Positions 1 through 64,000 of a stretch of 64,000 nt of DNA are shown here, piece after piece; the first letter of the stretch is position 1, and the number at the start of each line of letters is the position of its first letter. A program made the translations under genes and the position numbers. The stretch covers positions 1-64,000 of the forward strand of contig CALJDU010000076.1 of NCBI GenBank assembly GCA_938024995.1. Direction: 5' to 3'. The notes below the pieces were generated by a model that saw only the letters and a list, made by a program, of their open reading frames with translations, ran no database searches and was not told the origin of the DNA. This DNA comes from an uncultured bacterium (GTDB lineage: Bacteria; Myxococcota_A; Polyangia; Polyangiales; Houyiibacteriaceae).

Positions 1-188
1 GCCGGGCCTTGGTAGTTGTTCTGCATCGAGAGCACCGTCTTGGTGCCGTCGCGCATCATCACGACCATGGTCGCGTCGTTGTAGAGCGACTGGTCGGCGC
101 CGCTCACATAGAAGCCGCAGAAGGCGTGAGCAGAGGAGGTCGCGAGACTGAGCGCGAGGACGAGCGAAGGAGTGAGTACGTTCTTCAT
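1..188 (-). CDS. DUF2330-like secreted protein, second tandem copy (N-terminal part only; truncated by window edge)
   Basis: Minus-strand translation MKNVLTPSLVLALSLATSSAHAFCGFYVSGADQSLYNDATMVVMMRDGTKTVLSMQNNYQGPA, near-identical to the N-terminus of the adjacent 185..1777 gene; ATGA overlap with its stop. Confidence 0.85.
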   Translation of the reverse strand, partial: MKNVLTPSLVLALSLATSSAHAFCGFYVSGADQSLYNDATMVVMMRDGTKTVLSMQNNYQGP

Positions 189-1777
189 GAGATTCTCCGG
201 CGGACGATCAACAAAGCGAAGAGCGCGATCGCGGACCCGCCGAGCGCGCCGAGCGGGTCCCCTCCGACCGCGCAACGACTGCACCCTCCTGAGGAGCGCC
301 CTGCGGTTTGCGCTGCGGTCGGTGCTGGCAACGCCGGCGCGGGGGACTGCGCGGTCACGCCGAGCGCCGGCACGTTCTCCTGAACGAAGTTCGCGAGCGG
401 TTGTGCAGCCGGGGCCGCCGCTCCCGCGAGCCGCGGGTTGTTCGCCGCTTGCGTACGGTTGCTCCCGCCGCTCGGCGGTCCGCCCCAGTTGCCGCGACGA
501 GGCTCTTCACACGTCATCTCGCCTTCCCAGGCGTGCAAGATCACGTAGCGACCCTGGAAGTTGTTCGATGAGGACTGCGTCGCTTCGCGCTCCTGAAGCT
601 CACCTTCTCGGTTCGGCGTTCCGCGTCCGCCCACGATCGCGGGCGCCGCACGGAACACCAGATCTTCGCCGAGGTCTTCGCGACCATAGCGATAGTGAAG
701 CCGCGTCAGCACGTATTCGGAACCTCGTCCGAAGAAGGCACCTGGCGCGGGCACATCAGCTTCCGCTTGCCCTCCGGCACCATCGATCACGTCCGCGCCG
801 AGCGTCGCGAGCTCGCCCGGTTGAAGCGGCGTCTGCGGGCACGGATCGCAACTGGTCGCTTGCCAACTGTACTCCGTCACGACGGTGCGCGGGTTCTGCT
901 CCACGACCGCGGAGAAGAGCGACTCATAGAACTCGCCGAAGTTGTCGCGCACGCCGTTGAGCACGCGGATGTTGGTCGGGATGGTGACGTTTTCGTAGTT
1001 GGCGACTTCGTAGCGCTGGTTCTTCGCGAGCACGTGCACGATCACGTCTTGCTTGCCTTGGGCGTTGAGCAGTCCAAGACGAACAGGAAGCGAAAACGTC
1101 TCGCTCTCATAGTGGAAGCGGAGCGGCGAGAGCACCGCGCGGCCGCCCTCGAACGTGACCTTGGTCGGGTCGACCTTGGCGACGAAGAACTTGGTGCCCG
1201 CTTCGACGTAGCCGCGGAGCACGCCCTCGGCGCCGTCCGGGATGTTGTAGTCCTCGGCGCGGAGCCAGGTGTCGAGCCCGGAGCTGTCCTCGGCGCTCAA
1301 GATCACGATGTCGTACTCGCCGACTGAGAACTCGGCCTCGATGGTGACGCCGCCGCCGACCGCGCGCGCGCTCGGTAGAGGCGGCATCGCGGCCGCAGAC
1401 GCCATGTCCATCCCTTCATACTCAGGCTCGACGTAACAAGGGTCCTGCTCCCAGTACTCGACGAGCCGCGGCGCCGCGAGGTTGTCGACGCGCGAGAAGA
1501 TCTCCCGCGGCAAGGTCTTCACGTTCTCTTCCTGCAGTACCACCGGCACCGGCACGATCATCGCGAACGCTTCCGCTGGACCTTGGTAGTTGTTCTGCAT
1601 CGAGAGCACCGTCTTGGTGCCGTCGCGCATCATCACGACCATGGTCGCGTCGTTGTAAAGCGACTGGTCGGCGCCGCTCACGTAGAAGCCACAGAACGCG
1701 TGGGCGACCGGAGCCGTCGCAGAGGAGAGAGTCAGCCCAGCGAACAACACGCCGAGCACCGAGAGAGAGCGCTTCAT
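185..1777 (-). CDS. DUF2330 domain-containing secreted protein with MYXO-CTERM-like tail
   Basis: Signal peptide MKRSLSVLGVLFAGLTLSSATAPVAHA; FCGFYVSGADxSLYNDATMVVMMRDG motif; C-terminus SGGCSRCAVGG..ALFALLIVRRRIS. Track ORF starts upstream at 1819; MKRSL start at 1777 preferred. Confidence 0.85.
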   Translation of the reverse strand: MKRSLSVLGVLFAGLTLSSATAPVAHAFCGFYVSGADQSLYNDATMVVMMRDGTKTVLSMQNNYQGPAEAFAMIVPVPVVLQEENVKTLPREIFSRVDNLAAPRLVEYWEQDPCYVEPEYEGMDMASAAAMPPLPSARAVGGGVTIEAEFSVGEYDIVILSAEDSSGLDTWLRAEDYNIPDGAEGVLRGYVEAGTKFFVAKVDPTKVTFEGGRAVLSPLRFHYESETFSLPVRLGLLNAQGKQDVIVHVLAKNQRYEVANYENVTIPTNIRVLNGVRDNFGEFYESLFSAVVEQNPRTVVTEYSWQATSCDPCPQTPLQPGELATLGADVIDGAGGQAEADVPAPGAFFGRGSEYVLTRLHYRYGREDLGEDLVFRAAPAIVGGRGTPNREGELQEREATQSSSNNFQGRYVILHAWEGEMTCEEPRRGNWGGPPSGGSNRTQAANNPRLAGAAAPAAQPLANFVQENVPALGVTAQSPAPALPAPTAAQTAGRSSGGCSRCAVGGDPLGALGGSAIALFALLIVRRRIS

Positions 1778-1781
1778 CTTT

Positions 1782-1800
1782 GCTCCTTGAAAGAAGGAGC
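1782..1800 (-). promoter_or_regulatory. Hairpin sequestering the Shine-Dalgarno of the DUF2330 gene
   Basis: mRNA-sense GCTCCTT-CTTTC-AAGGAGC-AAAG-ATG; 7-bp perfect stem whose 3' arm is the SD (AAGGAG). Confidence 0.6.
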
Positions 1801-1841
1801 GACTCAGACCACCCCCCAATCTGAAATCTTGGGTGGGAGTC
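1801..1841 (-). terminator. Large stem-loop between lipoprotein gene and DUF2330 gene (terminator or attenuator)
   Basis: mRNA-sense GACTC-CCACCCAA-gatttcaga-TTGGGGGGTGG-TCT-GAGTC; paired arms with small bulges, no long U tract. Confidence 0.45.
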
Positions 1842-1943
1842 TACCTCACGGGTCGAGTCGAGCGTCAACGCGTGCGCAACGCAGGAAGCCGGCGAGCGGG
1901 ATTCGAGGATCTCCATCGCGCCACGAGCCAGACGTTGCCGCCG

Positions 1944-2840
1944 TCAGCCGGTGCGCAGGCAGTTGTCGAGCTGGTACTCGACGGGAGTGCATGTGCCCGC
2001 GACGATCTGGCGACGGATCGCCTGAAAGCGTTCCCCGACGACCGCCAGACCTAAGCCTTCACACGTTTCGGGGATCGCCTGGCTTCCACTGGTGAACCCA
2101 CCGGTTACGCACTCTGCGGCCTCCGGGTTTGTCGGCTGAAAGTCCTCGAAGCGCGCCACGCCGTCGACGATGTCCGTGATCAACACGCTCCCGCCAACGT
2201 CTTGATAGACGCAGCCCTCACCGCTCAAGGGGAGCTCGGCGCAGACGCCTTCTTCTGTGTTGGTCACCTTGATCCGGACCGATCCGGCCGCGACGAAGTC
2301 CTCTCCGCGCGCCGTGACGTCGACCGTCAGGTAGCCGTCGAGCTCGTCCCAGGCGAGCTGGTTGAGAAACGGACCGCTCACGAACGCCCCTTCGAAGGGC
2401 AGCATCGGGACACGGTCGGTCATCCCTGGGAAGTCCGCGAACATCGCGTAGTCGGCCTCGTGATCGGGATGTGGATCGTTGTTCAACGCGATCTCGAGGC
2501 ACCCGCCGCCAACGCTGCTCGGCAAACGCACGACCGGCTGGATCATCGTCCCGCCTTGGAAGCCCCAGACCCATCCCACCTCTTGGTCTTCGGTGAAGGC
2601 GTTGAAGGTGCCTCCGGTGAGGTCCCCGATCTCGAGCGTGACGGTCGGCGGTCCATCGCTCCCGCGGAACTCGCGACAGTCGGGCGGCTCGTACTCGCTC
2701 GTGTCCAGCGACGCGTCGCTCGCGTCCGCGTTGGTGTCCGTCATGTCCGCGTCGACCGTCGCGGTGTCGTCGTCCCCGCACGCCCCCAACGCGAACACTG
2801 TCAGGCTGAGCATGAACGCGAACTTGGTTTGTACGGCCAT
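1944..2840 (-). CDS. Lipoprotein of unknown function (CGDDD class)
   Basis: MAVQTKFAFMLSLTVFALGACGDDD lipobox followed by Asp/Thr/Ala-rich linker. Confidence 0.8.
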   Translation of the reverse strand: MAVQTKFAFMLSLTVFALGACGDDDTATVDADMTDTNADASDASLDTSEYEPPDCREFRGSDGPPTVTLEIGDLTGGTFNAFTEDQEVGWVWGFQGGTMIQPVVRLPSSVGGGCLEIALNNDPHPDHEADYAMFADFPGMTDRVPMLPFEGAFVSGPFLNQLAWDELDGYLTVDVTARGEDFVAAGSVRIKVTNTEEGVCAELPLSGEGCVYQDVGGSVLITDIVDGVARFEDFQPTNPEAAECVTGGFTSGSQAIPETCEGLGLAVVGERFQAIRRQIVAGTCTPVEYQLDNCLRTG

Positions 2841-3047
2841 GCGCCGAAGGGTGCCAAAACTCCACATGCTTGGGTGTGATTGCAGGCTTGGTGCCACCTT
2901 CAGTTCGCGTTTTCCAACGGGGCGCATTGGTCCGTCGAGAGTGACTAATCGTTCACACTTTGGATTCCAGATCTTCGACTTTTGCGAAAAGCGAAGTGAT
3001 TTCAGCGCTGGATATCACTGGTACGGACGGTGCTAGGTCCCCGCCCC

Positions 3048-4031
3048 ATGAACACGCTGAAGAGTCTGACGTTCGTTTCGCTTCTCGCGGTGACCGCTTG
3101 TGGTCCGCGGATCACGGTCAACCTCCCGCCCACCACCTCGACCCAGGTCACGCCCGTCGCACCGCTCTGCGGTCTCGCGCTCGGGGAGGTCACGCCTTGG
3201 AACCACTCTGTGCGCGCCGGCTTCGCGACAGAGATGGGCGGCGCGCACCACAGCTCGCAAGGCTCGATCGCGATCGCAAACGAAGCGTACGTGGTCGAAG
3301 GCAAGTTCGCGTACGGCGCGGTGAGTAAAGATCTCGAAGGCGAACACATCCGCGCGTTCTTGCGCACCGGCGAGTGCAGCTATGAGGAGGTCGGGTTCGG
3401 GACGACGGATAGCGACGGTCGCGTGTCGATCGAAATGGAACCGCGTGATCCCGGGACCTACGAATACGTGCTCGTCGTCGCCGGCGATCACACGATCGCG
3501 CGGAGCACCGCGACCTTGCTTGCCCGCGGTGCGCAGATCGCGGTCTTCGACATCGACGGAACGCTGACGACCGATGACGGCGAGGTCTTCGAAGAGGTGC
3601 TCTTGAACGGCACACCCGAGATGCACGACGGCGCAGTCGGCGTGGTCGAACACTATGTCGCCAATGGCGTGCAGCCGATCTACGTGACGGGCCGGACCTA
3701 CCACCTGACCGGTAAGACGCTCGCTTGGCTCGAAGGCCGCGGCTTCCCCGCCGGTTCCCTGCACACGACCGACAGCATCGGCGACGCGTTGCCGGGCGAT
3801 GAGGTCGAGGCCTACAAGCTCGCGTTCTTGGAGAGCCTCAAGGCGCTCGACCTCGAGATCGTTGCCGCCTACGGCAACGCCTCAAGCGACGTGTGTGCCT
3901 ACGCGCGAGCGGGCGTGGCATCTGACGCGACGTTCATCATCGGCGAGAACGCCGGGACCGCGTGCGAAGGCTTCGATGCGTCACAACCCGTGATGAGCTA
4001 CCCAACGCACCTCGAGGGACTCACGCGATGA
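3048..4031 (+). CDS. Lipoprotein with C-terminal HAD/LNS2-like phosphatase domain
   Basis: Lipobox LLAVTACGPR; AVFDIDGTLTTDDGEVF (HAD motif I); later PIYVTGRTY and TTDSIGDALPGDEVEAYKL..LEIVAAYGNASSDVCAYARAG. Confidence 0.75.
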   Translation: MNTLKSLTFVSLLAVTACGPRITVNLPPTTSTQVTPVAPLCGLALGEVTPWNHSVRAGFATEMGGAHHSSQGSIAIANEAYVVEGKFAYGAVSKDLEGEHIRAFLRTGECSYEEVGFGTTDSDGRVSIEMEPRDPGTYEYVLVVAGDHTIARSTATLLARGAQIAVFDIDGTLTTDDGEVFEEVLLNGTPEMHDGAVGVVEHYVANGVQPIYVTGRTYHLTGKTLAWLEGRGFPAGSLHTTDSIGDALPGDEVEAYKLAFLESLKALDLEIVAAYGNASSDVCAYARAGVASDATFIIGENAGTACEGFDASQPVMSYPTHLEGLTR

Positions 4032-4597
4032 ACCCGTCCATCACTCTGGCTTTGGATGGAGCTTCTAACTTGGCATTTCACGACACACAGCCCGGGTCCG
4101 CGATCACGCGAACCGTCGGGCTCGTCGCCGTCGTCTTCTTTGCTCTGATCCTCGCGACGCCCGAGAGCGCGCTCGCCTGGAGCTCGGGACCGCGATCGTC
4201 TGGCTCAAGTCGATCGAGCTCGAGCTCCGGGATCGATGACGACATCAAGCTGTACCTCGTCCTCGCGGCGATCCCGCTCCTCGTCACCGTCGGCGGGATC
4301 GTGGTGGACCGGGACCTCATCCAAGGAAGGTTCGGAACGTCCGAAGGCGTCAACTACGGTTTCAGCATCGCCAACCTCATGCTCGGCGCGGGTGTGTTGG
4401 GCTACGGGATCAAGCAACGGGAGCCGCTCTTCATCCTGCTCGGGGCGTTGCCCTTCGTGGTCGGCCTGATCGGACTGATCGCGACGCCGATACGGGAGGC
4501 GCAACGACGAGATCGCGAAGACCCTGGAGACATCACAGCGCCGTTGCGATCGGGTTCGCGCGCGGGTCTCGGTTGGACCTTCGCGCTTGGGTCCTGA
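4028..4597 (+). CDS. Predicted membrane protein, Ser-rich linker
   Basis: ATGA overlap with upstream gene; SSGPRSSGSSRSSSSSG linker then 3-4 TM segments. Upstream ATG in track (3962) lies inside the previous gene. Confidence 0.65.
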   Translation: MNPSITLALDGASNLAFHDTQPGSAITRTVGLVAVVFFALILATPESALAWSSGPRSSGSSRSSSSSGIDDDIKLYLVLAAIPLLVTVGGIVVDRDLIQGRFGTSEGVNYGFSIANLMLGAGVLGYGIKQREPLFILLGALPFVVGLIGLIATPIREAQRRDREDPGDITAPLRSGSRAGLGWTFALGS

Positions 4598-4613
4598 GCT
4601 CTTTGGTCGAGGA

Positions 4614-4697
4614 GTTCAGAGAAGCCCCGCTCAGAAGCCCAGCTCAGAAGCCCAGCTCTCAAGCCCCGTTCAGAAGCCCCGCTCAGAAGCCCAGCTC
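4614..4697. repeat. Short tandem repeat (~13 bp, TCAGAAGCCCMGC, about 6 imperfect copies)
   Basis: Read directly: ...TCAGAGAAGCCCCGC TCAGAAGCCCAGC TCAGAAGCCCAGCTC TCAAGCCCCGT TCAGAAGCCCCGC TCAGAAGCCCAGC TCAATG. Confidence 0.85.
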
Positions 4698-5147
4698 AAT
4701 GCCCTCGTCAGACAACCGCTTACGCGCGGCCTCCGCTTTGATCGCGGGCTTGATCGCGAACGCGCAGAAGAGCGTCGCGAGCATCAAGGTGGCGGGCGCC
4801 AAGAAGGCGAGGCACGAGATGATTCCGCGGCTGAATCCGTAAATGGCCCACGCGAGCAGCAGCACAACCGAGACCCCAGCCACCGCGGCGCTCGCGAGCG
4901 TCGCGATCCGGCGCGCGCGGTAGAGACGCGTCGCGAGGAGGATCAGCGTCACACCAACGATGATCCACACGTAGGGAATCGCGTTCATCGCGGCGACCCG
5001 AAAGTTGAGCTCGAGGAGCTGCGCGCCGAGCAGCGCGGTGAGCAATCCGCCGATCGCGGTGATCGCCGAAGCGCCGCGGTTGAGCGAAGTACCGTTGACG
5101 ATCAAGGCGTCTTCTTCCGCCGCCGGAAGCGCTTCGTTCCCCTCCAT
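4683..5147 (-). CDS. Small predicted membrane protein (154 aa)
   Basis: Four hydrophobic segments; its stop and last codons are the last repeat unit. Confidence 0.65.
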   Translation of the reverse strand: MEGNEALPAAEEDALIVNGTSLNRGASAITAIGGLLTALLGAQLLELNFRVAAMNAIPYVWIIVGVTLILLATRLYRARRIATLASAAVAGVSVVLLLAWAIYGFSRGIISCLAFLAPATLMLATLFCAFAIKPAIKAEAARKRLSDEGIELGF

Positions 5148-5229
5148 GCATCGTCGGTATCACGTCGCGTCCGCTGCGAGCAACGCGACACGGGTTGTGG
5201 TTCCGCAGAACTTGCGGCAACACCAGCCC

Positions 5230-7077
5230 ATGCTCACGTCGCGCGCGAAATGGGTGCTCTTCGAAATCGCGATCGCGGGCGGTGAGCGATCGGCTCGGGC
5301 GATGGCGCAAGCTAAGATCGATCCGCTTCTTCGGGCGGCCGTTCGAAAGCGCGTCGCGGTCATGTACGCGGACGGCGAGAGCCTGACCCGCGTGAGCGAT
5401 GTCGCGCACGTCGCGAAGCTCGCTTGGCTGCACGCGGAACAGGCGCCGGTGATTGATCCAGACGACGTCGCGGCGGTCTCGACGCTCTTCGCCGACCAGG
5501 CCCCGCGCGCCAAAGAGCCTCCCGCGCGCGCCCCGTCGCTCGCCCTGGGCGCCGTGGTGATCGCGAGCTCGCTGATGCTCTCCGGTGCGTTGGTCTGGTC
5601 GCTGTGGCCCAAGCGCGACCTGCACCCGCGCGCGGAGCGAACGGAAGCGGCGTTTGTGGAAGGCGGCCGACCGGAAGAGAGCGGCGCCGCGGTCCGCGCG
5701 ATCTTCACCGACGCGCTCCCGCTCTGGGTCGCGGCGCTCCAAGGTCGAGGCGATCTGGACGCGGCGCGTGAGGCGCTGATGCAGGAGAGCGAGCGCGCCC
5801 TGGGAGCGGAGATCACCAGCTACCTCCGCGCGGTCGTTGCGCAGTCCGAAGAACAAGTCCGGACGCGTCTCCTCGCGGCACAGAGTCACCTCGCCGCGGT
5901 CGAAGCGTTCAACGCCTCTTTGCGACGCGCGGGCATCGGCTACTACGTGGACGCCGAGGTCTACGGACAGCACGGCGCCACGAACGCGATCCGGTTTTCG
6001 CTCGCGTCGTTCGAGGTACTGGAGGTCACGCCCTACGAAGCGCTGGGCGATACGGAAGCGGGCGAGGAGAGCGAGACCGTTCGCGCGCTGGTCATCCGCC
6101 GCGTCGACCCCCACGGTCAGCCGCTCGGGCTGCTCGGCTTCACGCGGCCCTACATCACGGACGCGCTCGTTTTGGAGGAACGCATCGAGGAGTTCTTGGT
6201 GGACCCGGTGCTTCCCTCCGCGGCGCCGAACGCGCGCCTCTCGTTGTTTGACGAAGACACGCGGGAGGCGCCGTACGCGGTCGCGGTCGAAACGGTCGCG
6301 GCAGAAGATGTGCGCAACGAGCTCGCGCGCCTGGCGCTCGGCGTGAACGAATTGCGCGCGCTAGCGGAACCGCTTCAAACGCGGCTTGAGCTGGTCCGCG
6401 GTTGGAAGACGACGCTCGCGCGAACCGGCACGACCATTGTGCTGCCCGGCGCGTACGACATGGACGTCTCGCGGTACGCGGGTCTGCGAGGTCAGGTGCT
6501 CAACGGGGAGTGGGCCGCGTTTGAGCGCGCTCAAGACGCGCTTGATCAAGACGCCGTTCGCGCGACCTACGCGACCCTCGCGCGCGCCTATCGACGATCG
6601 ATCGAGCAGCACGAGGTGCAGCATCGCCTCGACTTCATACGTGGGCCCCTCCCGATGCCCGAGGCGCTCGTGACGCTCACGGGGCCACGGATGCGGGGCC
6701 AAGCGGGCGACCAGCAGGAGAACAAGCGCGCGATCACCGCGGTTCGCGAGCTGAGCGCGTACCTGAGCGAGCTCGCGCGGTCTCGCACGCTCACGAAGCT
6801 CAACCTCGTGCATCTCGTGCGCTTCGCGCTTCACCCCACCCAACACGGGAGCCCGGAAATGGCCGCCGCGCTGGTGATCTTCCAAGCGCTCGCGAAGGAG
6901 CTGGGGAGCGAGCCCAGCGCGTTTGTGGTCGCGCATCAGATCGATCGCGAAGCGGTCGCCGCGGCCTTTATGGCGATCCGAGAAAACGAGGCCGAGGAGA
7001 TTCGGGCCGCGGCAAACCGCGTCTACGCGTCGCTCTTCTCCCGTGAGCTGAGACCGCTCCGCCTCGTCGCGCGATAG
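5230..7077 (+). CDS. Single-TM protein with HExxH (HEVQH) motif; possible metallopeptidase-like protein
   Basis: N-terminal soluble part, TM SLALGAVVIASSLMLSGALVWSLW, then long domain with RSIEQHEVQHRLDF. Start at 5230 uncertain (5146 also possible). Confidence 0.65.
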   Translation: MLTSRAKWVLFEIAIAGGERSARAMAQAKIDPLLRAAVRKRVAVMYADGESLTRVSDVAHVAKLAWLHAEQAPVIDPDDVAAVSTLFADQAPRAKEPPARAPSLALGAVVIASSLMLSGALVWSLWPKRDLHPRAERTEAAFVEGGRPEESGAAVRAIFTDALPLWVAALQGRGDLDAAREALMQESERALGAEITSYLRAVVAQSEEQVRTRLLAAQSHLAAVEAFNASLRRAGIGYYVDAEVYGQHGATNAIRFSLASFEVLEVTPYEALGDTEAGEESETVRALVIRRVDPHGQPLGLLGFTRPYITDALVLEERIEEFLVDPVLPSAAPNARLSLFDEDTREAPYAVAVETVAAEDVRNELARLALGVNELRALAEPLQTRLELVRGWKTTLARTGTTIVLPGAYDMDVSRYAGLRGQVLNGEWAAFERAQDALDQDAVRATYATLARAYRRSIEQHEVQHRLDFIRGPLPMPEALVTLTGPRMRGQAGDQQENKRAITAVRELSAYLSELARSRTLTKLNLVHLVRFALHPTQHGSPEMAAALVIFQALAKELGSEPSAFVVAHQIDREAVAAAFMAIRENEAEEIRAAANRVYASLFSRELRPLRLVAR

Positions 7078-7121
7078 AGGTCGACGCGGGTGCGCGCAAG
7101 TGGTGCGCGCGGCTGGTTCAA

Positions 7122-7190
7122 GCGCGGCTTGTTCGGGCGCGGCTTTGTGGGGAGGCGCGGCTTTGTTGGGACGCGCGGCTTTGTTGGGAG
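7122..7190. repeat. Imperfect ~18-bp tandem repeat GCGCGGCTTTGTTGGGAS (about 4 copies)
   Basis: Read directly in the intergenic region after 7077. Confidence 0.8.
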
Positions 7191-7278
7191 GTGCGCGGTC
7201 CCTTTTGGACGTTTCTCTTCCGTATTCTTGTTCGCGCGAGTTGACGCCTTCGCCCCGTGACCCTCGCCCCTCGGTGGG

Positions 7279-7455
7279 ATGAAGAAGTCAGACCTTCCAA
7301 CGAAAACATGCCCGGTCTGTGACCGACCGTTCGCGTGGCGTAGGAAGTGGAAGAACGTCTGGCCGGACGTGATCTATTGCTCTGAGCGGTGTCGACGCTC
7401 GAAGCGAACACTTCCTCGAAGGACACCCACGAAGGACACCCACGAAGGACCCTGA
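7279..7455 (+). CDS. DUF2256 family small zinc-ribbon protein (58 aa; not in supplied ORF track)
   Basis: MKKSDLPTKTCPVCDRPFAWRRKWKNVWPDVIYCSERCRRSKRTLPRRTPTKDTHEGP*; CPVC..RPFAWRRKW..W..V.YCSERCRR matches the DUF2256 pattern. Confidence 0.85.
   Translation: MKKSDLPTKTCPVCDRPFAWRRKWKNVWPDVIYCSERCRRSKRTLPRRTPTKDTHEGP
7422..7453. repeat. 13-bp tandem repeat ACGAAGGACACCC (2-3 copies) at 3' end of DUF2256 gene
   Basis: tCGAAGGACACCCACGAAGGACACCCACGAAGGACCC read directly. Confidence 0.75.
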
Positions 7456-7616
7456 GCTCACTGTTTCACGGTGCGCGAGTGTCGGAAGAGCCGTTCCTCG
7501 TAGCGTCGAACGTCGTGCGACGATCACCAACAGCATGGCGTTCGCTCGGCTTCCAAGGCACGTCCGTCTTGGCCAGTCTGCTCGCGCGCGTTAGCGTTCC
7601 GGGAAGGGGAGGCTTG

Positions 7617-8270
7617 ATGAAGCACTGGTTGATCATGATCGCGGTTATCGCCGCACTCGGATGTGGCGATGACGACAGTGGCGGCGACGCTGGAACGGAC
7701 ACCGGCACGGGGATGGATACGGGCGGCGCTGACACCAGCGGTACCGACACTGGCAGCGGTGCGTTGACCGCGTGCGAAGGCGAGCAGCTCTACTTGCGCG
7801 TGACGGCCAACGACGGCGACCGCGACTATGTCATCAGCGCAAACGAAGCGGACACAGCGGGCTTCTCGGTTTCGGGAACGGACATCTTTACGCTCAACAT
7901 CATCTACGCGGACCCGCTCGACGAGTTCCGCACGGCCGCGATGTCCTTGAGCCACGAGATGGGCGATCCGCCAAGCGCGGGCGAGACCTCCTCGCTCAAC
8001 GGTTCCGGCACGCTCGGCCTGGGTGATGAAGACGGCGCGACGACGATCTCGATGAACTGTCGTTTCGAGCCGATCGGGAGCGCCGGGAGCGCGACCATCG
8101 ACGAGGTCGCCTACACCGAACCCGATGCGCTGGGAGCCTCCAACACATCGATCATTCGTGGCTCGATGACGTTGACCGGAGAGTGCGCGGTCAGCCGCGA
8201 AGCGATGCCCGCGGAGCTCGAGGAGATCACGATGAACATCGAGTTCTGTCTCGACGGGCAGAAGTTGTAG
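7617..8270 (+). CDS. Lipoprotein of unknown function (CGDDD class)
   Basis: MKHWLIMIAVIAALGCGDDDSGGDAGTDTGTGMDTGGADTSG; ATG at 7617 preferred over track start 7389. Confidence 0.8.
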   Translation: MKHWLIMIAVIAALGCGDDDSGGDAGTDTGTGMDTGGADTSGTDTGSGALTACEGEQLYLRVTANDGDRDYVISANEADTAGFSVSGTDIFTLNIIYADPLDEFRTAAMSLSHEMGDPPSAGETSSLNGSGTLGLGDEDGATTISMNCRFEPIGSAGSATIDEVAYTEPDALGASNTSIIRGSMTLTGECAVSREAMPAELEEITMNIEFCLDGQKL

Positions 8271-8273
8271 CCG

Positions 8274-9242
8274 CTACGCGCGCGTCGTCTTCATCACGCG
8301 CGCGAGCGTTGCCACCTCGTCCGTGATGATCGCGCCGAGGCCCAGCGGGAGCAGCCGGCGCATGTTCGCCTCATCGTTGACGGTCCAGGTGTTGACCTCA
8401 AGACCTGCGGCGTTCGCCATCGCGATGAAGCGTCTCGTGACGTCGCCGATGTTTGGGTGGACCGCGTCGAAGCCCGCGTTCTTCGCGCGTTCGATGAGGT
8501 GACCATCCCGTTCGTCTCGCTGTTCTCAAAACTCGAGCGACGCCAGACCGCCAAAGCCACGCGCCTTGCCGCCATCTCCGCTCCTCGAAGATGCTATGCA
8601 TCGACTTCGTCACGCAGACGCACCCATCCACGCAGCCCTGATGCTCTGGCGACGCCCGAATTTTGAGAACAGCTCGTCGACCTCGTTCTCGTACACCCCG
8701 ACCAGCTTCTCCCAGAGCCAGCCGAGCTCGATGTTCTCTGTTCCGCGTTGGTGCATCTGGTCGCGCATCGCCGCGAGGAGCTCGGGGTCGAATGAGCTCA
8801 CGAGCAGTCGTCGCTTCGGAACCGGGTCCGCGTGCAAAACGTCGAGCACGGCGCGCGCGTAGGCGTCCCGTTCTTGCAGCGGACACGGCGCGCCGCTCAC
8901 CTTCACTTCCACGTTGAGCGGGATGGAGACCGCGGCGAGAACCTCGGCGAGCGTATCGATGCGCACGTCGCGGTGATCGCTGCCTTCCCCAACCCAAAGG
9001 TCCCGCAGCTGCGCCAAGGTCATCGCGCTAACGCAACCGCTGCCGTTCGTGGTGCGGTCCACCGTGTCGTCGTGCATCAAGACCGGCACGCCGTCGGCGC
9101 TCAGCAAGACGTCGAACTCCACCATCTCGGCGCCCTCTTCGATCGCGCGCTGTATCGAGATCAAGGTGTTCTCGGGAAACGGGTTTCCCGAAACCGTCTT
9201 GCCGGTCCCGCGGTGTCCGCAGAGCAAAGTGCGCGAGGTCAT
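8274..9242 (-). pseudogene. Glycerophosphodiester phosphodiesterase (GDPD), interrupted by 153-bp insertion
   Basis: N-part MTSRTLLCGHRGTGKT..PENTLISIQRAIEEGAEMVEFDVLLSADGVPVLMHDDTVDRTTNG; C-part ERDGHLIERAKNAGFDAVHPNIGDVTRRFIAMANAAGLEVNTWTVNDEANMRRLLPLGLGAIITDEVATLARVMKTTRA*, same reading frame on both sides of the insert, with two TGA stops inside the insert. Confidence 0.85.
8520..8672. mobile_element. MITE-like non-autonomous element with ~29-bp imperfect TIRs
   Basis: Left arm GCTGTTCTCAAAACTCGAGCGACGCCAGA (8519-8547) vs reverse complement of right arm GCTGTTCTCAAAATTCGGGCGTCGCCAGA (8645-8673): 26/29 identical. Central hairpin GATGC-TAT-GCATC (8590-8602). Flanking CTCG (8516-8519, 8673-8676) or GC direct repeats. 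Confidence 0.8.
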
Positions 9243-9416
9243 CGCCGGAGTGTACCGAGCGAATGAAGCGCGCACTGTCCTGCAGCCACGTTCTTTCGCG
9301 TGACTCAACTGAATGACGGTAGCGCGGAACCGATCGGACGCTCACGCTTGCGCCGACCGTGACCTCCGCAGACGACACCTGCCGCGCAGTCGCAGAGGGA
9401 TTGCTCAGACGATCTT

Positions 9417-9836
9417 TTAATCGACGCGGTCCGCGCCGCCCATCTTTGAGCGCGCCCACTCGATGCCCGTGAGCGCGTCGTCGAAGATCTGAAAGCGATA
9501 GCTCGGGGGAGCGAGCCAGTGAACCGCCGTGATAAAGCGACGATGAACTTCATCGCCGATGATGAGCGCGACCACGTCGAGCTTGACGCGTTGAAGGTCC
9601 GCCACTTTGCGTTCAAAGCCCGCGTAGTGTTGGCGCTCCGCGGCCCCCACCTTGTCCACGGACACCGCGCGCATATCGACGACGATCGAGACCGTTTCGT
9701 CGAGTTCTCGAAGACCCGCTTCTGCGCTCGCGAAGAACTCGAGCGCCTCCTTCTGTGAACTCTCCTGAGGAAACTTCAAGAAGTACAAGCGAGGAGCAAG
9801 AAGGGTAATCCACGGGTGCAACGGCTCTTTCGCCAT
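9417..9836 (-). CDS. STAS/SpoIIAA-like domain hypothetical protein
   Basis: 139 aa; APRLYFLKFPQESS..ALEFFASAEAGLRELDETVSIVVDMRAVSVDKVGAAERQHYAGF pattern; tentative family. Confidence 0.6.
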   Translation of the reverse strand: MAKEPLHPWITLLAPRLYFLKFPQESSQKEALEFFASAEAGLRELDETVSIVVDMRAVSVDKVGAAERQHYAGFERKVADLQRVKLDVVALIIGDEVHRRFITAVHWLAPPSYRFQIFDDALTGIEWARSKMGGADRVD

Positions 9837-9869
9837 ACGCGGACACTACTTCCTTCCATTCACGCCACG

Positions 9870-10490
9870 CTAGGGATGAGGAAAGCGCGGGTGGGCTTTG
9901 ATCGTCTTGAGGTCGTCCTCGGCGAAGACCTTCAATCGGTTCTCCGGGGTCGCGGTTTGGAGCGAGAGCTCGACCTCGTCTACCGCTTCATCATCGCGCC
10001 CCATCTTCGCGAGGATGCAGGCCCGGATGAAGTGCGGGTACCAGTGGGTGTCTTTGAGCGCGATCGCTTTGTCGGACCAGCTCAGCGCTTCGTCGAGCCG
10101 CCCCAAGTTGTTCAGGACGCTCGCCTTGTTGCCGACCGCGAGCGCTGACTCAGGGTTCGCCAGGATCGCCATCTCGAAGCAGACCAGCTCTTGCTCGGCG
10201 TCGCCGCGATCGCCCGCGATGCACGCCTTGACCAACCAGCCGCCTTCGAACGTGGCGAGCGGGGGGATCTCTTCGCACAGCTTGATGCTGCGCCCCGCGA
10301 GCGCGTCGGCTTTGTCCGGCTCGGTCTTGTAGATCTTCTGCGCGAGCCGATAGAGCGCGAAGGCCAAGCGCGTCTTCATCGCGAGGACGACGCGCCCTTC
10401 CGAGATCGGGATCAGAGCGTCGAAGATCTCGATCGCGCCAGCGTAGTCACCGCGCTCATAGGCCTCCAAGCCGTCTTTGGGAGTGGGCAT
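9870..10490 (-). CDS. TPR-repeat protein
   Basis: AYERGDYAGAIEIFDALIP..., NPESALAVGNKASVLNNLGRLDEALSWSDKAIAL..., WYPHFIRACILAKMGRDDEAVDEVELSL. Confidence 0.8.
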   Translation of the reverse strand: MPTPKDGLEAYERGDYAGAIEIFDALIPISEGRVVLAMKTRLAFALYRLAQKIYKTEPDKADALAGRSIKLCEEIPPLATFEGGWLVKACIAGDRGDAEQELVCFEMAILANPESALAVGNKASVLNNLGRLDEALSWSDKAIALKDTHWYPHFIRACILAKMGRDDEAVDEVELSLQTATPENRLKVFAEDDLKTIKAHPRFPHP

Positions 10491-10556
10491 GCCGCGAGCA
10501 TAAGCGCTTCGCGGTCCGCGACGCGACGACAACTTCGTCGCCCTTTACGCGTCGCG

Positions 10557-10997
10557 CTACGACTTCGGGAAGCGAAGCGAGGTCGTCTCGATGAGATCTT
10601 TTTGCAGCGTCGTAAAGAACTCGGTCCCGTCGAGCGACGCGGAAACTTGTCCGATCCCCAAGACGCCGAGAAATCCTTGCGCGATGCCGGTGAGCGCGCC
10701 GCCGACTTGTCCGACGAAGAGCGTGCTCCCGCAGCCGAGCTGTCCCACGCCGATGCCCGCCGATAAGCCGATCTGTCCTACGCCGAAGAGGAGACCAAAC
10801 CCGTAGAAGCCGATCATGACCACGCCCGCGCCACCGCCCAGCGAGAGCACGCCGACGCCGCCCATCGCGATCCACGCTTGAGCCGATCCATAGCCCACTA
10901 GCGGTACGCCGAGCACCGTCTCTTTGGGGAGGTCGACGGCGTAGGTGAGCCCCAAGGCCGTGACGACGATCGGGATGAGGAGGAAGAAGATGCGCAC
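10557..10997 (-). CDS. Gly-rich membrane protein with GxGQxG repeats
   Basis: 146 aa; GVGQIGLSAGIGVGQLGCGSTLFVGQVGGALTGIAQGFLGVLGIGQV. Confidence 0.65.
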   Translation of the reverse strand: MRIFFLLIPIVVTALGLTYAVDLPKETVLGVPLVGYGSAQAWIAMGGVGVLSLGGGAGVVMIGFYGFGLLFGVGQIGLSAGIGVGQLGCGSTLFVGQVGGALTGIAQGFLGVLGIGQVSASLDGTEFFTTLQKDLIETTSLRFPKS

Positions 10998-11041
10998 GTG
11001 ACGCCAGTGTATCGCAGGTCGATCGGGTGTAGGGTCGTGGC

Positions 11042-11920
11042 GTGCGCTTCTTAGAGGTCACCCGGGGTCACGGTCGCGATCTCTCCGCATGGAAGCAGGT
11101 CACGGAGACCGCGAGCGGCACGACCCACGTCGACTTCATCGACTCGCCCTTCGGTGTGACCAGCAGCACGACGACGCGGTTCATGGCCGCGCTGAAGCTC
11201 GGCTTCAAGCAGACGCTCTGGTTGCTCTCCAAGCTCATCATCGCCTCGCCGGTCTTCGTCGCGCTGCAGTTCGTCCTCAACGGTGGCCCCTACGCGAAGT
11301 ACGTGATCGTGGGGTTCGTGCTCTTGGTCTGCGGGTTCTTCGCCGCCCTCAACGCTTTCGTTTTCTTTTCGTTCCTTCACCACTTCTACGCGAAGCGCGC
11401 CAACCTGATCGCCGCGGCGCGTGATCCGGAATCCTACGCCGTCGATCTGTTGGAGGCCGGGCACGTCGAGATCTTCGGACGCGTCCGCGCGCTCGCGCCA
11501 GGCGACGTCGTGACGCAGCACGTCTCGTTGGATCCCGAGTTTCGTCTGACCATGGTCAACGACTTCGTCCTCGAGGATCCATCGGGTCGCCTCACGTACG
11601 TCAGCGTCGAGGAGGCGCCGACCCTCGCGGGACCTCCCGCGCCCCCCCTCGACGTCGCGCGTCACGTGGATCTCTTTCGCTTGCTGGACCGTCGCCCCAC
11701 GAAGACCGGCGACGCGATGGTGCTCCGCGAAGGGGCGCGCGTTCGCTTGGTCACGCCGCGCGTCGAGTCGGTCGCCAACCTGGAGCGCATCGAGATCGAT
11801 GGCGAGATCAAATCCGCGGCGCGCGAGGGAGGCGCCGCGTCCCAAGGGCGTTACCGCGAAGCGCTCGGGAGCGGCCAGCTCGCGCGCGTCAGCCGTGACA
11901 GCTTGATCATCGCGCGCTGA
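11042..11920 (+). CDS. Membrane protein of unknown function (292 aa, GTG start)
   Basis: Two central TM helices, C-terminal soluble domain; strand and coding continuity. Confidence 0.65.
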   Translation: MRFLEVTRGHGRDLSAWKQVTETASGTTHVDFIDSPFGVTSSTTTRFMAALKLGFKQTLWLLSKLIIASPVFVALQFVLNGGPYAKYVIVGFVLLVCGFFAALNAFVFFSFLHHFYAKRANLIAAARDPESYAVDLLEAGHVEIFGRVRALAPGDVVTQHVSLDPEFRLTMVNDFVLEDPSGRLTYVSVEEAPTLAGPPAPPLDVARHVDLFRLLDRRPTKTGDAMVLREGARVRLVTPRVESVANLERIEIDGEIKSAAREGGAASQGRYREALGSGQLARVSRDSLIIAR

Positions 11921-11982
11921 ATCTGTGTTTTGGGGCGCGCCTTGACCGTTCACGCGTGGGTCGGGACTGCTAACCTGTCGCC

Positions 11983-12570
11983 GTGCAGGCCGACCATCCC
12001 GAGAGCGATCCGGAAGCGCGCTACCTCTTGGAGCTCGAGAAAGAGTTCCCGCGCCTCAAGGTGATCGAAAAGGATCGCGACCCGCTCAGCCTGCTGATCG
12101 ATCGCGCGCTTAAGGTGATCACGGCGGGCGGCCAGTCGTCGTACATGACGAGCTACGTGACCACGCTCGGCTCGCGGATCTACGTCCCCGCCAACTGGAA
12201 GCAGCGAGACGCCTGGTCGCGCTATGTGACGATGCGACACGAAGCGGTGCATATGCGCCAGTTCAAGCGCTTCACCTTCCTCGGGATGAGCGCGATCTAC
12301 CTGATACCGTTCTTCCCGCTCGGGCTCGCCTACGGGCGCGCGCGGATCGAATGGGAGGCGTACCGCGAGACGCTGGTCGCGACTGCCGAGGTGTGGGGCG
12401 TCGACGCGATCGAGTCACGCGCTTGCCGCGCGAACATCGTCCACCAGTTCACGTCGGCGGCGTACGGTTGGATGTGGCCGTTCCCGAAGCAGGTGAACGC
12501 TTGGATCGACGAAGCGATCGAGGAGATCAAGCGCGGGATCGAAGACGGAACGATCACGCGCGTCCATTGA
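11983..12570 (+). CDS. HExxH-containing protein, possible zinc metalloprotease-like
   Basis: YVTMRHEAVHMRQFKRFTFLGMSAIYLIPFFPLGLAYGRARIEWEAYRETL; HEAVH motif and downstream E. Confidence 0.6.
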   Translation: MQADHPESDPEARYLLELEKEFPRLKVIEKDRDPLSLLIDRALKVITAGGQSSYMTSYVTTLGSRIYVPANWKQRDAWSRYVTMRHEAVHMRQFKRFTFLGMSAIYLIPFFPLGLAYGRARIEWEAYRETLVATAEVWGVDAIESRACRANIVHQFTSAAYGWMWPFPKQVNAWIDEAIEEIKRGIEDGTITRVH

Positions 12571-12598
12571 TGTCTCCGAAAGAGACCCGTCGTCGAGC

Positions 12599-14593
12599 TC
12601 AGAACTCGAGCTCGGCGCTTACCGTGTTGTTCCCAGCGTCGGTCGCGCGAACGGCGAGGATGTGTTGGCCTTCGCCGAGGTCGGTCGGGAGGGCGAGCTC
12701 GAACTCTTCGTTGTCGGTGTCGAGGAGGTGGTCCTTGGGGAAGAACATCCGCCATTCGCCGCCATCGATCGCGTACTCGAGCTTCGCGATCGGTCCGAGC
12801 GAGTCGATCGCGCGGCCGCGCGCGTTTCCTCCGCGCGTGATGAGCCCCTCGATGCGCGGCGGGTGGTTGTCGATCAAGATCGGCTCGGACTCCGTCGCGC
12901 TGCGCTGCGTGAGCTCTTCCGGGTTTTGCCGCTCATCGCTGCCGCTCACCTCGACCACGTAGTAGCCGTCGGGCAAGCCGTTCGTTTGCCAGGCGTAGTT
13001 CGTCGCGGTGAGCTGCTCGTCCTCGCGCAAGACGTCGCGCCACACGCTCTGGTTCTCGTTGCGGAAGCGGATCCGGTAACGCATCGGATCGCCGTCCGGG
13101 TTGTCGATCGTCCAGCTCAGGTTGTAGGTCGTCGAGGGCGCGGCCTGCGCGGCGCCGCGCGCGGCGGTCTTGGCTTTTCCACGCTTCGCGGAGGCGCGTC
13201 GCTTGAGGCCGACTGAGGTGATGGTCGCGCGCTGGTTCTGCGGGAGATAGTAAAGCGTCACGGCGCGGAGCACGTCGTCCGCCCCGGTGAGCTGCGCGCG
13301 GACCTGTACGTAGCGCGCGCCCTGGCTACGGGTCGGGCCGGGCGAGGTCATCGGCGCCGACCAGTCGCTCCAAGAGTCATCCGGGTCTGCGGTGTTGCCG
13401 CTGCGCGTCGAGAAGCGGAACGAGCCACTGCCGCGCCAGGTGAGCTGACCGAAGCGCGCGCTGAAGCGGGCGTCGAGCACTTTACTCTGCCACATCGCGT
13501 TCTCCGGTCGGCCTTCGCGCACGCGGTAGATCGCCGCGCCGTCTCCGGTCGTGAATACGGGCGATGAACCGGTGAGCGAGAGCGTGAGCACCTGACGCTC
13601 GTCGACGTCGAGGTAGGTGGCGCTGGTGCGGTCGGTGCCGACGCGGAAGATGCGTCCCTGCTTACCGCCCGCGACAAAAATGGCGCCGCTCTCTTCAAGC
13701 TCCACGTCCGTGAAGTGCCCATCGTCGCGCGAGAAGATCCGCTCGGCGCGGTCACCTTCGACGCGCCAGAGTCGTCCCTTGCCGGCGCGCGGTCGGCTCG
13801 GTCCCTTGGTGACTTTGGAGGTGCCGGCGCGCGGGGCGGCGAACTCGTTCGCGACCGCCGCGATGACGCCGCCGCGCGCGGAGATGGCGGTGACCTCGTT
13901 GCCCGGGAAGTCGTAGACCACATCCGCGTCGCCGGGGCCGTTGAGCTTGAGCAGAAGCGCGTCGTCGCTGGTGCCGGCGTAGAGCGCGTCTCCGTCGAGC
14001 GCGAGCGTCATTACATGCGCCGCTTCGGAATCGTAGAGCAGCTCGGCCTGACCTTGCGTCGAGATCGAGAAGACCTTGCCCTCCGGACCGGTCGCCGCGA
14101 TGAGGCGGTTGCCGCGCCAGGCGAGATCCCAGATGTGCTCCGCGTTCTCTGGGCGGGCCAGCTCGCTCACCGCGCCGGCGGAATCGATCTTGTAGATGCG
14201 TCCTTCCGGGAGCGTTCCTGCGTAGAGGGTCCCCTCGTGCATCAAGAGCGAGCGCACGAGGAGCTGCCCGGTCTCCGCGAAGACGCTGACCTGGTCGCCC
14301 GTGACCTTGAAGATCTTCCCGTCGTTGCCGCTGCCGACGTACACGGTCTCGCCATCACGCGCGATGCTGTGCGCGACGACCGCTTCGGCGAGCTCGATCC
14401 GCGTGGTCTGCGCTCCAACCGTGACGTGTCCACGAGAGTGAACCATCGTTCCGTCGAGCTCACCGGCAGCGAGACTCGCGGCGTCATCGAGCGAGAAGTG
14501 AAGCGTCGTGACCGCGTCGGCGGGCGGCGCGAAAAGCGCGAGCGAGCTGAGCGTGGTGGCCAGGGTGACGAGGAGAAGGAGTCGCTTGTTCAT
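12599..14593 (-). CDS. Secreted beta-propeller-like protein with C-terminal Fn/Ig-like region
   Basis: Signal peptide; repeats ETVYVGSGNDGKIFKVTGD, GTLYAGTLPEGRIYKIDSAG, NRLIAATGPEGKVFSISTQG, DALYAGTSDDALLLKLNG. Confidence 0.7.
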   Translation of the reverse strand: MNKRLLLLVTLATTLSSLALFAPPADAVTTLHFSLDDAASLAAGELDGTMVHSRGHVTVGAQTTRIELAEAVVAHSIARDGETVYVGSGNDGKIFKVTGDQVSVFAETGQLLVRSLLMHEGTLYAGTLPEGRIYKIDSAGAVSELARPENAEHIWDLAWRGNRLIAATGPEGKVFSISTQGQAELLYDSEAAHVMTLALDGDALYAGTSDDALLLKLNGPGDADVVYDFPGNEVTAISARGGVIAAVANEFAAPRAGTSKVTKGPSRPRAGKGRLWRVEGDRAERIFSRDDGHFTDVELEESGAIFVAGGKQGRIFRVGTDRTSATYLDVDERQVLTLSLTGSSPVFTTGDGAAIYRVREGRPENAMWQSKVLDARFSARFGQLTWRGSGSFRFSTRSGNTADPDDSWSDWSAPMTSPGPTRSQGARYVQVRAQLTGADDVLRAVTLYYLPQNQRATITSVGLKRRASAKRGKAKTAARGAAQAAPSTTYNLSWTIDNPDGDPMRYRIRFRNENQSVWRDVLREDEQLTATNYAWQTNGLPDGYYVVEVSGSDERQNPEELTQRSATESEPILIDNHPPRIEGLITRGGNARGRAIDSLGPIAKLEYAIDGGEWRMFFPKDHLLDTDNEEFELALPTDLGEGQHILAVRATDAGNNTVSAELEF

Positions 14594-14673
14594 CGTGTGC
14601 TGTGACTAGTGGGTGCGGTGACTACGGGTGCGAGAACGCGGCGTTCCCACGGAGAAGAAGACGAAGAGAGGGG

Positions 14674-16563
14674 TCAGCGATCGCGCGGGGTGTCGCGAAC
14701 GTTGAGGCGCACGACCGCGCCGCCGACCAGGACCTGATCAAGCGGGATCTCTTGGCGCTCGTAGGTGTTGAACGGACGACCGGGACCGCCGCCGTTGACC
14801 AGCTGCAAGGTGTTGAGCGCCGAGGGCGGGAGCGAGCGAACGACGTGGCCATCAAAGCGCAGTCCGCGGCTAGGCATCTTGAGCGAGGCGACCAAGGAGG
14901 TCGCGGGGTACGCCTCTTCGATTGCGTCGATCAGATCGTCGAGGGAGCGGGCCCGGCCTTGTTGGATCCGGACCGCGTTGCCCGCCGCGAAAGACACCTC
15001 GATCGTCTTGCCGGCCGCGTGGGTCGGGACGCGAATAGGCACAGTGCGGACCACGTCATCGTTTCCGAACGAGCGCAGCGTGACGAAGACGTTGACGGTG
15101 GAGCCGGGGTCCACCTCGTTGCTCGCGACCTGCGCGTCCATCAGGACCAACACGTCGCGGCTGAACTCCACGTCGAGCTCGATGTCGAGGGAGGTCACGC
15201 GGGACTCCACAAACGGGTTGCCGAAGGCCGCCTCCATCGCGCGGAACATCCGGAGCCGCGCGAGGGACTGCAGATCGCCCGGACCGGCGCCCATGTAGCC
15301 GCGATCCTCCAGCGAGACATCGGCGTGACCCTCGATCCCGACCGTGGTGCGCGCGGCGTAGACGACGTCCGTCTGGTCGCTCGAGGTGGCCTTGATCGCG
15401 TTCGCCATCGCGCCGAACGCGAGCATCGGGGAGAGGAAGCGGTGACTGGCGAGCTCCACGTTCCACTCATCTCGCATGGCGCCCTCGATGCCGTTGAGCT
15501 TGATGCGCATCGGGATCGTCGCGGGGGTCATCGCGGTGTCCATCACGATCGCCGACTGACGATCGTGAATGAGCGCGCCGACCGGGTTGAGCGCCTCCGC
15601 GATCTTGAACGAGCGCGCGATGCTCGCGAGGATGTGGAGCACGTTCGCGGTCGCGGTTGGGAGCCCGAGCTCACCTGCGTTCATCATTGGGTGACCGAAC
15701 GCGATCACGCGGTTACCGGTGCCGACGTGCGTGACCGTGCCGACGCCCGTCGCGGAGATGTCGCCGCGAATGAGCTGCACCGCGATGGCGCCGCCGTCGA
15801 CAAACGAGGTGTAGCCCGGACCCGTTTGTGTTCCGCCTGTTTGACCGCCGCCCGCCTGCATCGGGGTCAGGCCGAACGGCGCGAGCTCTTCGCGCAAGAG
15901 CGACGCGACCTCGTCGGTGAAGCCGCCGAGCATGACCGGGGTGGCCGCGGGACGGATCCGCGTGTCATCGCTCATGTCGATCCCAACGCGGGCCGCGTGT
16001 GCGCGAAGCGTGGTGAAGGCGTCGTGGCGCGGGGCGTCCTGATCTCCTCCTCGGAACGCCGGGAGCCCACCGATGTTCGCGCGTCGTCGGCGTGGAACCT
16101 TGGTCGCGCGGCGTGGACGCTTGGCGAGGACGCGCGCGCCCGGGAACGAATCGGGCCGCACTGGGCGACGCATCTCGCTCAACATGTTCGAGATCGGCGT
16201 GACGCCCGCGACCGGATCGCGACCAAAGGGCCAGCCGTAGGCGTACGCACCAGCGAGCCGATCATCGAGGTAGATCGGGCTCCCCGACATACCACCGACC
16301 ACGAGCGCGTGATCCAGTGTCGGGTGCATCGTCTTGACGAGGATGAGGTCCTGGTCCGGGCGGAAGTTGTGCAGCACATCGATCACTTCAACTTCGAAGC
16401 GCTCGGGCTGTGTTCCGCGAAAGACGGTCATGCCGTATCCGCGCATCCCGGGCCTGATCTCATCGACGCCGATCGTTTCCGGACCGCTTTGAGCGGAACC
16501 GAGCGCGACCGCGATGAAGCTGACCACGACCGTCAGCGCGACCAACGAGAGAGGACGTTCCAT
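14674..16563 (-). CDS. SpoIVB peptidase S55 domain-containing protein
   Basis: IRPGMRGYGMTVFRGTQPERFEVEVIDVLHNF...HALVVGGMSGSPIYLDDRLAGAYAYGWPFGRDPVAGVTPISNML typical of S55 proteins. Confidence 0.8.
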   Translation of the reverse strand: MERPLSLVALTVVVSFIAVALGSAQSGPETIGVDEIRPGMRGYGMTVFRGTQPERFEVEVIDVLHNFRPDQDLILVKTMHPTLDHALVVGGMSGSPIYLDDRLAGAYAYGWPFGRDPVAGVTPISNMLSEMRRPVRPDSFPGARVLAKRPRRATKVPRRRRANIGGLPAFRGGDQDAPRHDAFTTLRAHAARVGIDMSDDTRIRPAATPVMLGGFTDEVASLLREELAPFGLTPMQAGGGQTGGTQTGPGYTSFVDGGAIAVQLIRGDISATGVGTVTHVGTGNRVIAFGHPMMNAGELGLPTATANVLHILASIARSFKIAEALNPVGALIHDRQSAIVMDTAMTPATIPMRIKLNGIEGAMRDEWNVELASHRFLSPMLAFGAMANAIKATSSDQTDVVYAARTTVGIEGHADVSLEDRGYMGAGPGDLQSLARLRMFRAMEAAFGNPFVESRVTSLDIELDVEFSRDVLVLMDAQVASNEVDPGSTVNVFVTLRSFGNDDVVRTVPIRVPTHAAGKTIEVSFAAGNAVRIQQGRARSLDDLIDAIEEAYPATSLVASLKMPSRGLRFDGHVVRSLPPSALNTLQLVNGGGPGRPFNTYERQEIPLDQVLVGGAVVRLNVRDTPRDR

Positions 16564-16660
16564 GCGGCACGATCCTTAGCGCACTTTTGGCGGTGGCGTC
16601 TGAGGAAGTGGCCGGTCTCGGCCAGAAGGCGAGCTGTCTAGTCGTCCCAGTGACGGACGA

Positions 16661-17158
16661 CTACCCTGTCGCGGCGTGTGCCAAGAGCTGACCATCGAGA
16701 AGCGTGGTCAGCGCGTCCGCACTCAGCGGTCGTTCAACACATGCATCGACTCCAGCGAGACGCGCAAACGTCAGGATGTCGGTGGTCTTCTTCATGACCA
16801 TGAGGACGACGGGGATCTCGGGGTGCGAACGATGAAGCCCCTTCGCGACCTGGAGGCCGTCCATGCCTGGGAGGTCTTCCGCGATCAGTACGAGGTCAAC
16901 GGGCCACTCGCTGATCAACGCGAGCGCGCCGTCTCCCGAGCTCGTCCCGACCACGCGGTGGCCTCGAACGGTCAAGCTCCGGGCGAGCTGCCACTGCACA
17001 TCCGGGTTGGCCTCCACGATGAGGATCCCGTTCGTCTTTTTTGAGATTCCGCTGTCCAAAGTGCCCGTGGAGGTGTGGTTGCGGTCAGCCCAAGTGTGGA
17101 CTTCACCCCCCAACGAGGCCCAACTATAAGCCGACCGACCAGACACTGCAATGTACAT
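16661..17158 (-). CDS. Receiver-like protein with degenerate phospho-acceptor (pseudoreceiver)
   Basis: GILIVEANPDVQWQLARSLTVRGHRVVGTSSGDGALALISEWPVDLVLIAEDLPGMDGLQVAKGLHRSHPEIPVVLMVMKKTTDILTFARLAGVDACVERPL. Confidence 0.75.
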   Translation of the reverse strand: MYIAVSGRSAYSWASLGGEVHTWADRNHTSTGTLDSGISKKTNGILIVEANPDVQWQLARSLTVRGHRVVGTSSGDGALALISEWPVDLVLIAEDLPGMDGLQVAKGLHRSHPEIPVVLMVMKKTTDILTFARLAGVDACVERPLSADALTTLLDGQLLAHAATG

Positions 17159-17224
17159 AACCTTTGAGGGTAAATTGTCACCAAATAGACTGGGAAAATC
17201 GAGACTATTGTTGGGTAAACAGGA

Positions 17225-18838
17225 TTAGGACGTCGGGAGTTCGATATGAAACGTGGTCGACGTCTCATCGCTCTCCACGCGGATGCTTCCCTTCATCCGG
17301 AGCACCTGGTGCTTCACGATCGCCAATCCCAATCCGGTGCCGCCCTCATCTCGCGAGCGCCCTTCGTCCACTCGATAGAAGCGTTCGAAGAGTCGGCCGA
17401 GATGCTCCTTGGGGATCGGGGTGGTGTTGAACACCGAGAGCGCGAGGACTTGCGCGTCGGACTTCTTGGCGATGCCCACCTCGACCTTCACCTCACCATC
17501 GACGGTGTACTTGATCGCGTTGCTGACGAGATTCACCAAAACTTGATCAAGCGCGCGCTCGTCTGCCTTCGCGTGACCTTCGCCGACCACCGAGATCGTG
17601 AGCCCATGATCGATCGCGCTCTGCTCCAGTCCCGCCACGACATCGCGCGCGCAGCGACCGACGTCGACGTCGACCCGCTTGGTGTTCTCCTCCGGCGACT
17701 CCGCCCGCGAGAGCGCGACCAAGTCATTGACCAAGTGCTGCAGTCGCAAGGTGTGCTTGAGGATGATGTCCAAGAAGCGCTCGGCGGTTTCAGGACGTTT
17801 GTGCGCGCCACCGCGAAGCGTCTCGGCGTACCCACGGATCGCGGTCAGCGGCGTTCGCAACTCGTGACTGGCGTTCGCGACGAAGTCACGCCGGATCGAG
17901 TCCGCTTCCTTCAAGCGCGTCACGTCGTGAAGAACCGTGACGACGCCAGGTCGCTGCGCGTCGCTCCCGGTGTCGAGCGGCGAGACCTGCGCCTCGAAGA
18001 TGCGCCGCACCCCAAAGACCATCAGCTCGAGCTCGACCGTGTTCTCGATCCCGCGACGTGACGCGCGGACGGCGGCGCGGAGATCCTCGTTTCGCCAAAC
18101 CTCCATGGGCGTTCGCCCGATGCTCTCGGGAGCGAGGCGATCGAAAGCGTCGTTCGTTTGCTCGATGCGCCCCAGGCTGTCGGTCACGAACACTGCTTCG
18201 ACCATCGAGTTGAGGACGGTCCGTAGCGCGTCCTCTCCGAGCCGCAGCTGCTCGATGCGCTCCGTGAGCACGTCCGCGACTCCATCGATCCCGCGACCCA
18301 TTTCCCCCAGCTCATCGAGCCTCTCGCTCTTCGTTCGCGCGGAGAAGTCCCCTTCTGCCAATCGGTCGACGACGGTGGAGATGCTCCTCGCTGGTGAAAC
18401 GACGACGCGGTGAAAAACCCAGATGAGCGTCAGCATCAAGGCGATCGCGAGCGCGGAGCCGACCCAGAGCAGCTGTCGCGTGCCTTCCCGAAGCGACCGG
18501 ACCAGCTCGGTGCTGCGCGAGACCGTGACCCAATCTGAGCCGATCGCGCGGCTGAGCGCAAAGCGTCCGTCTACTTCGTAGAGACGATCGGGTTGTCGTT
18601 CGTTCGGCTGCGTCGCGGAGCGCTCGACCCGGCAACCGAAGCGCTCCGCGATGGTCGCGGCGTCCGCGGGTGGCTCGAAGGCGTCGAGCGCTTCGGTGAG
18701 CTCGGACTCGACCACCGCCCTCGCCCTTCGGTTTGAGAGCGGCTCTTCGATCATCATGATGGTGAGCACGAGCGCGCACGTGGCGCTCCCCAGCGACCCG
18801 ACGATCACCTGACTCAATCCGCTCCGTCTCTTGATCAT
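17225..18838 (-). CDS. PhoR-like sensor histidine kinase (HAMP-PAS-HisKA-HATPase)
   Basis: ASHELRTPLTAIRGYAETL H-box; NLVSNAIKYT N-box; DEGGTGLGLAIVKH G-box. Confidence 0.88.
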   Translation of the reverse strand: MIKRRSGLSQVIVGSLGSATCALVLTIMMIEEPLSNRRARAVVESELTEALDAFEPPADAATIAERFGCRVERSATQPNERQPDRLYEVDGRFALSRAIGSDWVTVSRSTELVRSLREGTRQLLWVGSALAIALMLTLIWVFHRVVVSPARSISTVVDRLAEGDFSARTKSERLDELGEMGRGIDGVADVLTERIEQLRLGEDALRTVLNSMVEAVFVTDSLGRIEQTNDAFDRLAPESIGRTPMEVWRNEDLRAAVRASRRGIENTVELELMVFGVRRIFEAQVSPLDTGSDAQRPGVVTVLHDVTRLKEADSIRRDFVANASHELRTPLTAIRGYAETLRGGAHKRPETAERFLDIILKHTLRLQHLVNDLVALSRAESPEENTKRVDVDVGRCARDVVAGLEQSAIDHGLTISVVGEGHAKADERALDQVLVNLVSNAIKYTVDGEVKVEVGIAKKSDAQVLALSVFNTTPIPKEHLGRLFERFYRVDEGRSRDEGGTGLGLAIVKHQVLRMKGSIRVESDETSTTFHIELPTS

Positions 18839-18977
18839 GGTCGCCCGCGAACGGAGCTCTCAGCGTACCTGCAAACGACGCGCGAGGAGACGGGCAAAAG
18901 ACGAGGCGATGCCGAACGCAGCGCAAAGCGACGTGGGGGCAGAGGTTCGCCGTGCGCACAGGACCTCATCCGAGCAG

Positions 18978-18995
18978 GTGACAAACAAGTGACAG
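18978..18995. promoter_or_regulatory. PHO-box-like direct repeat
   Basis: GTGACAA-ACAA-GTGACAG (reverse complement CTGTCAC-TTGT-TTGTCAC), 7-bp repeats with 11-bp period, between divergent phoR- and phoB-like genes. Confidence 0.6.
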
Positions 18996-19058
18996 CCGCC
19001 AAGAGGGTTCGTTGCATGAACTGCTTGTGACTGCTCCGTCGCGCGCTAACCTCCGCAC

Positions 19059-19745
19059 GTGCCGAGAGTGTTGGTGGTTGAAGACGAGGTCGACCTCGCC
19101 GAGCTCGTCGCGTTCAATCTGCGAGAGGCGGGCCATGAGGTGGTGACCGCTGGGACCGGTGCAAGCGCGCTCGCGGAGATCAAACGCGCGCGTCCAGACC
19201 TCGTCGTCCTGGACGTTATGCTTCCCGACATCAGCGGGCTGGAGGTGTGCCGCCGGCTCCGGCGAGAGCGACGCGACGTCCCGGTCGTGATGCTGACGGC
19301 GAAGGGCGAAGAAGTGGACCGGATCGTCGGCTTCGAGGTCGGCGCAGATGACTACGTCGTGAAACCGTTCAGCCCACGTGAGCTCGTGCTCCGCGTGGAC
19401 GCGATCCTCCGGCGCACCTCACGCGCCGCGCCGCCCACGGAAGACAGCCCGGAGCCGATTCAGATCGGTGTCTTGCTGCTCGACGTCGCCGCGCATCGCG
19501 TGGACGTCGAGGGACAAGAGGTGCACCTGACCGCGCTCGAGTTTCGGCTCCTGTTGGATCTCGCTTCCCGCCGGGGCCGGGTGCAGTCACGTGACCGATT
19601 GCTGGAGCGCGTCTGGGGATACTCGAAGGGCGTCGAGACCCGCACCGTCGACACGCACGTCAAGCGGCTCCGCGAGAAACTCGGCGCCGCCTCGAAGTAC
19701 ATCGAGACCGTGCGCGGCGTGGGCTACCGCATGCAGTCCAGCTAG
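19059..19745 (+). CDS. PhoB/OmpR-family response regulator
   Basis: VVEDEVDLAELVAFNLREAGHEV..PDLVVLDVMLPDISGLEVCRRLR..VVMLTAKGEE..VGADDYVVKPFSPRELVLRV; winged-helix TRTVDTHVKRLREKLG...GVGYRM. Confidence 0.9.
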   Translation: MPRVLVVEDEVDLAELVAFNLREAGHEVVTAGTGASALAEIKRARPDLVVLDVMLPDISGLEVCRRLRRERRDVPVVMLTAKGEEVDRIVGFEVGADDYVVKPFSPRELVLRVDAILRRTSRAAPPTEDSPEPIQIGVLLLDVAAHRVDVEGQEVHLTALEFRLLLDLASRRGRVQSRDRLLERVWGYSKGVETRTVDTHVKRLREKLGAASKYIETVRGVGYRMQSS

Positions 19746-19781
19746 ATGCGGGCGGTCCGCTAGACGCTCGAGGGAGCGGGT

Positions 19782-19791
19782 CTGAATAGAC
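19782..19791. repeat. 10-bp target site duplication of IS (left copy)
   Basis: CTGAATAGAC, identical to 21237..21246. Confidence 0.88.
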
Positions 19792-21236
19792 CTGACCATT
19801 GATCACATCTCGGATCTCTCCGGGAATTTCGTCATGACCAAGGTGTTCGTTGGTCATGACAAGCATTTCAGCATGGGCAGCAAACGAGTTCGGTGACGCG
19901 GAGCTGGGCGACGAGAGGCGGACGAAGCGACTCGTGATGCTCGCGAGCCAGTTCGCGAGTTCGCCGGCGGGGAAAGTCACCGAGGTTGTTAGAATCGCGG
20001 CGCAGCGGGAGGCCGCGTTTCGCTTCGTTGAGAATCACGCGATCGCGCCGTCGGCGATTGCGGCCGCTCACCACCGGGCGACAGCGCGACGTTGTCGCGG
20101 AAACAATGAAGTCGTCGTCGCGGTCGACCAGGCATGTCTGAGCGTCACCGATCGGGTCGGCAAGCCCGGCTTTGGACACGTCACTCCGAAGTCGGGACGT
20201 ATCCGCGGACTCCAGGTGATGTCTGCGCTCTGCGTTAGCAAGAGCGGCACCGTGCTGGGTCTCGTCGCGCAGCAGTGGTGGTCGCGACTCGAGAAGTCGC
20301 CTGAGTACAAGACCGACGCACGACCAGCGCAAGAGCGAGAATCTGATCTGTGGCGGCGTGCGCTCTTGCAAGCCAACGAGCAGCTGCGGGCGACCGCTCC
20401 TCACGTCACGCCGTTCTTCCAGCTCGATCGCGGTGGCGATTGCCGCGCGGTCCTTCAAGTGGTGCGCAACGAAGGGCTCAAGGTCACCATCCGCTCGGCT
20501 CACGACCGCGCGCTCGCGAGCGGCTCCCGGCTGCACAAAACAATGCTCCGAGCGCCTGTTCTTGGATACATCTACGTCAACGTTCGTCGTCGGCCCAACC
20601 GTCCTGGACGTGTCGCTCGTCTCGCGGTTCGAGCGCGCTCAGTGACGCTTCGGTTGCGCGACTACCGCACGCGCAGCGATGAGGCGATGCAGATCCAGTG
20701 CGTGCACGTTCGGGAGACGCATGCGCCGCGAGGGACGAAGCCGCTTGAGTGGTGGCTTCTTACGACCGCTTCTGTCGCGACGTTTGAAGAGGCCGCGAAC
20801 ATCGCCAAGACGTACACTCTGCGATGGAAGATCGAGGAACTCCACCGCGCTTGGAAGAGCGGCGTCTGTAACATCGAAGACTCGCAACTTCGCACGGCCG
20901 AGAACTTCAAGCGGTGGGCTACCATCGCGGTCGCCGTGGCTGCCCGATCAGAACATCTCAAGACGCGCTCGCGCGCTGAACCCGACACAAGTGCGACCAC
21001 CGAGTTCAGCCGAGCCGAAATCGACGCGGCCATCATCTTGCTCGAACACAAGAAGTACGCCGTCGGCGATGAACTAACGCTAGTGCAGGTGGTCGATATG
21101 ATCGCACGCATCGGCGGCTACATCGGAAAGAGCTCGGGAGGCCCGCCCGGCGTGCGCACGATCCAACGCGGATTGGACAAGATCGCGCCCGCTGCTCAGG
21201 CGATCGAGGTCCTTCGAAATAGTGGCTAGTGGTCAG
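19792..21236 (+). mobile_element. IS4-family insertion sequence (1445 bp), apparently complete
   Basis: Ends CTGACCATT... and ...AGTGGTCAG (rc CTGACCACT; 8/9 inverted match), flanked by 10-bp direct repeats, containing one intact transposase ORF. Confidence 0.88.
19856..21229 (+). CDS. IS4-family (Tn5/IS50-like) transposase
   Basis: WAANEFGDAELGDERRTKRLVMLASQFASSPAGKVTEV..REAAFRFVEN N-terminus; VVVAVDQACLS; LRWKIEELHRAWKSG.C.IEDSQL YREK-like region. Confidence 0.88.
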   Translation: MTSISAWAANEFGDAELGDERRTKRLVMLASQFASSPAGKVTEVVRIAAQREAAFRFVENHAIAPSAIAAAHHRATARRCRGNNEVVVAVDQACLSVTDRVGKPGFGHVTPKSGRIRGLQVMSALCVSKSGTVLGLVAQQWWSRLEKSPEYKTDARPAQERESDLWRRALLQANEQLRATAPHVTPFFQLDRGGDCRAVLQVVRNEGLKVTIRSAHDRALASGSRLHKTMLRAPVLGYIYVNVRRRPNRPGRVARLAVRARSVTLRLRDYRTRSDEAMQIQCVHVRETHAPRGTKPLEWWLLTTASVATFEEAANIAKTYTLRWKIEELHRAWKSGVCNIEDSQLRTAENFKRWATIAVAVAARSEHLKTRSRAEPDTSATTEFSRAEIDAAIILLEHKKYAVGDELTLVQVVDMIARIGGYIGKSSGGPPGVRTIQRGLDKIAPAAQAIEVLRNSG

Positions 21237-21246
21237 CTGAATAGAC
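21237..21246. repeat. 10-bp target site duplication of IS (right copy)
   Basis: CTGAATAGAC. Confidence 0.88.
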
Positions 21247-21275
21247 CCTCCGTGAAAGTAAAGTAGGGTGTCGCT

Positions 21276-21926
21276 ATGAGCGTCACCTTGATCGCCGTCT
21301 TGTGCGGGGCCGTTGTGGTCCTCGGGATCGTCTTCGCGGCCGGGGTCGGCTTCATGAAGAAGTCCAGCGCGGGCCCCAGTCCGAGCCGAGGAGACGCGCC
21401 CATCGCGGCGGCTCCCCGAGCGCGCGAGGTCACGTTTGTCATGCGCTTCGACGCGAAAGACAAAGCGTACATCGAGGGCATCGTCGGCAGCGGCGGCCCG
21501 TTGATGGGCGCTCAGGTTCGGGACGCCGCGCTCAATCTTGTTCGCGCGGCGGGAGACGCGACGCATGCCTTCGTCGGTCCGTCTCGTGGCGGTCCCCCGG
21601 TCAGCGCGCGCGCGCCCTCTGCGGATCCGACCGGCATCATCGTCGCGCTCTCATCCAACACAACGCGACCCCTCGACACCGTCGGGGACGACACGGACGC
21701 GACCACCATCGCGGATGCTCTTCGTGAGCTCGGCGCGATGCGCGATGATCAGATCCGCGGCGGGACGCTCGCGATCCTCGCGATGGATCCGAGCGCGGGC
21801 TCTGTCACCTTGGTGCCGCTCCGCAAAGAGGCCCTCCCTGGCCAACAGATCTGTCCGTACTGCGCGAGCTCGTTCCCGGCCTATGAGACGCAGTGCGGAT
21901 CCTGTGGCGCGCGAGTGAAGACCTGA
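21276..21926 (+). CDS. Membrane-anchored protein with C-terminal zinc ribbon (DUF1517-like, tentative)
   Basis: N-terminal TM; C-terminal ICPYCASSFPAYETQCGSCGARVKT. Confidence 0.65.
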   Translation: MSVTLIAVLCGAVVVLGIVFAAGVGFMKKSSAGPSPSRGDAPIAAAPRAREVTFVMRFDAKDKAYIEGIVGSGGPLMGAQVRDAALNLVRAAGDATHAFVGPSRGGPPVSARAPSADPTGIIVALSSNTTRPLDTVGDDTDATTIADALRELGAMRDDQIRGGTLAILAMDPSAGSVTLVPLRKEALPGQQICPYCASSFPAYETQCGSCGARVKT

Positions 21927-22580
21927 GTGCCTGAGCTGACCGCAGAAGGGCTCCGCGCTGCCCTGGCGTCCTACGATCGCCAGCACTGGCCGGCGCTCCC
22001 GGGACGCAAGAACGACGTGCCCGCCGCGATCTTGCTCCCGCTCTTGCTCGAGAGAGAACCGCGCGCGCTGTTCACGAAGCGAACCGCGACCCTGCGCAAA
22101 CACGCGGGCGAGATCTGTTTCCCAGGAGGTCGTCCCGACGAGGTCGACGAGGATCTCAAGGCGACGGCGCTGCGCGAGGCGAACGAAGAGGTCGGCTTGA
22201 TCGATGTCTGTGTCGTCGGGCAGCTCTCCAGCATCCCGCTTTACACGTCCGACTTTCGACTCGAGCCGTTCGTGGGTGTGGTGCCCAAGGACGCGACCTT
22301 CACGCTCTGCGCCGATGAGGTCGACTCGCTCGTCTTTCTCTCCCTCGACGATGTGTTCTCGCTTCCGCACCTGCACTGCATCGACTGGTTCAACCCGCTC
22401 ACGAACGAGCACCGGCACGCTCCGGTGTTTGAGTCTCCCGCCGGGCTCATCTTCGGCGGGACCGCGTACGCCTTCTTGGAGCTCCTCAAGGTGATCGCGC
22501 CGCTGCTCGCCGTGTCTGTGCCGCCGCTTCAAGCGGGCCGATATCAGTGGAGCGATGTCCTTGCCGGCAACCGCTCGTAG
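21927..22580 (+). CDS. NUDIX hydrolase, CoA pyrophosphatase type
   Basis: Nudix box GGRPDEVDEDLKATALREANEEVGL preceded by TLRKHAGEICFPGGR. Confidence 0.88.
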   Translation: MPELTAEGLRAALASYDRQHWPALPGRKNDVPAAILLPLLLEREPRALFTKRTATLRKHAGEICFPGGRPDEVDEDLKATALREANEEVGLIDVCVVGQLSSIPLYTSDFRLEPFVGVVPKDATFTLCADEVDSLVFLSLDDVFSLPHLHCIDWFNPLTNEHRHAPVFESPAGLIFGGTAYAFLELLKVIAPLLAVSVPPLQAGRYQWSDVLAGNRS

Positions 22581-22633
22581 CGGCGCGCAGACGCTGACGC
22601 GAGCAAAGCGCAATAGAGTGGTAGCGTCTCGTC

Positions 22634-24007
22634 ATGTCGAACGCGACCGTGCTCATCGTCGACGATGAGAAGAACATCCTCTCGACTCTCAGCCGCGCGC
22701 TCCGCGTCGAGGACTACGACGTCGACGTCGCCGGCAACGCCGCGATCGCGCTCGAGAAGATCGCGGCCAAGACCTACGATCTGTTGTTGCTGGACGTGCA
22801 GCTGCCCGGGATGGATGGGCTCTCGCTGCTCCGGAAGCTCCGCGAACAAAAGAACGACGTCCCCGCGATCATGATGAGCGGCCACGGCACGACCGAGATC
22901 GCGGTCGAGGCCACCAAGATCGGCGCCTTTACGTTCCTCGACAAACCGATCAGCACTGACCACTTACTCGTCGCGCTTCAGAACTGCCTCGGCTTCCAGA
23001 AGCTGACCGCGGAGAACCGTGAGCTCAAAAAGCGCACGGGAGCCGAAGGTGAGCTGCTCGGAGAGAGCCGCGCGATGCTCGATCTGCGCGAACGGGTCGG
23101 GCTGGCCGCGAACGCGAACGCCTCGGTGCTCGTGCAAGGAGAGCGCGGCACGGGCAAGGAGCTGGTCGCGCGGGCGATTCATCTGGGGAGCGGACGCGCG
23201 CGGCAGAGCTACGAAAAGCTGAACTGCGCGGCGGTCCCCAAGGAGCTCATCGAGAGCGAGCTCTTCGGTCACGAAGCGGGCGCGTTCACCGGAGCGACAA
23301 AGCAGCGCAAAGGAAAGTTCGAGCGCGCGAGCGGCGGGACGCTCTTCCTCGATGAGGTCGGCGACATGCCGCAGCCAATGCAGGCGAAGCTCTTGCGGGT
23401 GCTCCAGGAGGGCGAGCTCGAGCGGGTCGGCGGCAACAAGCTCATCAAGGTGGACGTGCGCGTGGTCGCGGCGACCAACAAGTCGCTCCCCGTCGAGATT
23501 GAAGAAGGACGTTTTCGCGCGGACCTCTACGATCGGCTCAACGTGTTGCCGATCCGGGTCCCGCCGCTGCGCGAACGCATCGAGGACGTTGGCTTGCTCG
23601 CGAGTCATTTCCTGGAGCAGGTCTGCGAGAGCAACGACCGACCGGGGACCTCCCTTTCCCCCGGCGCGATGAAGCTGCTCAGCGCGTACGACTACCCGGG
23701 CAACGTTCGCGAGCTCCGTAACCTGATCGAGCGCATCGTGATCCTGACGCCGAGCGACGTGGTGACCGAGAGCGACGCGCGCGCGCTCTTGCCGATCGGC
23801 GGCGGCGCCCGTAGCGGTGGCTTCTATGTCCCAGGCAAGCGCCTCAAGGAGATGATGGAGGCGGTCGAGCGTGATCTCATCTTGCGGGCGCTGGAATTCC
23901 ACAAGGGGCACATCACGAAGACCGCGGCCGACCTCGGGCTTGAGCGGAGCCATCTCTACAAGAAGATGAAGGCGCTCGGGATTCGAAAAGAGAAGGAAGA
24001 GAAGTGA
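22634..24007 (+). CDS. Sigma-54-dependent response regulator (NtrC family)
   Basis: Receiver LLLLDVQLPGMDGL; AAA+ GERGTGKELVARAIH, ESELFGHEAGAFTGA, GGTLFLDEVGDMP; C-terminal HTH KTAADLGLERSHLYKKMKALGI. Confidence 0.92.
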   Translation: MSNATVLIVDDEKNILSTLSRALRVEDYDVDVAGNAAIALEKIAAKTYDLLLLDVQLPGMDGLSLLRKLREQKNDVPAIMMSGHGTTEIAVEATKIGAFTFLDKPISTDHLLVALQNCLGFQKLTAENRELKKRTGAEGELLGESRAMLDLRERVGLAANANASVLVQGERGTGKELVARAIHLGSGRARQSYEKLNCAAVPKELIESELFGHEAGAFTGATKQRKGKFERASGGTLFLDEVGDMPQPMQAKLLRVLQEGELERVGGNKLIKVDVRVVAATNKSLPVEIEEGRFRADLYDRLNVLPIRVPPLRERIEDVGLLASHFLEQVCESNDRPGTSLSPGAMKLLSAYDYPGNVRELRNLIERIVILTPSDVVTESDARALLPIGGGARSGGFYVPGKRLKEMMEAVERDLILRALEFHKGHITKTAADLGLERSHLYKKMKALGIRKEKEEK

Positions 24008-24858
24008 CGCGCGCTTGGCTCGTCACGGCGTCGCTCCTCCTCGTCGCGTGCGGTGACACCACCGACACCATGATGATGATGCCGCCGACACCGGGAACCG
24101 CGACCGAGGTCCTGGCGTTGGAGTGGAGCGCGGGGGATTCCCTCGGCTTGGTCCTGCTCGATCGGCAGACGAAGAACCCCGCGACGCTCCGGACGGATGA
24201 CGTCAGCTGTTCCTTGACGCAGCAGGTCGGCACCGCGCTGGAGAGCGGTGGTGTGGTCGTGACCGATCGCGAGGGTCCTTGCTTCGTCACTGAAGAGGTC
24301 GGCTTTGATCTGACCGGCCGTGAATCGACCATCGCGCCCGCCTGCGCGGGTCTCCTGAGCGTCCGCTATGGCGACGTCGCGCGCACCGTGAACCTCTGCG
24401 ATGGCCCCGTGCACGCGCCGCCTGCGAACGTCGACTGCGATGTCGCGCAGAGCGCGTCGCTGAGCGTGCAGAGCGGAAACGAAGAAGACAACGATGTGGT
24501 CCCGAGCATCGATGTGACGGTTCCGCCCGCCGAGCGCCCGACGGTGATGAGCCCGGTACCGCAAGGTGAAGGGAACGCGCTTTGGCCGGACAGCGCGCTC
24601 TTGGTGGGCTGGGGCGGGGTCGGCGCGGAAGCGATCGAGATCATTGTCTCCGCGCGCACAGGTGGCGCGACCCTCCGCTGCCACGTTCCAGACACGGGCT
24701 CCTTTACGATTCCCGAGCGCCTGGTCGCCCCCTATCGCGCTGCGCCCGCGTACCTTGAGGTTCGCAGGATCGAACAAGCGACCAGCAACGCGAGCGCCGA
24801 CTTCCGCGTGAGCACGCGGACCAACGACGTGATCTGGTTGAACCTCCGGGGCGGCTGA
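24004..24858 (+). CDS. Lipoprotein of unknown function
   Basis: MTRAWLVTASLLLVACGDTTDTMMMM; GTGA overlap with upstream NtrC gene. Confidence 0.7.
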   Translation: MTRAWLVTASLLLVACGDTTDTMMMMPPTPGTATEVLALEWSAGDSLGLVLLDRQTKNPATLRTDDVSCSLTQQVGTALESGGVVVTDREGPCFVTEEVGFDLTGRESTIAPACAGLLSVRYGDVARTVNLCDGPVHAPPANVDCDVAQSASLSVQSGNEEDNDVVPSIDVTVPPAERPTVMSPVPQGEGNALWPDSALLVGWGGVGAEAIEIIVSARTGGATLRCHVPDTGSFTIPERLVAPYRAAPAYLEVRRIEQATSNASADFRVSTRTNDVIWLNLRGG

Positions 24859-24890
24859 CGCGTACCGTCGCGCCTTGTTATGCTCTCGCC

Positions 24891-26339
24891 GTGACGACTC
24901 GCGTCGGGTTCGCGCTCCTTCACCTGGTCGTCGGTGGATGGCTAGTCGGTTGCAGCGTCAACTTTGCGCCGCTCGCTCCGGACGTTGGCGTTCGCCGCGA
25001 CACCGCGCCGTTCAGAGACGTCGCGGACGACGGCTTGGACGCCCGGGACACGGGCCGGCCCGACACCCTCGGCCGCGACACCAGTCCGCCGGTCGACTGC
25101 GTCTTCGTCAGCCCCGCGGGTCGGGACGGTGGGGATGGATCGCTCGACCGGCCCTTCGGGACAATCACTCGCGCGTTGATGACGTCGAACAGCGTCTGCT
25201 TGATCGCGGGGACCTACAACGAGTCGGTCGTGATCACAGGGGCGGCCAAGATCCGAGGCGGATTCTGTGCCGACGGGTCCGTCATGGGCGGTTGTGGCGC
25301 ACAGCTTCGCGGCACTGGCGTCGCGATCGATGTGCGATCCGATGCGGACCTCAGCCTTGAGCAGCTCATGGTTCGCGCGAACGCAGAGAGCAGCGCGGGA
25401 GCGTCCGCGATCGCGCTCCGCGTCAACAACGCCCGGGCGCGTCTCGCGAAGGTAGAGCTCTCAAGCGGAAACGGCCGGCCAGGAGACGCGGGTACCGATG
25501 GTGCCGCGGGGGCGGTCGGCGCGCAGGGAAGCAATGGAGGCTCAAGCAGCGGGAGCGCCGGCGCGGGCGGCACGGGTCCGTGCGGAAACGGATTTGGTGG
25601 CGGGGTCGGTGGCCGGAGCCTTCCACGACGAACGCCCGCTCGCGGGAGCGGACCAAACGGCGGCGCGCCTGGTGCGGACGACCGCATGAGTCCGACCGCC
25701 GGAGGTCCTGGAGGCAACGGCGCGATGAGCGGGACCACGAGCTTGAGCGGCGGCCCGGCGCGTGAACGTGGGATGTTCGTCAACGGCACATACACACCAA
25801 CGCAGGGGGACCCGGGAACGACTGGCGGTTCGGGCACCGGCGGCAGCGGTGGGGGCGGCGGGGGCGGTGATACGGACGGGCCCGGCGGCGGCGGCGGCGG
25901 CGGCGGTGGCGGCGGCGGATGTGGCGGCGCGGGCGGCGGCGGCGGCGGGAGCGGGGGTGGTTCCTTCGGGATCGTCGCCATCAACGGAATGGTCACGCTC
26001 ACGGACGTCACGATTCAAACTGGAAACGGCGGCGCGGGCGGCGTCGGTGGGACGGCGGGCAGAGGTGGCCAAGGTGGTCAAGGCGGTCAAGGCGGCGCCG
26101 CGACGGATCTTCTCTTGCTCGGTCGGTCCGCCGCTGGAGGCCCGGGCGGTCGCGGCGGCCCAGGAGGTCCCGGGGGTCGCGGCGGCGGCGGCGCGGGTGG
26201 CCCGTCGGTCGGGGTCGCGATCGTCGGGACGGCGACGGTCGAGAGCGAAGGACCGTTGGCCGTGATGCTCGGGCGAGGCGGAGCGCGCGGCGGTCCGAAC
26301 GGAGTGGTCGGCGAAGCACAGGAACGCCTGCGCTTCTGA
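24891..26339 (+). CDS. Lipoprotein with DUF1565-like N-terminal region and long Gly-rich low-complexity domain
   Basis: Lipobox WLVGCSVN; CVFVSPAGRDGGDGSLDRPFGTITRAL..; poly-Gly/GGxGG region. Confidence 0.7.
   Translation: MTTRVGFALLHLVVGGWLVGCSVNFAPLAPDVGVRRDTAPFRDVADDGLDARDTGRPDTLGRDTSPPVDCVFVSPAGRDGGDGSLDRPFGTITRALMTSNSVCLIAGTYNESVVITGAAKIRGGFCADGSVMGGCGAQLRGTGVAIDVRSDADLSLEQLMVRANAESSAGASAIALRVNNARARLAKVELSSGNGRPGDAGTDGAAGAVGAQGSNGGSSSGSAGAGGTGPCGNGFGGGVGGRSLPRRTPARGSGPNGGAPGADDRMSPTAGGPGGNGAMSGTTSLSGGPARERGMFVNGTYTPTQGDPGTTGGSGTGGSGGGGGGGDTDGPGGGGGGGGGGGGCGGAGGGGGGSGGGSFGIVAINGMVTLTDVTIQTGNGGAGGVGGTAGRGGQGGQGGQGGAATDLLLLGRSAAGGPGGRGGPGGPGGRGGGGAGGPSVGVAIVGTATVESEGPLAVMLGRGGARGGPNGVVGEAQERLRF
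25840..25955. repeat. GGC-rich microsatellite-like tract
   Basis: Runs of GGCGGCGGCGGCGGCGGCGGTGGCGGCGGC and related within the Gly-rich CDS. Confidence 0.75.
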
Positions 26340-26349
26340 GCGCGTTCGT

Positions 26350-28035
26350 TCAGGACGAGGAGGCGTCTTCGTCGCTGCGCTCGAGCGACGTCGGGGTCAC
26401 GCAATCGTCGTCTGCTGCGTCGATGAGCGCGTCACCGTCGTTGTCGAGTCCGTCTTCGCAGACCCCCAGTTCGCTCACGTCGAGGCCATCGCGACAGCCG
26501 CCGTCTTCGCCGTCGATCAAGCCGTCGCCGTCATCGTCGATGCCGTTCGCGCACGCGGTCTGTAGCTCATCGCTGGCCTCGGAGAGACAGCTCGGGTCGT
26601 CGGCGTCGATCAAGCCGTCGCCATTGTTGTCGAGCCCATCGGTGCATGACGTGCCTTCGCTCCAGTCGAGCGAGAAGCGGCACCCTGTGTCCTCAAAGTC
26701 GATCAAGCCGTCCCCGTCGTTGTCGAGCCCGTCAACGCAGGGAGGCGCGCCTTCGAAACGCACGAGCGCGTCTTCATAGCCGTTCCAGCGACCGTTGAAG
26801 AAACGAACGCGCGGGAGATTGAGCGCGCCTTGCCGCGGCGTCCGGAGCGCGACCTGGCAGCCGGGGTCAAGGTCATCGGTCAAGCCATCGCCATCGTCGT
26901 CCAGCCCGTTCGTGCAGTCGCCGAGATCCGTAACCTGCCCCAACGCTGAGGACTGCTCGTTGCCGCGCAGGGTGTACTCACACTGGCGGTCTTCTTGATC
27001 GATCTTCCCGTCGTCCTCATTGTCGACGCCGTCGAGACACGGTCCAAGGTCGCCAGGCTGGAGCGCCGCGAGGAGCCCGATGCCCCATTCGTCTGTCGCG
27101 CTTTGAAAACGACACTCTTCCTCGTCGAGATCGAGGACGCCGTCGCCGTCATTGTCGATGCCGTCGAGGCAGTGATGCCGGGTCTCACGACCCAAGATCG
27201 CGCAACCCGGATCCTCGTCGTCGATCAGACCGTTGCGGTTGTCGTCTTCCCCATTGGTGCAGCTGTTGTCTGGCGGCTGGCACTCATCGCCTTGGCAGAG
27301 CCACTCGTTGCGCGGCGCGTCCGGGTCGCCGTCTTCGGGGACCGCGCATTGCGGATCATCTGCGTCGACGCGACCATCGTGATCGTTGTCGAGCCCGTCT
27401 TCGCAGGACGAGGGAAGGGACTCGTCGTTTCCGTTGAAGCGGCAGCCGAACCCGAGGCAACACGAGTCGTCTCTACGGTCGAGGTCGTCGTCCCCGTCAT
27501 CGTCGATCCCGTTCGCGCAGGCGGGCTCAGGTCGCCCACCGCAGACCGCGCCCGCTTCGCCGCGCTCATCTTCGTCACCGTCAAAGTCGGTCTCGCGATC
27601 TCCGGTCGCGAACCAGTCGATCCGTTCGAGCGTGAAGACCGCGCTCGGGTCGAAGATCCCTTCCGGCGCGACGTTGGCGACGAGGGTGTCCGAAGCGGCG
27701 TCGTAGCTGACCGAGATCCCAAAGGCGTCCCAGCGACCGCCCGTCGCGTCGATGTCAGCGAACGCGATCGAGAACTCGCACTCAAAGCTCCGCGCCAGCT
27801 GGCGCCCCGAGGTGCGATCGGCGCGTCCGACGATGGTGCGGTCGACCTGGTCGATCGTGAGCAAGATGCGGCGGCGCTGACCGAGGATCTCTTGGACGCC
27901 GACCCAGGCGCCGCGGACATCACCGAAATCGCCGGGCGGAACAGAGAGCTCGGGAAACGCAGGTGGCGCGTCACACGAGCCGCACAAGCCGCACAAGAGG
28001 ACCGCGAACGCGCTCAGTGCCCGAGCTGATCGCAC
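26350..28035 (-). CDS. Secreted/lipoprotein with ten Cys-capped Asp-rich (Ca-binding-type) repeats
   Basis: Repeats such as CLDGIDNDGDGVLDLDEEEC, CVDGLDNDGDGLIDFEDTGC, CTDGLDNNGDGLIDADDPSC, CANGIDDDGDGLIDGEDGGC. Confidence 0.8.
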   Translation of the reverse strand: MRSARALSAFAVLLCGLCGSCDAPPAFPELSVPPGDFGDVRGAWVGVQEILGQRRRILLTIDQVDRTIVGRADRTSGRQLARSFECEFSIAFADIDATGGRWDAFGISVSYDAASDTLVANVAPEGIFDPSAVFTLERIDWFATGDRETDFDGDEDERGEAGAVCGGRPEPACANGIDDDGDDDLDRRDDSCCLGFGCRFNGNDESLPSSCEDGLDNDHDGRVDADDPQCAVPEDGDPDAPRNEWLCQGDECQPPDNSCTNGEDDNRNGLIDDEDPGCAILGRETRHHCLDGIDNDGDGVLDLDEEECRFQSATDEWGIGLLAALQPGDLGPCLDGVDNEDDGKIDQEDRQCEYTLRGNEQSSALGQVTDLGDCTNGLDDDGDGLTDDLDPGCQVALRTPRQGALNLPRVRFFNGRWNGYEDALVRFEGAPPCVDGLDNDGDGLIDFEDTGCRFSLDWSEGTSCTDGLDNNGDGLIDADDPSCLSEASDELQTACANGIDDDGDGLIDGEDGGCRDGLDVSELGVCEDGLDNDGDALIDAADDDCVTPTSLERSDEDASSS

Positions 28036-28283
28036 GCTTCTTGGCTCCCTTCGAAACAGGCTGCTTCCAGATCGGCGCGGGATGGGTCGCGCGGCAGTCG
28101 CGCCGGCACCTCTTCCGGCGGAGGGTCGTCCACCGCGGGCGGCGGCGTTGTCTCGGCGGCTGGGGGCTCGGTCACCTCTGCGCGACTTTCAGCGGGAGGC
28201 AGCTCGCGCGGGATCTGCGTCTCGCTCGAACACGCGAAGAGGGACAACGCGATCGCGATCGACCAGCTCCGGTGCATACTCAT
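28014..28283 (-). CDS. Small lipoprotein, Pro-rich
   Basis: MHRSWSIAIALSLFACSSETQIPRELPPAESRAEVTEPPAAETTPPPAVDDPPPEE; overlaps the 5' end of the downstream repeat-protein gene; exact start uncertain. Confidence 0.55.
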   Translation of the reverse strand: MSMHRSWSIAIALSLFACSSETQIPRELPPAESRAEVTEPPAAETTPPPAVDDPPPEEVPARLPRDPSRADLEAACFEGSQEACDQLGH

Positions 28284-28296
28284 TGTCTTTCGCGCT

Positions 28297-28335
28297 CTCG
28301 TCACTGTTCGCTCGTCACTGTTCGCTCGTCAGTCG
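28297..28335. repeat. 14-bp tandem repeat CTCGTCACTGTTCG (2.5 copies)
   Basis: Read directly just upstream of the small lipoprotein gene. Confidence 0.85.
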
Positions 28336-28463
28336 CGGGTCCGCATCTTAAAGGTCCGTAACAAGAGCGATCCGCTCCCGCAAGAAGACCGGATACGCGC
28401 TCCGCGGCGCGCGCGCTCTTTTCGTTCGTCGACGCCGCAAAAGCGAGTCAGACTCGCCGCGCT

Positions 28464-29609
28464 ATGACCTCGCCCGGACGTTCCTTTGCTCACCTTGATC
28501 TCGACGCGCTGCGGGTCGACCTGGACGCCTTGAAGGCCGAGCTTCGCGCCGATGCTTCAGGTGATGACCTCGCGCACCTCAAGAAGATGCTCTGGTGGGG
28601 ACGCGCCTCGACGGTCTTGGGAACGCTCCTCGCTTTTGTCCCGAACCCGCTCTCGATCTTCCTCTTGAGCACCGGGAGCGTCGCGCGTTGGGCGATGGTC
28701 GCGCATCACGTTCTGCACCGCGGCTACGATCGGATCCCGGGCGCGCCCAAGCGGCTCACGTCCAAAGGGTTCGCGCGGGGATGGCGCCGCACCTTCGACT
28801 GGCTCGACTGGCTCGACCCGGCGGCCTGGAGCTACGAGCACAATGTTCTGCATCACTACAAGCTCGGCGAGGATCACGATCCTGATCAGCCCGAGGAGGT
28901 GCTCGACTTCTTGCGGGAGAGCCGCGCGCCGGTCGTGATTCGCTACCTCTTCTTGGCCCTCACCGCGATGACCTGGCGCTTCGTCTACTACGCGCCCAAC
29001 ACCACGGCGACGCTCTACCGTCACGAGCAGCAGAAGAAGGGCAAGGAGCTCAAGCCATACAGCCTGCTCGACCCGCGGGTGTGGATGCCGTTCACTCAGC
29101 CCGGCGCGCGGCTGTGGGCGCGCTGCTTTCTGCCGTACGTGATCGTGCGCTTTGGGTTGATGCCCTTGCCCTTCCTCGCGCTCGGCACGGGGACCTACCT
29201 CGCCGCGCTCTTCAACTTCGTCGCGGCGGAGCTGCTCGCGAACGTTCACTCGTTTTTGATCATCGTCCCCAACCACGCGGGCGAAGACCTCTATCGGTTT
29301 GATTCATCGATTGACGACCGTGGTGAGTTTTACCTTCGGCAGATCATCGGCTCGACGAACTACCGGACCGGGGGCGACCTGAACGACTTTTTCCATGGCT
29401 GGCTCAACTATCAGATCGAGCATCATGTCTTCCCGGACATGTCGATGCTTCAGTATCGGAAAGCGCAGCCGAAGGTGCAGGCGCTCTGCGAGAAGCACGG
29501 CGTACCCTACGTACAAGAGTCCGTCTGGATCCGCGCACGCAAGCTCGCTCGGCTAGCGGTGGGGAAAGACACGATGACCTTCGCGGAAACGAGCGAAGCG
29601 GTCGCTTAG
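28464..29609 (+). CDS. Fatty acid desaturase family protein
   Basis: Histidine boxes HHVLHRGYD, EHNVLHHYKLGEDHDPD, NYQIEHHVFPDMS. Confidence 0.88.
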   Translation: MTSPGRSFAHLDLDALRVDLDALKAELRADASGDDLAHLKKMLWWGRASTVLGTLLAFVPNPLSIFLLSTGSVARWAMVAHHVLHRGYDRIPGAPKRLTSKGFARGWRRTFDWLDWLDPAAWSYEHNVLHHYKLGEDHDPDQPEEVLDFLRESRAPVVIRYLFLALTAMTWRFVYYAPNTTATLYRHEQQKKGKELKPYSLLDPRVWMPFTQPGARLWARCFLPYVIVRFGLMPLPFLALGTGTYLAALFNFVAAELLANVHSFLIIVPNHAGEDLYRFDSSIDDRGEFYLRQIIGSTNYRTGGDLNDFFHGWLNYQIEHHVFPDMSMLQYRKAQPKVQALCEKHGVPYVQESVWIRARKLARLAVGKDTMTFAETSEAVA

Positions 29610-29669
29610 GTGAGTCGATTTCGCCGCTCAATCATGAGTCATTGCGACGTTCGCACGAAGTCTTTGCCC

Positions 29670-29705
29670 AAGCTCACCCAATCGGTGAATAGACCGTGAG
29701 CCTTT
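29670..29705 (+). terminator. Possible weak stem-loop/T-tract terminator
   Basis: GCTCAC...GTGAGC followed by CCTTTT. Confidence 0.35.
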
Positions 29706-29720
29706 TGGAGAAGTACGCTC

Positions 29721-30104
29721 ATGAGGATGCGTACCCCGTTCATGGTTGGGCTTCTCTTGGTTGGGGCGTGTAGCTGCGGGAGCTCCAACGAGTGCGCGAC
29801 GGTTGACGATTGCAGCTCAGGCGAGATCTGCGTCGACAACGCCTGCGTTCCGGGATCCACCGACACCGGGATGGTGGACTCGGGCATGGAAGACACGGGA
29901 AGCGGCGACACGGGCGACACCGGGACGGTGGACAGCGGTCCCGCGCCGTCGGGTGAGACGGTCATCATGAGCATCTCTGGGGGTGGTCAGGCGAGCTCGC
30001 CGCGGCTCCAGATGTGGGGCGCGATCGGCGGGCCTCAACCGAGCGGGCCCGCGAGCAGTCCTCGGTATCGCCTCATCGCGGGTGAAGGCGCTCTCCCAGA
30101 ATGA
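29721..30104 (+). CDS. Small Cys-containing lipoprotein with TDTG-rich linker
   Basis: [57 protein letters not shown]. Confidence 0.65.
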
Positions 30105-30196
30105 ACGCGCCCACGAACAACAACAGCGGTCCTGTTTCACGAGTGAGAAGTCCTGCGTGGCGAACCCGAGAGTACAACCCTCAAGAGGTGTTTGAG

Positions 30197-31504
30197 ATGC
30201 GAGTCGTTTTGTCTAAAAGTTTGGTTTGGTTCGCCGCGATGGGCTGTGCTCTCGTGGTCTGTGGCCTGATCGCGCCGACCGCCAACGCGCAAAGCGCACC
30301 ATCGCTGATTCCGTTCCAAGGACGGCTCGCCGAGTCGGATACAGGGTCATGGCTCAATGGCGAAGTCAGCCTCCGGCTCGCGCTATACCCGACCGAAGCG
30401 GGCGGCACGCCGGTGTACTCTGAGACCCAGACGGTTAACGTCGAGAACGGTAGCTTCGTCGTATACATCGGCGATGTTGAAGCGCTGGACCTCGGACTGT
30501 TTCGTATCAGCGAGACGCTCTACCTTGGGGTCACCGTTGACGATGACGCGGAGATGAGCCCGCGCTATCAGTTGGCGACGACGCCGTACGCGGGCTTCGC
30601 GCAGTTCTGTGGCGACTCCTCCCTTCTCGACGGTCGGGCCGCGGATGCGTTCGCGCCGACCGGGCATGAGCATTCCTTTGCGGACCTCGCAGGCGTACCG
30701 GCAGATCTCTTGGACGGCGATTCGGACACGACATACACGGCGGGCGTCGGTCTGGAGCTGGTCGGAACGGTCTTCAGTATTGACGGAAGCGCGGTGCAGT
30801 CACGCATCACCGGGACGTGCGCGATCGGGACCGCGATCACGTCGATCGCGGCCGACGGCAGCGTCGTCTGCGGCGCCGGCGCGGGCGATATCTCCGGTGT
30901 GATCGCGGGAGCAGGTTTGACGGGAGGTGGCGCGAGCGGCGACGTCGCGTTGGAGGTCGCGTTCGGGGGCGACGGGAGCGCGGCGGAAGCGGCGCGCTCA
31001 GACCACACCCATGACGAATACCTCCCGGTGACTGCGTTGAGCGCGGCGCAGGCGACGACTCTGACAGGCGGAGGCAACGCTGACGCGCTTCACACCCACG
31101 CCGCGATGCCGAACCCATGGTTCGTGTGCGGAACGATCAACCAGATGACGTCCTGTCAGATGCCGGATCGACCCGCCGCGCAGTACGAGTACGGCTTCGC
31201 ATACAACTCGCCGGAGCCGCGCGCGGCGCACTGCACGACATGGAACCGGGGTTTCCGTTTCTATAACAAGGACCCCTACTTCGTGAACGCGGACAACCCG
31301 ACCTCCAACATGCGATGGGGCGGGACGATGTGGTACACGGGCACCGACTCGAGCGACGACGACAGCTGCCCGGCGACCTCGTGGCGTCACCGTTACTGGT
31401 ACCTCAACAGCAACGTGATCGCGCCGCTCGGCGGCAACGGCTGCTTCGCCAACGGCGCCTTTGGAACGAGCACCTTGAACGTCTACTGTCGCGAGCGCCG
31501 CTGA
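30197..31504 (+). CDS. Secreted tail-fibre-like repeat protein
   Basis: Signal peptide; [76 protein letters not shown] phage-fibre-like motif. Confidence 0.7.
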
Positions 31505-31533
31505 TCTCCACATCACACGGGGGTTCGCTCCGA

Positions 31534-32067
31534 ATGGCGCGCAGGTCTTTGTTGATCTGCGCGCTTCTCGTTTCCTGTGCGCAGGCTGAACCCGAGGCCC
31601 CCGCGCCTGAGGTCACGCCGGCACAGACCCTCTCGGGAGAAGAAGCGATCCACCATGTGCCTGTATTGGAGCAACGCGGTGTGGGTTGCGTGCCGTACGC
31701 GGCTGCCGCGGTCGCGCAATTTCATGGCGTCGCGATCGACCCGCTCGCGCTGCTCCGTGCGCTCCCTGTGACCCCGCGTGGCATCGCGTACGCTGATGTC
31801 GTGGCGGCGCTGCGCGAGCGTGACCTGCGCGTGGACATCTTTCACCCGACGCTTGAGGAGCTCCGCCGTTACCCGCAGCCGCTCTTGGTCGGCTTGTCGA
31901 ACGACCTCCGCGCCGATCACGCCTTGGTCGTCGAGGGCTACGCCGGAGGTCGATATCACGTGATGGATCCCGCCAACCCGGGCCTCCGACAGATGGATCA
32001 ACAGACCCTCGAGCGTGGGTTTTCCGCGAGCGGTCGCGTCGCGATGCGGATCTCCCGGCCGGAGTAG
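31534..32067 (+). CDS. C39-like peptidase-fold lipoprotein
   Basis: LLICALLVSCAQAEPE; VPVLEQRGVGCVPYAAAAVAQFHGVAI; DHALVVEGYAGGRYHVMDPANPG. Confidence 0.65.
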   Translation: MARRSLLICALLVSCAQAEPEAPAPEVTPAQTLSGEEAIHHVPVLEQRGVGCVPYAAAAVAQFHGVAIDPLALLRALPVTPRGIAYADVVAALRERDLRVDIFHPTLEELRRYPQPLLVGLSNDLRADHALVVEGYAGGRYHVMDPANPGLRQMDQQTLERGFSASGRVAMRISRPE

Positions 32068-32090
32068 CCACCCTTCGCTACTCTTGAGGC

Positions 32091-33728
32091 ATGTGGTCCC
32101 GCTTCTCGCTCGCCCTTGTCCTGATCACTGCCTTCGTTGCTTGCGGCGACGACGACGCGCCCGTGCGTGACGGCGGGATGGACGTCTCGACGGATTCAGG
32201 CGGCGAAGACACCAACGCGACTGACGCCACGCGCGGTGATCGCGACGGCGACACGATCACGGACCGACAAGAGGGCGAGGGCGCGGTCGATACCGATGGT
32301 GACGGGACGCCCGATAGCGAAGACGACGATAGCGATGGCGACGGACTGAGCGACGCCGAAGAAGCAGGCGACAGTGATCCCGCGACCGCTGCCATCGACA
32401 CCGACGGTGACGGCACCGAAGACTTCCGTGATCTTGACAGCGATGACGACGGGCTCCCGGATCGCATCGAGGAGATGCGCGGGACCGATCGCTTGGACCG
32501 GGACAGCGATGGAGACGGGGTCGACGATCTGGTCGAAGTGGCCGCGGGAACGGACCCGCTCGACGCCAGCGAAGACCCCCGCAGCCGCGGAGACTTCTTC
32601 TACGTCGTCCCGTACGAGGAGGCGCCGACTCCCGAGCGGGACACCCTCCGGTTCACCGCGGCCATCCAAAAAGCGGACGTCTTCTTCCTCATCGATACCA
32701 GCCGCTCCATGCAGCCCTACATCGACAACATCACCGACAACCTTCGCTCGTCGATCGTGCCGGCGCTCCGCGACGCGATCCCGGACGTGTGGTTCGGTGT
32801 CGGGCAGTTCGACATCGCGCCGGAGGACGTCTTCCCGGGTGGCCTCTGCAACGGGATCAAGAGCGAGCAAGGATCGAGCGACGATGTCGCCGCGATCGAG
32901 ATGGCGCTGCGAGGCCTCTCGACGCCGTGCTCGGGCTACGAGCCGTACGCGCAGACGCTCTGGCTCTACGCGACCAACGACCACCCGCGCTGGACCTCGG
33001 TGAGCGATCCGATGTGCGCAGACGGTCGGGTCGGTTTCGGTTGCGCGCGAGACGACGCGCTCCCGATCATGGTCGTGGTCGGAGACGAGGCCTTTGACGA
33101 GAGCTTTTTTCGGAGCCGCGCGGGTGTCGGTTTCGCGCCGACGGTGAGCGAGCTGGTCGAGGCCTACGGCGAGATCGGCGGGCGCATCATCGTGTTGGGC
33201 CCGACCGCGGTGGTCGGAAGCGAGGATCGGATGAGCTTCGACCCGCTGCTCGAGGAGCTCCTCGAGGAGACCCGCTCGGTCGATCGCGCGGGAGAGCCGC
33301 TCTTGCTCCCGACCTCTTCTTTTGATGACGCCTCTGGCGATCTGATCGACGCGGTCACGCGACTCGCGGGCGGCGCGGCGCTCGACGTGAGCCCGCGCCT
33401 CGACGATCGCGACGACGACGGAGTGAACGCCGTCGACTTCATCGACCACGTCGAGGCCAACGACTCGGGCGCCGATGGATGTACCGCAGGCCTCGCGCGA
33501 GAAGATCGAGATGAGGACGGCGTGCTGGAGACCTTCGTGGACGTCCCCGGGCGAACGCCGGTGTGCTTCGACCTGGTGCCCGCGATCAACCGGATCGTCC
33601 CGCCCACCGACACCCCGCAGGTCTTCCGCGGCGCGATCACGTTGTTGGGAGATGGGGTGACGGAACTCGACGCCCGCGACATCTACTTCCTGGTCCCCCC
33701 ACGCGCCGAAACCATGGTGCCTTTTTAA
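32091..33728 (+). CDS. VWA-domain lipoprotein with thrombospondin type-3-like Asp-rich repeats (CGDDD class)
   Basis: AFVACGDDDAPVRDGG; DTDGDGTPDSEDDDSDGDGLSDAEEAGDSDP; DVFFLIDTSRSMQPYIDNI MIDAS-like. Confidence 0.8.
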   Translation: MWSRFSLALVLITAFVACGDDDAPVRDGGMDVSTDSGGEDTNATDATRGDRDGDTITDRQEGEGAVDTDGDGTPDSEDDDSDGDGLSDAEEAGDSDPATAAIDTDGDGTEDFRDLDSDDDGLPDRIEEMRGTDRLDRDSDGDGVDDLVEVAAGTDPLDASEDPRSRGDFFYVVPYEEAPTPERDTLRFTAAIQKADVFFLIDTSRSMQPYIDNITDNLRSSIVPALRDAIPDVWFGVGQFDIAPEDVFPGGLCNGIKSEQGSSDDVAAIEMALRGLSTPCSGYEPYAQTLWLYATNDHPRWTSVSDPMCADGRVGFGCARDDALPIMVVVGDEAFDESFFRSRAGVGFAPTVSELVEAYGEIGGRIIVLGPTAVVGSEDRMSFDPLLEELLEETRSVDRAGEPLLLPTSSFDDASGDLIDAVTRLAGGAALDVSPRLDDRDDDGVNAVDFIDHVEANDSGADGCTAGLAREDRDEDGVLETFVDVPGRTPVCFDLVPAINRIVPPTDTPQVFRGAITLLGDGVTELDARDIYFLVPPRAETMVPF

Positions 33729-33770
33729 GGGAGGGTCTGTTCGGGCAACTGTCGGACACTCCGCGAGCCT

Positions 33771-33977
33771 TCCCTCCCAACGAGCAAGTAGTTGGGAGCC
33801 TCCCTCCTACGTTCGCGTAGCGGAGTATCGTTCGCTTCGCGAACTCCGCATCTTCCCTCCCGACGAGCGAGTAGTTGGGAGCCTCCCTCCTACGTTCGCT
33901 GCTCTCCTTTTTCGGAGGGTCTGTTCGGCCCTCCCTCCCAACGAGCAAGTCGTTGGGAGCCTCCCTCCTCCGTTCGC
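33771..33977. repeat. 46-bp palindrome-containing repeat, three copies (33771-33816, 33854-33899, 33932-33977)
   Basis: Unit TCCCTCCCAACGAGCAAGTAGTTGGGAGCCTCCCTCCTACGTTCGC; each unit contains the hairpin CTCCCAAC..GTTGGGAG. Confidence 0.85.
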
Positions 33978-34018
33978 TTCGCCTGCCGTTTGTTTCGCTG
34001 CGCTGTTAGGCTCCGCGC

Positions 34019-34708
34019 GTGACTGACGCCGCTCCGAAGGGTTTCTCGCCTCGCTCGGTCTCGATCTTCTTCGCGCTGGCCGCGCTTATCCATCTCGTCT
34101 CGATCTTCACGCGCTTTGACGCGCTGGCCGCGATGCTCCCGAACGGCGTGGACGGCGGCCTTCTCGTCGGCACCATCGCGTTGCTCTTGGTCGAGGGGAT
34201 CGTTGAGAGCCGCGTCGACTACGGCGAGCAGATGGTGGAGCTCCCGCTCTGGATGCAGATCAAGAGTAAGCCCATCAAGCTGGCGTTCACCTTTGGCTTC
34301 ACCTATCTCGCGATCGTTTTGCTACAGACGCTCGACCTTGAGATCGGTCCGATCGATCCGTCTCCTCCCGAAGAGTGGGATCTCCCCAAGCGCCTCCAGT
34401 TCTTCGCGATGATGAGCGTCGGGATGTTCTTCCCCAACTACCTCGCGGCGAGCGGCGGCCTCATCCCCGCGCTACGCGTGATCGCGTCTCCGCTCAAGCG
34501 CGTCCCGTTCTTCGTCGCGCTGATCATCGGCATGGTCGCGGGAATCGCGCTGGGCTTTGGCGCGGTGATGGCGGTCTCGTCCACCGCGATCGGCGAGGGC
34601 GTCGCCTTTGTGAACGCAATTGAGGAGCACCCGGTTGTCGTCGTCGGGACCGCCGTCGTAACGCTTATCACCAGTCTCGTGGGTACATTCTTCGCGAAAA
34701 GCGAGTAG
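34019..34708 (+). CDS. Multi-pass membrane protein of unknown function
   Basis: 229 aa with about 5 hydrophobic helices. Confidence 0.65.
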   Translation: MTDAAPKGFSPRSVSIFFALAALIHLVSIFTRFDALAAMLPNGVDGGLLVGTIALLLVEGIVESRVDYGEQMVELPLWMQIKSKPIKLAFTFGFTYLAIVLLQTLDLEIGPIDPSPPEEWDLPKRLQFFAMMSVGMFFPNYLAASGGLIPALRVIASPLKRVPFFVALIIGMVAGIALGFGAVMAVSSTAIGEGVAFVNAIEEHPVVVVGTAVVTLITSLVGTFFAKSE

Positions 34709-34771
34709 CCGCGCCCAAGCGCGCGATCGCATGGGGTAGGCCAAAGCGAGCGTTCCGATTATGCTGCGCGC

Positions 34772-36079
34772 ATGTCCGTTCGCGCTTCTTCTTCCTCGCT
34801 TCATCTCTTCACGGTCGCGCTCGCGTGCGTCGCCCTTGTCGCCTGCGGTGACGACGATCGCCCTTCGAGCGACACCGGCGGCGGCGGCATGGACGTCGGC
34901 GACACCAACACCACGGGTGACACCAACGGGACCGACACCACCGTGGTCCGGCCCGACACCGGCGTCTTCGATCCGTTCGATCCGGTCAACGGCTGCGGAA
35001 GCTCGACCATTGAGACCGAGCGCGTTCCCGGCAACCTCCTCATCGTGTTTGATCGCTCGGGGAGCATGGACGGCGAGGTCGGCGGCAGCACCAAGTGGGC
35101 GCTCGCGACCAGCGGCATCAACAACGTCCTCTCGTCGGTTCCTGATGAGCTGAGCGCGTCTCTTATGCTCTTCTCGCGCGGCGGTGACTGCTCCGTCGAC
35201 TCCACCCCGGACGTGCCGATGGCGCCGCTCCCGACCAGCCGAGGCGCGATCGCGTCTGCGCTTGGTTCGTCGAGCCCGGGCGGCAGCACCCCGGCCTTCG
35301 ATGCGCTCCTCGCGGGCTACGACTACCTCAACACGCTCACGGTCCCTGGACCGCAAGGCGTCGTGCTCGTCAGCGATGGCGGCGAGAGCTGCTCCTTTGA
35401 GCGCCGCGCGGAGGTCATGCGGCGCGTTGAGGACGAGCGTGTATTGCGCAACCGTCTCACCTTCGCGGTCGGCCTGAACTTCGCCGACAACAACATGAGC
35501 GAGATCGCGTTCCGCGGCGGCACGCCCCGCAACGACACCTGTGCGGCGATGTGCACCAGCGGGAGCTGCCTGACGGACGCCGACTGCGGCGGGTCCACCT
35601 GCGCGAAGTTCATCGAGAGCGAGCCGGGCTTCTGCTCCTGCGAGACCGATGGCGAGTGCATCGGCGCCCAGACCTGCGAAGCGCCGCCCGTCACCTTCGG
35701 CTGTGACTTCTTCCCGGCGCTCTGCGCGAAGCGCTGCGAGGGTCCCGCGGACTGCTGTCACTACAACGCGGGTGCCGGCGACTTCCGCGCGGAGTTTGAG
35801 GACGCGCTCGGCGAGATCGCCGGTCGCCTTCTCGACAGCTGCGTGTTCGAGGTTCCCGAGGGCGAGATGTTTGACCCAAGCCTCGTCAACGTCGGTGTCA
35901 CCTTCGACGGAGAGTCGCGCTCAGTCTTGCGCCGCAGCTCAGACAGCTCGATGGACTCGTGGAACTACACGACGCCGGAGAACGAGTCGATCATCATCCA
36001 AGGCCCGATCTGCGAGCGCCTGCTCGCTGGTGAATCGGGTCGCGTGGAGATCGTGCTCGGCTGCTCGACGCTCATCTAA
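34772..36079 (+). CDS. VWA-domain lipoprotein (CGDDD class)
   Basis: LVACGDDDRPSSDTGGGGMDVGDTN; NLLIVFDRSGSMDGE MIDAS; Cys-rich region CTSGSCLTDADCGGSTC. Confidence 0.82.
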   Translation: MSVRASSSSLHLFTVALACVALVACGDDDRPSSDTGGGGMDVGDTNTTGDTNGTDTTVVRPDTGVFDPFDPVNGCGSSTIETERVPGNLLIVFDRSGSMDGEVGGSTKWALATSGINNVLSSVPDELSASLMLFSRGGDCSVDSTPDVPMAPLPTSRGAIASALGSSSPGGSTPAFDALLAGYDYLNTLTVPGPQGVVLVSDGGESCSFERRAEVMRRVEDERVLRNRLTFAVGLNFADNNMSEIAFRGGTPRNDTCAAMCTSGSCLTDADCGGSTCAKFIESEPGFCSCETDGECIGAQTCEAPPVTFGCDFFPALCAKRCEGPADCCHYNAGAGDFRAEFEDALGEIAGRLLDSCVFEVPEGEMFDPSLVNVGVTFDGESRSVLRRSSDSSMDSWNYTTPENESIIIQGPICERLLAGESGRVEIVLGCSTLI

Positions 36080-36084
36080 CGAGC

Positions 36085-36789
36085 TTGCCGGACCACGAAG
36101 CAGAGGAGATCGCCTGGAACGAGGACGGGGTTATCCTGGCCTCGGGCAGCTCGATCTTCTCTGTGCGCTTAACGTGGGCGCAGATCCGCGTGATCGAGCC
36201 CCACGCCGTGTTCCCCTTCATCCGGATCGCGTGGAACGACGTGGTTGAGCAAGAGCGCTTGATGCCGCGCGCCGACGTCATCTTGACCCGGCTCAACTAC
36301 AACAAGCTGGAAGCGAACTTCGTCGACTTCTTAGAAGCTGCCGAAGCGCGCCTTGGAGAGCGCGTCCAGCGTTCAGGATGGTGGGCTCGCGACCCGAGTC
36401 CGTTCGAGGAGATCGATCCCTCGCGCTGGCCAAAGAAGTCACGCGGCGGCTATCGCGGCGCAGGCAACACGGAGACGATCATCTACAAGCGCCAAGCGCT
36501 GCCCTTCGACCTCGCGCTTGGCGCGATGTTCAGTCGCTTCCAAGCCGACGAACGGTACCACTTGCGCCCGACCAAGTGCGCGTTGACGGACGACCATCTC
36601 TACGCGGCCGGTCGCTCCAAGAAGCTCTACCGAGCGCCGCTCGCTCGGCTTCACCGAGGTCGCACAATCGGCCACATCGTTCGCAAGGCGCCGCGACCCT
36701 TCGGCGTCTTCTTTGGTCGTCGCGCGTTCCTTCACCTGCGTCTGTTGTTCGACCACAAGCTGATCAAGGCGCTCTTTCAGAAGATATAG
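36085..36789 (+). CDS. Hypothetical protein (TTG start)
   Basis: 234 aa, no family recognised. Confidence 0.5.
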   Translation: MPDHEAEEIAWNEDGVILASGSSIFSVRLTWAQIRVIEPHAVFPFIRIAWNDVVEQERLMPRADVILTRLNYNKLEANFVDFLEAAEARLGERVQRSGWWARDPSPFEEIDPSRWPKKSRGGYRGAGNTETIIYKRQALPFDLALGAMFSRFQADERYHLRPTKCALTDDHLYAAGRSKKLYRAPLARLHRGRTIGHIVRKAPRPFGVFFGRRAFLHLRLLFDHKLIKALFQKI

Positions 36790-36806
36790 CGGCTCGCGGC
36801 CGACCC

Positions 36807-37421
36807 TTAGTCGACGAAGCCCCATTCGCGCGCGTAGCGACCGACCTCGCTGACATGGCTGAGCTTGAGCTTGGTGCGGACGCGCTCGACGTGCGTGTAG
36901 ACCGTGCTGAGCGAGACCCCGATGTCGAACGCGATCTCCTTGGGCGTCTGGCACGCGACCAGCTGTTCAAAGACTTGGTATTCGCGCTTGGTGAGCGTCT
37001 CGTGGGGCGCGGCGCCGACCTCTTTCATGAGCGCGCGGAGCTCCTCGGGGAGCACCTCGTTGCCCTTGTGCACTTCGCGGATGGCGAGCTCGAGCGCGTC
37101 GAGCGTGCTGGACTTGGAGACGTAGCCGGACGCGCCACCCGAGGCCAGGTTCGCGACCAAAGCGTCCGGGCTCCGTAGCGTGAATAAGATCACCCGGACG
37201 CCGCGCGCGACGAGCTCCTGCATGCTCGCGCGTCCCTTCACGCCGGGCATCTGCACGTCCATCACGACGACATCGGGCAGCTCTTGATCGAGATGGGCGG
37301 ACAGCTCCTCGAAGGAGTTCCCGGACGCGAGGACCTCGATGCCCTCGACCCGAACCAGGTGACGCCGAACCCCTTCGACGATAACGGGGTGGTCGTCCGC
37401 GATGACGACGCGAACCGTCAC
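36807..37421 (-). CDS. NarL/LuxR-family response regulator
   Basis: VVIADDHPVIVEGVRRHL..DVVVMDVQMPG; HTH LTKREYQVFEQLVACQTPKEIAFDIGVSLSTVYTHVERVRTKL. Confidence 0.88.
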   Translation of the reverse strand: MTVRVVIADDHPVIVEGVRRHLVRVEGIEVLASGNSFEELSAHLDQELPDVVVMDVQMPGVKGRASMQELVARGVRVILFTLRSPDALVANLASGGASGYVSKSSTLDALELAIREVHKGNEVLPEELRALMKEVGAAPHETLTKREYQVFEQLVACQTPKEIAFDIGVSLSTVYTHVERVRTKLKLSHVSEVGRYAREWGFVD

Positions 37422-38710
37422 GCTGAGCGCTCCGCCGGGAGCCGTACCTCGATCTCGGTTCCAGCGTCATCGCTCGAGACGCTGAAGGCGCCGCCGAGCG
37501 CGGTCGCGCGCTCTCGCATCCCGATCAAGCCCCAACCGCTCGGGTCATGGTCGACGTCAAAGCCGGCGCCGTCGTCTCGCACGCGCACAACAACCTCGTC
37601 TTCTTCCTCGAACACCGCGACTTCGGTCTGCTCCGCGTTCGCGTGCTTGAGCACATTGGTGAGCGCCTCTTGCACCGTTCGATAGATGGCTTCGCGGGTG
37701 GCGGTGGAGATCTCATCGCCGACCGCGACGTTCGTCTTCAGCTGCAGCTGCGAGCGTTCTTGAATCGGCTGCACCAGCTGGGCGATCGTGGTCTGCATAT
37801 CGACCGGTGCGGTCGTGTGATTGCGCAGGCCCGAGACGAGGCGCTTCGATGAGTTCGCGAGCGTCTCGATGATGTCGTTCAAAAAGCGTAGCTCCTCTGC
37901 GCTCTGTTCGTCTTCGTTGAAGGAGCGCGCGAGGTTGTTGAGCTCCATCCGCGCGCCCACGATGAGTTGTCCGAGATCGTCATGAAGCGCGCGCGCGAGA
38001 TCAGCGCGCTCATCGATCCGGACCGTCTCGAGCTGACCCGCCAACTTGTGCACCGTGTTCGTCTTGACGATGACCTCTTCGGCGAGCTCCGCGTTGAACT
38101 TTGCGAGCTGAAGCTTCTGACGCTCAATGGTTCGCGAGAAGAGGAAGCGATCCCGAGTCAGGCCATAGACCCAGTGCGAGAGGAGCACGCTGACTAACGT
38201 GAAGGACGCGAGGTACATCGCCGGGATGTGGATGTATGGGTGGTCGAGGTACTCGGGGTGCGGGAGGAAGTAGGCGAGGAGGAAAGGGAGGAGGATCGCG
38301 AGCGTCATCCCGATCCGTGGCCCCAGCGCGCACGGGAGCACGACCGTGAGCGGCGGCAGAACGTAGACGTTGTAGAAGAAGGGACCGTCGAGGTTGCCGA
38401 GCGAGCCGAGCAAAGTACCGCCGGCAAACGAGACCACGCTAAACGCCAGACACGCGCACGCGAGCGGGTGTTTCGCGCCGATCTGCGTGTAACGAACCAT
38501 CGCCCAACAGAGCGCGGAGCCAAGGATCTGGATCGGGAGCCAGCGCGCGGCGAGCTCTGCTTGAACCTTCCCTGGGTGGCCGATCTGACCCACGATGAAC
38601 GCGACGAAAAAGATGCAGGTGAACAACGCCGCGCCGTACTCCACACGGCCGCGTGTCGAATCACGGGCAAAGTCCTCGAACGCTTCCAGTGCTTCTGGCG
38701 CGTAACCCAT
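37418..38710 (-). CDS. NarX-type sensor histidine kinase (HisKA_3/HATPase) with multi-TM sensor
   Basis: DERADLARALHDDLGQLIVGARMELNN; TREAIYRTVQEALTNVLKHANA; GWGLIGMRERATALGG; 4-bp overlap with its regulator. Confidence 0.87.
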   Translation of the reverse strand: MGYAPEALEAFEDFARDSTRGRVEYGAALFTCIFFVAFIVGQIGHPGKVQAELAARWLPIQILGSALCWAMVRYTQIGAKHPLACACLAFSVVSFAGGTLLGSLGNLDGPFFYNVYVLPPLTVVLPCALGPRIGMTLAILLPFLLAYFLPHPEYLDHPYIHIPAMYLASFTLVSVLLSHWVYGLTRDRFLFSRTIERQKLQLAKFNAELAEEVIVKTNTVHKLAGQLETVRIDERADLARALHDDLGQLIVGARMELNNLARSFNEDEQSAEELRFLNDIIETLANSSKRLVSGLRNHTTAPVDMQTTIAQLVQPIQERSQLQLKTNVAVGDEISTATREAIYRTVQEALTNVLKHANAEQTEVAVFEEEDEVVVRVRDDGAGFDVDHDPSGWGLIGMRERATALGGAFSVSSDDAGTEIEVRLPAERSA

Positions 38711-39068
38711 CCGAGCTCCCAAGTTACCAGATGGGAAGGGCATGACGATCATCGAACTTGCGCTGGACACCATGTCGACCTTTGACTGGAGGTCGCGTGC
38801 GCGATTCAAAAGCGATCGTGAACACCACTCCGGGGAACAAGGGTCAACTTGGTGCGTGTTGGTCGCGAAGCCTAGTGACCCAACTTGTTCAATTCGCGAC
38901 GTCGCTCAAGACGCGAGAGGATGTCCAAGACCTGTTGAACACCACGTCGCGGGTGAACACAATTGACGGGCACATTGCGCGTTCGTGCACCGCAAGTTGA
39001 GGAGCAGGTTTGGACTAGCGCATCTCATAACCTTGGTGCTCGGGTGGTTGCCGACGGACGTGATCGCT

Positions 39069-40115
39069 CTAGCCGGCCGCGGCGCGAAGCTTCTTCACGT
39101 CGTCCGGCTCCGCGATCACGATCAGCGCGTCACCCGGCGCGAGTTCATGGTCGCCGCCTGGGTTGTAGGTGTACTCGCCGCCCTCTGTGCGGACCGCGAT
39201 CACGAGCGCGCCGATGTCGCGGATGTCGGAGTCCGCGAGCGTTTGTCCCGCGAGGTGGCTTTGATTCGTGATCGTGACGTCTTCAATGCGAAGCGTACGG
39301 CTCCCGCCGTGGAGAACCTTGTCGAGGAACTCAACCGCCGCCGGACGGATCATCTCGGCGACGAGTCGCATCCCACCGATGCGGTTCGGAGACACGATCG
39401 CGTCGGCTCCGCCGAGCCGCAGCTTTCGTCTCGCGCTCGCCTCGACCGCTTTGGCGACGATGCGCGCGTCGCGGTTGGCGTCACGCGCGGTGACCGTCAC
39501 GAAGAGGTTGTCCTTGTCTTCGCTCAGGCACGCGATGATCCCAGTCGCGCGGCTGACTCCGGCTCGCTCAAGCGCGTGGTCGTCGGTCGCGTCGCCGGTG
39601 ACGTGCAAGATCTCCGTCGCGAGATCTTCCGCGAGCACCCGGACCCGTTCTTCGTCGAGATCGATCACCACGAACGGTGACCCCACCGCGACGAGCTCAC
39701 GGATGACGTGCTCGCCCGTGTTGCCTGCGCCGCAGACAATCACGTGGTTCTTGAGTCGATCGATGCGCCCGGTCATTCTTCGCTGGCGCAGCATACCTTG
39801 CAGGTCGCCTTCGACCACGAGCGCGGTCAGGTTTGATAGGAAGTAAAGAAGGGTCCCGGTCCCGACCAAGATGAGCAGCAGCGTCACGACGCGCGCCATC
39901 GGGATGTGCTGCATGCCTTCGAGGGTCTCGGCGAAGCCGACCGTCGAGAGCGTGATGATGGTCATGTAGAGGCAGTCGAACCACGCCCAGCGACCGTTCC
40001 CGATCCGGTAGTACGCCGTCGCGCCCATCAAAACGACGCAGGTCAGGATCAGCGCCGCGACAAAGAGGCGCCCGATGACGTTGGTTCGAAGATCATCGGG
40101 GAGTCGCTGCGCCAC
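39069..40115 (-). CDS. Potassium channel with TrkA-N and TrkA-C domains
   Basis: FDCLYMTIITLSTVGFAET filter; HVIVCGAGNTGEHVIRELVAVGSPFVVIDLDEERV Rossmann; C-terminal GGEYTYNPGGDHELAPGDALIVIAEPDD. Confidence 0.88.
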   Translation of the reverse strand: MAQRLPDDLRTNVIGRLFVAALILTCVVLMGATAYYRIGNGRWAWFDCLYMTIITLSTVGFAETLEGMQHIPMARVVTLLLILVGTGTLLYFLSNLTALVVEGDLQGMLRQRRMTGRIDRLKNHVIVCGAGNTGEHVIRELVAVGSPFVVIDLDEERVRVLAEDLATEILHVTGDATDDHALERAGVSRATGIIACLSEDKDNLFVTVTARDANRDARIVAKAVEASARRKLRLGGADAIVSPNRIGGMRLVAEMIRPAAVEFLDKVLHGGSRTLRIEDVTITNQSHLAGQTLADSDIRDIGALVIAVRTEGGEYTYNPGGDHELAPGDALIVIAEPDDVKKLRAAAG

Positions 40116-40194
40116 GGGCGTAGGATGTCGGTGCCTGCCATAGAGTCAACGGCTCCACCGATCTTCGCGTCCTCCGAAGACCACCGCGGAGTAC

Positions 40195-41784
40195 TTGACC
40201 GAGGCATCGCGCACGTCGGACAACGCCCCCGTGACCGATCACGACCTCGAGAACAACGAGCAAGCGAGCGACGCCCCGGCCTCCGTGGAGACCAAGCGGG
40301 CAGGCCGCGGCCTGATCTCGATCGCGGGCGCGAAGATCTTTTTCATCCTGACGAGCTACGCGGTGCAGCTCTCGCTCCCGCGGCTCCTCGAGACCCCGGA
40401 GATGTTCGGCCTCTATTCGGCGGCGATGAGCGGCGTCTCGATCCTCAACAACGTCCTGATCGCCTCAACCATCCAGTCCGTGAGCAAGTTTGTCTCGGAA
40501 GATGAGTCGCGGGGGCCCAAGGTCATCCGCGACGCGCTGAAGATCCAGTTGGTCATCGGCGGCGCGCTCGCGATGATCCTATTTACGGCTGCGCCGATGC
40601 TCGCCGAGTTCCTGCTCGACGACGCGCTGACTCCGCTTCTTCGGGTCGCTTCGTTGGTCGTGTTCTCGTACTCGCTCTACGCGGTCTTTGTCGGTTCGCT
40701 CAACGGGCGCCGCCTCTTTCAGAAGCAAGCGATGCTCGACGTCACCTTCTCGACGTTGAGAACGGGCGGCATCTTGACCGGCGCGGCACTCGGCTTTGGT
40801 GCGCTCGGCGCGCTGAGCGGGTTCTCGGGCGCCGCGGTTTGCATCGCGCTCGCGGCCGCTGCGTTCGTCGGGTTCGGCAAAGCGGGGCGCGCGCTTCCGC
40901 TCAAGACCTGGTTCGCGTTCATGGCGCCGATCTGGCTCTACCAAGGGTTCCTCAACGGCGTGCTGCAGCTCGACGTGCAGATCCTCAAGAAGACGATCGC
41001 GGAGCTCGCGATGATGGACGGCGCGGCGATGACCGATGCCGCGGGGCTCGCGAGCGAACACGTCGGCTTCTATCGCGCCGCGCAGACGTTCGCGTTCGTT
41101 CCCTATCAGCTGATCTTGTCGATGACCTTCATCGTCTTCCCGATGATCTCGCGCGCGACCAGTGATGGTGATCTCGAGAGCGCGCGCTCAACGATCCGCG
41201 CCGCGATGCGCTTCTCGCTCTTGGTGCTCTTGGCCATCGCGGCTCCGATCAGTGGCTCGGCCGACGGCGTGCTCCGAATCGCGTACCCCGAGGCGTACTT
41301 GGTCGGTGCTCCCGCGCTCAGCATCCTGGTCCTCGGGATGGTGTTCTTCGCGCTCTTCGTGATCGCCGCGACGGTCTTGAGCAGCGCCGGCAAGCCGAGC
41401 CACGCGGCGGTCATCGCGCTCATCGCGTTGATCGTCGTCGTCATCGCGAACCGCGTCTTGATCACGCGCGCCGGCGTCCTGAACTTTGAGGCGCTCCCGA
41501 TGGCGGCGTTGGCGACGACGCTCGGTACCATCGTCGCCTTTGCGCTCGCGGGCGGTGCAGTGTTCTTCCGCTTCCGCGCGCTCTTCGGGATCCTAACGCT
41601 CGCGCGCGCTTCGATCGCCGCGGTGGTCGCGTACTTCATCGCGCAGAACGTCCCGCACGACAGCCGCATCCTCGCGATCGGCGCGCTGGCCGCGGGCTTC
41701 TTCGGCTTCCTGGGCGTGCTCGTGATCACGCGCGAGGTCACCGGACGCGACCTGGCCGCCGTGAAGCAGATCATCGGTCGCTAG
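40195..41784 (+). CDS. Wzx/MATE-like polysaccharide flippase
   Basis: About 12-14 TM protein; GLISIAGAKIFFILTSYAVQLSLPRLLETPEMFGLYSAAMS. TTG start; GTG at 40231 possible. Confidence 0.78.
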   Translation: MTEASRTSDNAPVTDHDLENNEQASDAPASVETKRAGRGLISIAGAKIFFILTSYAVQLSLPRLLETPEMFGLYSAAMSGVSILNNVLIASTIQSVSKFVSEDESRGPKVIRDALKIQLVIGGALAMILFTAAPMLAEFLLDDALTPLLRVASLVVFSYSLYAVFVGSLNGRRLFQKQAMLDVTFSTLRTGGILTGAALGFGALGALSGFSGAAVCIALAAAAFVGFGKAGRALPLKTWFAFMAPIWLYQGFLNGVLQLDVQILKKTIAELAMMDGAAMTDAAGLASEHVGFYRAAQTFAFVPYQLILSMTFIVFPMISRATSDGDLESARSTIRAAMRFSLLVLLAIAAPISGSADGVLRIAYPEAYLVGAPALSILVLGMVFFALFVIAATVLSSAGKPSHAAVIALIALIVVVIANRVLITRAGVLNFEALPMAALATTLGTIVAFALAGGAVFFRFRALFGILTLARASIAAVVAYFIAQNVPHDSRILAIGALAAGFFGFLGVLVITREVTGRDLAAVKQIIGR

Positions 41785-41811
41785 CCTGCTGCTCGTGTCA
41801 CGGTGCTCGCG

Positions 41812-42807
41812 TCACCAGCCGCTGGCGGCGCGGCGCGAGAGCCAAACCGGGTGCGAGAAGCGCGTCGTCGTGGGTGGCGCGAATCGGACTCTCGCGCGCG
41901 ACACGACCGCCGCGATGCACTCACGCATCGCGATGTGTTCGCCTGTGATCGAGGTGCGGAGGTTCGCGAGCGAGACCCGACCGCGCGGCGTCACGTCGAC
42001 GTCGATCCAGTTCTTGCCCCAGTCGCCGTCGACGCACTCATTCATCTCATCCCGGTGCTTGTTGAGCGCCGCGTGCACCCGCGGCTCCAGGGTCAGCTGC
42101 GGATCGGGATCGCGCCGCGTCGCGGGCTGACGCGCCAACTGGTAGACGCGGGCCAAGTGAACGGAGGGCGCGTGACGCGCGCGGTAGTTGAGGTGACGCG
42201 TCGATCGGTGAACCGCGCGACGCGCGCAGATCATCAACGCGCGATCCGCCGGCGTCGGCCAGAGGGTCACGCGGATCTTAAAGTGGCGTCCGTCTTCCGG
42301 GTCCTGCGCGCCGGTCACGGTGACCCGCAGCCGGGTGTCGCGACGACGCGGACAGCGCTCGATCCAGGGACGCGCGTGGTCGAGCGCTTGGGTGAGCTCC
42401 TCCAGCGTGACCGCGTTCGGCAACCGCGGACGGGTCAGCTCGAAGAAGGTCGTGATGAGGAGCATCTCGCGTTCGACCGGACGGGTCAGTTGCAGCCCCT
42501 CGCGGAGCTGACGCTCGGCGCACGTCAGATCGATCCGCCGATGCTCATCGTAGAGCCCGATGTTGGGTGCGCGCGCACCCGCGGGGTAGACGACTCGAAT
42601 GACCGTTCGCTGTGGCGGACCGTCCTGCATCAGGCGGCGCGGCGGCGGGCGGAGACAACGAATGATCTCTTCCCCCATGCCGCGAAGTTGAGCGTCGACC
42701 TCCGCGCGCGAGGTCCGCGCGCTCTCGGCTGCTGGCTCGTCCTGCGCGGCCGCGGGACGGAGCGCGGTCACCGTCAAGACCAGTAGAGCTATGAGCGCGC
42801 CGCGCAT
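41812..42807 (-). CDS. Secreted protein with AgmX/PglI-like repeats (tentative)
   Basis: Signal peptide; NKHRDEMNECVDGDWGKNWIDVDVTPRGRVSLANLRTSITGEHIAMRECIAAVVSRARVRF. Confidence 0.6.
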   Translation of the reverse strand: MRGALIALLVLTVTALRPAAAQDEPAAESARTSRAEVDAQLRGMGEEIIRCLRPPPRRLMQDGPPQRTVIRVVYPAGARAPNIGLYDEHRRIDLTCAERQLREGLQLTRPVEREMLLITTFFELTRPRLPNAVTLEELTQALDHARPWIERCPRRRDTRLRVTVTGAQDPEDGRHFKIRVTLWPTPADRALMICARRAVHRSTRHLNYRARHAPSVHLARVYQLARQPATRRDPDPQLTLEPRVHAALNKHRDEMNECVDGDWGKNWIDVDVTPRGRVSLANLRTSITGEHIAMRECIAAVVSRARVRFAPPTTTRFSHPVWLSRRAASGW

Positions 42808-42879
42808 CTCGCGACATCTAATCTGCTCGCGCGACCGCCGTCGACTTTCGGAACGTCCGGACGTCGCGTCGCGCCGTCT

Positions 42880-43359
42880 CTACAGAAGCGTGAAGACGAA
42901 CGCCGCTGCGACGCCGAGCAAAAGAAGCGCCGCGAGCGCGATCACGAGGGGCGCCCAGTTTTGCTCGGGCGGCGAGGAATAGACGCCGCGAAGGGACGGG
43001 ACGTCTGTCGGCGGCGGGTGGGTCGAGGTGACCGGGGCGCGTTGCTCCCAACGAAGCGGGAGCGTGAGCGGGACGGAGCGCCCCTTGCTGGTTTGCCCGT
43101 AGCGCGGGGGCGCGTCGAGGAGGCTGTACTTGATCTCGGCCTCGCCGCCGATCTTGCGGATGCGCTCCTCAAGCTCGTTGGCTTCGGACTCCTTCAGTCC
43201 GCTGCGAACGACAAGGGGGGCGGCGTTGACGATCGCGAGGGCGATGTCGATGTCGATCTCAAACTCGGCGGCCATCCGCGCCGATGCCGGTCTCGGGTCG
43301 GCCGCGAAGCCGTCCAGCTCGACGTCGAATCGATAGTCTTCGGTCGCGTCCTCGATCAC
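42880..43359 (-). CDS. L7/L12-like domain protein with C-terminal TM helix
   Basis: IALAIVNAAPLVVRSGLKESEANELEERIRKIGGEAEIKY; C-terminal hydrophobic anchor. Confidence 0.6.
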   Translation of the reverse strand: MIEDATEDYRFDVELDGFAADPRPASARMAAEFEIDIDIALAIVNAAPLVVRSGLKESEANELEERIRKIGGEAEIKYSLLDAPPRYGQTSKGRSVPLTLPLRWEQRAPVTSTHPPPTDVPSLRGVYSSPPEQNWAPLVIALAALLLLGVAAAFVFTLL

Positions 43360-43418
43360 GCGCGCATCGTAGCGAGGACGGCGCTCTCTTCAACGCTTCT
43401 GACGACCGCGCCGCGCTC

Positions 43419-45458
43419 TCATTGTTGCTCGGCGCGCTGCGCCTCTGCCGCGACGCGACTCGGGAGAACACGGAAGCCCGTCACCGGGTTCGAGATTGGC
43501 CCGCGAATTCGGCCCGACAACACCCGAACGGGTACCGGCGGGGTCAGCTCATAGCGGTAGCCGCGTGATCGAATTCGAAACGTCATCGCGCGACCGCGAT
43601 GGCGAATGTTGCGTGAGTACCGAACGTCGAGTGAGCCGTGTCGCGTGTGTCGACGATGGTCTAAGACGAACGATGAGAGCCGCACCGCGAGGTGATTGAA
43701 GAGGCGATGGCAGCCGTGACTCGAGCCGTTTGTGATCGAGCGGTAGCTCACCGAACCATGCACGCGGATCCCCTCGTCCTGAAAGCGCGGCGGCTCGTCC
43801 GGGTCGCGTGAGTTGACGACCTTGTGGTGCATCATCATCACGAGGCCAAACGCTGAGCGATAGCCGGGACCGAAGAGGCCGTGGTTGGGCGCCCAGCCGT
43901 CCGAGGTTCGGCGCACGAGCTCATCGTCGGGCGCGCTTCGAGGAGGGAGCCAAGCCGGCGCGGCGATCACGTCGCGCCAAACGCGGTCGCCGACGGACGA
44001 GTTTTTGTAGCGCAGCGCGGTGCCCCCACCCGGAACGTTCTCGGTCTTCCAGCCACCGATCGTCGTGCTCCAGCGGACGAGCGCGATGTCGCGACCCTCG
44101 TGATGTGTATAGAGCGTGAAGACGGGGCGCCGCTGTACGTGTTGCCGACGACGACGACCGTTCTCGTCGTAGGGGTATTGATAGAAGACGTCCCCGCGGT
44201 CGACCTCGGCCCGGAGCTCCATGTGCCCGCTGTGATATTCGGGGAGCGGGGGCAGCTCGATCGCGACCTCTTCGACGCCCGCTTCGAGAAGCGCGGAAAG
44301 CGATGCGCGCGCGCTCTCTACGCTGGTGAACCCAAGCGCTTCTGCCGCGCGTTCGGTCGCGGGCGTGATCAGATCAGGAGCGCCGTTGTCCGCCGCGGGC
44401 TGACGCGCGTCGTGACGAAACTCGGGGGCGTCGAGCGTACGACCGAGCGCGTCACCCCATTCACGCGTCGCCGACCCGTCCTCGAGGAGACCGGTCGCGG
44501 ACACGACGCGCTCACGCAAGACGCGCAGCAGTGTCTCGAAGTCTTGTTCGCGACTGTCTTGCCGAAGCGCCTGCCGCGTCGCCTCGTCGAGCAACCCACC
44601 GGAGACGATCATGTGCATGCGTTGGTACTTCGCGAGCCCGCCGCTGAGCCGCGTATCGAACACGCCGTACTCGCCGCGACGCGGATGAAGCTCTTCGCAC
44701 TCAAGATGGGCGCGCGCCGCTTCGATCGAATCGACAAAGGCGGATTGTCTCTCGAGCTGCGCGTAGTGCCGCCCGTGCTCGGGGTGCCCATCCAGCTCGG
44801 CAATGCTCGCGAGCCCGAGCTCTTCGGTGAGCCGTCCCAAGCGATGACGGAGATAGCGAACCGAGTTCGCGCGCGCGACCTGCTCTTCGCGCGTCGGTGC
44901 CCACGGACGGAGCGTCCCGCTCAGACGGTCGAGCGCGTCGTTATCGATCGAGGCGTGACAGGAGTGACGCTCGTCGTCGTTGAGCCGCGAGCGCATGACC
45001 GAGAGCGTCGGAAAGATGCCGAAGAGTTCTAGAAAACGCTCCGGCTCAAAGTCTTCTGGCAAGTCTTCGAAGCGCTCGTTCGCGAGCGCGATGATCACGT
45101 CGCGATAGGGAAGCGCGGGTACCGCTCCGTCGGGGTCTTCGTCGAAGATGCTCGCGGTCCAGTCGTCGCTCAGGTCGATGAGGGTGAGCCCGCGGTTCGC
45201 GACGTCCTCTCGGCAGACCTCTCCGGACTTATCGCCACCTGCGTAGATCGGGAGCGGGTCCTCGCAGGTTGGCGCGGCCGGTTCGACCGGTTCGACCGGG
45301 ACGTCTTCTTCGCGCTGCGCTTCGTCGATCCTCGTCTCTGCCGCCGGTTCCGGCGGCGCCGGGGTGGCCGCAGAGGCGCGTTCGGTATGAACCACCGCCC
45401 CTGCCGGCTCTTGGCAGGCCGCCGCGAGCAGTAGCAACGCAACGAGGAGCGACCTCAT
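43419..45458 (-). CDS. L,D-transpeptidase (YkuD-type) family lipoprotein
   Basis: Lipobox LLLAAACQEP; HGSVSYRSITNGSSHGCHRLFNHLAVRL catalytic motif. Confidence 0.75.
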   Translation of the reverse strand: MRSLLVALLLLAAACQEPAGAVVHTERASAATPAPPEPAAETRIDEAQREEDVPVEPVEPAAPTCEDPLPIYAGGDKSGEVCREDVANRGLTLIDLSDDWTASIFDEDPDGAVPALPYRDVIIALANERFEDLPEDFEPERFLELFGIFPTLSVMRSRLNDDERHSCHASIDNDALDRLSGTLRPWAPTREEQVARANSVRYLRHRLGRLTEELGLASIAELDGHPEHGRHYAQLERQSAFVDSIEAARAHLECEELHPRRGEYGVFDTRLSGGLAKYQRMHMIVSGGLLDEATRQALRQDSREQDFETLLRVLRERVVSATGLLEDGSATREWGDALGRTLDAPEFRHDARQPAADNGAPDLITPATERAAEALGFTSVESARASLSALLEAGVEEVAIELPPLPEYHSGHMELRAEVDRGDVFYQYPYDENGRRRRQHVQRRPVFTLYTHHEGRDIALVRWSTTIGGWKTENVPGGGTALRYKNSSVGDRVWRDVIAAPAWLPPRSAPDDELVRRTSDGWAPNHGLFGPGYRSAFGLVMMMHHKVVNSRDPDEPPRFQDEGIRVHGSVSYRSITNGSSHGCHRLFNHLAVRLSSFVLDHRRHTRHGSLDVRYSRNIRHRGRAMTFRIRSRGYRYELTPPVPVRVLSGRIRGPISNPVTGFRVLPSRVAAEAQRAEQQ

Positions 45459-45554
45459 GTTTTCAAGCTAACCACCGCCGCCCGCGAAACCACTCTGATC
45501 GGCGTGGCGCGACGTGGGTGTTGTGATCTGGCTCGCGATCCTCCGCGCGAACCT

Positions 45555-47324
45555 TCACCTTCCGGCTGGAAGTCCACCCTTTCGGGGATCGCATCCGGCC
45601 GTGATCGCGGGTTCGTCCCCACGGCCGAGCCGGATCGCTTGCACGACCGCCACGTTACGGATCGGCTCGATCACGTGACCGCGTGCGCGGAGCTCGCGCT
45701 GCACTTCTTCCGGAAGCGGCGCGAACTCTTCCACCCGGAGCTGGTTCGGCGTGCCTTGGTGATGAATACGCGGCGCCGAGAGCGCGTCGCCGAGCGGCAT
45801 GTCGAGCAAGAGCGTGTTCATCGCGACCTGTTGAATGGCGGTCACGATGCGGCTCCCTCCCGCCGCGCCAGCGCACAATCGCGGACCGTCTGCGTCGAAC
45901 ACGATGGTCGGCGACATGGTCGACACCGGTCGACGTCCGGGACCTGGGAGATTCGGTGCGCCGCCGACCAAACCAAAGGCGTTCGCCTCGCCGACCGCGC
46001 GCGCGAAGTCGTCCATCTCGTCGTTCATCACGATGCCGGCCGCGGTGTACCGCGCGCCAAAAGGGAGGTTCACCGTCGTCGTGACCGACGCGATGTTCCC
46101 TTCCCCGTCAACCACGCAGAGGTGACTGGTGCCCGTGTTGTCGGGTTGTGTCACGCGTTCATCGAGACGGATCGGCAGGTCGTAGTCGGCGCTCGGCATC
46201 GCCAGCGTCGGGTGGAACGCGCTGATCCGCGCGGCGACGCGATCCGCCGAGAGCATCTGCGCGATCGGGAGCGAGACGTGATCGGGGTCGCCGAAGTAGC
46301 GCTGCCGATCAAAGAACGGTCCCTTCCAGCTCTCCGCGACCGCGTGGAGCCACCCGGCGTTCGCGTTGCTTCCGGGCGTCCGCGGCCGGTAACGCTCGGG
46401 GAGGCCGTCAAGAATCGCGAGGCTCTGCAGCATGGTGTAGCCGCCTGCGCTTGGAGGCGGCGCGGTCACGAAGCGCAGCCCGAAGTGGTCGGCCGAGAGC
46501 GGCTCTCGCTCGACCACCTCGTAGTCGCGAAGATCTTGCGCGGTGAAGATCCCGCCCCGCGCTCGATTTCGCGAGACGATCTCACGCGCGATCGGACCGT
46601 CATAGATCGCCTGCGCGCCGCGCTCACCGAACGCGCGCAAGGTTCGGCCGAGCGTCGGTCGGCGGACGACCGTCCCTGGCTCGATGGGTCCTTGCTCTGA
46701 CGCGAACCACTCACGCATCACGTCGTCTTCACGCATCTGCGCGCCAAAGGGTCCGGTCATCCGTGTCACGTACGCGGTCATCGGGAAACCGTCTTCGGCG
46801 AGCTTCACGGACGGGGCGACCACCGTCTCGAGCGGGAGCGCACCAAAGCGCGTCACCATCATGTCGATGCCAGCGGGCTCACCGGGAACGCCGCTGGCGA
46901 GACCTCCCAGCTGCGAGGCGCGCGCCGCGGGACCTTCTCCTGGGTTGGGCACATCATCGTACATCGACGCGGACGACGCAGCCGGCGCACGTTCGCGAAA
47001 ATCGAGGAAGGTGAGCGATTGGTCGCTGGCCTTGTAGTAGAGGAGGAAGCCGCCGCCGCCCATTCCGCTCGACGCAGGGTTCACGACGCCGAGCGCGAGC
47101 ATGGTCGCGGCCGCCGCGTCCGCTGCGTTGCCGCCCGCCTCCAGAATCTCCGCCCCGACCTGCGAAGCGATCGGCTGGTCCGCGGCGACCGCGTGTCGGG
47201 TGAAGTCACGCGCAAACGCAGGCGGGGCTTCCGCTTCGGGCTCGGGAACGTTCTGCGCGCCGAGCGGCGAACTCAACGCGCCAAGAGCGAGGATGGCGAA
47301 CGCGCGAAAGAGGGAGCGAGTCAT
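45555..47324 (-). CDS. ggt: Gamma-glutamyltransferase
   Basis: HAVAADQPIASQVGAEILEAGGNAADAAAATMLALGVVNPASSGMGGGGFLLYY; DNTGTSHLCVVDGEGNIASVTTTVNLPFGA nucleophile region. Confidence 0.92.
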   Translation of the reverse strand: MTRSLFRAFAILALGALSSPLGAQNVPEPEAEAPPAFARDFTRHAVAADQPIASQVGAEILEAGGNAADAAAATMLALGVVNPASSGMGGGGFLLYYKASDQSLTFLDFRERAPAASSASMYDDVPNPGEGPAARASQLGGLASGVPGEPAGIDMMVTRFGALPLETVVAPSVKLAEDGFPMTAYVTRMTGPFGAQMREDDVMREWFASEQGPIEPGTVVRRPTLGRTLRAFGERGAQAIYDGPIAREIVSRNRARGGIFTAQDLRDYEVVEREPLSADHFGLRFVTAPPPSAGGYTMLQSLAILDGLPERYRPRTPGSNANAGWLHAVAESWKGPFFDRQRYFGDPDHVSLPIAQMLSADRVAARISAFHPTLAMPSADYDLPIRLDERVTQPDNTGTSHLCVVDGEGNIASVTTTVNLPFGARYTAAGIVMNDEMDDFARAVGEANAFGLVGGAPNLPGPGRRPVSTMSPTIVFDADGPRLCAGAAGGSRIVTAIQQVAMNTLLLDMPLGDALSAPRIHHQGTPNQLRVEEFAPLPEEVQRELRARGHVIEPIRNVAVVQAIRLGRGDEPAITAGCDPRKGGLPAGR

Positions 47325-47379
47325 GGTGACGCGACGTTATCAGGCTTGGTGTTTCTCCGGGTCACCGCGCTCAGAGGCG

Positions 47380-49101
47380 TCAGAGCGCGGAGAGTCGGCG
47401 GGCGAGTTGGTCTTCGTAGAGCGAGCTGGGCTCGAGCGTTCGGGCGGCGCCTTCGCCTTCGATGAGGTCCATCGGCTCGGTGCCGCGACCTTGTCCCGTG
47501 AGGTCGAGCGCTTCGAGGTCAGCGAACACCTCGACGTCTTCGGTGCCGATGACGTAACCGCGCCCAAACTGGAAGCTCCGGATGGACGCGCCGCGGTGAT
47601 TCCAAAAGACGTTCTCTTTCGCGCTGTGTCCCGCGCCGCTTGAGTAGCCGTTTCGGTTGACCGCGGCCCAGCCATCGTTCGCGGTGTTGCTGTCGATCAA
47701 GTTCGCGGTCGCGAGCGAGTGGTGAAACTCGCTGAGCCCGACCAGCGGGATGCCGCCTCGGGACGTGAGTGATTGTCCGTCGAGCGATTGGCAGCGCAGC
47801 CACACCACGCCGGAGGTGCCGTGGTCCCAGTTCTGAATGAAGCCGTGTCGTCCTCGCCGCGCGACGTCGTCCGCGAAGAGCACCTCGTTGCTGCGCGAGA
47901 CCTCGAAGAGGTAGCCGTTGCCGCCCGGACCGCGGTTCTGCGCAAAGGAGATCTCTGAGCGCTGTACGGTCACCCGGTGGCTATCGAGGATCTTGATCCC
48001 GCCGCTCATCACGTGCGCTTCGCCGTCTCCAAGCGTCGAGGCGAAGCTCGTGAGTCCATCGATCCAGGCGTCCGCGACCCATTCCATCCGAACGAGATGC
48101 GCTCGGTTGAGCGACCACGCCGCGTCCTCAGTGTTCGCGTTGCTCATCGCGATCTGCTCGACGCCGACTTCGCGGATCACGCCGTCGAGCCGCTGAAGCA
48201 TCGCGCCGTCGCTGACACGTACCTCGTCACGGAGCGGCACATCGAAGCGCACCTCGCCGCCTTCCAGGGACGTGATGGTTCGCCGATACATGTGCTTGTA
48301 CTGGTCGACGAAGGTGACCCAGGTGTCCGTCATCCCGTGCCGCTCAATGAAGTCGGTGGTGATGCGAAACCCGATCGCGATCTCGTCGCCGACCGCGAGC
48401 CCATCCGTATCACCGACCCGCACGAACTGCGCGCGCGCTTGTCCGTCCGCGCTGAGGGGTCGCGCTTGCGAGGTGGCGCGGCCTCCGCGAAAGAGCAGGT
48501 GCGCACCGTCGCTCATGCCCTCGCTTCGGGAAAAGAAGATTCGCGACGCGGCGCCTTCTCCGCGCATGACGACGCCTGAGGCGTCGACCACGAGCACGCC
48601 GTCGACGCGATAGTCGCCCGCGGGAACCCTGACCACGCCTCCGTCGAGCTCCGCGGCGTCGATGGCTTCCTGAAACGCGGCGGTCGCGTCCGCGCTTCCA
48701 TCGGCGGTCGCTCCGTAGGTCGTCACGTCGAAGATCGGTCCGTCGCGAAACGGGAGGGCGCGCTCCCCTTGAAACGCGCCGGCATAGGAGAAGTCATGAA
48801 GGAACGCTCCGTCGACGGTAAACGCCGGGGTCCAGTCGTCCGGGTAGAGCGAGGAGCGCCACGAGGCTGTGCTTGCATCGGTGTCCGCGCCAGTGTCGAT
48901 CGCGCTGGTGTCCGTCGCGTCCGTCGCGTCCATCCCGTTGGTGTCCGTGGCGTTGGTGTCCATCGCGCGGGTGTCTCCTCCGGTGTCCATCGCGTCGGCG
49001 GGACCCTCGTCGTCCCCGCACCCCAGCGCGCTGATCAAGAGAGCGAGGTTCAGGAGAGCAAGTGAAGCGAGGCGAGCGGGCATTCCCAGAGCGTCCCGCA
49101 A
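47380..49101 (-). CDS. Pectate-lyase-3-like beta-helix lipoprotein (CGDDD-type)
   Basis: ALGCGDDEGPADAMDTGGD; FDVTTYGATADGSADATAAFQEAIDAAELDGGVVRVPAGDYRVDG. Confidence 0.78.
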   Translation of the reverse strand: MRDALGMPARLASLALLNLALLISALGCGDDEGPADAMDTGGDTRAMDTNATDTNGMDATDATDTSAIDTGADTDASTASWRSSLYPDDWTPAFTVDGAFLHDFSYAGAFQGERALPFRDGPIFDVTTYGATADGSADATAAFQEAIDAAELDGGVVRVPAGDYRVDGVLVVDASGVVMRGEGAASRIFFSRSEGMSDGAHLLFRGGRATSQARPLSADGQARAQFVRVGDTDGLAVGDEIAIGFRITTDFIERHGMTDTWVTFVDQYKHMYRRTITSLEGGEVRFDVPLRDEVRVSDGAMLQRLDGVIREVGVEQIAMSNANTEDAAWSLNRAHLVRMEWVADAWIDGLTSFASTLGDGEAHVMSGGIKILDSHRVTVQRSEISFAQNRGPGGNGYLFEVSRSNEVLFADDVARRGRHGFIQNWDHGTSGVVWLRCQSLDGQSLTSRGGIPLVGLSEFHHSLATANLIDSNTANDGWAAVNRNGYSSGAGHSAKENVFWNHRGASIRSFQFGRGYVIGTEDVEVFADLEALDLTGQGRGTEPMDLIEGEGAARTLEPSSLYEDQLARRLSAL

Positions 49102-49204
49102 AATCCGAGGACGTTACAAGCAAGCGATTCAAACCGAAGGCAATGCGAACGAAGTGAGAGGGGAACGTTGGGGAGAGAGGGGGATCGAAAAAGACCCCAA
49201 AGAA

Positions 49205-50122
49205 TCAGAGCGCGTTGGCGTCGAAGCGAACGGGTTCCCGTGGCACGGCGGCGAGCCGAAAAGAGCCGAGCAACGCCTCCAAGGAGGTCTCGCGTCCGGG
49301 AACGCCCAGGCTCTGTCCGAGCGCGCCCAAGATCCGCTCCTTGCGCAAGCCTCGATCGCGAAGCGCGGCGATGGAGATGGAGCCCGCGCGCTTTGCGAAG
49401 CGCACGCCCGTGTGGTCTTGCGCGAGCGGGACGTGGAGAAAACGCGGCGCGGGGAGGCCGAGCGCGTCGTAGAGCGCGAGCTGGCGAGGGGTCGAGGGAA
49501 CGAGATCCTCTCCGCGCACGACGAGATCGATCTTGGCGTTCGCGTCGTCGACCACGACCGCGAGTTGATAGGCGTGGACGCCGTCTTTGCGTCTCACCAC
49601 GAAGTCGCCGTCGCGCTCTTCCGCGACGTCACCGACGAAGAGGTCCGAGTAGCCACGCGACGTGAAGCGAAACCGCAGAGCCGCGTCACGCTCAGGGTGG
49701 GTCGGTCCCTCGCGGCAGGTCCCGGGATAGATCGCGCTCGCTCCGTGCGGCGCGGACGCCACGATCTCTTTGCGGGAACAGGTGCACCGATAGCAACGCG
49801 TCCCGAGCTTCTCGATGGCGTCGTTGTACGCACCCGCGCGCGTCGATTGAAACGTGGGGCCCTCGTCCCAGGTCAGCCCGAGCCACTCGTGGTCCGCGAG
49901 GATCCGATCGGCCGATCCCGCGACCACCCGCGGTGGGTCCAGATCTTCGATCCGCATGACGACGCTTCCGCCGCGCTGCTTGACCAAGAGCCAGGCCAAC
50001 AGATGCGTCCGCGCGTGGCCCAGGTGCAGATCGCCCGTGGGAGATGGCGCGAAACGCGTCCGTGGAGCCGCGCCGATCCCGAGTTCCTCTTTCGTTTCCC
50101 GCACAGCTTTGGCATACAGCAT
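49205..50122 (-). CDS. gluQ: Glutamyl-Q tRNA(Asp) synthetase
   Basis: RTRFAPSPTGDLHLGHARTHLLAWLL; RIEDLDPPR; CYRCTCSRKEI...YPGTCREG zinc site; no anticodon-binding domain. Confidence 0.88.
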   Translation of the reverse strand: MLYAKAVRETKEELGIGAAPRTRFAPSPTGDLHLGHARTHLLAWLLVKQRGGSVVMRIEDLDPPRVVAGSADRILADHEWLGLTWDEGPTFQSTRAGAYNDAIEKLGTRCYRCTCSRKEIVASAPHGASAIYPGTCREGPTHPERDAALRFRFTSRGYSDLFVGDVAEERDGDFVVRRKDGVHAYQLAVVVDDANAKIDLVVRGEDLVPSTPRQLALYDALGLPAPRFLHVPLAQDHTGVRFAKRAGSISIAALRDRGLRKERILGALGQSLGVPGRETSLEALLGSFRLAAVPREPVRFDANAL

Positions 50123-50876
50123 GACGATGCGCGGCGTCGGCTACAACGGTTGCTTCCCCACGGGGCGGCACTACCCCGGGATCGCGGATCGCATCGCGGC
50201 GATGATTCAAAACGTCGTCGGCCTGGCCGAGGAGTTTGACGCCGCCGCGAATTGGGCCGAGCTGCCGATCGCGGTCATCGACTTCGAGACCACCGGCGTG
50301 AACCCAGAGGTTGATCGCGTCATCGAGATCGGCATCTGCTTGTTCGATGGCGGTGAGCTCGGCATCCGCGAAGGGCTCTTGGTGAACCCTGGGATCCCGA
50401 TCGACGAAGAGTCACGCGCCATCCACGGCATCACCGATGAAGAGCTCGAGGGCGCGCCCGATTTTGAGACCACCTTGCCGCGCGTGATCGAGCTGCTCCA
50501 AGGACGGCTCCCGGTCGCCTACAACCACCAGTTCGATCGCGCGTTTCTCTATGCCGAGATCGGGCGCGTGAAGACGCAGCTGACCGACGGCACGCTCCCG
50601 CCTGCGCTGCGCCCCGAGACCGTCTGGATCGACCCCTTGGTGTGGGCGCGCGAGACCTTCAAAGAAGAGAAGTCACGCAAGCTGACCGCGGTCGCCGAGC
50701 GCTTGGGGGTCCCGCTGGAACAGGCTCACCGCGCGGCGGGCGACGCAGAAGCGACCGGACGCGTGCTCTTCGCGCTGGCCCAGCACATGCCGCACGCCTA
50801 TGGCGAGATCGTGCGTCTGCAAGGTCGCTACGCCGCGTTCCAGGACGCCGAGATGACCTGGAAGCGCTTCAAGTAG
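50121..50876 (+). CDS. DnaQ-like DEDDh 3'-5' exonuclease
   Basis: IAVIDFETTGVNPEVDRVIEIGI; HGITDEELEGAPDF; YNHQFDRAFL; AHRAAGDAEATGRVL. Confidence 0.85.
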   Translation: MTMRGVGYNGCFPTGRHYPGIADRIAAMIQNVVGLAEEFDAAANWAELPIAVIDFETTGVNPEVDRVIEIGICLFDGGELGIREGLLVNPGIPIDEESRAIHGITDEELEGAPDFETTLPRVIELLQGRLPVAYNHQFDRAFLYAEIGRVKTQLTDGTLPPALRPETVWIDPLVWARETFKEEKSRKLTAVAERLGVPLEQAHRAAGDAEATGRVLFALAQHMPHAYGEIVRLQGRYAAFQDAEMTWKRFK

Positions 50877-50903
50877 CGCGAGCGCGCGAGGCACGTTTCA
50901 AGA

Positions 50904-51830
50904 TCACGGGAGGAACTCGGGGAACCACACGGTCGGCACGCGATCGTTCTGGATCATCGACGCGAGGTCCATGCTGATCGCGACGCTCACGTGAATGAGG
51001 AACCCGCTCCAGATGGATCGGGTCTTCATCGCGAGGGTCCCGAGCACGACGCCCGCGAAGATCGCGCCGAAGGTCTCTGCCATCGGTTTGCCGAAGTGGA
51101 TCATCACGTACGGGACGGTCATCGCGATGATCGCGTGGCTCCCCATCATCGCTTTGCCGGCCTTGAGCCACCAACCGCGGAAGAAGAACTCCAGGCTGAA
51201 GAACTGCGCGGCGTACATCAGCTCCCAGCTGATGAAGTCGAACCAGCTGCGCCCGCTTCGCCGGTAGAACGGGTAGTAGCTCGTGAACTCTTCGCTAAAG
51301 CTCACGCCGACCACGCAGACGAAGACGATGCCGAAGAAGAGCACGTAGATCCAGGCGTGCTCGAGGAACCCCTTTGTGGAGAGACCTTGGTCGCGGATGC
51401 GTTCGCCGCTCAGCTTGATGATGACCAGCGGGAGCAGGAAAAAGCCGAGGACGCGCCAGCCAGCCCACCATCCGTGATGGTAAAGCTCGCGCCATTCCGA
51501 GAGATGGAGCGTCGTCCAAAACGTCTCAGCGGCGCCATCCCGCTCTGCCATGGCGTCCGCGATCTTGCGGAACGTCGTCGGCATGCCGAGGTACTCCATC
51601 AAGATCAAGAAGACCGCGCCGAACCCGAACGCGAGCAGGGGTCGCCAATCGTAGCCCTTGCCTTCCGCGCGACGCTCGGCGCGCAGCGCCTCGGCCTCCT
51701 CGTCCATCTGCTTCCAGGTGTCGAGGAAGAACGCGCGCGGGTGAAGCTGAAGGAGTTTTTCTTTGAGGGTGCTCACCGAGTGATCTCTTCTACGGGTCTC
51801 ATCGGAGACGCTTCTGCGCCGTCGGTGCAT
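50904..51830 (-). CDS. CPBP-family intramembrane protease
   Basis: AAQFFSLEFFFRGWWL; MTVPYVMIHFGKPMAETFGAIFAGVVLGTLAMKTRSIWSGFLIHVSVAISMD. Confidence 0.8.
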   Translation of the reverse strand: MHRRRRSVSDETRRRDHSVSTLKEKLLQLHPRAFFLDTWKQMDEEAEALRAERRAEGKGYDWRPLLAFGFGAVFLILMEYLGMPTTFRKIADAMAERDGAAETFWTTLHLSEWRELYHHGWWAGWRVLGFFLLPLVIIKLSGERIRDQGLSTKGFLEHAWIYVLFFGIVFVCVVGVSFSEEFTSYYPFYRRSGRSWFDFISWELMYAAQFFSLEFFFRGWWLKAGKAMMGSHAIIAMTVPYVMIHFGKPMAETFGAIFAGVVLGTLAMKTRSIWSGFLIHVSVAISMDLASMIQNDRVPTVWFPEFLP

Positions 51831-51872
51831 TCACCCAACGCTCGATTCGCTCAGCTGCGCGCTCGACGGGTG

Positions 51873-52970
51873 TTAGCGCGGGCGGTACGGGAGGACTGAG
51901 CATGGCGCCTCGTTGTAGCTCACGCCGTCCTCGTTTCGAACCTCGGCGTTTTGCTCGAAGTCGGCATGGCCCGCGATGAAGCCGCGTCGGCTGTCGATGA
52001 ACGCGAGCGCCAAGCACATCTCTTGGTCGCCGATGCCGTACCCGACGTTGGAATCGGTCGGGTTGTCGTAGCCGCAGGTGAACCGGAGCCCGGTCGCGCC
52101 GCTCAGATCGATGGGCGGGTCAAAGACCTCGCCGAGCGGTTCCCCGATCCCGCTGTTGACCGCGAAGACGCGCTCGCCGTCGTTGGGTCCGCCGATGACC
52201 TCGAGCTCCAGCTTCTCTCCGAGCGCGTGGTAGTGCGGCAGGATGTAGTAGAGCGAGAAGTCGATCGGGCCGCCGTTGGCCGCGGTGAAGTCGCAGTCCA
52301 TCGTAAACTCGGAACGGCTGCGCGCTTTGATTTCAAGGTCCAGGTAGTCGAACGCGACGCCGTTGAGGCGCGTCTCGACCTGCGACTCCGGAACGCTGTC
52401 GAGGTGCATCGTGACCTGCGGTCGCTGCGGCTCGGGCGTGATGTTCAGGACGTGTACCTGACCGAGGATGACGGTGTTCGGCGGTAAGCGGATCGCGACG
52501 CCTTCCGGGAACGCCTGCGCTTCTTCTTCCGCCTGGGTCGACTGCGCGAAGACCACGCCACCGGCGGCTCCCGCGCCGAGGCTGCTGAACCCGCGATCGG
52601 TGCAGCGCCAGCGACCGTGTCCTCCAGGGTAGGTGTCCTCTTGGACGTAGAACCAGTTGGAGTGGTGCAGACCAGGCCCCGCTTCCATTCGCACGGTGTT
52701 GACCCAGATCGGCTCTTCGTTCCCGAGCGCCCAGCTCAAGCAGATGTTGGAGTCCTCGCCGCGAACCCCAATCTCGATCGGCTCGAAGGTCTCGCTGTAG
52801 GTAACGGGTTCGCCCGTGCCGGTGTCGACAAACGTGTCGGACCCGCCCGTGTCGGCCGCGCCTGTGTCGGCGCTCGTGTCGACCCCGGTGTCGGTCGCTG
52901 TGTCGTCATCGCCGCACCCGCCGAGCAGCGCGAAGGAGAGGACGAGCGAGCCCATTGCAAAACGAAGCAT
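51873..52970 (-). CDS. Lipoprotein with PHM/copper type-II monooxygenase-like fold (tentative; CGDDD class)
   Basis: LLGGCGDDDTATDTGVDTSADTG; GLHHSNWFYV and YILPHYHALGEKLELEVIGG motifs. MLRFAM start at 52970 preferred. Confidence 0.65.
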   Translation of the reverse strand: MLRFAMGSLVLSFALLGGCGDDDTATDTGVDTSADTGAADTGGSDTFVDTGTGEPVTYSETFEPIEIGVRGEDSNICLSWALGNEEPIWVNTVRMEAGPGLHHSNWFYVQEDTYPGGHGRWRCTDRGFSSLGAGAAGGVVFAQSTQAEEEAQAFPEGVAIRLPPNTVILGQVHVLNITPEPQRPQVTMHLDSVPESQVETRLNGVAFDYLDLEIKARSRSEFTMDCDFTAANGGPIDFSLYYILPHYHALGEKLELEVIGGPNDGERVFAVNSGIGEPLGEVFDPPIDLSGATGLRFTCGYDNPTDSNVGYGIGDQEMCLALAFIDSRRGFIAGHADFEQNAEVRNEDGVSYNEAPCSVLPYRPR

Positions 52971-53031
52971 GCGGAAAACGTATCGCCGCCTGTCTCGGAA
53001 AGCGAGCCCGCCCCGCTTCCAAGCCGACCGC

Positions 53032-53739
53032 CTAGAAGAGGAAAGGGACGACGCGCCAGCGAGTGGTCTTCGTGAACGCGAGGTACTCCGGGTCTTGGGT
53101 AAGCACCTTCTCTTCGGCGAGGATCCGCAGGACCAGCAGCAGGTCGAGCGCGAGGTAAACGATGAAGTTGTGCCAGCTGAAGTAGCCGAGGAGGAAGCCG
53201 ATCTGGATCCCGAGGTACGAGGTGTAAATCGGGTGACGCACCAAGCGGTACGGGCCGCTCGTGACGACGCCTCGGTTCGCGGGCAACAGACCAAAGCTGC
53301 GCCCGAGATGGAACTTCGCGTAGAGCTGAAAAAGCGTCGCGGCGACCTGAATCGAGATCGCCACGCCCTCTGCGACGAGCGGTTCACCACGTTTGAGCTG
53401 GATGAGCAGGAAGTAGAACGAGGCGCCGAACGTGATGAACAGCTCGTACAAACCTCGGTTCACTTGCTTCGGGAGCTTCGCGATGACGACCAAGGTCACC
53501 GTGATGATCTCGGCGACCAGCGACAGAAAGAGGACCCACTTCCACTCCACCCGGAGCTCGTGGGCCATCCGCAGCACAAAGATCATGAGGAAGGCGACCA
53601 CCAGGATCCGGCCGACGATCTCGACGAAACGCGGGTCAAAGAGCGGCTTCTTCGTCGCGTTGCCGTCGGGAGTGGGTGGGGAGGGCGCTTCTGCAGACGC
53701 TTCGCGGTTCGCTTCTTCGCCGGTCATCGCCCGGAGCAT
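53032..53739 (-). CDS. Isoprenylcysteine/phospholipid methyltransferase-family membrane protein
   Basis: GVVTSGPYRLVRHPIYTSYLGIQIGFLL...EEKVLTQDPEYLAFTKTTRWRVVPFLF. Confidence 0.82.
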   Translation of the reverse strand: MLRAMTGEEANREASAEAPSPPTPDGNATKKPLFDPRFVEIVGRILVVAFLMIFVLRMAHELRVEWKWVLFLSLVAEIITVTLVVIAKLPKQVNRGLYELFITFGASFYFLLIQLKRGEPLVAEGVAISIQVAATLFQLYAKFHLGRSFGLLPANRGVVTSGPYRLVRHPIYTSYLGIQIGFLLGYFSWHNFIVYLALDLLLVLRILAEEKVLTQDPEYLAFTKTTRWRVVPFLF

Positions 53740-53833
53740 ACCCGTAGAAACCGAGGAGTTCGCGGGAGATTCAGTGAGACGACTGTCACACAGGATTTTC
53801 GATCTCTTCGTGCGTGCCTGCTAACGTTCTTCG

Positions 53834-54937
53834 ATGTCCCTCCCGATTACGTTCTTCCAGCAGCTCCCGAAAACCGACCTCCACGTGCACCTGGACGGTT
53901 CGCTCCGCCTGGAGACCATCCTCGAGCTCGCCCAGACCGACGGGATTGAGCTGCCCGCGACCACCCCTGCGGAGCTGGCCCGCGCGATGCACTGCGGCGA
54001 GAACACCGGGAGCCTGGTCGAGTACCTGAAGGCCTTCGACGTCACGTTGAAGGTGATGCAGACCGAAGACTCGCTTCACCGCATCGCGTACGAGCTCGCG
54101 GAAGACAACGCGAAAGAGAACGTCCGTTACATGGAGGTCCGCTACGCGCCGATGCTCCACACTCGTAAAGGGCTTCGCCTCGCGGCGGTGGTCGAGGCGG
54201 TGCTTCGTGGTTTGGCGGACGCGCAGCGCGACTTCGGCATCGAGTCGAACGTCATCCTCTGCGGGATTCGGAACATCTCGCCGCAGTCCTCCCTCGAGAT
54301 GGCGCAGCTCGCGGTTGCCTACAAGAACCGAGGCATCCTCGCGTTCGACCTCGCGGGCGCCGAGTACGACCACCCAGCCAAGCATCACATCGAGGCCTTC
54401 CAGCTCGTTCGGCAGAACAACATCAGCGTGACCATTCACGCGGGTGAGGCGTACGGTCCGGAGTCCATCCACCAAGCGATTCACGACTGCGGCGCGCACC
54501 GCATCGGTCATGGTTGTCGACTCCGCGAGGACGGCGACCTTCTCCACTACGTGAACGATCACCGCATCGCGCTGGAGTGTTGCCCGTCCTCGAACGTGCA
54601 GACCGGCGCGGTTCGCGATCTAAGCAGCCACCCGATGAAGCTCTACTACGACCTCGGGATCCGGGTCACGATCAACACGGACAACCGATTGATCACGGAC
54701 ACCACGGTTTCGAAAGAGCTCTGGCTCTGCCACACGCAGATGGGCTTTTCGGTTCGCGATCTGAAGCACATCGTCATCAACGGGTTCAAGGCCGCGTTCC
54801 TGCCGTTCCACCGCAAGCAGGCCTTGATCCGGAGCATCATGCCGGAGCTTGGTGAGTTCAACGAGGACGGTACGCGGACGCCATCGCAGCGCCCGGCGGA
54901 CGCACGCGCGCTCCCGACCGCCGACATCGACGCCTAG
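53834..54937 (+). CDS. add: Adenosine deaminase
   Basis: PKTDLHVHLDGSLRLETIL; TIHAGEAYGPESIHQAIHDCGAHRIGHGCRL; TINTDNRLITDTTVSKEL. Confidence 0.92.
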   Translation: MSLPITFFQQLPKTDLHVHLDGSLRLETILELAQTDGIELPATTPAELARAMHCGENTGSLVEYLKAFDVTLKVMQTEDSLHRIAYELAEDNAKENVRYMEVRYAPMLHTRKGLRLAAVVEAVLRGLADAQRDFGIESNVILCGIRNISPQSSLEMAQLAVAYKNRGILAFDLAGAEYDHPAKHHIEAFQLVRQNNISVTIHAGEAYGPESIHQAIHDCGAHRIGHGCRLREDGDLLHYVNDHRIALECCPSSNVQTGAVRDLSSHPMKLYYDLGIRVTINTDNRLITDTTVSKELWLCHTQMGFSVRDLKHIVINGFKAAFLPFHRKQALIRSIMPELGEFNEDGTRTPSQRPADARALPTADIDA

Positions 54938-54952
54938 CGCGTCAGCGGCCAG

Positions 54953-55711
54953 ATGATCGACGCGCACTGCCACCTCGATTTCGAGGTGTTTGACGTGGAT
55001 CGCGACGCGCTCATGTCGGCACGTGACGAACGTGATGTCGGCATCGACGGCTTCGTGGTCCCTGGGACGCGTCCCTCGCGCTTCGGAAAGCTCGCTCGTG
55101 ACGCGCGCTGTCACGTCGCGGTCGGGGTTCACCCCGCCTACCTCGACGAGATGATCACCGCCGAGCATCTCGCCAACGCGGCGGAACGAAACGGCGCGAT
55201 CGCGATCGGTGAGTTCGGCCTCGACCGTCGGCTCCGCGAACGTTTCTCGCTCGAACGTCAGCAAGGCTACGCGCGGGTCCAGCTCACGGTCGCGGAGGCG
55301 CTCGAGCTCCCCGTGATCTTGCACGTGGTCCGCGAGCACGGCGCGATGCTCGCGTTGCTCGAGGACTTCCCCAAGACGCGCGGGATGGTCCACTCGTTCT
55401 CGGGGAGCGCGGAGGTCGCGCGTGACTACCTTCGTCGCGGGTTCCACCTCAGCTTTTCGCCACTCGTGCTCTGGGAGAAGAGCAAGGTGCGCGCAGTAGT
55501 CACGGATGTACCGCGTGACCGCTTGCTCATCGAGACTGATGCGCCGGATCAGGGGAGCGACAAAAGCCCCGACGGACGCTCTGAGCCCGCGCTCCTCTTT
55601 CGCGTGCGTGATGAGGTCGCGCGTCTTCGCGACGAGAGCCCGGGGTCGATCGCGAAGTGCACCGCCGCCAACGCCCGCGCGCTCTTCTCGATCGCGTCAA
55701 GCGCGTCCTGA
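54953..55711 (+). CDS. TatD-family metal-dependent hydrolase
   Basis: MIDAHCHLDFEVF; AIAIGEFGLD; GMVHSFSGSAEVA; RLLIETDAPDQG. Confidence 0.9.
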   Translation: MIDAHCHLDFEVFDVDRDALMSARDERDVGIDGFVVPGTRPSRFGKLARDARCHVAVGVHPAYLDEMITAEHLANAAERNGAIAIGEFGLDRRLRERFSLERQQGYARVQLTVAEALELPVILHVVREHGAMLALLEDFPKTRGMVHSFSGSAEVARDYLRRGFHLSFSPLVLWEKSKVRAVVTDVPRDRLLIETDAPDQGSDKSPDGRSEPALLFRVRDEVARLRDESPGSIAKCTAANARALFSIASSAS

Positions 55712-55753
55712 CGAGACTGGTCATCGCGCGCCCTCCGCCGTAGGAGTTCGAGT

Positions 55754-56407
55754 ATGGAACTCCGCAGTGACTTCGCGCGTCGGGAAGTGGTCGCAACTGA
55801 GAACGAGCCTTGGGTACCGTCGCCGAGCGCCGGCGTCGATCGCCGTATGCTCGACCGCGTGGGAGACGAAGTCGCGCGCGCGACCAGCGTGGTTCGCTAC
55901 GCACCGGGCAGCTCGTTTCCGGAGCACACGCACGAGCGCGGCGAAGAGTTCTTCGTGCTGGAGGGCGTCTTCAGTGATGAGCACGGCGACTACCCGGCGG
56001 GCACCTACGTACGGAACCCACCAGGCTCCGCGCACGCACCGTTCACGAAAGACGGCTGCACGATTTTCGTGAAGCTGAGGCAGTTCGAGGACGACGACAC
56101 CGAGCGCGTCGTGGTCAACACCCAGAGCGCGCCGTTTTCGCCGGGGCTCGTTCCCGGGCTCTCCGTGCTCGGGCTCCATTCGCACCTGGGCGTCAACACC
56201 GCGCTGGTGCGCTGGGCACCCGGGACTCTGTTTCAGCCGCACAAGCACTGGGGCGGCGAAGAGATCTACGTGCTCGAAGGCGTCTTCAGTGACGAGTACG
56301 GCGACTATCCGCGAGGGACCTGGCTGCGCAGCCCGCACCTCAGCGCGCACACGCCGTTTACGGAACCTGGCTGCTTGATCTACGTGAAGGTCGGCCACCT
56401 CGCGTAA
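55754..56407 (+). CDS. ChrR-like double-cupin protein
   Basis: Two cupin copies: PGSSFPEHTHERGEEFFVLEGVFSDEHGDYPAGTYVRNPPGSAH and PGTLFQPHKHWGGEEIYVLEGVFSDEYGDYPRGTWLRSPHLSAH. Confidence 0.85.
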   Translation: MELRSDFARREVVATENEPWVPSPSAGVDRRMLDRVGDEVARATSVVRYAPGSSFPEHTHERGEEFFVLEGVFSDEHGDYPAGTYVRNPPGSAHAPFTKDGCTIFVKLRQFEDDDTERVVVNTQSAPFSPGLVPGLSVLGLHSHLGVNTALVRWAPGTLFQPHKHWGGEEIYVLEGVFSDEYGDYPRGTWLRSPHLSAHTPFTEPGCLIYVKVGHLA

Positions 56408-56520
56408 CCGTTGTCTGCACCTGCGTACAAGAGACAGAAGAGAAGCGCTCGCTTTCGCAACGCGAAGGCCCCTTGGTCTTGGTGTCGCGAGTCGCGGCGT
56501 TGACAGGCCCGAACGTACGG

Positions 56521-57357
56521 CTAGCCGCGGCGACGCGTCACCAGGAACAACGCGAGCAAGATCGCAAAGGGCGGGGTGGTTCCGCGGGACGTCGCAGAAC
56601 ACCCGGAGCTCTCCTCGCAGCTCTTTCGGATCATGACGCTGACCGGCTCGGACCGTTCTCCGGCGTGATTCACGGCGCGGACTTCGATCCTGGAAGTGGT
56701 CGTCTCCACGGCACGCTGAAGCGTGAAGGACGGCTCGGAGACGAAGTGTTCAAGTTCGTCGTCGATCGTGACCTCGTAGAACGCGGCGTCGACATCGGAC
56801 CAGCTCACGAAGAGCTCTTGCTCCCATCGCGGGTATCGACCTTGGGGGCACGGCCCACCATCTTCGAGATAGCGACACGAGGCGACGGCCTCTTCGTCGA
56901 ACACCGGGACCTCGGGAACGCTCGCGTCGGCTCCTTCGACGACCTCAAAGTGAACGTCGGCCGGCGGGGCCACGGAGACGCAACCATCGTCGTTGACACG
57001 GAAGGTGTAGTTCCCGGCCGCGAGGGGAGCGCTCGGGGTCCCTTCCCAAACAACGCGGGTCGCGGGAACAGGGAGCAGCCGTACGTCGCGCAGATCTTGA
57101 TTCGTCCAGAGCACCTCAATGGACTCTCCGGTGGCGTCACTCTCGAGTTCGAAATAGCCGCTTGAACCGTCACAGAGGATGCCCGCCACGGTGACGACGA
57201 GCCTCGCATTGGGCGGCACGATGGTGTCGTTGGACGGGGACACGATGACGGCGTCGCTGGTGGGAGCATAGCTACACGCCTCCGCCCCCGCTGGGATGAG
57301 GAAGGCGGTGACTAACGCGATGAGTAGGCAAGCATGGAACTTCATGCTCCAAGACAA
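56521..57357 (-). CDS. MYXO-CTERM-type secreted protein
   Basis: Signal peptide; C-terminus SCEESSGCSATSRGTTPPFAILLALFLVTRRRG; paralogous to the N-terminal half of 57389..58930. Confidence 0.78.
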   Translation of the reverse strand: MSWSMKFHACLLIALVTAFLIPAGAEACSYAPTSDAVIVSPSNDTIVPPNARLVVTVAGILCDGSSGYFELESDATGESIEVLWTNQDLRDVRLLPVPATRVVWEGTPSAPLAAGNYTFRVNDDGCVSVAPPADVHFEVVEGADASVPEVPVFDEEAVASCRYLEDGGPCPQGRYPRWEQELFVSWSDVDAAFYEVTIDDELEHFVSEPSFTLQRAVETTTSRIEVRAVNHAGERSEPVSVMIRKSCEESSGCSATSRGTTPPFAILLALFLVTRRRG

Positions 57358-57388
57358 TGCAGCGATCGCGCCAGCGACCTATGCATCT

Positions 57389-58930
57389 CTAGGCGCGTTG
57401 GCGACGTCGGGTGAAGACGAACGCCGCGAAGAGGAGCGCGGCGATCGGTGAGCCGCTTTGCGCGCCGGGAACCGCACATCCGCAGCCGTCGTCGATGGGC
57501 GCGGGTTCCCCTGCGTCTGTTCCGGCATCGCGGGTACCGGTGTCTTCGCCCGCGTCGGTGCCGCCGTCGCTTCCCGCGTCGGTACCGGCGTCCATCTCCA
57601 CGACCTGGCACATTGGGTCACACCCCACGCTATCCACGTCACACGTCTCGCCGGTGTCGACCACTCCGTCGCCGCAGGAAGGGGAGACGCAGGTCGTGCG
57701 GCACGCGTCGGGGTCTGTGTCGCTGTTGTCCGCTCCGTGATCGCATTCTTCGCCGTCGTCGACGACCCCATCGCCACACAGGCTCTCGGTGCAGTCATCC
57801 CGACAGGCGACTCCGTCTGCTTCGGGGTCGCACGCTTCGCCATCGTCGACGACGCCGTCGCCGCAGCTCGCGAGCTCGCAGGTCGTGCGGCAGGCGTCGG
57901 CGATCGCGTCGCTGTTGTCGTCGCCGTCGTCGCAGGCTTCATCCGTGTCCAAGATTCCGTCGCCGCAATCGGGCGCGCTGCAATCGGTTCGGCAGCGATC
58001 CGGCGCGTCGGCGTTGCCTTCGCCATCATCGCAGCCCTCTTCGGGATCCGTCACGCCGTCGCCGCACCCCGCGTCGCGGCAGTTGCTCCGGCATTCCGCG
58101 CCCGGTGCGTCGCTGTTGAGCGGCCCAAGATCGCACTCTTCGCCGGCGTCCACGGTTCCGTCGCCACAGCGCGGACCGCTCGTCGGGTCGCAGCTCTCGT
58201 TGACACGCAAGAACGCGGCCGTCGACGCGTTGCCGGCGAGATCCACCGCGCGTACCTCGACCATCGCCAACGTCGTCTCTTCCAGGCGCTGCAGCGTGAA
58301 CATGGGCTCGGCGCCGGCGTACTCAAGCTGACCATCGACCGTGACCTCGTAGTGGCTGACGTCTGCGGCGGAGAACGTGACCTCGAGACGTTGTCGCCAT
58401 CGCGGGAACGCGCCCACGTCACAACTGGTTCCGAACATCTCGAAGCGGCAGTTGGGGGTCGCCGCGCCGAGCATGGGGGCTTCGGGCGCGGCGGTGTCCG
58501 CGTCGGCGCCGACCGTGAAGACCACCTCTTCGGCGTCCGTCGACTCATCACATCCGACCGGGCTGGTGTAGTCGAGCGCGCGGAAGACATACGAGCCGGC
58601 CGCGAGGGGCGCCGTCGGCGTGCCTTCCCAGAGCAGGAAGGTTGTCGGCAACGCGATGAAGCGTGTGTTGCGCAGCTCTCGGTTTGTCCAGGTGACCGCG
58701 ACCGCTTCGGCGGTGTCGCGATTCACGAGCTCGAACGCAGCGCTGGCGGCTGGACACGCGGTGCCGCTCGAGAGCGCATAGACCTTGGCGTTGCTCGGCG
58801 CGGTCGCTCCCGCCGCTGGCGCGACGATCGTGTTGGTCAACGTCGGGAAGAACGAACAGGCGCGCGCGACGTTGGGGGAGAAGGCGGCGATCGACGTCAG
58901 GAGGGAGAGCATAAGGAGAAGCGGACGCAT
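57389..58930 (-). CDS. Myxococcus Cys-rich repeat protein with MYXO-CTERM-type tail
   Basis: Repeated CGDGVVDDGEACD / CGDGILDTDEACDDGDDNSDA units; C-terminus GCGCAVPGAQSGSPIAALLFAAFVFTRRRQRA. Confidence 0.85.
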   Translation of the reverse strand: MRPLLLMLSLLTSIAAFSPNVARACSFFPTLTNTIVAPAAGATAPSNAKVYALSSGTACPAASAAFELVNRDTAEAVAVTWTNRELRNTRFIALPTTFLLWEGTPTAPLAAGSYVFRALDYTSPVGCDESTDAEEVVFTVGADADTAAPEAPMLGAATPNCRFEMFGTSCDVGAFPRWRQRLEVTFSAADVSHYEVTVDGQLEYAGAEPMFTLQRLEETTLAMVEVRAVDLAGNASTAAFLRVNESCDPTSGPRCGDGTVDAGEECDLGPLNSDAPGAECRSNCRDAGCGDGVTDPEEGCDDGEGNADAPDRCRTDCSAPDCGDGILDTDEACDDGDDNSDAIADACRTTCELASCGDGVVDDGEACDPEADGVACRDDCTESLCGDGVVDDGEECDHGADNSDTDPDACRTTCVSPSCGDGVVDTGETCDVDSVGCDPMCQVVEMDAGTDAGSDGGTDAGEDTGTRDAGTDAGEPAPIDDGCGCAVPGAQSGSPIAALLFAAFVFTRRRQRA

Positions 58931-58984
58931 ACCGAGAGCTTCCCCTGTTCCGCGCGAGCGAACAAGTCGCCCATGTGTCCCGCG

Positions 58985-60658
58985 CTACGAGAGCGCGTCG
59001 CGGCGACGCCCGATGAACGCGAGCCAGAAGATGAGGCCGGTGCCTGCCCATCCGGGCCAGTTGCCGGTGCTCTGGTAGAGCGTCCAGCCATCGAGCATCG
59101 GGATGTTGGCGTGCAAGGTCGCGCGCTCGAAGACGCCGCTGTGCGTGAGGACGCGTCCGACTGGATCGACGACCGCGCTGACGCCGCTGTTGGTCGAGCG
59201 AACGAGCGCGCGGTGATGCTCGACCGCTCGGAACTTCGCCAGCGCGAGGTGAATCCACGGCTCTTGGGTGTCGCCGAACCAAGCGTCGTTGGTGATGTTG
59301 ACGAGGAGGTGGGGGTTGGCCTGCTGCACCGCGCTCCGCGTGAAGGTCGGGAGCGTGTCCTCGTAGCAAAGCAAGGTGCTGATGCGGTAGCCGTTCCACT
59401 CGAAGGGCCGCTGGTGATCGCCGGGCGTGAAGTGGCCGGTGTTCGGTGACCACTCATAGAGGATGGGGAAGGTCTCGCCGAACGGGAGGTACTCACCGAA
59501 CGCGAGCAAGTAGGTCTTGTCGTAGGTCCCGAGGATCTCGCCATCGCCGTCGAGCATGTACGCGGTGTTGTAGCTCTTGTCTTCGCGGCGGCTGAGCCCG
59601 CCAAAGAGAGTCGGGGTGCTGACGCGGCCGAGGACGCGCCGCTTCAGGTTCCGTTCCTCTTCGGGAATGAAGAACGTATACGCGCTCTCTGGCCACACCA
59701 GGAGGTCCAAGCCTTCGCCGAGCTCTTCCTCAAGCTCGAGGCTCTGCTCAAGATGACGGCGGTGGCCTTCGTACGGGTCCTCTCGCTTGTCGAAGATGCC
59801 CATGTTCACTTGCACCAGCCCGACCTCGAGATGGTCAGCCGCTTCGGCGCGCTGATCGGTTTCGTGGATGCGATAGCCGCCGTAGGCCAGCGTGAAGACG
59901 AGCGCGCCGACCGCCGCGATCAAGGCGCGCTTGGGGAAGCGCTCACCACGGGTGCGATGACGCCAGACCTCGATGAGCACGCCGTTGAGCGGCACCGCGA
60001 GCGCGGACAAGAGCACCGGCCCGCCGAGATCCGCGACCTGCATGAAGATCGGCATGTCGTGAAAGCCCGCACCGAGGTAGCTCGGGAAGAGGAAGAGGAA
60101 GATCGTCTCGAGCGCGCAGAGCGCCGGGACCAGCGCGACCGTGACTGACCAACCTCGTCGCCGCGCGCGATCGTAGAGCCAGAAGAGCGCCGTCTGCTGG
60201 AGCCCGTGGTAGAGCCAAAAGATCGACGCGATCCCGATGTTCGCGAGCATCCCGAAGCCAGAGAACTGCTCGAGCATCTCGACGAGCCAGTAGTAGCCGC
60301 CGGTGTACCCGATGCTGCCGTGGACAAAGCCGAGCAAGAGGATCCGCTTCGTCGTCGCGCCGGCTTCGCGTTCCCGCTCGATCGCGAACATCGTCGGAAC
60401 GAAACAGACGAACGCGAGCGGCCACACCGAAAAAGTCGTCGCGAGGCACTGCACGATCCCGGCGAACCCGGCGAGCGCGAGGTGCTGCCAGCGCGCCGCG
60501 GTTGAGAGCGGTGCGCGCGCGGGCTCGTCAGCGGGCGCGCTGCCAGACTCGCTGGCAGACTCGCGGGCAGACTCGCTGGCCTCCGCCACTTCCTCTGCGT
60601 TCGCCTTCGTCTTTTTCGCGGCGGGCTTCTTCTTTCCGCTCTTCTTCTTTTTGCTCAC
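58985..60658 (-). CDS. lnt: Apolipoprotein N-acyltransferase
   Basis: Multi-TM N-terminus; VGLVQVNMGIFDKREDP; LLVWPESAYTFFIPEEE; GTYDKTYLLAFGEYLPFGE; STLLCYEDTLP. Confidence 0.9.
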   Translation of the reverse strand: MSKKKKSGKKKPAAKKTKANAEEVAEASESARESASESGSAPADEPARAPLSTAARWQHLALAGFAGIVQCLATTFSVWPLAFVCFVPTMFAIEREREAGATTKRILLLGFVHGSIGYTGGYYWLVEMLEQFSGFGMLANIGIASIFWLYHGLQQTALFWLYDRARRRGWSVTVALVPALCALETIFLFLFPSYLGAGFHDMPIFMQVADLGGPVLLSALAVPLNGVLIEVWRHRTRGERFPKRALIAAVGALVFTLAYGGYRIHETDQRAEAADHLEVGLVQVNMGIFDKREDPYEGHRRHLEQSLELEEELGEGLDLLVWPESAYTFFIPEEERNLKRRVLGRVSTPTLFGGLSRREDKSYNTAYMLDGDGEILGTYDKTYLLAFGEYLPFGETFPILYEWSPNTGHFTPGDHQRPFEWNGYRISTLLCYEDTLPTFTRSAVQQANPHLLVNITNDAWFGDTQEPWIHLALAKFRAVEHHRALVRSTNSGVSAVVDPVGRVLTHSGVFERATLHANIPMLDGWTLYQSTGNWPGWAGTGLIFWLAFIGRRRDALS

Positions 60659-61980
60659 GCCTTCGCTCGCTTCTGCAGGGTGGCCTCGATCGATTCACGC
60701 AAGACGCGCAGCAAGGTGTCTAGATCGTCGCGCGGGATGGTTAGGCTCGGGATGACGTAGACCGTGTTGCCGAGCGGACGCATGTGCGCGCCGCGGGCGA
60801 GCGCCTCTTCGTGTACCTCCCACCCGATCGGGCCGTAGTAGCCTGCGTCGCCGAGATCGATCGCCGCGACCATCCCGCAGGAACGGGTCCGCCGCACCCC
60901 TTCGATGCCGTTCATGTCCGCGATCGCGGTGGCCAACGTCTGGGCGCTCTCCTTGGCTTGGCTGAGCACGTCTTCTTCGCGATAGATCGCGAGCACTTCG
61001 CGCGCGACCGCGGCGCCGAGCGGGTTGCCGCAGAACGTGTGCCCGTGCATCAGCGCGCGCGTCTTGTCGCCACGGAAGCCGTCGTAGATGCGCTCGGTCG
61101 CGAGCGTCGCGGAGAAGGGGAGCACCCCGCCGGACAAGCCCTTCGCGGTGCAGAGCAGATCGGGCGCGATGTCCGCGTGGTCGCTCGCCCACATCTCTCC
61201 GGTGCGGCCAAAGCCGGTGAAGACCTCGTCGCAGATCAGGAACGTCCCCGCGCGATCACAGGCTCGCCGCATGCGGCGTAAGAGCGCCGGCGAGTACATA
61301 CGCATTCCGGCCGAGCCTTGCACGAGCGGCTCGATCACGAGCCCCGCGATCGTGTCGCCGTGCAGATCGAGCGTCGCCTCGATCTGCGTCACCAAATGCT
61401 CCCAGCCCGCTTCCTGACCGTCTGCGTGTACGCCCGGATCGTCGCCGCGGATCGTGTCGAACAAGAGCGGGTCGAAGACGGCCGAGAACTCACTGACCGC
61501 GCTCACGCTCATCACGCCGATGGTGTCGCCGTGGTAGCCGCCCGGGAGCGCGATGAACCGGCGACGCTTGGGCTGTCCGTTTTGCTGCCAGTACTGAAAC
61601 GCGATCTTGAGCGCGACCTCGACCGAGGTGCTCCCGTTGTCGCTGTAGAAGACGCGGGTGAGCCCTTCGGGCGCGACGTGGGTGAGCTCTTGCGCCAGGA
61701 GCGCGGCCGGTTCGTGGGTCACGCCCGCGAAGGTGCAGTGCATCATGTCGCTCGCTTGGCGAACGAGCGCTTCGCGAAGACGCGGGTGACCGTGACCCAA
61801 GTTGTTGCACCACCACGAACCGCTCGCGTCGAGGAAGCGCTTGCCCGAGGCGTCGTAGAGCCACTGACCTTCGGCGCGCGAGATGACGAGCGGTTCTTTA
61901 CGCTCGTGATCTTCGCTCGACGTGTAGGGCCTCCACACGTGTTTGCGATCGATCGCGATGAGATCTTGCCGCGCGCTCAT
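60655..61980 (-). CDS. bioA: Adenosylmethionine-8-amino-7-oxononanoate aminotransferase
   Basis: HVWRPYTSSEDHE; GSWWCNNLGHGHPRL; YSDNGSTSVEVALKIAFQYW; LICDEVFTGFGRTGEMWA; CTAKGLSGGVLPFSATL. Confidence 0.92.
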   Translation of the reverse strand: MSARQDLIAIDRKHVWRPYTSSEDHERKEPLVISRAEGQWLYDASGKRFLDASGSWWCNNLGHGHPRLREALVRQASDMMHCTFAGVTHEPAALLAQELTHVAPEGLTRVFYSDNGSTSVEVALKIAFQYWQQNGQPKRRRFIALPGGYHGDTIGVMSVSAVSEFSAVFDPLLFDTIRGDDPGVHADGQEAGWEHLVTQIEATLDLHGDTIAGLVIEPLVQGSAGMRMYSPALLRRMRRACDRAGTFLICDEVFTGFGRTGEMWASDHADIAPDLLCTAKGLSGGVLPFSATLATERIYDGFRGDKTRALMHGHTFCGNPLGAAVAREVLAIYREEDVLSQAKESAQTLATAIADMNGIEGVRRTRSCGMVAAIDLGDAGYYGPIGWEVHEEALARGAHMRPLGNTVYVIPSLTIPRDDLDTLLRVLRESIEATLQKRAKA

Positions 61981-62071
61981 GCGCCCGGGCTATCAACGGG
62001 CGCGCGAGGGGGCAAGTCACGCGAGAGACCGAGGGGTCGGGGAGACTCAACAGCGCCCCCGCTTCCTCGCT

Positions 62072-62575
62072 TCACCGGTGTCGAAAGTGGAAGGGGATGC
62101 TGGCGACCGCGATGCCGCCGCCTGTGACTGGGGGGAAGGAGAGCGCGCGCACGGTCCGGACGACGCAGCTGTCGAGGTCTCTGTCGATCCCTCTCCGCGC
62201 GTTGACCGCGTTGATCCCGCCGCTCGCGTTGATGATGACCGCGACCTCGACGATGCCCGCGAGGCTTGGGTCGCGGGTGAGCGCTTCGTCATAGCAGGCG
62301 CCGATCAGCTCGACGCTTTCGCGGATCGGTCCGGTCAACTGGGCGGGATCGAGCGCGCCGCGGACATCGAGCGCGCCGACGGAGACGCTCTCGAAATCGG
62401 GGTCTGCGGCAGCTGGCGCCGCGACCTGCACCTCGGGCCCAGCTTGCTCTTCGACTTGGGGCGGTTCCGTTTCCGTTTCCGCGTGCGCCGCCGGCGTGAC
62501 CACGGTGGGCACGGGCGCGGCAGTTCCGCAGGCCGTGAGAAGAGCGACGACGAAAGACGGCAGCGTGATGCGCAT
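62072..62575 (-). CDS. AgmX/PglI C-terminal-domain-like lipoprotein
   Basis: ALLTACGTAAPVP lipobox; IGACYDEALTRDPSLAGIVEVAVIINASGGINAVNARRGIDRDLDSCVVRTVRALSFPPV. Confidence 0.75.
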   Translation of the reverse strand: MRITLPSFVVALLTACGTAAPVPTVVTPAAHAETETEPPQVEEQAGPEVQVAAPAAADPDFESVSVGALDVRGALDPAQLTGPIRESVELIGACYDEALTRDPSLAGIVEVAVIINASGGINAVNARRGIDRDLDSCVVRTVRALSFPPVTGGGIAVASIPFHFRHR

Positions 62576-62607
62576 GTCGGATCCTAAGCGATCCCGATCG
62601 CTCCGAG

Positions 62608-63699
62608 CTATGACGTTTGGAAGACGAACGGAAACACGACGATGACGAGCCCGCCGCCCGGCGGATCGGGAAACCGCCAGCGCCGGATCTTCGTTTCGAT
62701 GCAGGCGTCTACGTCGGGATGTATGCCTTGCCCTTCCGCGATCGAAGCGGAGCGGACCTCGCCGCGCGGGCTGATCACAATGCGCGCGCGAGCGACGCCG
62801 CGCAGAGGCGGGTCACGTTGAAGCGCGGTTTCGTAGCACTGACGGATGTCGCCCTGGTGAGCGCGCGCGACTCGCCCGATCGCGTCGCGGTCGAGTGAGC
62901 CGAGGATGGTCGGCCGCTCATCGATCGCGGACCTGGTGTTGGCCGAAGCGGGCGCTGGAGTGGGCGCGGTCGGCGCTGGTGTCAAAGCGGGCGTCGCGGC
63001 GCGCGGCGAGAACACGAAGGGGTAGACCACGGTGAGCGGGCTACGGGGTCGGGGAAAGCGCCAGGTCGCGATCTCGGAGATCACGCATCCGTCGACCTTG
63101 GGATGAAGCGCGCGGGTCAGCTCGACGCGTTCGGTGGTTCCGTCGGTCGCGATAGTAAAGCGAGCTCGCATCGACCCCGCGAGGTCTGGGAGCTCTGAGA
63201 TCGCGCGTTCATAACAAGAGCGGATCGGCGCGAGGTTCCGTCGGACGACCCGTTGAATGATCGCGCGATTGTAGGAGGGGCCGACGGTCACGTTGCTTTG
63301 CACGATCCGCGGCGGGCCTCGTCGCGCGCCAGGATGGGGAGCGTGGCCATATCGCGTCGGGTACACGACGGTGGCACCGGACTCCGCCGCGTTCGTGTTC
63401 ACGTCCGTCTGTGTTTCGACTTCGGGGGCCGGCGCGTTCACGTCGGTCTGCGTTTCGGTTTCGGGCGCCGGGTCATTCGTGATCACGCGGGCGACGACGG
63501 CTTCGACTTGCTCACGCTCTTCGAGCGCTTGCTCGGGCGTCGCAGTGACGGGCGCGTGCGTTTCGTGCGCGACGACCGCCGGGTGCGCCGCTTCAGTCGT
63601 TGGCGTTCCGCCGCACGCCGTTCCCAACATCACTGTTCCCAGCGTCACCGCGACCCGCATCACCGCGATCCGTAACGAACCTGAGGAGAGTCGATCCAT
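62608..63699 (-). CDS. Lipoprotein with two AgmX/PglI C-terminal-like domains
   Basis: GTACGGTPTTEAA; IRSCYERAISELPDLAGSMRARFTIATDGTTERV..CVISEIATWRFPRP and IRQCYETALQRDPPLRGVARARIVISPRGEVRSA..CIETKIRRWRFPDP. Confidence 0.75.
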   Translation of the reverse strand: MDRLSSGSLRIAVMRVAVTLGTVMLGTACGGTPTTEAAHPAVVAHETHAPVTATPEQALEEREQVEAVVARVITNDPAPETETQTDVNAPAPEVETQTDVNTNAAESGATVVYPTRYGHAPHPGARRGPPRIVQSNVTVGPSYNRAIIQRVVRRNLAPIRSCYERAISELPDLAGSMRARFTIATDGTTERVELTRALHPKVDGCVISEIATWRFPRPRSPLTVVYPFVFSPRAATPALTPAPTAPTPAPASANTRSAIDERPTILGSLDRDAIGRVARAHQGDIRQCYETALQRDPPLRGVARARIVISPRGEVRSASIAEGQGIHPDVDACIETKIRRWRFPDPPGGGLVIVVFPFVFQTS

Positions 63700-63824
63700 G
63701 ACGCGAGCGTACGCCACGGGTGACGTCCGCCAGTGGATGCCCTTTCCGATCACCTGGACGTCAGCTGACCCCGTCGCCCGAATTCCCGTGGCGAGCTCCT
63801 TCGAGAGCGTTTCCTCTTGGCGCT

Positions 63825-64000
63825 TCACGATGCCCTCTGTTCAGGCCCATGGACATGCGACTCGCGTTCTCCGCGCGCGAGCGCGCCAAAGCGCCCACCC
63901 GCGTATCTCGCCGCGAAGACCCAGATGACCAGCAGCACGACCGTCGCGAGCGAGAGCCACCGGACCGCGTCGTAGGAGGTGAACACCGCAGTGATGCCGA
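63825..64000 (-). CDS. C-terminal fragment of a membrane protein, truncated by window edge
   Basis: Minus-strand frame GITAVFTSYDAVRWLSLATVVLLVIWVFAARYAGGRFGALARGERESHVHGPEQRAS*. Confidence 0.5.
   Translation of the reverse strand, partial: GITAVFTSYDAVRWLSLATVVLLVIWVFAARYAGGRFGALARGERESHVHGPEQRAS

Follow-up and report, generated by a model that had tools for sequence, protein, structure and literature searches.

REP sequences are defined as mostly extragenic, palindromic repeats with stem-loops that occur in multiple copies with a shared consensus and measure 14-40 nt in E. coli (PMC12306157). The REP/BIME elements of E. coli are GTAG-tagged and RAYT-mobilised (PMC2817692, PMC3733652), and for many REPs the distance to the end of the preceding ORF is no more than ~15-20 nt (PMC12306157, PMC3733652). 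E. coli REPs located within 15 nt of stop codons are reported to stall ribosomes (cited in PMC12306157). CGTC-tagged REPs are palindromic and located near gene 3' ends, with no dedicated transposase known (PMC3733652). YPAL/RU-2 and ERIC of enterobacteria are non-autonomous repeats of ~100-170 bp; YPAL contains internal inverted repeats and has known empty and filled sites with target duplications of 3-26 bp, and the effect of ERIC on upstream transcripts depends on its orientation (PMC2229807).

The repeat family described here resembles REP/BIME in that its members are short, palindromic and extragenic, share a consensus, number tens to hundreds of copies and occur singly or grouped with other hairpins in small arrays. 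In contrast to REPs of 14-40 nt, its core of two abutting hairpins and a C-rich tail spans 58-66 nt; the family is strongly sense-polar, carries GTAG in some subfamilies only and has no RAYT in the genome of the window (G000) or around the repeat. With the CGTC-tagged REPs it shares the palindromic nature, the location near gene 3' ends and the lack of a known dedicated transposase, whereas its anatomy and phylum are different and a CGTC tetranucleotide at one end is not consistent in the family. YPAL/RU-2 and ERIC lack the arrangement of two abutting short hairpins and a C-rich tail, and target duplications as in YPAL are not evident in the new family. The MIRUs of mycobacteria are short repeats too, inserted in sense orientation around stop codons where one gene borders the next. 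They lie at overlapping stop/start codons within operons and are not two-hairpin elements; the sense orientation at gene boundaries is common to MIRUs and the new family, the two-hairpin anatomy is present only in the latter. The family works like a REP, but membership of the RAYT-REP family is not claimed.

The window, a stretch of 64,000 nt from a genome that is 94% complete, contains three units of 46 bp (33771-33816, 33854-33899 and 33932-33977) with pairwise identities of 44/46, 44/46 and 42/46 and spacings of 37 and 32 bp, in agreement with the original prediction. A 37-nt pattern with up to three mismatches matched three times in the window and never in 100 shuffles. The predicted stem variants were found too: GAC faces GTT in unit 2, where a pair is lost, and the stem of unit 3 is longer by GA/TC. 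The two copies of an additional repeat were recovered, albeit one base longer than first described (GGAGGGTCTGTTCGG at 33730-33744 and 33914-33928). Instead of forming a repeat of its own, as first listed, this sequence makes up the 5' half of a hairpin (HP1). Since GGAGGGTC represents the 5' arm of this hairpin, which abuts the palindrome (HP2), the true unit measures ~65 nt and not 46. Both the abutting second hairpin and the stop codon located 1 nt before the first unit had been missed.

The gene upstream of the array (32091-33728, forward strand) encodes a bacterial TSP3 repeat protein of 545 aa (ORF list, codon-usage gene call, Pfam PF18884). Its stop codon is TAA at 33726-33728, and copy 1 (33730-33817, forward strand; covariance-model match of 69.7 bits, fold and sequence) starts 1 nt later. 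Copy 1 has an enlarged HP1 loop and consists of HP1 (33730-33762; GGAGGGTC/GACACTCC with one mismatch), HP2 (33774-33798) and the C-rich tail (33799-33807). The GTTCGC-TTC-GCGAAC hairpin of the original prediction is present as the core of a longer accessory tail hairpin, GCGGAGTATCGTTCGCTTCGCGAACTCCGC (33820-33849, forward strand; fold and copy table), a tail type that the copy table also lists behind many copies of the A type elsewhere. Copy 2 (33854-33900, forward strand), detected with a repeat finder and by a model match over 33822-33900 (54.8 bits), has a missing or degenerate HP1, followed by HP2 (33857-33881, one pair lost) and the C-rich tail (33882-33890). Copy 3 (33914-33978, forward strand) is complete, with HP1 (33914-33934), HP2 with a stem of 10 bp (33935-33959), the C-rich tail (33960-33968) and a CGTTCGCT tail; its model match scored 89.3 bits (E 5.7e-20) and its predicted fold -32.1 kcal/mol. 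The downstream gene (34019-34708, forward strand; ORF list and codon-usage gene call) is co-directional and encodes 229 aa without a Pfam match.

A complete unit is composed of HP1 (GGAGGGnC...GnCCCTCC), the directly abutting HP2 (CYCC-variable stem-GGRG) and a C-rich tail (CCYCCCTCC). Most copies in the own genome have HP1 as GGAGGGTC-loop-GACCCTCC and HP2 as CTCCCAAC-loop-GTTGGGAG, followed by CCTCCCTCC and a YAYGTTCGCT tail. The consensus over relatives, derived from pattern and MAFFT alignments, reads GGAGGGnCTG-NNC(G)-CAGnCCCTCC, CYCC-variable hairpin-GGRG and CCCCCC(T/A)CCC. The window copies belong to the A type (HP1 GGTC/GACC, HP2 CCCAAC/GTTGGG), often with a stop codon or a tRNA just before. 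The B type (HP1 GGGC/GCCC or GGAC, HP2 CCAAAT/ATTTGG) has the outer ends ATATTCTYT...CGTCGCTTTCCAATAT with ATAT on either side, short TGGARRG-like inverted ends and tandem units of 101-102 bp; its mobile unit measures ~101 nt, and the unit of Sandaracinus ~100 nt. The HP2 loop of the B type, AAATAAGTAAATGATTT, contains stops in all three forward frames (e.g. G000 C5:25698, C43:104698 and C9:49606), and several upstream ORFs terminate within a B-type element (e.g. C42:5191, C70:14968 and C41:90291). Beside or between B-type copies, a second small module was observed with outer ends like those of the B type (ATATTCTTTGTTCCG...CGGAACCAATAT). It is present in few copies (G000 C49:71-355, C6:130050-130145, C34:11600 and C20:100) and suggests that both belong to a set of elements with a common mobility system.

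The original prediction of a dispersed, REP/BIME-like structured repeat family was borne out by copies and compensatory changes alike, contrary to its own refuting case of no further copies and no conserved structure. A genome-wide search of G000 gave 56 BLAST matches and ~80 covariance-model matches, a lower bound given that several copies lie at contig ends. About 12 copies reside in the spacers of an array of 33 tRNA genes in under 10 kb (G000 contig C6, ~126.6-136.2 kb; L021:2648-12189), itself part of a 12.5-kb stretch, and about ten of them start immediately 3' of a tRNA. ARAGORN missed one or more additional tRNA-like genes in this array, among them one near L021:9242-9312. Repeats are likewise contained in the tRNA array of a relative from another family (G035, L181).

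Most copies are located between called genes and few overlap gene 3' ends. With genes called by a simple codon-usage script, 44 copies had a same-strand stop codon between -2 and 15 nt before the core (14/85 in G000, 11/40 in G003, 7/37 in G035 and 12/20 in two Sandaracinus-like genomes); second members of tandem arrays are necessarily farther from the stop codon. In the antisense control, the most favourable window of 18 nt on the opposite side contained 13 opposite-strand stops (p = 2e-5). The distance between stop codon and core peaks at 3-8 nt overall; for the Sandaracinus set the peak is at 6-7 nt. Apart from one similar pair, 45 upstream genes were unrelated by sequence. Many B-type copies of the own genome have no adjoining stop codon, and some are antisense.

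The structure of the repeat is conserved as well. Among own-genome copies, 97.4% of cells were paired, a value reached in 0/500 shuffles, and 28 double-sided changes stood against 11 in shuffles. The 79 distinct copies from relatives revealed double-sided changes at 12 of 16 pairs (151 cells versus 39 in shuffles); pairing was 95% in this model-fitted alignment and fell to 40-60% with the partner slid. When 40 diverse copies were aligned with MAFFT, independently of the model, there were 101 double-sided changes versus 33 and a pairing of 94% versus 40-59% when slid. Stem bases differ wholesale from genome to genome and pairing is kept. The excess of double-sided changes together with the loss of pairing upon sliding indicates that pairing is maintained, primarily within HP2 plus one or two pairs of HP1; as copies descend from one another, the independent events are fewer than the cells counted. 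The compensatory changes could stem from few source copies instead of selection on RNA, and they would also be expected if pairing of single-stranded DNA were needed for transposition. The conserved fold consists of two local hairpins. A higher-order pairing of GGAGGG with CTCCCTCC is possible from the sequence, and the C-rich tail could pair with the 5' arm of HP1, replacing its own 3' arm. On the reverse strand, the class-wide GGGAGGGRGG...GGGGGAGGGG tracts could form a candidate G-quadruplex with HP2 in the loop.

The covariance model of the own genome detected diverged relatives in 11 of 58 genomes, G000 counted in, and a second model, R2, built class-wide, gave members in 35 out of 318 genomes from one class of Myxococcota. 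Copy-rich genomes are G000, G003, G035, G312, G315, G316, G122 and G123, whereas relatives in genus g2 are copy-free. All 13 positive genomes of a phylum sample affiliated to this same class and none to any other; the copy counts per genome from the R2 and phylum scans are at-least values. A pattern scan of named species genomes returned only Myxococcota or 'Deltaproteobacteria' MAGs among the matches listed. The own-type tail pattern had no match in a contig scan of genomes, a set that may not include the own genome. None of 4227 Rfam models matched the window at gathering score, or six loci at E<=1. The literature provided no relevant description of such a repeat in myxobacteria or Sandaracinus, and in the S. 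amylolyticus genome paper (PMC5010890) the word 'repeat' refers to CRISPR only. Integron attC sites and CRISPR were dismissed on anatomy alone. The family is considered previously undescribed and, among the genomes sampled, confined to a single class of Myxococcota. The share of positive genomes in this class, ~11%, argues against an essential function.

Turnover was observed between two species of one genus, represented by the closed genome G044 (one contig of 10,327,335 bp) and by G316 (two contigs). The flanks of the compared loci were mostly 91-98% identical. Out of 13 element loci, 11 were empty in the other species, one was shared (with a deletion) and one was a deletion remnant; among orthologous sites, the covariance model detected the element only in the shared orthologue. 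At the clearest empty sites, the two species share downstream sequence again from 0 nt (L377/L394) or 5 nt (L370/L385 and L382/L393) past the stop codon. With 11 of 13 sites empty in the other species, elements have been gained or lost within the genus at stop codons and hence move. MITEs are characterised by terminal inverted repeats, a target-site duplication and a resident transposase that shares their ends. No target duplication was evident at the compared loci of G044 and G316, and subfamilies other than the B type are without clear duplication. Direct tandem repeats with units of ~20-45 bp, e.g. GGTCTGGCGGCGGGTGTCGACGCTGCCGTTTTTGACGAAAT, were noticed immediately 3' of several insertions in G044 (L364, L366 and L368). 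Another subfamily in G316 (L373, L375, L376 and L379) is located behind terminator-like hairpins (e.g. AGAGCACGAATCA...TGATTCGTGCTCT and a pyrimidine run) and not directly behind a stop codon.

With moderate confidence, we consider the family as REP-like mobile structured repeats, RAYT-independent as far as tested, which either target gene 3' ends or are retained there and probably act in mRNA 3' ends. The original prediction had proposed to look for a RAYT-type transposase elsewhere in the genome, a link that found no support. A search for Y1_Tnp (PF01797, the RAYT/IS200 domain), which covered G044 of the two species compared and gave matches in control genomes, yielded no match in G000 or in G044, although the genus of the latter has insertion differences. 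The repeat is absent from all of 30 PF01797 loci taken from relatives. A GTAG-REP/RAYT system carries GTAG (or GTGG) at one end and has a cognate Y1 transposase between inverted copies. A classical family of this kind with an overlooked transposase would account for the PF01797 proteins of some relatives and for the GTAG tag that adjoins the tail, on the reverse strand, of 15/20 distinct copies in G035 and 11/61 in G000; yet the tag is absent from the B type and from nearly all of G003, and we regard such a family as very improbable. A RAYT is probably not the mover. The B-type right end was also used to look for orphan ends beside an autonomous transposon, and none was found: the 28 matches of this end comprise 26 in known copies, one at a contig end and one weak match with three mismatches. 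An insertion coupled to the termination of transcription or translation by a non-RAYT enzyme, possibly via an RNA intermediate, would home the element to gene 3' ends, in sense 0-7 nt after the stop of any gene and before any downstream sequence; it appears improbable.

A purely selfish DNA repeat is possible though rather unlikely. Its hairpins would only be the substrate of a single-strand-DNA transposition, as in REP/RAYT and the ends of IS200/IS605, and stop codons would merely be near harmless sites. The empty sites demonstrate the mobility that such a repeat requires, HP2 pairing is kept whatever its sequence, and copy numbers are patchy among relatives. Harmless sites, however, would comprise all intergenic space in both orientations, yet the copies peak 3-8 nt after the stop and are dominantly in sense; moreover, neither G000 nor G044 encodes a Y1 transposase. 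The sense position directly behind stop codons and tRNA 3' ends would also fit a transcription terminator, intrinsic or Rho-dependent, spreading as a cassette, with its G+C-rich hairpins and a tail rich in C and poor in G, a possible Rho site. However, neither hairpin is followed by a U-tract, T-rich runs instead precede HP1, and a terminator scan gave no excess over shuffles and no match inside the array. Several copies in succession before a co-directional gene, as in the window, also speak against a terminator, which is decidedly improbable.

Under the preferred reading of REP-like repeats acting at gene 3' ends, the three units of the window are copies of a small non-autonomous mobile repeat. 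The empty sites and the distances show that such copies are both acquired and shed within a genus, and that they take up sense positions ~15 nt or less behind stop codons, or lie beside tRNA genes. From position, sense polarity and compensatory changes we infer that the element is transcribed as the start of the 3' UTR and folds into two stacked hairpins; in the window, readout of the array would follow that of the TSP3-repeat gene. By analogy, the likeliest effect would be that of a 3'-end structure forming a barrier to 3'-5' exonucleases. A brake on the ribosome at the stop codon, as for REPs of E. coli, is possible given the short distance.

REP-like repeats rank with the most frequent non-coding features of bacteria and gather right behind stop codons. 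The present family occurs class-wide; in two close species it has inserted recently at stop codons, without the usual transposase, and the counterpart sites are cleanly empty. The mover of such elements, their targeting to versus retention at gene ends, and the effect of the hairpins on the upstream mRNA are thereby directly testable now.
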